From NCBI GenBank assembly GCA_036567785.1, contig DATCTV010000044.1:1-34462 (forward strand): a DNA stretch of 34,462 nt, given 5' to 3'. Under the pieces are notes generated by a model that saw only the letters and a list, made by a program, of their open reading frames with translations, was not told where the DNA came from and searched no databases. The translations under genes were made by a program, and so were the position numbers. How positions within the stretch are numbered: position 1 is the first letter of the stretch; each line of letters starts with the position of its first letter. The stretch comes from Desulfomonilia bacterium (GTDB lineage Bacteria; Desulfobacterota; Desulfomonilia; UBA1062). Shown in pieces: positions 1 to 34,462 of the stretch.

Positions 1-141
1 GAGATGGTGATACCCGGGGACAACATAACGATGCAGGTGAGTCTGATACATCCGATAGCTATGGAGGAAGGACTTCGGTTTGCTATACGAGAGGGTGGAA
101 GGACAGTAGGCGCTGGCGTCATTGTTAAGGTTATCGAGTAA
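1..141 (+). CDS. tuf: Elongation factor Tu, C-terminal end (partial)
   Basis: This is the last 46 codons of EF-Tu, the GTPase that delivers aminoacyl-tRNA to the ribosome. The gene enters from the left edge. The C-terminal beta-barrel signature is clear: it starts [13 protein letters not shown] and ends [14 protein letters not shown] before TAA. Only 14 bases separate it from rpsJ, so tuf probably heads or sits inside the same ribosomal transcription unit, the usual str-S10 junction. The GTP-binding domain lies outside the window. Confidence 0.96.
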
Positions 142-155
142 GGAGTTAAACAGAC

Positions 156-464
156 ATGGAGACTCAAAGGATACGCATAAAGCTCAAAGGCTATGACCAT
201 AAACTCATAGATCAGAGTGTACAAGAGATAGTCGATGCGGCCAGAAGAACAGGGGCCAGGGTTGCAGGACCAATACCACTTCCGACGAAAATCGAGAAGT
301 TCTGCGTGTTGAGATCTCCGCATGTAGACAAAAAATCAAGAGACCAGTTCGAAATCAGGACATATAAGAGATTGCTTGATATTCTTGATCCTACACAACA
401 GACCGTTGATCAGCTTATGAAGCTTGACCTGTCTGCTGGTGTTGATGTCGAGATAAAGCTTTAA
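156..464 (+). CDS. rpsJ: 30S ribosomal protein S10
   Basis: S10 is a small-subunit head protein that is also the NusE transcription antitermination factor. The 102 residues match the family length. The conserved opening [18 protein letters not shown] and the [13 protein letters not shown] loop are present. An AGGAG Shine-Dalgarno lies just before the ATG. It opens the S10 block directly behind tuf. No separate promoter or leader of the kind used for L4 autoregulation in enterobacteria fits in the 14-base gap. Confidence 0.98.
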
Positions 465-482
465 AGATGCCGGAGTGACATT

Positions 483-1112
483 ATGATTAAGGGAATACTC
501 GGAAAAAAACTTGGAATGTCTCAGCTGTTCAGAGAAGACGGAGAAGTCATTCCTGTTACTCTGATTCAGACAGGACCGTGCTACGTCATACAGAAAAAAA
601 CAGCCGAACGGGATGGATATGATGCTGTACAGATTGCTATCGAACCTAAGAAGGAATCCAGGGTGAATAAACCCGAAAAAGGCCATGTCGCGAAGGCAGG
701 TAAAGGATGTTTTTATCATCTGAGAGAAGTTGCATGTGATGATCTTTCATCTGTGAATGAAGGAGATGAAATAAAACCTTCAACTGTATTTGCTGCAGGA
801 GAAATCATAAAAATAACCGGCATTTCAAAAGGCAAAGGTTTTGCCGGCGTTGTAAAACGCCATCATTTCGGCGGTCATCGTGCCAGCCATGGCGCTAAAA
901 TCCACAGAACTGCAGGGTCTATAGGGTCATCTGCAGATCCCAGCAAGGTTATTAAAGGGAAAAGAATGGCCGGTCATATGGGAGCAAAAAAGGTTACGGT
1001 CATCGGGCTTGAAATAATAGACGTTAAAGATGATAAAAATATAATCGTTATAAAAGGGGCTGTACCTGGAGCAAGGGGGCAGCTCGTAATCCTCAGGAAG
1101 CAAGAGGTGTAA
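483..1112 (+). CDS. rplC: 50S ribosomal protein L3
   Basis: L3 is an early-assembly 23S-binding protein near the peptidyl-transferase centre. It is 209 residues, the usual bacterial length. It begins GILGKKLGMSQLF and carries the conserved loop around GFAGVVKRHHFGGHRASHGA at about residues 120-140, which reaches into the catalytic core. The GGHRASHG stretch contains the position that is glutamine-methylated in E. coli, but that exact residue is not evident here. The spacing to rplD is 4 bases. Confidence 0.98.
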   Translation: MIKGILGKKLGMSQLFREDGEVIPVTLIQTGPCYVIQKKTAERDGYDAVQIAIEPKKESRVNKPEKGHVAKAGKGCFYHLREVACDDLSSVNEGDEIKPSTVFAAGEIIKITGISKGKGFAGVVKRHHFGGHRASHGAKIHRTAGSIGSSADPSKVIKGKRMAGHMGAKKVTVIGLEIIDVKDDKNIIVIKGAVPGARGQLVILRKQEV

Positions 1113-1116
1113 GGTC

Positions 1117-1737
1117 ATGCCTACGGTCGATGTATTCAATCTGTCAGGAGAAAAGGTAAGCCAGGTAACTCTCTCGGAAACGATATTCGGTGGAGTGGTC
1201 AAACCGCATCTTTTACACGATGCAGTTGTCTGGCAGTTATCAAACAGGCGTCTGGCCACAGCGAAGACAAAAACAAGATCTGAAATTTCTGGTGGTGGAA
1301 AAAAGCCCTGGAAGCAGAAAGGAACTGGCCGCGCAAGATCTGGCACGAATCGTTCTCCGGTATGGAGAAAGGGCGGGGTAACATTTGGACCCAATGGACG
1401 AATATACAAACAAAACCTGCCCAAAAAGGTCAGAGAAGAGGCCCTTAAAAGTGCACTGAGCATGAAGAACGGTGATACGGCATTGAAAATTGTGGACAAG
1501 ATTGTTTTCGATGAGATTAAAACAAAAAATTATGTCAAGGCGCTTGAGAAGCTTGGAATAGACAATGCACTCGTTGTTACAGGAACGCTGACACCTGAAA
1601 CGTCGCTTGTTTCCAGAAATCATGCAACAAGCAAGGTTCTTGATGTAAGGGGACTCAATGTCTATGACATACTTAAATACAAGGGCCTGGTGCTTGACCT
1701 TGAAGCAGTCAAGATAATTGAAGAGAGGTTGAGCTGA
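1117..1737 (+). CDS. rplD: 50S ribosomal protein L4
   Basis: L4 (called L1e in archaea) lines the nascent-peptide exit tunnel. It is 206 residues. The tunnel-loop signature is present: ATAKTKTRSEISGGGKKPWK followed by QKGTGRARSGTNRSPVWRKGG at about residues 47-90. The stop overlaps the rplW start by one base (TGATG), which indicates translational coupling. In enterobacteria L4 represses its own operon through the S10 leader. No such leader is visible here. Confidence 0.98.
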   Translation: MPTVDVFNLSGEKVSQVTLSETIFGGVVKPHLLHDAVVWQLSNRRLATAKTKTRSEISGGGKKPWKQKGTGRARSGTNRSPVWRKGGVTFGPNGRIYKQNLPKKVREEALKSALSMKNGDTALKIVDKIVFDEIKTKNYVKALEKLGIDNALVVTGTLTPETSLVSRNHATSKVLDVRGLNVYDILKYKGLVLDLEAVKIIEERLS

Positions 1738-2027
1738 TGAAGGACATTACAACAATCATAAAAAAACCCTTGATTACAGAGAAAGGGACAATGCTGAGGC
1801 AGGACAATAATCAGGTTATTTTTGCAGTTGATAGAAATGCCAATAAAATTGAAATAAAAAATGCCGTTGAGAAGCTCTTCAAGGTTCATGTTGAAGATGT
1901 TAGGACTATACTTGTCAAAGGTAAAAAGAAGCGTTTCGGTCGGTGGGAAAACATTCGATCGGATTGGAAAAAGGCAGTGGTCACTTTGAAACAAGGCGAC
2001 ACAATCGAGTTTTATGAAGGGGTATAA
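1737..2027 (+). CDS. rplW: 50S ribosomal protein L23
   Basis: L23 sits at the exit of the peptide tunnel and docks trigger factor and the signal recognition particle. The 96 residues fit the family. The opening [12 protein letters not shown] and the segment [23 protein letters not shown] are characteristic. The ATG shares its A with the rplD stop codon, so its translation is probably coupled to rplD. Confidence 0.98.
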
Positions 2028-2029
2028 TC

Positions 2030-2851
2030 ATGGGCATACGCGGATTTAGACCTACATCTGCCGGAAGACGGTTCATGACCGTCAACACTTTTGAAGAGAT
2101 TACGGCAACTGACCCTGAAAGGTCATTAACTGTAAGACTTAAGAGAAACAGCGGTCGAAATAATCTTGGAAGGGTTACCGTAAGACATCAGGGTGGAGGG
2201 AGTAAAAAACTTTACAGGATAATAGATTTCAAAAGGGACAAAGCAGGTATTCCGGGTAAGGTCAAAACAATTGAATACGATCCGAACCGATCTGCCTGGA
2301 TATCTCTGATACAGTATGCGGACGGAGAAAAAAGATATATAATATGGCCGGAAGGACTAAAGGTAGGTAGCACTGTAATAGCAAGTGAAGAAGCAGATAT
2401 TAAACCTGGAAATACGATGATGCTTCAGAACATCCCTTTGGGTACATTCGTTCATAATATTGAGATGAGACCCGGAAAAGGCGGTCAGATGGTGCGTTCT
2501 GCAGGTGCATATGCCCAGGTGCTTGCAAAAGAAGGCGGGCAGATACATCTGAAAATGCCGTCCGGAGAGGTGCGCAAGGTATCCGCACTCTGCAAAGCTA
2601 CTGTAGGTCAGGTGGGAAACTCGAACCATTCAAATATAACAATAGGCAAGGCCGGAAGAAGCAGATGGTTAGGCATTAGGCCAACAGTCAGAGGTGTTGC
2701 GATGAATCCGGTGGACCATCCGCATGGAGGAGGGGAAGGAAGAGTAAAAGGTAATCATCCGGTAACTCCATGGGGTATATCAACAAAGGGCCATAAAACC
2801 AGAAAGAAATCAAAGGGTTCAAACAAGGATATAGTCAAGAGGAGGAAGTAA
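2030..2851 (+). CDS. rplB: 50S ribosomal protein L2
   Basis: L2 is a 273-residue 23S rRNA-binding protein needed for subunit association and peptidyl-transferase activity. It has the family's central SH3-like and OB folds ([21 protein letters not shown] near residues 39-60) and the near-invariant C-terminal [14 protein letters not shown] motif, which contains the histidine implicated in peptidyl transfer. The start is ATG at 2030, two bases after the rplW stop. Confidence 0.99.
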
Positions 2852-2854
2852 AAC

Positions 2855-3142
2855 GTGAGCCGTTCATTAAAAAAGGGGCCCTTCATTGATGATCATCTTT
2901 TAAAAAAGGTGCTCGAGGCCAAGGAAAGCGGCACGAACAAGGTTATAAAAACATGGTCGAGAAGATCAACCATATTACCCGAATTCGTTGGATTGACTCT
3001 GGCAGTTTATAATGGACGCAAGTTCATTCCTGTATATGTTACAGAGGAAATGGTCGGACATAAACTTGGTGAATTCTCACCTACCAGGACGTTCTATGGC
3101 CATGCCGCTGACAGGAAAGCGAAAGCTCAGAAGAAGGGGTAA
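2855..3142 (+). CDS. rpsS: 30S ribosomal protein S19
   Basis: S19 forms a head heterodimer with S13 that contacts the P/A-site tRNAs. It has 95 residues, beginning [14 protein letters not shown] and carrying the conserved [22 protein letters not shown] near the C terminus. Translation starts at GTG, three bases after the rplB stop, with GAGGAGG upstream inside rplB. Confidence 0.98.
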
Positions 3143-3145
3143 ATC

Positions 3146-3478
3146 ATGGAATCCAGAGCGATATTGAGACATACAAGGGTTTCGCCGCGAAAGGCAAGAC
3201 TTGTTGCGGATGAAGTGAGGGGCAAACCCGTTTCCGATGCACTGACAATGCTTAAACTGATGCAGAATAAACGATCCGGTATTGTTGCGAAAGTTATTAA
3301 TTCTGCCGTAGCAAATGCCCTGCAGTCAGGAATGGTGGATGTGGATAATCTGTTTGTTAAAACCATTCAGATTGATGAGGGTGTGACCTTGAAGAGATTT
3401 ATGCCAAGGGCACAGGGAAGGGCAACCAGGATACTTAAAAGAACAAGCCATATTTCAGTTGTGCTTGACGAGCTGTAG
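3146..3478 (+). CDS. rplV: 50S ribosomal protein L22
   Basis: L22 has a long beta-hairpin that lines the exit tunnel and is the site of macrolide-resistance changes in other bacteria. The 110 residues match the family: RHTRVSPRKARLVADEVRGKPV at the start and the hairpin tip MPRAQGRATRILKRTSHISVV at the end. It is three bases downstream of rpsS. Confidence 0.98.
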   Translation: MESRAILRHTRVSPRKARLVADEVRGKPVSDALTMLKLMQNKRSGIVAKVINSAVANALQSGMVDVDNLFVKTIQIDEGVTLKRFMPRAQGRATRILKRTSHISVVLDEL

Positions 3479-3492
3479 GAAAGGGGTAATTC

Positions 3493-4140
3493 GTGGGACA
3501 AAAAATACATCCATACGGATTCAGATTGGGCGTCACGAAGGAATGGAAGGCAAAATGGTTTGCAGAAAAGAATTACAGCGAGCTTCTGCTTGAAGACAAC
3601 AAGATTCGCAAGTTTATTTCGAATAAGCTTAAAAGAACCGGGATATCAAGTATAGCTATCGAAAGGGCTGCAAACAAGGTCAAGGTAATAATTCATACCG
3701 GCAGGCCTGGACTTGTTATAGGAAGGAAAGGACAAGGCACCGAAGAGTTAAGGAGCAGTCTGGCAAAACTTGTTAATAAAGAGATAATGCTTGAAATAAA
3801 AGAAGTCAGAAGACCAGAGGCGGATGCACAGATAGTTGCAGAAGGTATTGCAAATCAGCTTGAAAGAAGAGTGGCTTTCAGGAGGGCAATGAAGAAGGCC
3901 GTTTCGCAGGCACTAAGGCTTGGAGCGCAAGGTATAAAGGTTGCATGTTCCGGAAGACTTGCTGGAGCTGAAATTGCACGCCGTGAATGGTACCGGGAAG
4001 GCAGAGTTCCGCTACAGACTCTCAGAGCCGATGTCGATTACGGATTTTCTGAAGCAAATACAATGTATGGTGTAATCGGTGTTAAAGTGTGGGTGTATCA
4101 TGGCGAAATCATTAAAGGAAGGGAAGAAGCAAACGCTTAA
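3493..4140 (+). CDS. rpsC: 30S ribosomal protein S3
   Basis: S3 forms part of the mRNA entry tunnel and the ribosomal helicase. It is 215 residues, starting at GTG ([21 protein letters not shown]). The KH-type RNA-binding loop [13 protein letters not shown] lies at about residues 76-90. The C-terminal segment [32 protein letters not shown] is highly conserved. An AAGGGG purine run precedes the GTG. Confidence 0.98.
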
Positions 4141-4158
4141 AAGAGGAGAGAGCAGGCC

Positions 4159-4584
4159 ATGTTGATGCCAAGCAAGGTTAAACACAGGAAGCAGATGCGC
4201 GGGCGCATGAAGGGAAGTCCGGAGAAAGGTTCAAAGGTTTCCTTCGGAAGTTACGGACTTCAGGCTATTGAACCGCATTGGGTTACAGCTAGACAGATTG
4301 AAGCGGCTCGTATTGCAATAAACAGATATGTCAAGAGGGGCGGTCAGACCTGGATACGAATATTCCCGGACAAGCCTATCACCAAGAAGCCGGCTGAAAC
4401 AAGAATGGGAAAGGGAAAAGGTGCACCTGAAGAATGGGTGGCAGTAGTTAAACCCGGCAGGATAATGTTTGAGATTGATGGTGTGACTATAGAGCAGGCA
4501 AAAGAGGCTTTCAGGCTTGCATCCCATAAGCTTCCCCTTAAGACCAAGTTTGCTTTCAGGGAGGGTCTAAATGAAGGCCAGTAA
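4159..4584 (+). CDS. rplP: 50S ribosomal protein L16
   Basis: L16 helps position the A-site tRNA elbow. The 141 residues begin [19 protein letters not shown], which fixes the start at the first ATG, and contain [33 protein letters not shown]. The C terminus overlaps the rpmC reading frame by 14 bases, with the rpmC Shine-Dalgarno (GGGAGGG) inside rplP. Confidence 0.98.
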
Positions 4585-4756
4585 GATAAGGGAAAAAACA
4601 AATCAGGAACTCACTGTTATGATGGAGAAGATGAAAAGGGACATCATGGATGGGAAGTTTAAAAATACAATGTCCCAGTTGAATGACAAAAGTCAGCTGG
4701 TAAAACTCCGTCGTGATGTAGCAAGGATAAACACTATCATCAGGGAGAGGCAGTAA
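4571..4756 (+). CDS. rpmC: 50S ribosomal protein L29
   Basis: L29 is a short two-helix protein next to L23 at the exit tunnel. The 61 residues have the family pattern: [13 protein letters not shown] at the N terminus and [16 protein letters not shown] at the C terminus. It starts inside the rplP end and its TAA stop overlaps the rpsQ ATG (TAATG), so three consecutive genes are translationally linked. Confidence 0.97.
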
Positions 4757-5010
4757 TGGAAAAGTCTAGGAAGATGGAGCTTGAAGGAATTGTCTCCAGC
4801 GACAGGATGGAAAAGACAGTTGTTGTAACAATCGAAAGACTTGAAAAACATCCTGTGTTTAAGAAATACATCCGCAGAAGAAAAAAATTCATGGCACACG
4901 ATGAAAAGAATGAATGCAAAGCCGGTGATCGTGTAAGGATACGTGAATGCAAGCCTTTGAGCAAAGATAAATGCTGGAGGGTTGTACAGATAGTTGAGCG
5001 GCAGGACTAG
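4756..5010 (+). CDS. rpsQ: 30S ribosomal protein S17
   Basis: S17 is a primary 16S rRNA binder with an OB fold. The 84 residues contain [37 protein letters not shown] and the conserved [21 protein letters not shown]. The start ATG overlaps the rpmC stop by one base. Confidence 0.98.
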
Positions 5011-5028
5011 GATTAGCGGAGGCTCTTT

Positions 5029-5397
5029 ATGATACAGCAACAGACAAGGCTTAAAGTTGCGGATAACTCCGGCGCCAAAGAATTAATGTGTATTAAGGTT
5101 CTTGGCGGCACAAGGAGAAGATATGCATCACTTGGTGATATTATTGTGGTAAGCGTTAAAGATGCGATGCCCAATTCAAAGGTAAAAAAGGGTGATGTTC
5201 ATAAAGCTGTGGTGGTAAGGACAGCGAAGACTTTCAAACGTTCTGATGGTTCGTGTATCAGATTTGATGAAAATTCAGCAGTTATATTAAACAATCAGAA
5301 TGAACCTGTTGGGACACGTATTTTCGGGCCTGTTGCCAGGGAATTGAGGGCTAAGAAATTCATGAAAATTGTTTCTCTGGCACCAGAGGTTCTTTAG
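5029..5397 (+). CDS. rplN: 50S ribosomal protein L14
   Basis: L14 sits at the subunit interface, where RsfS and IF6-type factors bind. It has 122 residues, beginning [19 protein letters not shown] and containing [22 protein letters not shown] and a C-terminal [23 protein letters not shown]. It marks the usual start of the spc block. The 18-base gap from rpsQ leaves no room for a separate promoter. Confidence 0.99.
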
Positions 5398-5408
5398 GGG
5401 GAACGAAA

Positions 5409-5741
5409 ATGCCGAAACATGAATCTGTAAAAATTAAAAAGGGAGATGCTGTAATTGTCCTTGCTGGTAAAAATGCAGGCAAGCGCGGTAAGGTAATAAA
5501 GATGATAACAAAAAAGGACAGGGTTCTTGTAGAGCGTATTAACATGATAAAGAAGCATCAGAAGCCTACAAAGAATTCTCAGGGCGGCATTGTAGAAAAA
5601 GAAGCCGGAATTGATATCTCAAATGTTGCTCTTTTCTGCACAAAATGCAACAAGGGTGTCCGCGTTGGCCACAAAGTTCATGAAGACGGTGTAAAAGTCA
5701 GAGTGTGCAAGAGTTGCGGCGAAGAGCTTGAAGCGAAGTAA
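5409..5741 (+). CDS. rplX: 50S ribosomal protein L24, zinc-ribbon form
   Basis: L24 initiates 50S assembly. The N-terminal KOW domain is visible (KKGDAVIVLAGKNAGKRGKV, residues 10-29). The 110-residue protein also has two CxxC pairs (C77/C80 and C100/C103) that look like a zinc ribbon. Some bacterial L24 proteins have these and others have lost them, so this is the zinc-retaining form. Confidence 0.97.
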   Translation: MPKHESVKIKKGDAVIVLAGKNAGKRGKVIKMITKKDRVLVERINMIKKHQKPTKNSQGGIVEKEAGIDISNVALFCTKCNKGVRVGHKVHEDGVKVRVCKSCGEELEAK

Positions 5742-5750
5742 GAGGGTAAT

Positions 5751-6290
5751 ATGGCCAGACTTATTGAACATTATAGAAAACAGATCGTCCCGGCACTCAT
5801 TAAGGAGTTTGGGTATAAGAACATCAACCAGGTTCCATCACTGAAGAAGATTACAGTAAACATGGGTCTTGGTGATGCCGTCCAGGATGTGAAAATAATT
5901 GATAAGGCAGTTGAAGAGCTTGCACTTATTACCGGTCAGAAACCGGTGGTTACTAAAGCGCGTAATTCCATTGCATCATTTAAGCTGAGAGAAGGCATGT
6001 CTATAGGATGTGCTGTCACCCTAAGAGGGGCGCGCATGTACGAGTTTCTTGACAGGCTTGTAAACGCAGTCCTTCCTCGATTGAGGGACTTCAGGGGGAT
6101 TTCACCCAACGGATTCGATGGAAGGGGAAATTACACACTCGGGTTGAAGGATCAGGGTGTCTTCCCGGAGATACCATATGACAAAATTGATAAAGCTCGT
6201 GGCATGAATATAACGGTTGTAACAACTGCGGAATCAGATGAGGAAGGGAAAAGCCTTCTCACTGCTTTCGGCATGCCATTCAGGAGGTAG
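5751..6290 (+). CDS. rplE: 50S ribosomal protein L5
   Basis: L5 binds 5S rRNA with L18 and contacts the P-site tRNA. It is 179 residues, the family length, with [22 protein letters not shown], the [22 protein letters not shown] segment and [28 protein letters not shown] precedes the ATG. Confidence 0.98.
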
Positions 6291-6294
6291 TAAA

Positions 6295-6480
6295 ATGGCC
6301 AAGAAATCAATAATAGCAAAGGCCAAGAGGACGCCGGCGTTCAAGGTTAGAAGGTACAACCGCTGCCAGATATGTGGAAGGCCAAGGGCATATTACAGAA
6401 AATTTGGAATATGCAGAATTTGTCTGAGAAACATGGCCATGAAGGGCGAGATACCTGGTATGAAAAAATCAAGCTGGTAA
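6295..6480 (+). CDS. rpsN: 30S ribosomal protein S14, short zinc type (type Z)
   Basis: This is the 61-residue zinc-binding S14, which assembles into the small-subunit head. It has the CxxC-x12-CxxC pattern at C24, C27, C40 and C43 and begins [18 protein letters not shown]. An upstream in-frame extension starting at 6238 would overlap rplE. The ATG at 6295, after AGGAGG in the rplE end, is the correct start. Zinc-independent paralogues exist in some bacteria but none is seen here. Confidence 0.97.
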
Positions 6481-6490
6481 GGGGAGCGAA

Positions 6491-6883
6491 ATGGTTACTG
6501 ATCCAATAGCTGACATGATAACAAGAATTAAAAACGGTGCAGGTGTAATGCTTGAAAGTGTTGATATTCCTGCGTCAAAGGTAAAGCTCGCTATTGCCGA
6601 TATTCTTCTCAGGGAAGGGTATATCAAAGGCTACAAATTCATTGAGGATTCAAAGCAGGGCATTCTCAGGGTCAATCTGAAATATCACAATTCAAAACAT
6701 GTTGTAACTGGGATGGATAGAATATCAAAACCCGGTAGAAGGGTATATATAGGCGCTGATGAGATTCCCAATGTAATGGATGGTCTTGGCATATCTATTA
6801 TAAGCACGTCAAAGGGAATTATGACCAACAGCAAGGCGAATGATTTGAACATTGGCGGAGAACTCTTGATTAAGGTCTGGTAA
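6491..6883 (+). CDS. rpsH: 30S ribosomal protein S8
   Basis: S8 is a central-domain 16S rRNA binder. In E. coli it represses the spc operon. The 130 residues contain [16 protein letters not shown] at the N terminus and the conserved C-terminal segment [26 protein letters not shown] ribosome-binding site precedes the ATG. No S8-binding mimic was identified in the nearby mRNA by eye. Confidence 0.98.
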
Positions 6884-6894
6884 GGAGATTTGAG

Positions 6895-7440
6895 ATGTCA
6901 CGAATCGGCAAAATGCCCATTACAATTCCGGATGGAGTTAAAGTCACTTTAAACGGCGATATTATCAAAGTTAAAGGACCCAAAGGGGAGTTGTCCAAGC
7001 AGTTGATCGGCAATATGGAAATGAAGATTGAAGGAAACACACTGACTTTTCTGCCTCTTGATGAAATGAGACAGACGGGAGCTTATCACGGTTTGATGAG
7101 AGCTCTGACGAATAACATGGTAAAAGGTGTCTCTGAAGGATTTGTGAAGAGGCTGAAAATAGTCGGCATCGGATACCGTGGTGAAACAAAGGGTGATTCA
7201 TTAATCCTTAATGTCGGATATTCGCATCCTGTCGAATATTCTTTACCGAATGGGGTAAAGGCCGCAGTTTCAAAAGAAGGTGTTATTGATCTGATGGGAA
7301 TTGACAATGAGCTTTTAGGTGACGTTGCATCCCAGATAAGAAAGATAAGACCGCCTGATTCCTATAAAGGGAAAGGTATCAGGTATCTTGATGAGAATGT
7401 CAGGATAAAACCTGGCAAGAGTGCGGCTAAAGGCAAATAA
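6895..7440 (+). CDS. rplF: 50S ribosomal protein L6
   Basis: L6 lies at the base of the L7/L12 stalk near the sarcin-ricin loop. It has 181 residues. The N terminus [16 protein letters not shown] and the C-terminal signature [23 protein letters not shown] are diagnostic. AAGGAG lies seven bases before the ATG. Confidence 0.98.
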
Positions 7441-7454
7441 ATAAGGAGAATATT

Positions 7455-7817
7455 GTGAGCAAGATAACGCCAAAAAAAGCACTGAGCTTAAGAAAATCGA
7501 GGGTGAGAAAGAAAATAAACGGGACCTCTGATAAACCGCGCCTGTGTGTGTACAGAGGAAACCGGCATCTATATACTCAGATCATTGATGACACCCAGGG
7601 GCATACTCTGGCGTCTGCTTCGACCCTGAGCGCTGAATTAAAAGACAAGATCAAAGGTCTGACGAAGGAAAGTGCTAAACAGGTTGGTCTTCTGCTTGCG
7701 GAGAAAGCCAGAGAAAAAGGTATAGAGCAGGTAGTGTTTGACCGCAGCGGATATAGATATCATGGAAGGATAAAAGCATTGGCCGAAGCGGCACGCGAAG
7801 GCGGCCTGAAGTTTTAA
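7455..7817 (+). CDS. rplR: 50S ribosomal protein L18
   Basis: L18 brings 5S rRNA into the large subunit. It is 120 residues, with [34 protein letters not shown] and the C-terminal [27 protein letters not shown]. Translation starts at GTG after AAGGAG. Confidence 0.98.
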
Positions 7818-7832
7818 ACAAGGAGAGGTGTT

Positions 7833-8330
7833 TTGGCAAATTACGAAATACTTGAAGAAAGCGGCGAGCAGTTTATAGACAAAGTGGTTTTTGTCAATAG
7901 GGTTTCCAAAGTCGTCAAGGGCGGCAAAAGGTTCAGATTCAGTGCGCTCACTGTTGTCGGTAACGGCAATGGTAAGGTCGGACATGGAATCGGGAAAGCA
8001 AGGGAAGTGTCAATCAGTATTCGCAAAGGTGTTGAAGTTGCCAAAAAAGCCATGATTGATGTTCCCATTATTGAAGGAACCATTCCTCATACGATAATCG
8101 GAATCAGCGGTGCAGGAAGGGTTCTTCTCAAGCCTGCACCGACAGGTACCGGAATAATTGCAGGTAATGCTGTACGTGCAGTTATGGAGGCCGCAGGTAT
8201 TCATAATGTTGTCGCCAAAACGCTTGGGTCCAGGAACCATCATAATGTTATTCAAGCTACGTTCGATGCCCTGTTGCGTCTTCAGACAAAAGAAAAAGTT
8301 GCTGAAAAGCGCGGCAAGGAAATCGGATAG
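7833..8330 (+). CDS. rpsE: 30S ribosomal protein S5
   Basis: S5 acts in translational fidelity and mRNA helicase activity. It has 165 residues, with the N-terminal double-stranded-RNA-type domain ([35 protein letters not shown]) and the C-terminal domain ([29 protein letters not shown]). The most likely start is TTG at 7833, preceded by AAGGAGAGG. The first residues after it, ANYEILEES, are ordinary for the family. Confidence 0.97.
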
Positions 8331-8359
8331 GGAAAAAATACAATAAAGAGGTAAAGATC

Positions 8360-8542
8360 GTGGCTGCTCAGATAAAAGTAACGCTGAAGGGTTCGGTAAT
8401 CGGCTGTACAAAAAAACAGAAGGAAACCGTGAAATCACTCGGATTGAGAAAACGCGGAAGTACAAAAATACTCAGTGATTTGCCGGCTGCAAAAGGTGCC
8501 TTGAAGATTGTCGGCCACCTTGTTGATTGCGAGGAGGTATAA
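8360..8542 (+). CDS. rpmD: 50S ribosomal protein L30
   Basis: L30 is a small 60-residue large-subunit protein (IKVTLKGSVIGCTKKQKETVKSLGLRKRGST). It starts at GTG after AAAGAGG. The 29-base gap to rpsE is among the larger ones in the operon. The rplO Shine-Dalgarno GAGGAGG lies at its C-terminal end. Confidence 0.97.
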   Translation: MAAQIKVTLKGSVIGCTKKQKETVKSLGLRKRGSTKILSDLPAAKGALKIVGHLVDCEEV

Positions 8543-8544
8543 AT

Positions 8545-8985
8545 ATGATTGATTTGTCAAATCTGACGCCTGCGCCAGGGTCGAGGAAGAATAGCAAGCG
8601 ACTAGGAAGAGGAGACGCATCGGGTACAGGAGGGACTTCAGGTAAGGGTCATAAAGGACAGAAGGCAAGATCAGGAGCTTCTATACCGGGATGGTTTGAA
8701 GGCGGACAGATGCCCATTTACAGAAGGCTTCCGAAAAGAGGATTCAAAAATCCATTCAGGAAGGAATATGTTGCTGTAAATATTAAGGATTTGTCAAGTT
8801 TTAAATCAGGAAGCGTAATAGATAAAGCTGCTTTGATTGAAAATGGGATTTTAAGAAAAGAAGGTATGGTTAAACTTCTCGCAGACGGCGAGATAAATAT
8901 CGCACTGACGATAAAGCTGGACAAGGCTTCAAAGGCTGCAATCGAGAAGATAGAAAAGGCCGGCGGAAAATTTGAAACTCTTTAA
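8545..8985 (+). CDS. rplO: 50S ribosomal protein L15
   Basis: L15 is a late-assembly large-subunit protein of 146 residues. The N-terminal glycine/arginine-rich extension is typical (PAPGSRKNSKRLGRGDASGTGGTSGKGHKGQKAR), as is FEGGQMPIYRRLPKRGFKNPF. The ATG at 8545, seven bases after GAGGAGG, is preferred to an in-frame codon at 8527 that lies inside rpmD. Confidence 0.97.
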   Translation: MIDLSNLTPAPGSRKNSKRLGRGDASGTGGTSGKGHKGQKARSGASIPGWFEGGQMPIYRRLPKRGFKNPFRKEYVAVNIKDLSSFKSGSVIDKAALIENGILRKEGMVKLLADGEINIALTIKLDKASKAAIEKIEKAGGKFETL

Positions 8986-8996
8986 AGGAGTAATAA

Positions 8997-10313
8997 GTGG
9001 CCTCTGCAATTGAAAATGTAAAAGGTAACATGTCTGAATTGACAAGAAGGATTGTCTTTACACTTGCAATGCTGCTTGTATACCGTATTGGAATACACAT
9101 CCCGACTCCGGGTATAAATGTTGCCATGATGCAGGAATGGTTTGAGGCTCAGTCCGGTACGCTTCTTGGTATGTTCGACATGTTCTCGGGCGGAGGTTTA
9201 AGGACCCTGTCGATATTTGCCCTGGGCATCATGCCATATATAAGCGCCTCGATCATCGTTCAACTGCTGGGGATGGTTTATCCAAGATTCGAACAGCTTC
9301 AGAAGGAAGGACCATCGGGCAGACAGAAATTAAGCCAGTATACAAAGTATTTAACAGTGGCACTATGTCTTGTTCAGGGTTACTTCATGACAATGGGTAT
9401 CGAATCCATGCAGGGGCCAGGCGGCGATACGGTTGCATATAATCCGGGTTTTGCTTTCAGAATAATCTCGACGCTTACTCTTACTGCAGGAACTTGCTTT
9501 CTGATGTGGCTTGGAGAACAGATAACAGAGCGGGGGATTGGAAACGGAATCTCTCTGATCATATTTGCAGGAATCGTTGCAAGGCTTCCTCAGGCTATAA
9601 TTAATACAGGAAGACTCGCATGGACAGGTGAACTTTCCCTCTTTGCACTACTTCTTGTCATAATAATTGCAGTTGCCGCCATCGCCGGTATCGTCTTTAT
9701 GGAAACTTCTCAGCGCAGGATACCGATTCAGTATCCGAAGCAGATCAGGGGAAGACGCGTTTATGGCGGACAGAATACACATTTGCCGCTCAAGCTGAAC
9801 ACTTCAGGTGTTATACCTCCGATATTCGCTTCATCGCTGATAGTCTTCCCTGCAACCATTGCTCAGTTTTTTCCTAATGTTGCATGGATGAAGACTTTTT
9901 CTCATATTTTGACAAGGGGAAATATTATTTATAACCTTATATATGTAGTCTTAATTATATTTTTCACATACTTTTACACTGCAGTCGTCTTTAATCCGAT
10001 TGATGTTTCAGAGAACCTTAAAAAGTATGGCGGATATATTCCTGGCATCAGACCGGGTAAGGCAACATCGGATTATCTTGACAAGGTGCTGTCAAGACTT
10101 ACTCTTGTGGGTGCATTATATCTGAGCGTAGTTTGCGTACTGCCATCAATATTGACATCATGGGCCAATGTACCCTTTTATTTCGGTGGAACGTCTCTCT
10201 TGATTGTTGTCGGAGTCGCTCTTGATACGATGAGCCAGATAGAGTCACATATGATATCCAGAAACTACGAGGGATTATTGAAAATGGGCCGCATTAAATC
10301 CAGGCGCGGTTAA
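8997..10313 (+). CDS. secY: Preprotein translocase channel subunit SecY
   Basis: SecY forms the inner-membrane channel for secreted and membrane proteins, with SecE and SecG. It has 438 residues and about ten hydrophobic segments. Family signatures include RIGIHIPTPG near residue 30, the plug-region segment GGGLRTLSIFALGIMPYISASI, ERGIGNGISLIIF and the cytosolic loop VFMETSQRRIPIQYPKQ. The start is GTG after AAAGGAG, 11 bases behind rplO, which is the conserved spc position of secY. Confidence 0.98.
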   Translation: MASAIENVKGNMSELTRRIVFTLAMLLVYRIGIHIPTPGINVAMMQEWFEAQSGTLLGMFDMFSGGGLRTLSIFALGIMPYISASIIVQLLGMVYPRFEQLQKEGPSGRQKLSQYTKYLTVALCLVQGYFMTMGIESMQGPGGDTVAYNPGFAFRIISTLTLTAGTCFLMWLGEQITERGIGNGISLIIFAGIVARLPQAIINTGRLAWTGELSLFALLLVIIIAVAAIAGIVFMETSQRRIPIQYPKQIRGRRVYGGQNTHLPLKLNTSGVIPPIFASSLIVFPATIAQFFPNVAWMKTFSHILTRGNIIYNLIYVVLIIFFTYFYTAVVFNPIDVSENLKKYGGYIPGIRPGKATSDYLDKVLSRLTLVGALYLSVVCVLPSILTSWANVPFYFGGTSLLIVVGVALDTMSQIESHMISRNYEGLLKMGRIKSRRG

Positions 10314-10330
10314 ATATAACAGGAGGACTT

Positions 10331-10978
10331 ATGAATATAATTCTGATTGGACCCCCGGGTGCAGGAAAAGGAACTCAGGCAAAAAGAATGATAGACCGTC
10401 TTGGCGTGCCGCAGATATCAACGGGAGATATGTTCAGGGCAGCAGTTAAAGAAGGTACACCGATGGGTCTTAAAGCTAAAGAATATATGGATAAAGGCGG
10501 TCTGGTACCTGATGAGGTGGTTATCGGGGTTGTCGGCGAGAGGCTGAAGAAAGATGACTGTGTTAAAGGATATGTACTTGACGGCTTCCCAAGGACTCTT
10601 GAACAAGCCAGAGCTCTTGACGAACTTCTTGAAAAATCCGGATCAAAACTTGATCACGTCGTAGTGATTGACGTTCCTGATGATTTTCTGGTAAGCAGGC
10701 TGACCGGTAGACTTACCTGCCGTGATAGCGCATGCGGCAATATGCATCACATGGTGACATATAAGCCGAAGGTCGAGGGAAAATGCGACAAATGTGGAGG
10801 CGAACTGTATATAAGAGATGACGACAAGGAAGCAACAATCAGACAGAGACTGACAAATTATCATAATCAGACGTCACCGCTTATTGAATATTATACGAAG
10901 AAAGGAATTGTGAGGAAGGTTGACGGAACAGGTTCTATGGAAGATGTGGAAAAGGCTATTGCAGCAGCAATCGGATAA
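10331..10978 (+). CDS. adk: Adenylate kinase, long zinc-lid form
   Basis: The enzyme interconverts ATP + AMP and 2 ADP in the cytosol. It is 215 residues. The P-loop [10 protein letters not shown] is at residues 7-16, the AMP-binding segment STGDMFR at 30-36 and [10 protein letters not shown] at 84-93. The lid carries four cysteines (C130, C135, C152, C155). This suggests a structural zinc site, although the first pair is spaced C-x4-C rather than the common C-x2-C. It follows secY as in many spc operons. map is not between it and infA. Confidence 0.97.
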
Positions 10979-10990
10979 TAAAGCTTTATT
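10977..10990 (+). repeat. Perfect 14-base palindrome between adk and infA
   Basis: AATAAAGCTTTATT is a perfect palindrome that overlaps the adk stop codon and ends two bases before the infA start codon. It occupies the place where a Shine-Dalgarno would be expected. It is AU-rich, so any RNA hairpin would be weak. A role in infA translation control is speculative. Confidence 0.5.
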
Positions 10991-10992
10991 AT

Positions 10993-11208
10993 ATGGGAAA
11001 AGACGTAATTGAGACAGAGGGAACAGTAATAGAACCGCTGCCCAATGCCATGTTTTTGGTGGAACTAAGTAATGGACACAAGATACTGGCGCATATTTCT
11101 GGGAAGATGAGGATGCATTACATAAGAATACTTCCCGGAGATAAGGTACAAGTTGAAATATCACCGTATGATCCCGGTAAGGGACGAATAGTATACAGGA
11201 CAAAGTAA
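10993..11208 (+). CDS. infA: Translation initiation factor IF-1
   Basis: IF-1 binds the ribosomal A site during initiation. The 71-residue S1/OB-fold protein has [37 protein letters not shown] and [21 protein letters not shown], all characteristic. Unlike its neighbours it lacks a clear Shine-Dalgarno: a palindrome lies directly upstream of the ATG instead. Confidence 0.98.
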
Positions 11209-11220
11209 GGCAGGTGTTAT

Positions 11221-11334
11221 ATGAAAGTTAAGGCATCAATAAAGAAAAGATGCAGAAATTGTAAAATAGTTAAACGCAGCGGGGTTATACGTGTGATCTG
11301 CACAAACCCTAGGCACAATCAGAGACAAGGTTAA
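11221..11334 (+). CDS. rpmJ: 50S ribosomal protein L36, zinc type
   Basis: L36 is the smallest ribosomal protein, 37 residues here. It has the zinc ligands C11, C14, C27 and H32 and begins [17 protein letters not shown]. It sits between infA and rpsM, its standard place. Confidence 0.97.
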
Positions 11335-11345
11335 GGAGGCGGCAA

Positions 11346-11714
11346 TTGGCGAGAATTGCAGGTGTAGACTTACCAAGGAACAAGAGGATTGAGATCGCGC
11401 TGACCTATATCTACGGAATAGGCAGGACAAGTGCTGAAAAGATCCTGGAAGAAACAAAGGTGGATCCTGGCAAAAAAAGTGATGACCTGACAGAACATGA
11501 AGTGGCTCTCATAAGAGATTATATAGGCGCCAACATGGTTGTGGAAGGAGATCTCAGGCGTGATGTGTCCATGAACATAAGAAGGCTGATGGACATTGCC
11601 TCATACAGGGGTATCCGTCATCGTAAAGGTTTGCCTTGCAGGGGGCAGCATACACACAATAACGCCAGAACGAGAAAAGGGCCGAGGCGCCTTGTTGTCG
11701 GCAAAAAGAAATAG
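11346..11714 (+). CDS. rpsM: 30S ribosomal protein S13
   Basis: S13 forms intersubunit bridges and contacts the P-site tRNA. The 122 residues begin [25 protein letters not shown], include the helix-hairpin-helix-like SAEKILEE region, and end [17 protein letters not shown]. The start is TTG, after AAGGAGG. It opens the alpha block. Confidence 0.97.
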
Positions 11715-11731
11715 CCTAAGGGGAAATTGCA

Positions 11732-12124
11732 ATGGCGAATCCAAGACAGAGAACAGTAAAAAAGAAGGTAAAGAAGGATATTTCTGAAGGAGCTGCACAT
11801 ATTCAGGCAACATTTAACAACACCGTCATAACCATAACCGACCCGCAGGGAAACACTATTGCATGGTCAAGCGCCGGTTCGCAGGGGTTCAAGGGATCAA
11901 GGAAGAGCACACCGTTTGCAGCCCAGGTTGCGGCACAGGAGGCATGTAAGAAGGCACTTGAGACAGGTATTAAAACAGTCTACGCATATATCAAAGGCCC
12001 TGGCAGTGGCAGGGAATCGGCTTTAAGAGCCATTTATGCAAGCGGAATAAGGATTTCTGGAATCAGGGATATTACACCTATCCCGCATAACGGCTGCAGG
12101 CCGCCAAAGAAACGTCGGGTATAA
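11732..12124 (+). CDS. rpsK: 30S ribosomal protein S11
   Basis: S11 is a platform protein near the mRNA exit. The 130 residues contain [42 protein letters not shown] and the C-terminal [21 protein letters not shown] precedes the ATG. Confidence 0.98.
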
Positions 12125-12136
12125 AGGAGGAGTGTC

Positions 12137-12763
12137 TTGTCAAGGTATACAGGCCCAGTTTGCAAGATTTGTCGCAGGGAAGGAACGAAACTCTTCCTGA
12201 AAGGTCAGAGGTGCTATACGGATAAATGTGCCCTTGAGCACAGAAATTACGCCCCGGGTCAGCATGGACAGGGCAGAATTAGAACCAGTGAATACAGAAT
12301 CCATCTCAGAGAAAAACAGAAAGTAAGAAGCTCTTATGGGGTGAGTGAAGCTCAATTTAAACATTACTATGATATCGCCAAGAGCAGAACAGGCCAGACC
12401 GGAGAGCTGCTGATGCAGCTTCTGGAAAGCAGGCTTGATAATATTGTTTTCAGGATGGGTTTTGCATCATCCAGGAATGAAGCAAGGCAGCTGATTAATC
12501 ACGGACATTTCCGTGTTAACGGCAGAAAGACTGATATTGCATCTTATCAGATTAAATCCGGCGATATAGTAGAAGTAAAAGAGAAGAGTAAGAAACTTGC
12601 AACCATCGAAAACGCCCTTGAAATGAGTGAATCAAGGGGTAGGGTGGAATGGCTTGATGTTGACAGGGAAGCAAAGAAGGGAACTGTCAAAGCTATACCG
12701 GAAAGAAAAGATATGCCTATGGAAGTCCAGGAAACATTAATTGTTGAGTACTACTCTAAATAA
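12137..12763 (+). CDS. rpsD: 30S ribosomal protein S4, cysteine-containing form
   Basis: S4 is a 16S assembly nucleator. In E. coli it also represses the alpha operon. It is 208 residues and starts at TTG after AAAGGAGGAG. The N-terminal segment has C9, C12, C26 and C31, the zinc-binding form of S4. The S4 RNA-binding domain is at about 98-160 (LESRLDNIVFRMGFASSRNEARQLINHGHFRVNG). Its position just before rpoA is canonical for the alpha operon. Confidence 0.97.
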   Translation: MSRYTGPVCKICRREGTKLFLKGQRCYTDKCALEHRNYAPGQHGQGRIRTSEYRIHLREKQKVRSSYGVSEAQFKHYYDIAKSRTGQTGELLMQLLESRLDNIVFRMGFASSRNEARQLINHGHFRVNGRKTDIASYQIKSGDIVEVKEKSKKLATIENALEMSESRGRVEWLDVDREAKKGTVKAIPERKDMPMEVQETLIVEYYSK

Positions 12764-12783
12764 CTTAAGGCGGGATATAAGGG

Positions 12784-13821
12784 ATGATAGAGAAGAACTG
12801 GAAAGAAATAGTTCCAACCGGAAAGCTGGAGATAGTAGAATCAACGCATTCAGAGACATACGCCCGCTTTAATGCCCAGCCGCTTGAAAGAGGTTTTGGT
12901 GTAACCATTGGTAATTCATTGAGAAGAATACTTCTTTCTTCAATCTATGGTTCGGCAATTATCGGTGTTAAATTTGATGACTCACTGAATGTTGTGCATG
13001 AATTCTGCAGCATCCCTGGGGTTCTTGAGGATGTAACTAATATTATTCTCAATCTCAAGAAAGTTGTATTGAAGATGCACTCTGATAAACCTCAGTTGGT
13101 AACTCTTGAAAAGCAGGGTCCATGTGTTGTTACAGCAGGCGATATTGATACCGGTGCAAACATAGAGGTAATCAATAAGGATCAGATAATAGCAACAATA
13201 GAAAACAATACAGTGCTGAAACTGGAAATGCGTGTTGAATATGGGAGAGGATATGTACAGGCTGAACTCAACAAAGAAAAAATCGATACAGCAGGATGGA
13301 TTGCAATTGATGCAGTATTCTCACCAGTGAGAAAAGTTGCCTTTAATGTAACGCCTACTATTGTGGGAAGAAGAACAGACTATGACAGGCTCTCTCTTGA
13401 GATATCTACGAACGGTGTTGTGAAACCTGAAGATGCGCTGGCATATGCAGCCAAGATTCTGAAAGATTATATGAATGTTTTCATAAATTTCCAGGAAGAA
13501 GAGATTGAGAGGAAGATCGAGGCGGAGAAGGCGGACAAAGGACTTAATGAAAATCTATTCAGAACCGTTGAAGAACTCGAGTTATCTGTGAGGTCTGCGA
13601 ATTGCCTGAAGAACGCAAACATGACATATATTTATGAACTTGTTCAAAAGACAGAGGCTGAACTTTTGAGAACAAAGAATTTCGGCCGGAAGTCGCTTGA
13701 AGAGATAAAGGAAAAATTGGCAAAAATGGGATTACATATCGGAATAAAGCTGCCCGATCTGCCTAGCCGTGATGAGATCGAGTCCAGAAGAAAGAGGATG
13801 GAAGAAGAGGAGAGCAAGTAG
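12784..13821 (+). CDS. rpoA: RNA polymerase alpha subunit
   Basis: Alpha dimerises to nucleate RNA polymerase assembly, and its C-terminal domain contacts UP elements and activators. It has 345 residues. The N-terminal domain includes ERGFGVTIGNSLRRILLSSIYGSAI (about 36-60). The C-terminal domain includes LELSVRSANCLKNANM and LLRTKNFGRKSLEEIKEKL (about 263-315). The acidic and basic tail EIESRRKRMEEEESK is ordinary for the family. Confidence 0.99.
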   Translation: MIEKNWKEIVPTGKLEIVESTHSETYARFNAQPLERGFGVTIGNSLRRILLSSIYGSAIIGVKFDDSLNVVHEFCSIPGVLEDVTNIILNLKKVVLKMHSDKPQLVTLEKQGPCVVTAGDIDTGANIEVINKDQIIATIENNTVLKLEMRVEYGRGYVQAELNKEKIDTAGWIAIDAVFSPVRKVAFNVTPTIVGRRTDYDRLSLEISTNGVVKPEDALAYAAKILKDYMNVFINFQEEEIERKIEAEKADKGLNENLFRTVEELELSVRSANCLKNANMTYIYELVQKTEAELLRTKNFGRKSLEEIKEKLAKMGLHIGIKLPDLPSRDEIESRRKRMEEEESK

Positions 13822-13830
13822 GGGGAAATC

Positions 13831-14217
13831 ATGTACCACCGTATATCAGGAAGAAAATTAGGTATGAAGACTGACGTCAGGGAGGCCATGCTGAAAAATA
13901 TGGTTACTTCTCTGATTGTCCATGAAAGAATCACAACAACTGTGACAAGGGCAAAAGAGCTAAGAAAGATTGCTGACCGTATGATAACGCTCGGAAAAAA
14001 AGGAAATCTGGCAGCAGTACGTCAGGCGGCAGTGACAGTAAAAACAAAGGAAGCCCTTGGGAAGCTGTTCAAGGATCTCGGGCCGAGATTTGCAGAGAGG
14101 AATGGAGGTTATACAAGAATTATCCGATCCTCTAATCGCAAAGGTGATAATGCACCCATGGTAATAATGGAGTGGGTCGACAAAGCAAAAACCGAAGCGG
14201 CAGAGAAAAAATCCTGA
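13831..14217 (+). CDS. rplQ: 50S ribosomal protein L17
   Basis: L17 binds near the exit tunnel and is the last gene of the super-operon. The 128 residues begin [37 protein letters not shown] and contain [31 protein letters not shown] precedes the ATG. A hairpin terminator follows 25 bases downstream. Confidence 0.98.
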
Positions 14218-14241
14218 TCAGTAAACCATCTGTATTCCGGT

Positions 14242-14280
14242 AAAGCCTTCCATTAGAAATATTGGAGGGCTTTATTTGTT
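14242..14280 (+). terminator. Intrinsic terminator of the ribosomal operon
   Basis: An 11-base stem, AAAGCCTTCCA paired with TGGAGGGCTTT (one G-U pair), encloses a ten-base loop. It is followed by TATTTGTTATAT, a partly T-rich tail. It ends transcription after rplQ and before the convergent cold-shock unit. Confidence 0.8.
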
Positions 14281-14342
14281 ATATAAAACATCACAAGTTG
14301 AAGATACACATTAAAAGTAGTAGCAGTTTTCATGGTGTAAAT

Positions 14343-14537
14343 CTAAACCTCTTCCAAAGGGGTTTGAGGACCGGGGATTATATCTGCGATGTCAGGATCA
14401 AGTCCGTCTTCCCGTGGGAGTAATTCAGATCTGATCTTTTTGAGTTCAATTCTTTTGGCGATTTTATCAGCCTTTTTCTGGCGCTTGATCTTTTCGCGCT
14501 CATTTTTTTTAAAAGTGTGATGTGATTTATTTCCCAT
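14343..14537 (-). CDS. Small, very basic conserved hypothetical protein
   Basis: The 64-residue protein from the ATG at 14537 begins MGNKSHHTFKKNEREKIKRQ and is packed with lysine and arginine to about residue 40. The tail is acidic and proline-containing. It looks like a nucleic-acid- or ribosome-associated small protein. I know no assigned function. It lies directly downstream of csp on the same strand, separated only by the csp terminator. A GTG at 14558 would extend it by seven residues but would lie inside that terminator. No good Shine-Dalgarno is visible for either start. Confidence 0.6.
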   Translation of the reverse strand: MGNKSHHTFKKNEREKIKRQKKADKIAKRIELKKIRSELLPREDGLDPDIADIIPGPQTPLEEV

Positions 14538-14540
14538 AAA

Positions 14541-14570
14541 TTTTAAAAAGGGCGGCACTAAGCCGCCGCT
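14541..14570 (-). terminator. Intrinsic terminator of the cold-shock gene
   Basis: On the reverse strand GGCGGC-TTAGT-GCCGCC is followed by CTTTTT, a compact GC-rich hairpin with a U tract eight bases after the csp stop codon. The next gene on the strand starts immediately after it, so that gene depends on read-through or on another promoter. Confidence 0.85.
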
Positions 14571-14577
14571 TAAAGGA

Positions 14578-14781
14578 TTATTTTGCCTTGCTTACGTTAG
14601 TTGCCTGAGGCCCTTTGGGGCCGTTTGTTATCTCGAAAGATACACGATCACCTTCGTTGAGTGATTTGAACCCATCGGCTTTTATGGCAGAGAAATGTAC
14701 AAATACGTCCTGACCGTTTTCTGCAGTTATAAAACCAAAACCCTTTTGCTCATTAAACCATTTTACTGTTCCGTTAGCCAT
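14578..14781 (-). CDS. Cold-shock domain protein (CspA family)
   Basis: This is a 67-residue single OB-fold RNA chaperone. It has both RNA-binding motifs, KGFGFI (RNP1) and VFVHFSAI (RNP2), and begins [14 protein letters not shown]. An upstream in-frame extension to 14826 is non-homologous. The ATG at 14781 with GAGG a few bases before it is the real start. Family members melt mRNA structure and can act as transcription antiterminators. Whether this copy is cold-induced cannot be told from sequence, but the promoter candidate implies a 5' leader of about 150 bases, as in cold-induced csp genes. Confidence 0.95.
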
Positions 14782-15170
14782 GTTAACCTCTTGTATGGTT
14801 TGTATTCCCAGGCAATGAGTATACAAACTCTTCTTGTATTTCTGAAAGACGACTTATTTCAATTGCCGAATAGGATCATCGAGATGTTGTTGAAGGTCAT
14901 TTTCGGTATTGGATTACTTCGAATCTCAGTTGTTTGGGAGCTTTACGTAAGCACAGGGATATTGTCAAGCTAATAATATTTTTTACAAACAGTCTGCAGT
15001 CGCACATCTTGTGGAACAAATGTTATTTTATAAATCTCAGCAGGCAAGAATGTAGTCAGAATTGTTAAGAATATTTATGCAACAATATATGTAATTTATT
15101 TACAGACCCTTGATTACACATATCATAAAGATATTATTTAAATTATTTTACAGGATTAAATGAGGTGATT
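14782..15170. promoter_or_regulatory. Divergent intergenic region with csp leader and two promoter candidates
   Basis: This 389-base AT-rich gap has no convincing gene. A forward open frame crossing 14695-14973 is a shadow of csp. On the reverse strand TTGACA (14963-14968) lies 17 bases from TAAAGC (14940-14945), a possible csp promoter with a weak -10. On the forward strand TTGATT (15110-15115) lies 16 bases from TATTAT (15132-15137), a possible promoter for the aminotransferase pair. Both are by-eye matches. Confidence 0.4.
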
Positions 15171-16430
15171 ATGGGCTATACAGGAAGGGATACAAAGGAA
15201 GGGATTATAAACCGGTTTGGGGCATATGTTTCTTCAGGCAAGGCTGAATTTTTTAAAAGCGTCGGCATTGACTTTGTATTTGGTAAAAGGCAGGGGCCGT
15301 TTATCTGGGATGCAGTAAGCGGCAAAAGGCTTATCAACTGTCACAGCAATGGTGGTGTATTCAACCTCGGACATAGAAACCCAGAGATTATAGAAGCTCT
15401 CAAAAATGCGCTTGATGAACTCGATATCGGCAATCATCACCTGATAAGCGAACAAAGGGCAATACTTGCCGAAAGGCTTGCTGAACTTACTCCTGAAGGT
15501 ATTACCTACACGGTTTTCGGTTCAGGTGGCGGTGAAGCTATCGATCTTTCTATCAAGCTTGCAAGAGGCTACACCGGCAGACAGAAAATAATATCCGCAA
15601 ACGGTGGCTATCACGGTCATACGGGTTTTGCAATTGCAACCGGCGATGAACAGTACAGAGCCCCTTTCGGCCCCAATCAGCCTGGTTTCATTCAGATTCC
15701 TTTCAATGATAAACAGGCAGTTGCTCAGGCTGTGGATGAAAATACTGCAGCGGTAATATTCGAAACAATTCCAGCCACACTCGGGATGCCGGTTCCTGAT
15801 CGAGATTATTTTTCATATGTTAAGGACGTATGTAAAAAGAAAAATTCGCTGCTAATAATAGATGAAGTTCAGACAGGTCTTGGCAGGACTGGGAGGCTCT
15901 GGGGCATTGAACATTTTGGTGTTTCACCCGATATCATGGTTATTGGCAAAGGTCTTTCAGGTGGAATATATCCTATTAGCGCCACCTGTTTTACCAAAGA
16001 GCTTCAGACGTTTTTCCATGCAAACCCTTTTATCCATATATCCACTTTCGGAGGCGCCGAGGTAGGGTGCCCCGTTGCAATGAAGGTCCTGGAGATCTCA
16101 TCAGAACCCGGATTTCTTGAAAACGTCGTGAACATTTCAGATAGGATTGCAAAAGGCTTTGACGAACTCGTGCAAAGACATCCGGGAATCCTTACAGGCC
16201 TGCGAAGGCTTGGGCTGATGATGGGCTTTGAGATGGTAAATGACATGTGCGGGCCTGTGATGACCAGGACATGCTATGACAACGGTATTCTTAGCATTTA
16301 TGCAAACAATGACAAGCGTATAAGCCAGCTCCTTCCACCGCTTATTATTGACAATACATTGGCTGATGAAATTATTGAAAGACTTGATTTATCACTTTCC
16401 GATGCTGAAAATCTTCTTGGATTGAAATAG
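15171..16430 (+). CDS. Class III PLP-dependent aminotransferase family enzyme
   Basis: The 419-residue protein has the class III fold signature. The cofactor-aspartate segment LLIIDEVQTGLGRTGRLWG has D231, and the Schiff-base lysine K260 lies in IGKGLSGG. GSGGGEAIDLSIKLAR and YHGHTGFAIATG bind phosphate and ring. It resembles acetylornithine, ornithine and 4-aminobutyrate aminotransferases, but the substrate cannot be assigned, and this class also includes phospho-lyases and mutases. The ATG at 15171 follows TGAGGTG, so it is preferred to the GTG at 15165. The next gene, nine bases downstream, encodes a kinase-like protein, and the two probably act together. Confidence 0.9.
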   Translation: MGYTGRDTKEGIINRFGAYVSSGKAEFFKSVGIDFVFGKRQGPFIWDAVSGKRLINCHSNGGVFNLGHRNPEIIEALKNALDELDIGNHHLISEQRAILAERLAELTPEGITYTVFGSGGGEAIDLSIKLARGYTGRQKIISANGGYHGHTGFAIATGDEQYRAPFGPNQPGFIQIPFNDKQAVAQAVDENTAAVIFETIPATLGMPVPDRDYFSYVKDVCKKKNSLLIIDEVQTGLGRTGRLWGIEHFGVSPDIMVIGKGLSGGIYPISATCFTKELQTFFHANPFIHISTFGGAEVGCPVAMKVLEISSEPGFLENVVNISDRIAKGFDELVQRHPGILTGLRRLGLMMGFEMVNDMCGPVMTRTCYDNGILSIYANNDKRISQLLPPLIIDNTLADEIIERLDLSLSDAENLLGLK

Positions 16431-16439
16431 GGGGACGTA

Positions 16440-17408
16440 ATGATCAAAGAGCAGATAAGCAGCAGTTATATTTCGGAATTCGAAAAAGGCCTGAATCCTC
16501 TTCATCCTGACAAAAGCACGATTCCTGCAAGGATAATAGGCTATGGAGAGATGAGCACAATATTCGTTATTGATGAACCGGGACAGGAAGAACTTGCCTA
16601 TAAAAGGATGCCGATTTTTTTTAATAGTGAAGAGATGAGGGAATACGAAGTTCTTTTTAACGAATATAATGAACTTCTGAGCAGGATCGGACTCGTTATT
16701 CCGGCCTTTGCCTCGGTCATGGTAGTTCCCGATAAAGGCAATCTGGTCATTTATAACGCACAGAAAAGGCTGCCCTCAGAATCAATATGCAATTCTCTTA
16801 TACATTCTCTTGATGCTGCTTCCGTCAATATGCTGATCCTTCTGGTTTTGAGAGAAATTAAAAGGATCTTTGATTACAATAGAGCAAATCCTGGAAATGA
16901 AGTCGGTATCGACGGACAGATATCAAACTGGGCGGTTGCAGGGTGGTCTGCGGGAATGGAAATCACTGAAAAAACGAGGCTTTTTTACCTAGATACCAGC
17001 ACTCCTCTCATGAAAAATTCAGGCAGGGAGAGGCTTAATCCCGAGCTCTTTCTAAGGAGTACCCCATCATTTCTGAGATGGATGATCAGGCTCTTTTTTC
17101 TTGATGATGTGATGAACCGGTATTACGATTTCAGGAAAGTTGCAATTGATCTGATTGCAAATTTTCACAAGGAACAGAGAAAAGAAGTAATACCGGCGCT
17201 TGTTGAAACGGCAAATGCTTTTTTTGCCTGTGAATGTCCATCGCTGGGTATTCCACCTCTTACTGTTAAAGAGGTTGATGATTATTATAAGGAAGATGCA
17301 CTCATCTGGCGGTTATATCTGGCATTCAGAAAATTTGACAGATTCCTGCACTTGAAGATTATGAACAAACCCTACCCCTATATACTTCCAGGGAATATCA
17401 AGCGCTGA
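16440..17408 (+). CDS. Uncharacterised protein (probably DUF6206) with kinase-like active-site pattern
   Basis: I do not know a function for this 322-residue soluble protein. By memory it matches the DUF6206 family. Its residues fit a protein-kinase-like/aminoglycoside-phosphotransferase scheme: a glycine-loop-like IGYGEMSTIFVI (33-44), a lysine in AYKRM (K55), a glutamate-rich helix (SEEMREYE, 63-70), D158-x4-N163 (DGQISN) in a catalytic-loop position, and D185 in FYLDTSTP in a DFG-like position. It is co-transcribed with the class III aminotransferase (nine-base gap, GGGG before the ATG). Kinase activity is an inference from motif order only. Confidence 0.7.
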   Translation: MIKEQISSSYISEFEKGLNPLHPDKSTIPARIIGYGEMSTIFVIDEPGQEELAYKRMPIFFNSEEMREYEVLFNEYNELLSRIGLVIPAFASVMVVPDKGNLVIYNAQKRLPSESICNSLIHSLDAASVNMLILLVLREIKRIFDYNRANPGNEVGIDGQISNWAVAGWSAGMEITEKTRLFYLDTSTPLMKNSGRERLNPELFLRSTPSFLRWMIRLFFLDDVMNRYYDFRKVAIDLIANFHKEQRKEVIPALVETANAFFACECPSLGIPPLTVKEVDDYYKEDALIWRLYLAFRKFDRFLHLKIMNKPYPYILPGNIKR

Positions 17409-17433
17409 CAAATTCGGGTCTTTAGTATATAGT
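17405..17433 (+). promoter_or_regulatory. Sigma-70-type promoter candidate for the first nitronate monooxygenase
   Basis: CTGACA (17405-17410), a 17-base spacer and TATAGT (17428-17433) match the sigma-70 consensus at ten of twelve positions. The -35 box overlaps the stop codon of the preceding gene. The start codon of the nitronate monooxygenase is 28 bases downstream with AAGGAG between. Confidence 0.55.
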
Positions 17434-17460
17434 AATTTGAAAACACTTTAAGGAGTTCTT

Positions 17461-18510
17461 ATGAAGACGCGAATTACCGAATCACTTGGAATAAAATACC
17501 CGATATTGCTTTCCGGCATGAGTTGGATAAGCGTACCGGAAATGGTTGCTGCAGTATCCAATGCGGGCGGGCTGGGAATTCTGGCTACGGGTCCGCTGGA
17601 TGCACAGCAGACAAGAACTTCAATCAAAAAAATAAAAAGCCTGACCGATAAGCCTTTCGGAATAAATGCATCACTTCTTTTTCCCGGGGCTTCAGATAAT
17701 GCCAAGGTTGCCCTTGAAGAAAATGTGCCGGTAATAAATTTTGCTCTGGGCAAAGGAGACTGGATAGTTAAAGAGGCGCATAAATACGGTGGCAAGGTGC
17801 TGGCAACCGTTGTAAACCACAGGCATGCAAAACGGGCACAGGACTACGGTGTGGACGGTGTCATAGTAACAGGCCATGAAGCTGCGGCTCACGGCGGCGA
17901 TGTGACAACCTTCGTACTCATACCTACAATAGCCTCAGCCGTACAGATTCCGGTTATAGCCGCAGGAGGTATTGCTGATGGCCGCGGACTGGCAGCAGCT
18001 CTTGCACTTGGTGCCGAAGGTGTGGCAATGGGCACGCGCCTGATGTCGACGAAAGAAAGTCCGCTTCATGATAACTTCAAGAAGCTCTCCATTGAAAAAG
18101 ATGTCTATGATACGCTTTATTCAACAAGATTCGACGGGCTGGGCTGCCGCGTACTTGATACCCCGGCTGCACATGATGCTATTCGGAATGGTCTCAATAT
18201 AAAGAAGATGATAGAGGCCATACCTAATTCAGCAGCCATTGCGAAGCAGCTCCACCTGCCTTATATCAAGCTGTTTATAGGTGTTCTTGCTTCAGGTATG
18301 AAGAATGCCATGCAGCTCGCATTCATGGCGAATGCATTCAAAGCTATCAGGGTGGCTACCGAGGATGGCGATATAAAAGACGGGGTTCTTCCTGTAGGGC
18401 AGGACACAGGTCTGATCAAGGACGTGCCGAGTGTTGCAGAGCTTATGGACAGGATGGTTAAAGAGGCTGAAGAGGTCTCTGTCAGACTCTCAGGATTAAT
18501 GAAGCAATAA
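17461..18510 (+). CDS. Nitronate monooxygenase / 2-nitropropane dioxygenase-like flavoprotein
   Basis: The protein is a TIM-barrel FMN enzyme of 349 residues. Family members oxidise nitronates such as propionate 3-nitronate, and relatives include enoyl-ACP reductase FabK-like enzymes. Signatures are GIKYPILLSGMSWISVPEMVAAVSNAGGLGIL at the N terminus, the GHEAAAHGG histidine segment at about 140, and the phosphate-binding VIAAGGIADGRGLAAALALGAEGVAMGTRL. Start ATG follows AAGGAG. A second family member is encoded convergently just downstream. In an anaerobe the true substrate may not be a nitronate. Confidence 0.85.
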   Translation: MKTRITESLGIKYPILLSGMSWISVPEMVAAVSNAGGLGILATGPLDAQQTRTSIKKIKSLTDKPFGINASLLFPGASDNAKVALEENVPVINFALGKGDWIVKEAHKYGGKVLATVVNHRHAKRAQDYGVDGVIVTGHEAAAHGGDVTTFVLIPTIASAVQIPVIAAGGIADGRGLAAALALGAEGVAMGTRLMSTKESPLHDNFKKLSIEKDVYDTLYSTRFDGLGCRVLDTPAAHDAIRNGLNIKKMIEAIPNSAAIAKQLHLPYIKLFIGVLASGMKNAMQLAFMANAFKAIRVATEDGDIKDGVLPVGQDTGLIKDVPSVAELMDRMVKEAEEVSVRLSGLMKQ

Positions 18511-18513
18511 GTT

Positions 18514-18549
18514 AAAGGGGCTTGCAGAATGTCTCTGCAAACCCCTTTG
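18514..18549. terminator. Hairpin between the two convergent nitronate monooxygenase genes
   Basis: AAAGGGG-C-TTGCAGA pairs with TCTGCAA-A-CCCCTTT, a 14-base-pair stem with a single internal mismatch and a six-base loop. It lies four bases after the forward gene stop and about 27 bases after the end of the reverse gene. A long U tract is absent on both strands, so it may act as a weak bidirectional terminator or a 3'-end stabiliser. Confidence 0.6.
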
Positions 18550-18576
18550 AAATTCTCTGTATATTCAAGAAGCGGT

Positions 18577-19566
18577 CTAATTAAACAGGTTTCTGGTCTT
18601 TTTCAGTACGGCGTTTGCCTCATTATGCATTTTAATAAGCAGGTCTTTACAAGGCAGTATATCATGAATAAGTCCTATGGACTGGCCTACCATTAGAGGT
18701 GCCATATCGACATTACCCTCTTCCCATGCCTGTTTTATACGGGGGCCTGAGATTAATGGAATAAGCTTGTCGAGTCCGCCGCCCGTGGATTCAATCTCTA
18801 ATACCTCTTCGATAACCTTATTGATAAGGGCTCTTCCCTGAAGGCCGATTGATCTGCCGAATATCCGGGTATCATTCTCCTGCCGGTTAATGATCTCCTG
18901 CTTTATGTTTTCATGGACCATGCATTCCTTTGTTGCGATAAAACGGCTTGCCATCATGACGCCCTGTGCTCCCAGCGTAAGTGCTGCAGCCATGCTTCTT
19001 CCATCCGCTATGCCTCCCACCGTCACAACTGGAATCCTGACTGTTTCAGCTATACGCGGCGTTAAAACCATTGTCGTGACGTCATCACTCAGGGGATGCC
19101 CGCCTTCTTCAAGCCCTGCTGCATATACACCATCATAACCGGCCTTTTCCGCATGAACGGCATGTCTGACCGATCCCACCTTATGGAAAAGTCTGACCCC
19201 TGCCTTTTTGAGTCTCTTTACGCCATCCTCCCCGGCTACCTTGTCCAGCGGAGTACCTGATACTTCAATTGCCGGAACCTTTTCCTCCTGACAGACCTTG
19301 ATATACATCTGATGGTGTTCGGATGTAATCCTGATGGAAGGGAGAAGGGTCAGCCCGATTACGAAAGGTTTGGCTGTCAATTCTCTGACCTCTGCTATCG
19401 CATTCCTGAAATCCTGTTCTGTTTCATAATTTGCCGCAGTAAGATTGCCCATACCGCCGGCTTCTGAAATGGCAGCACACAACTGGGGCTTGCAAAGCCA
19501 CATCATCGCCCCGCATATTATCGGGTATTTTATCCCGAACATTTCAGTGATAGCAGTTTTAATCAT
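18577..19566 (-). CDS. Nitronate monooxygenase-family flavoprotein, second paralogue
   Basis: This 329-residue FMN TIM-barrel protein parallels its convergent neighbour: GIKYPIICGAMMWLCKPQLCAAISEAGGMGNL, GLEEGGHPLSDDVTTMVL, and the phosphate-binding VVTVGGIADGRSMAAALTLGAQGVMMASRF. It lacks the AHGGD form of the histidine loop (it has GGHPLSDD), so the two paralogues probably differ in substrate. GGAGG precedes the ATG. A perfect palindrome in its upstream region suggests local regulation. Confidence 0.85.
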   Translation of the reverse strand: MIKTAITEMFGIKYPIICGAMMWLCKPQLCAAISEAGGMGNLTAANYETEQDFRNAIAEVRELTAKPFVIGLTLLPSIRITSEHHQMYIKVCQEEKVPAIEVSGTPLDKVAGEDGVKRLKKAGVRLFHKVGSVRHAVHAEKAGYDGVYAAGLEEGGHPLSDDVTTMVLTPRIAETVRIPVVTVGGIADGRSMAAALTLGAQGVMMASRFIATKECMVHENIKQEIINRQENDTRIFGRSIGLQGRALINKVIEEVLEIESTGGGLDKLIPLISGPRIKQAWEEGNVDMAPLMVGQSIGLIHDILPCKDLLIKMHNEANAVLKKTRNLFN

Positions 19567-19597
19567 ACTTCCTCCGATAAAACCAGTTTAACGATAT

Positions 19598-19625
19598 GTT
19601 TGGCCAAACTTGCCTGGCATGTCAA
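19598..19625 (-). promoter_or_regulatory. Putative operator/promoter of the reverse nitronate monooxygenase gene
   Basis: A -35-like TTGACA (reverse strand, 19620-19625) is followed at once by the odd palindrome TGCCAGGCA (19611-19619) and the perfect 12-base palindrome GTTTGGCCAAAC (19598-19609). Two adjoining dyads between a -35 box and the gene look like an operator. No good -10 hexamer was found, so the promoter reading is tentative. Confidence 0.4.
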
Positions 19626-19666
19626 GGTAAACATTCGAATATAAAAAACATCTCCTTAATGGATGG

Positions 19667-20806
19667 TTATCTTACAGGAAACAGGTCGATTACCGTTATT
19701 TCCGGCGGAGCAAAGACACGCATCGGCGGTCCCCATAAGCCTGAGCCTCGGCTGATATAGATTCTGCTTTTTTCCGGTAATTCATAAAGTCCGGAAACAT
19801 AGGGATAGGCAATCCTGAGCAGAGGAACAAAGGAAAATATCTGCCCGCCGTGAAGATGACCTGAAAGTTGAAGGTCAAAAAGTCCGTATAATGATTGATC
19901 TATTTCAGGTTTATGCTTGAGGACTATGATGAATTTTTCCTTGGGAAGTCTTGAAAGGAGGTCTTTTTCCATTTTTGTATCCGAGCTTTTCGAGAGCGAA
20001 TGTCCCCTGTCGTCGAAGCCTGCTATAACGATGTAATTCCCGGCACCGGCGTCATCATTTCTAAGCATTCTGAAGCCGGCGGATTCGGTAAGCCTTATTG
20101 AAAGTCCGAGTCCGGCATAAACCTCGTGATTGCCTGTAACTGCAAATTTACCGAGTCTCGGGTTTATCCGGTCAAGCAATTTTATATTGTCTGCGATGTT
20201 GTCGAGCTGGCCATCGATCAAATCACCTGTCGAGACAAGGATATCCGGGTTGGAATTTCTGATGGATCTGATTATATTTTCCAGCCTCAATTTTCCCGAC
20301 ATAAGGCCAAGATGGACATCCGATATCTGGACAATCCTTATCCTGCCTGCCGATGGTGGAATCTTTTCGGTATATATTCTTAAATGTTCGGTCTTTATAT
20401 GCAGGCCTTCATAAATACCGTATCCGGTCAGGATGACGGCCAGGAATAACGGAATGATGAAGGCCATGAAAGCCGAAGGAATAAACGCATCGGTGTTTCT
20501 TATGAAAAAATTTCCGGCTCCAAATACAATCAGCCTGTAAACACCTATTATTATGGCGATCATTACGAATATTGACAGCGCCCCCATCCATATATAACCC
20601 GTATATGCAAAGGCTATTGCTGCAGTATTATGCCCGGCATGTTCGAGAGTTCTTGTGATAATCGGGGCTAGCATCATTAATGTCATGAAGACTGCGGAAA
20701 GCAAGCCTGCGGTTCTGCCGAATTCGAATGCCGCCCTGGCTTTGAAAAATGCATAGGCATGCATTGATCCGTAAAAAGCAAAATATATCAGGATAAAAAG
20801 TTTCAT
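19667..20806 (-). CDS. Membrane-anchored calcineurin-like metallophosphoesterase
   Basis: The 379-residue protein has about four N-terminal hydrophobic segments (roughly 1-21, 33-55, 68-94, 108-130) and then a dinuclear-metal phosphoesterase domain. The motifs are ISDVHLG (D163, H165), STGDLIDG (GD 194-195), VTGNHEVY (NH 226-227), the LKHKPE histidine and SGHLHGGQ. It resembles YkuE/YaeI-type enzymes that act on membrane lipids or nucleotides. It lies 19 bases behind the adenylate cyclase gene in the same operon, so a cyclic-nucleotide or second-messenger substrate is possible but unproven. Confidence 0.88.
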   Translation of the reverse strand: MKLFILIYFAFYGSMHAYAFFKARAAFEFGRTAGLLSAVFMTLMMLAPIITRTLEHAGHNTAAIAFAYTGYIWMGALSIFVMIAIIIGVYRLIVFGAGNFFIRNTDAFIPSAFMAFIIPLFLAVILTGYGIYEGLHIKTEHLRIYTEKIPPSAGRIRIVQISDVHLGLMSGKLRLENIIRSIRNSNPDILVSTGDLIDGQLDNIADNIKLLDRINPRLGKFAVTGNHEVYAGLGLSIRLTESAGFRMLRNDDAGAGNYIVIAGFDDRGHSLSKSSDTKMEKDLLSRLPKEKFIIVLKHKPEIDQSLYGLFDLQLSGHLHGGQIFSFVPLLRIAYPYVSGLYELPEKSRIYISRGSGLWGPPMRVFAPPEITVIDLFPVR

Positions 20807-20825
20807 GGAAAAATAAGCCTTTGTA

Positions 20826-21734
20826 TTACGGTATTTTCCTCAAAAGTCTGAATGTAATGGATAGCCTGGAATCCTGTCTGCAGTCCTGTCCCAGACATAT
20901 ATAACCGCTGCTTACAAGCTCGCATTCATCATTATGGACATAAGCAGTATTCCCGTCATCATTGTGAATGTACGAGCCATTCGTACTATGATCGATAAAT
21001 ATAAATTTCCCCTTGTGGTATTCTATCCTGCAGTGTGAACGTGAAACCATGGTGTCTTCAATAGTGATTGTATTATGTCCCTGTCTGCCGATGCTTATTG
21101 TGGGGTTTGATCTGTCAATGCTTACTTTCTTTTCTGCTGAAACGATATTCATAATATTTCCATATTCTTGCTTTGGTTGTTCGGCCTTCAAAATGACTGT
21201 TTTATTGCTTTCTTCCCAGACGATTTCATATATGTCGAATTCTCCGCCTTTGCCTTTAATTATGGTCCTGTCAAAAAATCCGGCCTTCTCTTTAAGAAAA
21301 TCAGGGAGGATATTTACAGTCTGTTTGGTTGTAACGATCTGTCTTGGTTTTGCAAGAGAAACCATTCTTGCGGCGATATTGACCGTATCACCAAAGATGT
21401 CGCTTTGTACAAGCAGTACGGGGCCTGTGTGAAAACCTATCCTTATATCAGGAACAATATGCCCGTCCGCCTTCCTTTCCTCAATCTGGTCCCTGAGCTC
21501 ATGCATTGCTATGGCTGCATCCGCTGCATTGGTTGCATCATTAAAAGAGCACATTAAGCCGTCACCCATTGTTTTTATGATTTCACCGTCATGCAATTGT
21601 ACGGTTATAGCAAGCATTGAAAGACATTCATTTATAATGCAGTGTGCGGCTTCATCGCCCAGGGTTTCATAAAGGGTGGTGCTTCCCGATATGTCGACAA
21701 AAAGTATTGTCAGAATATCATCTGTCCTTGCCAT
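20826..21734 (-). CDS. Class III adenylate cyclase with C-terminal FHA domain
   Basis: The 302-residue cytosolic protein starts with a class III cyclase domain containing the metal aspartates D14 (FVDISGS) and D58 (MGDG), the adenine-selecting pair K54 and D112, and the transition-state residues N119 and R123 (GDTVNIAAR). All expected catalytic residues are present, so cAMP synthesis is likely. An FHA phosphothreonine-binding domain follows (SIGRQGHNTI, MVSRSHCRIEY, DHSTNGSYIHND). The ATG at 21734 avoids overlap with the upstream AOR gene and leaves a 13-base gap. The FHA domain suggests control by a Ser/Thr kinase. Confidence 0.9.
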   Translation of the reverse strand: MARTDDILTILFVDISGSTTLYETLGDEAAHCIINECLSMLAITVQLHDGEIIKTMGDGLMCSFNDATNAADAAIAMHELRDQIEERKADGHIVPDIRIGFHTGPVLLVQSDIFGDTVNIAARMVSLAKPRQIVTTKQTVNILPDFLKEKAGFFDRTIIKGKGGEFDIYEIVWEESNKTVILKAEQPKQEYGNIMNIVSAEKKVSIDRSNPTISIGRQGHNTITIEDTMVSRSHCRIEYHKGKFIFIDHSTNGSYIHNDDGNTAYVHNDECELVSSGYICLGQDCRQDSRLSITFRLLRKIP

Positions 21735-21747
21735 GATCGGGATATAA

Positions 21748-23937
21748 TCATGAGCATAGAAGTTCTGCAAGACGCTCCTTTGTATAATCATTGATGAAAT
21801 CCCACAAGCCCAGTTTTTTCAGAGTTTCAATAGAGGGGATACCTTGTGAAGTCCATCCCCTGGCATCGTAATATGACTGGACAAGATTTTTCAGGCGGTC
21901 TTTCCTGCTGTTCATGAGGATAGCCCTTTTCTCCGCTACACTCATCTGATTTGCAATGGAGCGGTCTTTGCCTGTTATGCGGGAGACTTCTTCATCATTA
22001 TATTCCATTTCTGCTTCATAAAGACTGTCCGTAGTAGGGCCTATTGCACGGTCGGGTATCCAGTCATGAGCCCCTGTTTCCTTTCCGTAAGCCATCACGT
22101 TCATCACACGTTGAAGGTTTATGTCCCGGTCGGTCTGTTCGAATATCTGTTCCCAGGTCATATTCGTTCCCATCATGCCGTTATAGAAGCCTGCATAAAA
22201 TTCCTGAGAGGCCGGATTTATATATATGTCCGTATTTGTGAACTTTTCAGAATCGGGATTGAAAACGTCGACCCAGGGAAGTTTGCAAAGCCCCAGATTG
22301 TCGTTGCCGAGCCTGACACGTGGATATGTTATGAGAGCACGAGCCTTGTGCTCTGGGGTAGGAAAAGCTCCGAGCAGGTCGGCTTTAATAAGCCAGGCTG
22401 CGGCATGGTGCGCCCCGATGTCACTTGCCGCTGCATAAGACCCCTGCATGGACAGGGAACGGTGAGTTCTGTACAGGGAAAAAGGAAGCCCTTTTGAATG
22501 CATTGCGAAAAGCTCAAGTTCATGCCTTGGATTAGGTTCTCCGGTTCTCTGCACATACTTTTCTGCGACCCAGTCGACAAGTTCCAGCATTCCCTTTCCA
22601 GCGATACTTGCAAGTTCGGATTCCTGCAGGCTCACTTGGTGTATGAATTCGGCTGCAGCATGTGAATCACCCCAGTTCAGTTCGAATCCACCGGTGTCAT
22701 CTTTTGTAAGGTAACCTCTCTGGAAACATTCCATGATGAAAGCCATTATGACTGAAACGGTTATTGTATCGATGCCGTAATCGTCACAGTACCAGTTTGC
22801 CTCCATGATGAATTCAGGATCGAAAATTCCAAGATTTGAACCGAATCCGGCTGCTGTTTCATACTCGGGGCCGTCAACCCAGACCTTCAAGCCTTTTTTA
22901 CCACCCGACTTGAGTGTTACAAAACCGCCTTTTGTGCATCTGAGATTGCATCCCGGAAAACAGCCGTCATTGCCGCTGTGTTCGAAGAGGTGCTCTGCAT
23001 AGAATTTACCGCATATTTTATCAGCATTAGCATCTGTACCATACTGGTAGTTCCTTACCGGAAGCGAGCAGTAGGAATTTCTGTTCATGAATGAAATGAG
23101 TCCCGCGCTTCCTTTTCTGTGCATTTGAAGTGAGTGAGGGTCCACCTCGTGGACTACCTTGCTGAGTTTGTGTCCGGATTCCTTTACTTTTTCCCAATCC
23201 GCCGCTCCGTACGGGTTTTCCCCTTTCGGGTAATCTGCAAGGATTACAATGGCCCTGATTTTTTTATCAGCCATCACAGTACCCAGCCCAGTCCGGCCTG
23301 CCTGTTTGGCTCGCCAGATTCCTTTAGAACCGTCAATTGCAGGTTTTGTAGGATCGAAATAATGGCTGTTGATGCAGCCGTAATTGGTTTTTGCCGCACC
23401 TGTTCCCGTTGTAACGAACACGATTTGTTTTCTTTCAAAACCCTGAGCTGTGAACATATCTGCGATATTCTTCTCGAGATCGAAAACCAGGTCGATAGAA
23501 GGAGCAGCCACGACTGATATTTCGCCGTTTAATGCATCTATGATAATCATGGAGTCTGTCTTGCTTTTCCCGGTCAGGAGCAGGGTGTCGAAACCGGCAT
23601 ATTTCAGAAAGGCGCCGAAATGTCCCCCGAAATTGGATACGCCGGGTACATGGGTAAGAGGAGAAAGTGAAACAGCCATACATTTTGCAGTGCCTGGGAA
23701 CTGAGGAATTCCACCAAGTGGTCCGGGTGAAAATATCAGCGGATTTTTCGGATCGAACGCATCCATTCCCGGAGAAGTATGGGTATGAAGGAAATATAGT
23801 CCCATCCCCCTGCCGCCAATAAAATAATCCCTTACCGCAGGGTCTATCGGTTTTATGGTGACAGATTCCATATCAAGATCAATATCGAGATACCTGTTCG
23901 AATATCCATGAACAAGCTGCTGTTTTGAATAATGCAT
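21748..23937 (-). CDS. Aldehyde:ferredoxin oxidoreductase family tungsten enzyme
   Basis: The 729-residue protein is an AOR-family tungsten/molybdopterin oxidoreductase, typically oxidising aldehydes to acids with ferredoxin in anaerobes. The N-terminal cofactor domain has FIGGRGMGLYFL and PGPLGGIPQFPGTAKCMAVSLSPLT. The [4Fe-4S] ligands appear to be C326, C330, C334 and C551 (GCFPGCNLRC, LGLCKLPW), with a C-x3-C start instead of the usual C-x2-C. The start is uncertain: GGAGG is 12 bases before the ATG at 23937 and three before an in-frame TTG at 23946. It heads a reverse operon with the cyclase and phosphoesterase. Confidence 0.92.
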   Translation of the reverse strand: MHYSKQQLVHGYSNRYLDIDLDMESVTIKPIDPAVRDYFIGGRGMGLYFLHTHTSPGMDAFDPKNPLIFSPGPLGGIPQFPGTAKCMAVSLSPLTHVPGVSNFGGHFGAFLKYAGFDTLLLTGKSKTDSMIIIDALNGEISVVAAPSIDLVFDLEKNIADMFTAQGFERKQIVFVTTGTGAAKTNYGCINSHYFDPTKPAIDGSKGIWRAKQAGRTGLGTVMADKKIRAIVILADYPKGENPYGAADWEKVKESGHKLSKVVHEVDPHSLQMHRKGSAGLISFMNRNSYCSLPVRNYQYGTDANADKICGKFYAEHLFEHSGNDGCFPGCNLRCTKGGFVTLKSGGKKGLKVWVDGPEYETAAGFGSNLGIFDPEFIMEANWYCDDYGIDTITVSVIMAFIMECFQRGYLTKDDTGGFELNWGDSHAAAEFIHQVSLQESELASIAGKGMLELVDWVAEKYVQRTGEPNPRHELELFAMHSKGLPFSLYRTHRSLSMQGSYAAASDIGAHHAAAWLIKADLLGAFPTPEHKARALITYPRVRLGNDNLGLCKLPWVDVFNPDSEKFTNTDIYINPASQEFYAGFYNGMMGTNMTWEQIFEQTDRDINLQRVMNVMAYGKETGAHDWIPDRAIGPTTDSLYEAEMEYNDEEVSRITGKDRSIANQMSVAEKRAILMNSRKDRLKNLVQSYYDARGWTSQGIPSIETLKKLGLWDFINDYTKERLAELLCS

Positions 23938-24006
23938 AAGTTTCAAAAACCTCCATGTTATTTTATGTCTTAAAATTCAACAAGCGTTTGATTTATACAA
24001 GAAATT

Positions 24007-24038
24007 GGACATTAGGATAAGATCTGAAAACTGTCAAT
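24007..24038 (-). promoter_or_regulatory. Promoter candidate for the AOR operon
   Basis: On the reverse strand TTGACA is followed after 17 bases by TAATGT, within the AT-rich gap upstream of the AOR gene. The -35 box is a perfect match and the -10 is weak. The leader to the start codon would be roughly 65-70 bases. It lies within about 60 bases of the tetR promoter/operator candidate. Confidence 0.35.
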
Positions 24039-24069
24039 TAATTATGAAAGGCTATGAATGATATTGTTC

Positions 24070-24115
24070 TTGACAATGAATCTGTCATCATGTAGTGAGC
24101 GAGCAGTCGCTCGCT
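24070..24115 (+). promoter_or_regulatory. Promoter/operator candidate upstream of the TetR gene
   Basis: TTGACA (24070-24075), 17 bases, then TAGTGA (24093-24098) forms a weak promoter. It is overlapped by two dyads: TGACA-N7-TGTCA (24071-24087) and GAGCGA-GCAG-TCGCTC, extendable as AGCGAGC-AGTC-GCTCGCT (24097-24115). Palindromes on a promoter directly before a TetR-family gene are the usual layout for autorepression, and the AOR operon diverges from here. Confidence 0.5.
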
Positions 24116-24153
24116 ATCAGTAAAAAAACTTTTTTAACGGGGTTACATTCATA

Positions 24154-24792
24154 ATGGCAAGAGGCACATTCGAACGCATAGCACCTGAAAAACAGCAGAT
24201 GATCCTGTCAATAGCCATGAAGGAATTTGCGAAAAACGGCTACTATAAGGCCAATATCAATACAATAGCATCCAAGGCCGGAATATCGATCGGTGCGATG
24301 TATAAATATTTCTCAAGCAAGGAAGAGCTTTTCTGCGATACCCTTGAAATGGGGATAGGCATATTGAACGAAACATTCATGAGCAGGCTTGACAAGAGCA
24401 ATGACCCGTTTGAGAAGATAAAGTCCATATTTCTGGCTGCTCTCGATTTTTCAAAAGAAAATCCTCAGTCGCTGCAGATTTACATGTCTCTGCTGTCTTC
24501 AAGCATGGACAGTTTTTCAAAAAAGTATGCCAAGACTATAGAGGAAGTAGGGCATACCTTTTTCAAGAAGATTATCGAAGACGGAATCGCTTCCGGTCAT
24601 GTGCATCCCGATGTTGATATTGACGCTGCAAATTATTTTCTGGACAACAATCTTATGATGTTTTCTTTTTCGCAGATTTCGCTATATCTGAAGATAAGAC
24701 TTGATACGTTTCTGGAAGGAAGAAAAACTCCCGAGGAACTGATCGACGATACTGTATCGATATGCAGGAAGATTTTCGGGGCCAGGCCCTGA
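24154..24792 (+). CDS. TetR/AcrR-family transcriptional regulator
   Basis: The 212-residue protein has a TetR-type N-terminal helix-turn-helix (IAMKEFAKNGYYKANINTIASKAGISIGAMYKYFSSKEELF, about residues 20-60). An all-helical ligand-binding domain follows whose ligand cannot be predicted. It is divergent from the AOR operon and precedes the transketolase operon by 44 bases. It may control either, as well as itself. Only a weak GGGG precedes the ATG. Confidence 0.93.
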   Translation: MARGTFERIAPEKQQMILSIAMKEFAKNGYYKANINTIASKAGISIGAMYKYFSSKEELFCDTLEMGIGILNETFMSRLDKSNDPFEKIKSIFLAALDFSKENPQSLQIYMSLLSSSMDSFSKKYAKTIEEVGHTFFKKIIEDGIASGHVHPDVDIDAANYFLDNNLMMFSFSQISLYLKIRLDTFLEGRKTPEELIDDTVSICRKIFGARP

Positions 24793-24836
24793 AACGAATA
24801 ATTTATCCCTGAACAGATAAGGGAAAGGAGGTTTTA

Positions 24837-25679
24837 ATGCCGTTAACAAAAGAGGAAATCAAGGGATTAGGAAAGAAGGCGTGGGATATCAGGAAACTGA
24901 TAGTTGAAACCACATTTACCTGCGGCGGGTCACATCTCGGCGGATCACTTTCACAGACGGATGTTCTTGTCGCCCTGTACTGGAAGTACATGAACATCGA
25001 TCCGTCAAATCCGGCATGGGAAGACCGGGACAGGTTCATTCTCAGCAAAGGTCACGGCGGGGTAGGCTGGGCGGCGGTCCTTGGCGAGAAGGGGTATTTT
25101 GACAAGGACCTCCTGAAGAACTTCAACAAGACCGGTTCTCCTTTCGGAATGCACCTTGATTCCCTTAAAGTTAAGGGTTGTGACGCATCCACGGGTTCAC
25201 TCGGACACGGGCTGGCAATAGCGGTAGGTCTGGCAATCGGCGCCAAGATGAAAAAAAAGTCTTACAGAACTTACTGCATGGTCGGAGACGGTGAACTCTG
25301 TGAAGGCACCAACTGGGAAGCGGCAATTATTGCCACGCATCATAAACTCGACAATCTGACACTCTTTGTTGACCGCAATAAGTTCATGATTGACGGCCCG
25401 ACAGAAGATATAACCTCACTTGAACCGATAGACGCCAAGTTCCAGGCATTCGGCTGGGAGACTATAACGATAGACGGTCATGATTTCGCTCAGATCGGCG
25501 ATGCAATCGAAAAAGCCCAGGCGAACAAAGGAAAGCCTACCGTAATTATCTGCAATACGATAAAGGGCAAAGGGGTTGAACTATTTGAAAACAAATCCCA
25601 GTGGCATTACGGCGGAATCAACAGCGACCTTAAAGAACAGGCTCTCGCATGCCTGGACAAGTTCTATTGCGAATTATAA
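24837..25679 (+). CDS. Transketolase, N-terminal (thiamine diphosphate-binding) subunit
   Basis: The 280-residue protein is the first half of a split transketolase, which moves two-carbon units between sugar phosphates. The thiamine-diphosphate motif GDGELCEGTNWEAA begins at 150 and ends near N181 (VDRNKF). Active-site histidines are visible in GGSHLGG (H33), KGHGG (H73) and GSLGHG (H124). AAAGGAGG precedes the ATG. Split enzymes need the partner encoded 17 bases downstream. Confidence 0.95.
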   Translation: MPLTKEEIKGLGKKAWDIRKLIVETTFTCGGSHLGGSLSQTDVLVALYWKYMNIDPSNPAWEDRDRFILSKGHGGVGWAAVLGEKGYFDKDLLKNFNKTGSPFGMHLDSLKVKGCDASTGSLGHGLAIAVGLAIGAKMKKKSYRTYCMVGDGELCEGTNWEAAIIATHHKLDNLTLFVDRNKFMIDGPTEDITSLEPIDAKFQAFGWETITIDGHDFAQIGDAIEKAQANKGKPTVIICNTIKGKGVELFENKSQWHYGGINSDLKEQALACLDKFYCEL

Positions 25680-25696
25680 GGATTAGGAGGTAAATC

Positions 25697-26704
25697 ATGG
25701 CTGAAGGTATGAGCTGGTCAGTAACTGATGGTGACAAATTAACACAGGCGGAAATATACGGCGAAGTTCTCGCACAGCTTGGAGATAAATATTCAAACAT
25801 AGTGGCAATTACTGCGGACCTTGCAAGCTCCACAAAGATTGGACGATTCGGTAAAAAATTTCCTGCACAGTTTATCAATGTAGGCATCGCCGAAAACACC
25901 ATGTTCGGCATGGCGGCAGGCCTTGCACAGTCAGGCATGTTGCCGGTTGTATCTACGATGGCTGCTTTCGCATCGCTCAGGAGCGCAGAGCAGGTAAGGA
26001 CCGACATCTGCTATCAGAAGCTCAATGTCAAAATAATAGCAACACATGCGGGCATTTCATTCGGGCAGGCAGGTTCGACTCACCACTGCACGGAAGACCT
26101 TGCAGTGATGCGCTCTTTTCCGAACATGACGGTTATCGCACCTGCCGACGGTTTTGAGACGGGTAATGCGGTTGTTGCGGCAATGGAGATTGACGGCCCT
26201 GTTTATATAAGGATTGGCCGTGGTTTTGAACCTCCTGTCTACAAGACTCAGGACTATGATTACAAGATAGGCAAGGCGATCAAGATGAGGGACGGCAAGG
26301 ACATCACCCTTATCGCCTGCGGAGTCGGGGTGCTTCAGAGCATGAGGGCCGCCGAGGTATTGAAGTCCCAGGGGCTTGAGGCAAGGGTTATCAACATGCA
26401 TACGATAAAGCCGATAGACAAGGATGCGATTCTTGAGGCTGTCACGGAAACGCGGCGCATAATAACGGTAGAGGATCACAGCATCATGGGTGGTCTGGGT
26501 TCAGCTGTCGCTGAAGTCATAGTCGAAAGCGGCAAGGCCTGCGCTTTCAAACGTCTGGGAGTACCCGATGTTTTCGCAATAGTCGGCTACCCGGAGGACC
26601 TCTACCATTACTACAAGTTCGATGCCGACGGAATAGTCGAGACGGTCGGCGCCCTTCTCAAGATGGAAATCGAAGAGGATGAGAACTGGGAAGACGAGGC
26701 ATAA
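25697..26704 (+). CDS. Transketolase, C-terminal (pyrimidine-binding) subunit
   Basis: The 335-residue second half carries the catalytic glutamate in GIAENTMFGMAAG (E66), which activates thiamine diphosphate, and the C-terminal transketolase domain (VEDHSIMGGLGSAVAEVI). It pairs with the N-terminal subunit. TAGGAGG precedes the ATG. Relatives in the same superfamily (1-deoxyxylulose-5-phosphate synthase, pyruvate dehydrogenase beta) are less likely because both halves match split transketolases. Confidence 0.95.
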   Translation: MAEGMSWSVTDGDKLTQAEIYGEVLAQLGDKYSNIVAITADLASSTKIGRFGKKFPAQFINVGIAENTMFGMAAGLAQSGMLPVVSTMAAFASLRSAEQVRTDICYQKLNVKIIATHAGISFGQAGSTHHCTEDLAVMRSFPNMTVIAPADGFETGNAVVAAMEIDGPVYIRIGRGFEPPVYKTQDYDYKIGKAIKMRDGKDITLIACGVGVLQSMRAAEVLKSQGLEARVINMHTIKPIDKDAILEAVTETRRIITVEDHSIMGGLGSAVAEVIVESGKACAFKRLGVPDVFAIVGYPEDLYHYYKFDADGIVETVGALLKMEIEEDENWEDEA

Positions 26705-26716
26705 AGGAGAACTCAT

Positions 26717-27505
26717 ATGGCAGATAAAGTAATGCTGACAAACCGGATTGTACTCCGGTCTATCATGCCCTTGTTCAAGGTTCTTTATGAAGCCGACTAC
26801 ATGTCAGTGAGGAAGCTCCTTGGAAAATATGACGGCGTGATCCAGTTCTGCATCAAAGGGACTGATACCGGTGCGTACCTGGAATTTAAAAACGGAGGCC
26901 TGGAAGTGCTTCAGGGTATTCATCCTAATCCAGATGTGGTTCTTCCATTCAAACACGCCGCAGGCATGAACGCGCTTTTCACGGGCGGGGTTCCTGCTTT
27001 CGGCGGATTTCCTAAAGGGCTTTACAAGATAACCCTTGTCGGAAAGCTCCTTTTACTGATGCTCGGACTGCTCCTTCTGATGCCGAACGTCAATCCGAAA
27101 GAGCCTGCAAAGCGTGAACTCAAGGTGAAGATGATCATGTACATGATTACGAACGCTCTTTCTCAGCTTAACAAGGGCGGAGACGAGGACATGATGGTCT
27201 GGACAGGCAAGCAGCCCGACAGGATATATCAGATGTCGGTCGACCCGGATGGTCCTGCGGCATATCTCAGGATAAAGGGCGGAAAGACAAAGGCCGGCCA
27301 CGGCAAGTATACGCGCAAGGCCCCGTTTGTCCATATGCGTTTTAACGGCATAGAAGGCGCCTACAAAGTGCTCGGTGAAAGCAAGGATACCGTCAGTGCA
27401 ACATCAGACGGCGACATCAAGCTCGAAGGCTCACCGGAATATGCAGGTGTTATGGGCAGCTTCATGATGCGCATACAGGACATGCTGATGCCCCCGAAAA
27501 AATAG
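26717..27505 (+). CDS. SCP2-like lipid-binding domain protein (tandem)
   Basis: The 262-residue protein appears to hold two related halves. Residues about 38-95 (VIQFCIKGTDTGAYLEFKNGG, PDVVLPFK) and about 170-262 (RIYQMSVDPDGPAAYLRIKGG, VHMRFNGIEGAYKVL) both follow the sterol-carrier-protein-2 pattern. A leucine-rich hydrophobic segment (LLLLMLGLLLLM) lies between them. I infer lipid or acyl binding and know no exact function. It is 12 bases behind the transketolase C-subunit with AAAGGAG, and the operon ends at a strong terminator after it. Confidence 0.65.
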   Translation: MADKVMLTNRIVLRSIMPLFKVLYEADYMSVRKLLGKYDGVIQFCIKGTDTGAYLEFKNGGLEVLQGIHPNPDVVLPFKHAAGMNALFTGGVPAFGGFPKGLYKITLVGKLLLLMLGLLLLMPNVNPKEPAKRELKVKMIMYMITNALSQLNKGGDEDMMVWTGKQPDRIYQMSVDPDGPAAYLRIKGGKTKAGHGKYTRKAPFVHMRFNGIEGAYKVLGESKDTVSATSDGDIKLEGSPEYAGVMGSFMMRIQDMLMPPKK

Positions 27506-27553
27506 AAGGACCGGAAAAAGAGACTTAAGAAAACTTACTGGATTAAAAAAAAG

Positions 27554-27587
27554 AAAGGCCTCAACAGTTTCCTGTTGAGGCCTTTTT
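27554..27587. terminator. Strong intrinsic terminator after the transketolase operon
   Basis: AAAGGCCTCAACAG and CTGTTGAGGCCTTT pair perfectly over 14 bases around a four-base loop, followed by TTTTTCAT on the forward strand. The A-rich run before it gives a U tract on the reverse strand too, so it may serve both the transketolase operon and the convergent lipoprotein gene. Confidence 0.92.
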
Positions 27588-27631
27588 CATTATTCACTTC
27601 TCAGCCGGTAAGCTATATTTACTAGTTATTA

Positions 27632-28285
27632 CTAATTCATCGGGCCGCACTGGCTCAGGACGACATCATAATAAAATATCTTGCAGCCCTCGATGAATGA
27701 TCGGGGGGCATATCGCTTGGTGTTGTCGAGCTTCATAAGATCATAAATATTGTTTTCAGTTTTCAGGTAGAGCTTGTTCGATCCGGTCATGTTTTTAATG
27801 AGTCTTGCGTCAATGCCGTAATAGACGATTTTTTTATTGAAAGACTGCATCTCGTAAACATCGGCATTGGGGGTTACTGGAGAATTCTGGGCGTTGGACA
27901 ACAGGTATTTGCCTTTTGCCCCGCTTGTTGATGAGTCAACGATGTTGAGCGGGATTGTTGTGTCGTCGATAACGACGGCAAGTGTTGAAGGTGTTCGGAA
28001 AACATTCTTTGAATATCCGGATGAGACCAGCATGAGATAATATCTGCACGATGGGAGTTTGGGCGCCTTGTCCAGCACGCTGTCGCCGTAGAGCTTGTAG
28101 TTGCTCAGTCTCAGTATGATATCCGGATAGTCCGCGATGTACAAATCTCCGGTGCAGTATCTTCCGCCCCATGCCTTGTAGATATCAGCATTTTCGGCAT
28201 TATTCAGGATGCTCAGGGGCATGGAGCACCCCGCCTGCAGGATAAGGGCAAACAATATTACGATGATTTTGGAGGGTATCTTCAT
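27632..28285 (-). CDS. Hypothetical secreted lipoprotein
   Basis: The 217-residue protein starts with a lipoprotein signal: basic MKIPSK, a hydrophobic core, and the lipobox LQAGC with C20 as lipidation site. After that it is polar and beta-rich, with further cysteines near residues 44, 80, 201 and 213 that could form disulphides. I do not recognise the family. It stands alone between the transketolase terminator and asnB. No aspartate follows C20 (the residue is Ser), so in enterobacterial terms outer-membrane sorting would be expected. Confidence 0.75.
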   Translation of the reverse strand: MKIPSKIIVILFALILQAGCSMPLSILNNAENADIYKAWGGRYCTGDLYIADYPDIILRLSNYKLYGDSVLDKAPKLPSCRYYLMLVSSGYSKNVFRTPSTLAVVIDDTTIPLNIVDSSTSGAKGKYLLSNAQNSPVTPNADVYEMQSFNKKIVYYGIDARLIKNMTGSNKLYLKTENNIYDLMKLDNTKRYAPRSFIEGCKIFYYDVVLSQCGPMN

Positions 28286-28505
28286 ACCGGTTATTTATAG
28301 GCATATGAGAAAAATGTCATGGTTTTTTTATGGAAAAATCTGAATAAGGTATTTGTCTTGTGTACAGAATATTGGTGCAGAAGAATTCCGATACCGAATA
28401 TTTAGTCCAAATGAACTCTGATCATAAGCTGTTAATGATTTTTAACTGCAGGTTTAAAGCATTTCAGCCGATGTAGTATCTAATGCAGGTTTTCAGGAGT
28501 CAGAT

Positions 28506-30407
28506 GTGTGCGGTGTAGCGGGAATATATAAACCGACAGGTTTCACGATTGAGAACATCGAAAGGATGCTCTCAACAATGAACCACCGGGGGCCGGACGA
28601 ATACGGCACATGGGCGGGCGATGAGCTGATGCTCGGCCACAAGAGGCTTTCAATTATCGGCGTATCCTCCGGCAGGCAGCCTCTGTCCAATAATGACGGC
28701 AGCGTCGTGGTTTCGGCGAACGGCGAGATATTCAATTACATTGAACTTCGCGAAGAACTCATCAAAAAGGGCCACGTCTTCCGCACAGACTGTGATATCG
28801 AACTCATACCGCATCTTTACGATGAATACGGCCTCGCAATGTTCGAGCATATGAACGGCCAGTTCGCATTCGCCTTATGGGATGCAAAGAACAGGCGGCT
28901 TATCCTTGCCCGCGACAGGTTCGGCATAGCTCCGCTCTTCTATGCATGGAAAAATGACAGCCTGATCTTTTCATCGGAGATAAAGGCAATGCTTCCGGTT
29001 CTCGGGAAATTGAGCCTCGATTATATGGGGCTTTCGCAGGTATTCACGTTCTGGAACACGGTCGCGCCCCGCACTGTCTTTGAAGGTGTAAGCCAATTAA
29101 GGCCCGGCGAATTCATGGTCGTGGATTCATCCGGAGTAAAGAAGCAAATATACTGGGACCTCGAATTTCCCGATGCGAGCGAGCATGACATCAGGGATGA
29201 AAAAAAGGCGATAGATGGCATACGCGAACTGCTTGACTATTCAGCGTTAATAAGACTGAGGGCCGACGTGCCGGTCGGTGCATATCTGAGCGGCGGGCTC
29301 GATTCCAGCATACTCTGCCTTCTTGTGAGAAAACATGCACAGCACATGGAGACGTTTTCGGTAAGCTTCGCCGACTCCGCATACGACGAGGCGCCGTTTC
29401 AGGAGATGATGGGCAGGGCGCTCGGCACGAACCACCATGTCGAAAGGATAGGCTACCCGGATATCGGAAATGTCTTCGAAGATGTCATCTGGCATGCCGA
29501 GACTCCAGTGCTTCGCTCTGCGCCTGCACCCATGCACCGCCTTTCTGGTCTCACCAGAAACCACGGGATAAAGGTGGTACTGACGGGAGAAGGATCGGAC
29601 GAGCTTTTCGGCGGCTACGACATCTTCAAGGAAAACAGGATACGCCGCTTCTGGTCGAAATTTCCCGACTCGAAATTAAGACCGCAGCTCCTTTTCAGGC
29701 TCTACCCGTATTCGCCTGTACAGATGAAGCGCTCGGGTGCAATGCTAATATCGTTTTATAAAAAGGACATAGCCGAGACCTCGCATTTCGGGTATTCGCA
29801 TCTTCCCACATGGAGGAATACAGCAGGGATACAGTCATATTTTACAGACGAGGTCAGATACGCACTTCTTGATTACAGTCCGGTAGATGAGCTTGAGGCG
29901 CTGATTCCGGATAATTTTTACCGCTGGCATCCGCTCAACCAGGCGCAGTATCTGGAAATAAAACTTCTGCTCGCAGGCTATCTCCTGTGCTCTCAGGGCG
30001 AGCGCATGACAATGGCGCACAGCGTGGAAGGCAGATACCCGTTCCTTGACCATAATGTGGCTGAATTCGCCAACAGGATTGACCCGAAGCTCAAGCTAAA
30101 AGGATTGACGGAAAAGTATATCCTGAAGAAGGCTTTCATGGACGAGCTGCCGCGCGAGATATTTATGCGCACAAAGCAGCCCTATGGTGCACCGAACAAG
30201 GAAGGTTTCTTTGCAGATGGAAAACCCCGTGAGAATGTTGCGCAATATCTCGATACTGAAACGATAAAATCTTCCGGTATCTACAATCCGGGTATGGTGG
30301 AGGGGCTCATTAAGAAATGCGCGGAATCGTCAAGGCTGGGATTCAGGGATAACAGTGCGTTCGTAGGAATAATATCAACACAAATATTGTTGGATAAGTT
30401 TTGCTAA
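28506..30407 (+). CDS. asnB: Asparagine synthetase (glutamine-hydrolysing)
   Basis: The enzyme amidates aspartate using glutamine and ATP. The 633-residue protein starts at GTG so that cysteine is residue 2, the nucleophile exposed after Met removal (MCGVAGIYKPTG). The glutaminase domain includes NHRGPDEYG and ANGEIFNY. The synthetase domain has the PP-loop SGGLDSS at about 262-268 and VLTGEGSDELFGGYDIF. An AGGAG ribosome-binding site lies upstream. A long homologue like this could also act in cell-surface or secondary metabolism, but no such genes are adjacent. Confidence 0.93.
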   Translation: MCGVAGIYKPTGFTIENIERMLSTMNHRGPDEYGTWAGDELMLGHKRLSIIGVSSGRQPLSNNDGSVVVSANGEIFNYIELREELIKKGHVFRTDCDIELIPHLYDEYGLAMFEHMNGQFAFALWDAKNRRLILARDRFGIAPLFYAWKNDSLIFSSEIKAMLPVLGKLSLDYMGLSQVFTFWNTVAPRTVFEGVSQLRPGEFMVVDSSGVKKQIYWDLEFPDASEHDIRDEKKAIDGIRELLDYSALIRLRADVPVGAYLSGGLDSSILCLLVRKHAQHMETFSVSFADSAYDEAPFQEMMGRALGTNHHVERIGYPDIGNVFEDVIWHAETPVLRSAPAPMHRLSGLTRNHGIKVVLTGEGSDELFGGYDIFKENRIRRFWSKFPDSKLRPQLLFRLYPYSPVQMKRSGAMLISFYKKDIAETSHFGYSHLPTWRNTAGIQSYFTDEVRYALLDYSPVDELEALIPDNFYRWHPLNQAQYLEIKLLLAGYLLCSQGERMTMAHSVEGRYPFLDHNVAEFANRIDPKLKLKGLTEKYILKKAFMDELPREIFMRTKQPYGAPNKEGFFADGKPRENVAQYLDTETIKSSGIYNPGMVEGLIKKCAESSRLGFRDNSAFVGIISTQILLDKFC

Positions 30408-30412
30408 GGTGC

Positions 30413-30604
30413 AGGCAGGGCGGGATAACTTCGCATCTCTTTGATTCGGGCAGATAGCCCTCACCCTTCGGGCGCACCTTCGGTACGTCAATTTTTGTGA
30501 CGCAAAAATTTGTCGCTCCTGGCGGAAACGCTGCGACATACGTCTATGTATGCCTCGCATTTCCGCTTCGTCGCTCCTCGACCTGCCTTGTTCTGCCGCC
30601 CTGT
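30413..30604. repeat. Hairpin-rich repeat element bounded by inverted CAGGGCGG
   Basis: The outer inverted repeat is CAGGGCGG (30416-30423) with CCGCCCTG (30596-30603). Inside are AATTTTTG-TGACG-CAAAAATT and a nested GCGGAAA...CATAC-N6-GTATG...TTTCCGC hairpin, plus two copies of GTCGCTCCT. The base composition is far more GC-rich than the flanks. It looks like a REP/MITE-like intergenic repeat and could also end asnB transcription. Other copies cannot be checked within this window. Confidence 0.6.
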
Positions 30605-30649
30605 AAAAAATGAAAACAATGGGGTTTCAATGTTCAATATTTAAATGTC

Positions 30650-30771
30650 ATGACTATATATGCCTTCCCAAACAGCTTGCTACAACCGGTTTGTGATGTT
30701 ATTTAAAAGTATCAGCAATGGTTGTTTAGTACGATAACATTTTTCACTGCGTTATAGTCATAATTGGGAAG
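30650..30771. repeat. Two interleaved inverted repeats upstream of the DUF262 gene
   Basis: ATGACTATA (30650-30658) and CTTCCCAA (30664-30671) reappear inverted and in the same order as TATAGTCAT (30753-30761) and TTGGGAAG (30764-30771). Because the pairs cross (A B ... A' B'), they could form a pseudoknot or two exclusive hairpins, or bind a regulator at two sites. The right pair ends about 17 bases before the start codon. Confidence 0.5.
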
Positions 30772-30788
30772 CTTGAAGGAGAAAGAAA

Positions 30789-31907
30789 ATGGAGTCAGGA
30801 ATAGATGCTAGGATTGACAATGAACGTGCCAGAACTCAGTCTGGTGATATTGACCTAGAACCAATAACATCTGAAGATGAAGATTATGAAAGCTCACCTC
30901 CCGAGTATCAGATATCAACGTTTCCGGCAGACTACACGCTAGAAGTCCTTTATATGAAATGGAGGGCCAAAGAAATACTTATTCCAGACTTCCAGCGGGG
31001 GTTTGTATGGAAACAGGTCCAGTCTAGCAAGCTTATTGAATCGTTTCTGGTTGGATTACCGGTTCCTGCTGTGTTTCTATACACGGAGAGAAAATCTCAG
31101 AAATATTTTGTAATTGATGGGCAACAACGCTTGAAGAGCATATTCTACTTTTTTGAAGGGTATTTTGGCACACCCGAAGACGATAAGCGCAAGGTTTTCA
31201 AACTCGTAGGACTAAGCGAGAAAAGTAGATTCAATGCGAAAACATATGAAGATCTGGATCCAGAAGATCAACTACGATTAAAAAACTGTGTACTTCGATC
31301 ATTTGTAGTACAACAGCTCGATCCTAGCGATGACACAAGCATGTATCACATATTCGAACGCCTTAACACGGGAGGTACTCTTTTAACAAACCAGGAGGTC
31401 AGGAACTCTGTTTACCATGGCAACTTAATTGCTTTCTTAAATGAGATCAATGAATATGGGGCCTGGCGTAATATTCTGGGTAAACCGACACCTGATAGCC
31501 GAAAGAAGGACATCGAACTTCTAGTCCGATTCTTTGCTATGCGTGACATTGAAGCATATGAGAAACCTATGAAGGAATTCTTGTCAAAGTACATGCGGAA
31601 GAATCGAGATGCAAGTGACGAGTCCATCAAAACTGCTGGCGATCTTTTTCGTCAAACCTGCGATAAGGTATCGTCAATGCTTGGTGACAAGCCATTTCAT
31701 ATTCGTAATGGGCTAAACGCGGCCGTTTTCGATGCTGTGATGACTACTATTTCAAAGAACATATCTTCACTCCCAACTGATCTAAAAGACCGATACAAAC
31801 TACTTCTTGCAAACGCAGACTTCGATCGAGCTACTAGGGAAAGTACAACCGACAATGAGAGAGTCAAATTACGGCTTCGCAAAACAGCGGAAATACTTTT
31901 TGAGTAA
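30789..31907 (+). CDS. DUF262 (GmrS-like) domain protein
   Basis: The 372-residue protein has an acidic low-complexity N terminus (about 1-45) and a DUF262 domain with its conserved motifs IPDFQRGFVW (65-74) and IDGQQRL (109-115), then FERLNTGGTLLTNQEVRN. DUF262 is a ParB-like nucleotide-binding and hydrolysing domain found in the type IV restriction protein GmrSD and in SspE. The C-terminal HNH/DUF1524 nuclease of those proteins is not seen, so the nuclease role may belong to the HEPN protein encoded immediately downstream. AAGGAG precedes the ATG. Confidence 0.88.
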   Translation: MESGIDARIDNERARTQSGDIDLEPITSEDEDYESSPPEYQISTFPADYTLEVLYMKWRAKEILIPDFQRGFVWKQVQSSKLIESFLVGLPVPAVFLYTERKSQKYFVIDGQQRLKSIFYFFEGYFGTPEDDKRKVFKLVGLSEKSRFNAKTYEDLDPEDQLRLKNCVLRSFVVQQLDPSDDTSMYHIFERLNTGGTLLTNQEVRNSVYHGNLIAFLNEINEYGAWRNILGKPTPDSRKKDIELLVRFFAMRDIEAYEKPMKEFLSKYMRKNRDASDESIKTAGDLFRQTCDKVSSMLGDKPFHIRNGLNAAVFDAVMTTISKNISSLPTDLKDRYKLLLANADFDRATRESTTDNERVKLRLRKTAEILFE

Positions 31908-31908
31908 A

Positions 31909-32391
31909 ATGAAAATACCCAAGATTGACGAAATACTTGATTCTTGCGACAGACATCTAGTTGATACAAGTGCATCAGGAACCGAGATAGAATCCTTACT
32001 TACTAGAGCAGTTTTAGTACTTACCTGTTCCGTTTTCGAGGAAAAAATAGAATTAATGATTGCTCGAAGAGCAGACAGACTCAATGACCCAGCTATGAGC
32101 GCCTTTTTTAGGTCATGTGTCTCTGCAGTGTTCCGAAGCACCATGTCTAGTGAACTTGCTGGTCTTATGAATCGTTTTGGTCCAGATTTCAAGCGACGAT
32201 TTCTTGAACGAATGCAGGGTCACGATCGCGCAGTTACTTTCTATAATAACATTATTACAAACCGTCATGGTGTAGCTCACACGCAGAGCATTACTGTGAC
32301 ATTAAGGGAACTCCGTCAGTTTTACGAAGAAGGACACATAGTTCTTGATTTTCTTGAGGAGACAATCAACGAGACATATCCAATCGCTTAA
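31909..32391 (+). CDS. HEPN-domain ribonuclease (MAE_28990-like)
   Basis: The 160-residue helical protein carries a HEPN RNase motif R-x4-H at R119-H124 (ITNRHGVAHT), with the preceding long helices (SLLTRAVLVLTCSVFEEKIELMIARRA) typical of HEPN proteins of the MAE_28990/MAE_18760 type. HEPN proteins usually cut RNA as dimers in defence and toxin systems. The ATG at 31909 comes one base after the DUF262 stop, so expression is coupled. An upstream in-frame start at 31855 lies inside the DUF262 gene and is less likely. No independent Shine-Dalgarno is seen. Confidence 0.82.
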   Translation: MKIPKIDEILDSCDRHLVDTSASGTEIESLLTRAVLVLTCSVFEEKIELMIARRADRLNDPAMSAFFRSCVSAVFRSTMSSELAGLMNRFGPDFKRRFLERMQGHDRAVTFYNNIITNRHGVAHTQSITVTLRELRQFYEEGHIVLDFLEETINETYPIA

Positions 32392-32507
32392 CGATAAAAA
32401 GAAACCAATCGGAAAGATAACAGGAACTAGTCAGGAGGCATGAAAGGGATGCTCTTAAACAAATAACTTACAGTCATTTTAAGATAGGACATATCGATAC
32501 GCCATCA

Positions 32508-32550
32508 TTGACAACACGTGTTATAACTGATAAATGATACGTGTGAGGTG
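32508..32550 (+). promoter_or_regulatory. Promoter/operator candidate of the toxin-antitoxin pair
   Basis: TTGACA (32508-32513) is 17 bases from TAAATG (32531-32536). ACACGT (32514-32519) and ACGTGT (32539-32544) flank the spacer and -10 as an inverted repeat, a plausible autoregulatory operator. GAGGTG (32545-32550) is the ribosome-binding site of the antitoxin. Confidence 0.45.
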
Positions 32551-32554
32551 AGAA

Positions 32555-32809
32555 ATGCTTACGAAACTTACTTTAACTATTGATGACAGGGTTATCAATC
32601 AGGCCAAAAGGTTTGCCCGCAATAAAAGCAAGAGCGTATCCCGGATAGTCGAAGAGTATCTTGATAATATTTCCGAAGGAAAGGCGCATCCGGAAATTGC
32701 CGGCAAATTGAATTCTCCCATAACCGATAGTCTTCTCGGCATGTTTAAAGACAGCGGCAAGGATTATAAAAAGATGATCGAAGAGGCAATTTTGGAAAAG
32801 CATACATGA
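32555..32809 (+). CDS. Antitoxin, DUF6364 family
   Basis: The 84-residue protein starts with a ribbon-helix-helix-like segment (KLTLTIDDRVINQAKRFARNKSKSVSRIVEEYLDNI), the form expected of a DNA-binding antitoxin. It continues with a C-terminal arm that would cover the toxin. It overlaps the PIN toxin by four bases (ATGA), typical of type II toxin-antitoxin pairs. Confidence 0.85.
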   Translation: MLTKLTLTIDDRVINQAKRFARNKSKSVSRIVEEYLDNISEGKAHPEIAGKLNSPITDSLLGMFKDSGKDYKKMIEEAILEKHT

Positions 32810-33240
32810 TTAAAAAAGTCTTCATAGATGCTGACATCATTCTTGATGTTGCTCTGGCCAGGGAAAAATTCTGGGAAAGCAGCAAACTGGTTTTATCCCT
32901 TGCGGAAAACAGCAGTCTCCTGGGCTTTACTTCTTCAATAGTAATTTCGAATATCTATTATGTTCTAAGGAAAGCAGGGGGCGATAAAAACGCACGGCAA
33001 TTTATAAATAAAATGACAAAGTTCATTACAATATTGCCTGTCGATCATTCCGATGTCGTTAATGCCCTTGAATCCAAATTCAAAGATTTTGAAGATGCCC
33101 TTCAGCACTTTGCATCATTGAAGAATCGATGCGACTATATTGTGACCAGAAACACGGAAGATTATAAACATTCCAGCATAGAAGCAATTCAACCAGGAGA
33201 ACTTATCAATCTGTTTAAGGAAAAGATAGAAAGCAGATAA
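32806..33240 (+). CDS. PIN-domain toxin (VapC-like ribonuclease)
   Basis: The 144-residue PIN-domain protein begins IKKVFIDADIILDV with metal-binding D8 (and D10). It keeps the later acidic residues D97 (FEDAL) and D110 with the TRNTEDYKHS segment. PIN toxins cleave tRNA, rRNA or mRNA when the antitoxin is lost. The usual mid-sequence acidic residue is not obvious (SNIYYVL region), so one of the four ligands is uncertain. Confidence 0.87.
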   Translation: MIKKVFIDADIILDVALAREKFWESSKLVLSLAENSSLLGFTSSIVISNIYYVLRKAGGDKNARQFINKMTKFITILPVDHSDVVNALESKFKDFEDALQHFASLKNRCDYIVTRNTEDYKHSSIEAIQPGELINLFKEKIESR

Positions 33241-33260
33241 CGCTTCTAAATTGTATTAGC

Positions 33261-33278
33261 TCCGACCTGATCTGACAG
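33261..33278. repeat. Left terminal inverted repeat of the IS481 element
   Basis: This 18-base end matches the reverse complement of the window's last 18 bases at 14 of 18 positions, with an identical ATCTGACAG inner half. Confidence 0.75.
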
Positions 33279-33313
33279 CTCTCCTTTCCGAGGGGATGTT
33301 TGTACGATTAAGT

Positions 33314-34366
33314 TTAAGCTGCCAGATCGAACTTCATATCCAAGATTTTGTCTTTTGCCAAGGGCAGATTTTCCAGGAAGGTTTCCATGGGGGTTCTGCC
33401 CTGACACCTTTTCCCCTGATGAGGCCTGGCAGTGTTATAACGCTTCAGCCATACGTCCAGGTCTTTTTGAAGCTCATCTATGTTGAGATAAATCTTTTTC
33501 CTGAAAGCAATACTGTAGAACTCCTCGAGGATGGTTTTATGGAACCTCTCGCATATGCCGTTTGTCTGAGGATGCCTTGCCTTTGTCTTTGTATGATCAA
33601 TGTCATTAAGCGCAAGGAAAAGCTCATACTCATGAGTATCAGGCCTGCCTGTGAATTCGGTTCCCCTGTCAGTAAGAACCCTTAAAAGAGGAACACCCAT
33701 TTCTTCGAAGAAAGGAACAACCCTGTCATTGAGTATATCAGCCGAATTTATAGGATGCTTTGAGGTATACAGCTTGGCCTCCGCTACTGAAGAATATGTA
33801 TCTATGAAGGTCTGTTGATAGATACGGCCTACACCTTTAATAGTACCTACATAAAAGGTATCCTGGGCCCCAAGATAACCTACATGTTCGGTCTCAATCT
33901 CACCCCAGGATATCTTCTCCTCTTTGGCCCTTTCCAGGGACTTTAACTGCGTTTCAGTGACAACTTCCCCTGTCTTTGAAACATGATCCTCCAAGGCATT
34001 GAGTCTCTTTTTGAATGTCTCAAGATTATGCCTCAGCCATACGCAGCGAACCCCAGCCGGCGATATGAACAGCCCGCGCCGGGTAAGCTCTGAGCTCACC
34101 CGCTTCTGTCCCAAAGCCGGATCCTCATATGCCATTGCCACTACAGCTTCTTCAACCTCCGAAGATACCCGGTTCTTATGATTGGGAACCCTTCTGTTCT
34201 GCTCATAAAGAGCTTCAACTCCTCCTTCCTCATAAGCATTCTTGACCCGGTAAAAAGTATCCCGGCTATAGCCCATCACCTGACATGCCCTTGAAACATT
34301 CTGAAGATAACCCGCCAACTCTAGCAATCCCATCTTACTTCTGATAAGTTTGTCTTCCGTACCCAT
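33314..34366 (-). CDS. IS481-family DDE transposase
   Basis: The 350-residue intact transposase has an N-terminal helix-turn-helix (VSRACQVMGYSRDTFYRVKNAYEEGGVEAL) and an integrase-like core with the DDE triad apparently D169 (AQDTFYVG), D233 (LTDRGTEF) and E273 (NGICERFHKT). The C-terminal motif YNTARPHQG is typical. AGGAG precedes the ATG. With both terminal repeats present the element may be active. Confidence 0.95.
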   Translation of the reverse strand: MGTEDKLIRSKMGLLELAGYLQNVSRACQVMGYSRDTFYRVKNAYEEGGVEALYEQNRRVPNHKNRVSSEVEEAVVAMAYEDPALGQKRVSSELTRRGLFISPAGVRCVWLRHNLETFKKRLNALEDHVSKTGEVVTETQLKSLERAKEEKISWGEIETEHVGYLGAQDTFYVGTIKGVGRIYQQTFIDTYSSVAEAKLYTSKHPINSADILNDRVVPFFEEMGVPLLRVLTDRGTEFTGRPDTHEYELFLALNDIDHTKTKARHPQTNGICERFHKTILEEFYSIAFRKKIYLNIDELQKDLDVWLKRYNTARPHQGKRCQGRTPMETFLENLPLAKDKILDMKFDLAA

Positions 34367-34444
34367 TAGCTTTCTCCTTTCTGATTTTGTTTTATTTCCC
34401 CTCAGAAAGAATAGCTCGTGGGTACTTCCTTTTCAATTACCCAA

Positions 34445-34462
34445 CTGTCAGATTTGATCGGA
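34445..34462. repeat. Right terminal inverted repeat of the IS481 element
   Basis: CTGTCAGATTTGATCGGA occupies the last bases of the window. It is the inverted partner of the repeat at 33261-33278. Confidence 0.75.

What the first reader, a model, noticed from the sequence alone, without database searches (positions are those of the whole stretch)
15171..17408. Class III aminotransferase coupled to a kinase-like DUF: possible phosphorylate-then-eliminate unit
Seen: a class III PLP enzyme (K260, D231) followed after nine bases by a 322-residue protein with kinase-fold landmarks in order (GYGEMS, K55, D158-x4-N163, D185). Known: class III PLP phospho-lyases act on ethanolamine phosphate (ETNPPL) and phosphohydroxylysine (PHYKPL), the latter after an APH-fold kinase. 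APH-aminotransferase fusions also exist. Inference: the DUF phosphorylates a hydroxy-amine and the PLP enzyme eliminates the phosphate.
Basis: partly seen in the sequence, partly recalled or inferred. Interest (0 to 1): 0.6.

Follow-up and report, generated by a model that had tools for sequence, protein, structure and literature searches.

The report
Kinase-fold DUF6206 paired with aminotransferase-like enzyme
Two adjacent bacterial genes encode an unstudied protein that looks like a working small-molecule kinase and a relative of aminotransferases that has lost the residues such enzymes use to hold glutamate; together they probably add a phosphate to an amino-alcohol and then knock it off, a two-step chemistry known in only a few enzyme pairs.

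Summary
The two genes are a class III PLP enzyme (PF00202) and, nine bases on, a DUF6206 protein (PF19709). (1) The DUF6206 model (pLDDT 91.5) has the protein-kinase/APH fold. (2) Gly-loop G36-E37, K55, D158, N163 and D185 are invariant in 36 of 36 homologues. (3) In 37 of 41 genomes the PLP gene is adjacent on the same strand, with the order swapped in three Chloroflexota.

Two further points emerged. The linked PLP enzymes share a 'PAT/Q' signature: the gate Glu and carboxylate-binding Arg of glutamate/2-oxoglutarate transaminases are replaced by Thr and Gln; known phospho-lyases have also lost both. The nearest PAT/Q enzymes outside DUF6206 loci lie beside unrelated APH-family kinases (Pseudomonas; Burkholderia, with an aldehyde dehydrogenase) or a phosphodiesterase. 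This supports 'phosphorylate, then eliminate phosphate', but no substrate is identified and neither activity is shown. DUF6206 is not an APH-family member by sequence, and the PLP enzyme does not group with ETNPPL/A1RDF1 phospho-lyases, though that is not formally excluded.

Verdict: real, conserved and uncharacterised; a new variant of a known kind.

The parts
15171..16430 (+). Class III fold PLP enzyme of the PAT/Q subtype (419 aa from ATG 15171; the ORF list gives GTG 15165). PLP lysine K262 and D233 in 421-aa numbering (K260/D231 from the ATG).
   Evidence: PF00202 1.3e-80; no NCBIfam equivalog cut-off reached, best putrescine aminotransferase 271 of 612 bits; model closest to YgjG 4uox, TM 0.91; ETIPAT at 200-205 and Q388 in every DUF-linked homologue aligned, with I/V/L allowed at 202
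15161..15170 (+). Ribosome-binding-site-like stretch (GAGGTG) just before ATG 15171
   Evidence: sequence read directly
16431..16439 (+). Nine-base gap, starting GGGGGA, between the two genes (probable ribosome-binding site for the second gene; suggests co-transcription)
   Evidence: sequence read directly
16440..17408 (+). DUF6206 protein, 322 aa, predicted kinase-like fold: Gly-loop GYGEMS 34-39, K55, D158-x4-N163, D185-T-S-T-P
   Evidence: PF19709 2.4e-22; AlphaFold pLDDT 91.5, pTM 0.90; Foldseek and VIA-align matches to kinases, Z up to 10.6; invariant residues

Best explanation
The two genes form a conserved functional unit. DUF6206 is an active small-molecule kinase that phosphorylates a hydroxyl group on an amino-alcohol or hydroxylated amine. 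The PAT/Q class III enzyme binds the phosphorylated amine as a PLP aldimine, removes a proton and eliminates phosphate (ammonio-phospho-lyase chemistry), leaving an enamine that hydrolyses to an aldehyde or ketone and ammonia. Shown computationally: kinase fold, invariant catalytic residues, linkage, loss of the glutamate/2-oxoglutarate clamp in the PLP enzyme, and association of its relatives with other kinases. Inferred: catalytic activity, order of the steps, elimination rather than transamination, and the kind of substrate.
For: Kinase fold of DUF6206: pLDDT 91.5 with N-lobe strands, helix C, helix E, catalytic loop and DFG-like strand in kinase order; VIA-align Z 10.6 to WaaP and to the microcompartment aminopropanol kinase 6ef6, 10.3 to amicoumacin kinase, 10.1 to an aminoglycoside phosphotransferase. 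Catalytic K55, D158, N163, D185 invariant in 36/36. Linkage: 37 of 41 genomes from at least six phyla, 34 PLP-gene first, 3 kinase first. Among 60 relatives, 14 of the 15 genomes with a close copy of the PLP enzyme have DUF6206; the 15th copy is cut by a contig end. PLP enzyme: gate Glu -> T205 and Arg -> Q388 where YgjG, OAT, AstC, GabT, PigE and the E/R paralogues L107/L110 keep Glu and Arg. Phospho-lyase A1RDF1, ETNPPL and a P. mandelii APH-linked enzyme have T/C/S and Lys there. Other PAT/Q enzymes: Pseudomonas sp. MPC6 directly before an APH-family phosphotransferase; Burkholderia with an aldehyde dehydrogenase next to it and an APH/choline-kinase-like gene 1.5 kb away on the other strand; Mesorhizobium/Phyllobacterium beside a type I phosphodiesterase, in Phyllobacterium also DUF1045 and PhnF. 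An aldehyde:ferredoxin oxidoreductase is divergently adjacent in genus g6. Precedent for a bacterial kinase/class III pair on an amino-alcohol: the 1-amino-2-propanol microcompartment (PMC6620236), where the paper itself proposes transamination.
Against: No substrate is known and gene contexts differ: secernin-like hydrolase in many loci, tryptophan-dioxygenase-like plus kynureninase in two Saprospiraceae, cysteine synthase in a spirochaete. The PLP enzyme is not in the ETNPPL/A1RDF1 clade of the best tree, and has Gln, not Lys, at the Arg position. Loss of the Glu/Arg pair also occurs in true transaminases that use other partners: BioA lacks the Glu in the alignment. The other-kinase associations rest on two loci, one of them with the kinase on the opposite strand. 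Helix-C Glu of kinases not conserved in DUF6206.
Confidence: 0.5

Rival explanations
1. Aminate, then phosphorylate: the PLP enzyme is a true transaminase that uses a partner other than glutamate/2-oxoglutarate (pyruvate or an amine), and DUF6206 phosphorylates its product or another metabolite of the same pathway, for example in biosynthesis of an aminated, phosphorylated compound.
For: Closest relatives are transaminases (YgjG, PigE, ArgD), and most class III enzymes are transaminases (PMC8154272). Transaminases without the Glu exist in the same comparison (BioA).
Against: The Glu/Arg pair was lost together in all linked enzymes while sister paralogues without a kinase keep it. The nearest relatives sit with catabolic partners such as aldehyde dehydrogenase and phosphodiesterase.
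Confidence: 0.27
2. The PLP enzyme is a class III racemase, epimerase or aminomutase that does not need the carboxylate clamp, and the kinase acts on its product.
For: Several racemases and the aminomutase HemL share the fold and appear in the hit lists. HemL lacks the Glu/Arg pair in the alignment.
Against: None of the racemases is close to this clade by bit score, and no gene near it points to a stereochemical step.
Confidence: 0.1
3. DUF6206 is a protein kinase or regulator (or phosphorylates the PLP enzyme itself) rather than a metabolic kinase.
For: Foldseek's best rows are eukaryotic protein kinases, and MEK1 scores Z about 10.
Against: Small-molecule kinases score as high or higher (WaaP, aminopropanol kinase, amicoumacin kinase). 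There is no attached sensor domain; the one-to-one pairing with an enzyme and the use of an APH-family kinase beside a related enzyme fit a metabolic role.
Confidence: 0.08

Closest known systems
Ethanolamine-phosphate phospho-lyase ETNPPL (6tor), 5-phosphohydroxylysine phospho-lyase PHYKPL, and bacterial A1RDF1 phospholyase (5g4i), with their APH-fold kinases
   Same: Class III PLP fold; gate Glu and carboxylate Arg lost (T/C/S and Lys in the aligned phospho-lyases); linked to a kinase of the same overall fold. P. mandelii carries a classical APH plus phospho-lyase-type pair.
   Different: The window enzyme's profile scores far higher with YgjG (292 bits) than with ETNPPL (160 bits), falls elsewhere in the tree, has Gln instead of Lys, and its kinase is DUF6206, not an APH-family protein.
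1-amino-2-propanol (Aut/RMM) microcompartment kinase (6ef6) and class III enzyme
   Same: Small amino-alcohol kinase encoded with a class III PLP enzyme; 6ef6 ties for best structural match of the DUF6206 model, Z 10.6 (PMC6620236).
   Different: No shell-protein genes were recognised near the pair in the loci read; no sequence match of DUF6206 to any solved structure; about 8% identity in the structural alignment.
Putrescine aminotransferase YgjG (4uox) and PigE
   Same: Closest solved structures by sequence and fold (TM 0.91, 30% identity).
   Different: YgjG keeps EPIQGE and the Arg; the window enzyme has ETIPAT and Gln, and reaches less than half of the putrescine-aminotransferase cut-off.
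[quoted passage not shown]
   Same: A class III enzyme shown to be a lyase although annotated as a transaminase (PMC8154272).
   Different: Acts on a phosphonate without a kinase; the window enzyme scores 207 of 525 bits with its model.

Membership tests
Pfam DUF6206 (PF19709) | Profile score above the curated cut-off | tested here: met
   79.8 bits against 30.4
Protein-kinase-like (PKL) fold | Bilobal kinase fold | tested here: met
   AlphaFold pLDDT 91.5; 489 of 1000 compared chains at Z of 8 or more, best Z 10.6 over 218-221 residues at 4.9-5.0 A; Foldseek E 2.4e-4, prob 1.00, but TM only about 0.35
Protein-kinase-like (PKL) fold | Catalytic Lys, Asp, Asn and Mg-binding Asp conserved | tested here: met
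   K55, D158, N163, D185 in 36 of 36
Protein-kinase-like (PKL) fold | Conserved helix-C Glu pairing with the Lys | tested here: inconclusive
   No invariant Glu in helix 63-83; E37 in the Gly-loop is invariant and may take its place
Protein-kinase-like (PKL) fold | ATP-dependent phosphotransfer | not testable with these tools
   needs an assay
APH family (PF01636) | Sequence match to the family profile | tested here: not met
   no PF01636 hit for DUF6206; profile-profile probability 0.3% against APH-family sequences of the window's relatives; the genome search with PF01636 did not return the window locus
Aminotransferase class III (PF00202) | Profile score and PLP lysine/aspartate | tested here: met
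   271.6 bits against 30.5; K262 and D233 invariant
Glutamate/2-oxoglutarate-using class III transaminase | Gate Glu (EPIQGE) and C-terminal Arg | tested here: not met
   T205 and Q388 in all linked enzymes
ETNPPL/PHYKPL/A1RDF1 phospho-lyase family | Groups with the known phospho-lyases in a tree | tested here: inconclusive
   Separate in the best tree; forcing them together is worse by 14.4 log units but AU p 0.076 does not reject it
ETNPPL/PHYKPL/A1RDF1 phospho-lyase family | Lys at the former Arg position | tested here: not met
   Gln in the window clade; Lys in A1RDF1, ETNPPL and the P. mandelii enzyme
ETNPPL/PHYKPL/A1RDF1 phospho-lyase family | Phosphate elimination from an O-phospho-amine | not testable with these tools
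   needs an assay
Putrescine aminotransferase (NF008570, TIGR03372) | Curated equivalog cut-off | tested here: not met
   271.5 of 612 and 231.7 of 658.65 bits

The most novel reading that the evidence does not exclude
DUF6206 is a new family of metabolic kinases, and the PAT/Q enzymes are a second, independently evolved group of class III phospho-lyases that has recruited at least two sequence-unrelated kinase families (DUF6206 and APH-type). Together they would define an undescribed phosphorylate-then-eliminate route for amine breakdown spread across several anaerobic and aerobic phyla.
Probability: 0.35. Interest if true: 0.75.

Novelty: new variant of a known kind. Interest (0 to 1): 0.58.

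Why it matters
A domain listed as 'unknown function' would become a kinase with a defined partner. A group of enzymes routinely annotated as aminotransferases would become candidates for phospho-lyases, recognisable by a short signature (ETxPAT and Gln in place of EPIQGE and Arg). Both claims can be tested directly with two purified proteins and a panel of amino-alcohols. If right, it adds a way to break down amino-alcohols or hydroxylated amines without B12 or radical enzymes in organisms known mostly from metagenomes.

Tried and rejected
Fusion of the two genes: long ORFs in L010 and L019 first looked like aminotransferase-DUF6206 fusions, but the N-terminal part is the PLP gene read in the wrong frame.

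DUF6206 as an ordinary APH protein: rejected by profile comparison.

PLP enzyme as a standard putrescine or ornithine aminotransferase: no curated cut-off met, Glu/Arg lost.

Secernin-like hydrolase as an obligate third partner: it follows DUF6206 directly in ten distant loci. In the window's family it is mostly elsewhere in the genome and is also common in genomes without DUF6206, so it is an associate, not a required part.

Gene context did not give the substrate: housekeeping neighbours in the window's family, tryptophan-dioxygenase-like/kynureninase in two related Saprospiraceae, cysteine synthase in a spirochaete, M28 peptidases in two loci, thiamine genes in one Chloroflexota.

No DUF6206 in plasmids, no literature on DUF6206 or PF19709 in the held library. 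Papers on the phospho-lyase structures and on hydroxylysine kinase were not held.

The promoter/terminator scan found no more sites than shuffled sequence and is not used. Structural-list absences are not used as evidence. Failed calls with no result: 16-18, 42, 44, 69, 83; one search produced no usable comparison and was repeated.

Full report
OBSERVATION. The window carries, after the rplQ end of a ribosomal-protein operon, two same-strand genes: 15171-16430 and 16440-17408. The first is a class III PLP enzyme (PF00202, 1.3e-80), the second a DUF6206 protein (PF19709, 2.4e-22, above cut-off). ATG 15171 is preceded by GAGGTG, and the GTG at 15165 lies inside that stretch. The second gene starts nine bases after the stop, with GGGGGA in between.

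IS DUF6206 A KINASE? No solved structure matches by sequence and no paper in the held library names DUF6206 or PF19709. An alignment of 36 homologues (30-58% identity to the window protein) gives an AlphaFold model with pLDDT 91.5 and pTM 0.90. The order of elements is that of a kinase: strands 30-35, 40-44 and 52-56, helix 63-83, strands 90-95 and 102-109, helix 126-149, a short strand, the D158-N163 loop, strand 181-183, D185. All 50 Foldseek rows displayed are kinases or pseudokinases (E 2.4e-4, prob 1.00 at best, but TM about 0.35). VIA-align gives Z 10.6 for WaaP and for the microcompartment aminopropanol kinase, 10.3 for amicoumacin kinase, about 10 for aminoglycoside 2''-phosphotransferases and MEK1. 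G36, E37, K55, D158, Q160, N163, W164, D185, T188 and P189 are invariant in all 36; no Glu in helix 63-83 is. So it is a probable active kinase with an unusual Gly-loop, not a decayed one. It is not an APH-family protein by sequence.

LINKAGE. DUF6206 is rare and patchy: above cut-off in 14 of 395 genomes of the window's phylum, 4 of 251 Chloroflexota and 2 of 296 Bacteroidota, but in 15 of the 24 genomes of the window's own family. Of 41 distinct genomes with a DUF6206 locus, 37 have the PLP enzyme (50% identity or more) next to it on the same strand; in 34 the PLP gene comes first, in three Chloroflexota DUF6206 comes first. These loci were found through DUF6206, not through the pair. Among 60 relatives, 15 genomes have a close PLP copy (66% or more) and 14 of them have DUF6206; the fifteenth copy is cut by a contig end. 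The four exceptions are L056, L057, L058 and L038. The genome of L057 (G054) carries a PAT/Q enzyme elsewhere (L114).

WHAT THE PLP ENZYME HAS LOST. Closest by sequence and fold are YgjG and PigE, but no curated equivalog cut-off is met. In YgjG, ornithine aminotransferase, AstC, GabT and PigE the motif EP(I/V)(Q/L)GE and an Arg near the C-terminus form the clamp for the glutamate/2-oxoglutarate carboxylate (role from established knowledge of ornithine aminotransferase E235/R413). In all DUF-linked enzymes the motif is ET(I/V/L)PAT and the Arg is Gln. Sister paralogues from the window's genome and G054 (L107, L110), which sit near amino-acid permeases rather than kinases, keep Glu and Arg. The phospho-lyases A1RDF1 and ETNPPL, and a Pseudomonas mandelii enzyme encoded directly after an APH kinase, have lost both too (T, C or S, and Lys).

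RELATIVES WITH OTHER KINASES. PAT/Q enzymes outside DUF6206 loci were found on plasmids. In Pseudomonas sp. MPC6 the gene is followed directly by an APH-family phosphotransferase. In Burkholderia cenocepacia it is followed by an aldehyde dehydrogenase, with an APH/choline-kinase-like gene and an FAD-dependent-oxidoreductase gene in the divergent neighbourhood. In Mesorhizobium and Phyllobacterium it follows a type I phosphodiesterase in an ABC-transporter operon, with DUF1045 and PhnF nearby in Phyllobacterium. In the tree the DUF-linked enzymes form one clade (95/89) and the other PAT/Q enzymes another (95/97), both within a well-supported group that also holds the Glu/Arg paralogues (99/97). 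The phospho-lyases fall elsewhere, although an AU test does not quite exclude joining them (p 0.076). PAT/Q as a whole is one side of a branch only weakly (63/15).

THIRD PARTNERS. A secernin-like, C69-related hydrolase gene follows DUF6206 directly in ten distant loci (Aminicenantes, Bacteroidota, Chlorobiota, Spirochaetota, Desulfobacteraceae) and lies 1.4 kb away in an eleventh. In the window's genome it is on another contig, and it is common in relatives without DUF6206. Two related Saprospiraceae have a tryptophan-dioxygenase-like gene, the PLP gene, DUF6206 and kynureninase in a row. A spirochaete has Rrf2, cysteine synthase, PLP gene, DUF6206, secernin, GNAT. In genus g6 an aldehyde:ferredoxin oxidoreductase is divergently adjacent. 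These hint at breakdown of an amine, perhaps released from an amide or peptide, to an aldehyde, but do not name the substrate.

MECHANISM. Shown: fold, residues, linkage, loss of the clamp, partner kinases. Inferred: both activities, their order and the substrate. I put this at 0.5. A transaminase with another partner is the main rival (0.27).

STANDING. The general kind is known (kinase plus class III phospho-lyase). The kinase family, the PLP subtype and the distribution appear to be undescribed in the literature I could search. I call it a new variant of a known kind.

Noticed in passing
window 17461-18510 (+) and 18577-19566 (-): Two nitronate-monooxygenase/FabK-like genes lie just downstream, convergent with each other; both match TIGR03151 well below its cut-off. 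The first is 52 bases after DUF6206 on the same strand.
   Followed up: no
window 21748-23946 (-): Aldehyde:ferredoxin oxidoreductase of 732 aa about 4.3 kb downstream of the pair. A different AFOR is divergently adjacent to the PLP gene in genus g6 (L066, L113).
   Followed up: partly
window 20826-21791 (-): Adenylate/guanylate cyclase domain joined to an FHA domain in one protein.
   Followed up: no
L108 (G000 C62:59385-62005) and L110 (G054 C32): Tandem class III PLP genes. Those in L110 sit beside an amino-acid permease; those in L108 lie upstream of amidohydrolase, saccharopine-dehydrogenase-like and N-acyl-D-amino-acid-deacylase-like genes (named by eye, not by search). L108a and both L110 copies keep the Glu/Arg pair; L108b has an altered motif and a Glu where the PLP lysine is expected.
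   Followed up: partly
L116:5357-9870 and L036:3687-8343: Tryptophan-2,3-dioxygenase-like gene, PLP gene, DUF6206 and kynureninase in a row in two related Saprospiraceae.
   Followed up: partly
L038 and L123 (Phaeodactylibacter): DUF6206 is split across two frames just upstream of an intact secernin-like gene, and no PLP enzyme was found beside it: a probable decayed locus or assembly error.
   Followed up: no
L057:4693-5667 (G054): Stand-alone DUF6206 gene near a large glycyl-radical-like ORF and V4R-like proteins (named by eye); the genome's PAT/Q enzyme is on another contig (L114).
   Followed up: partly
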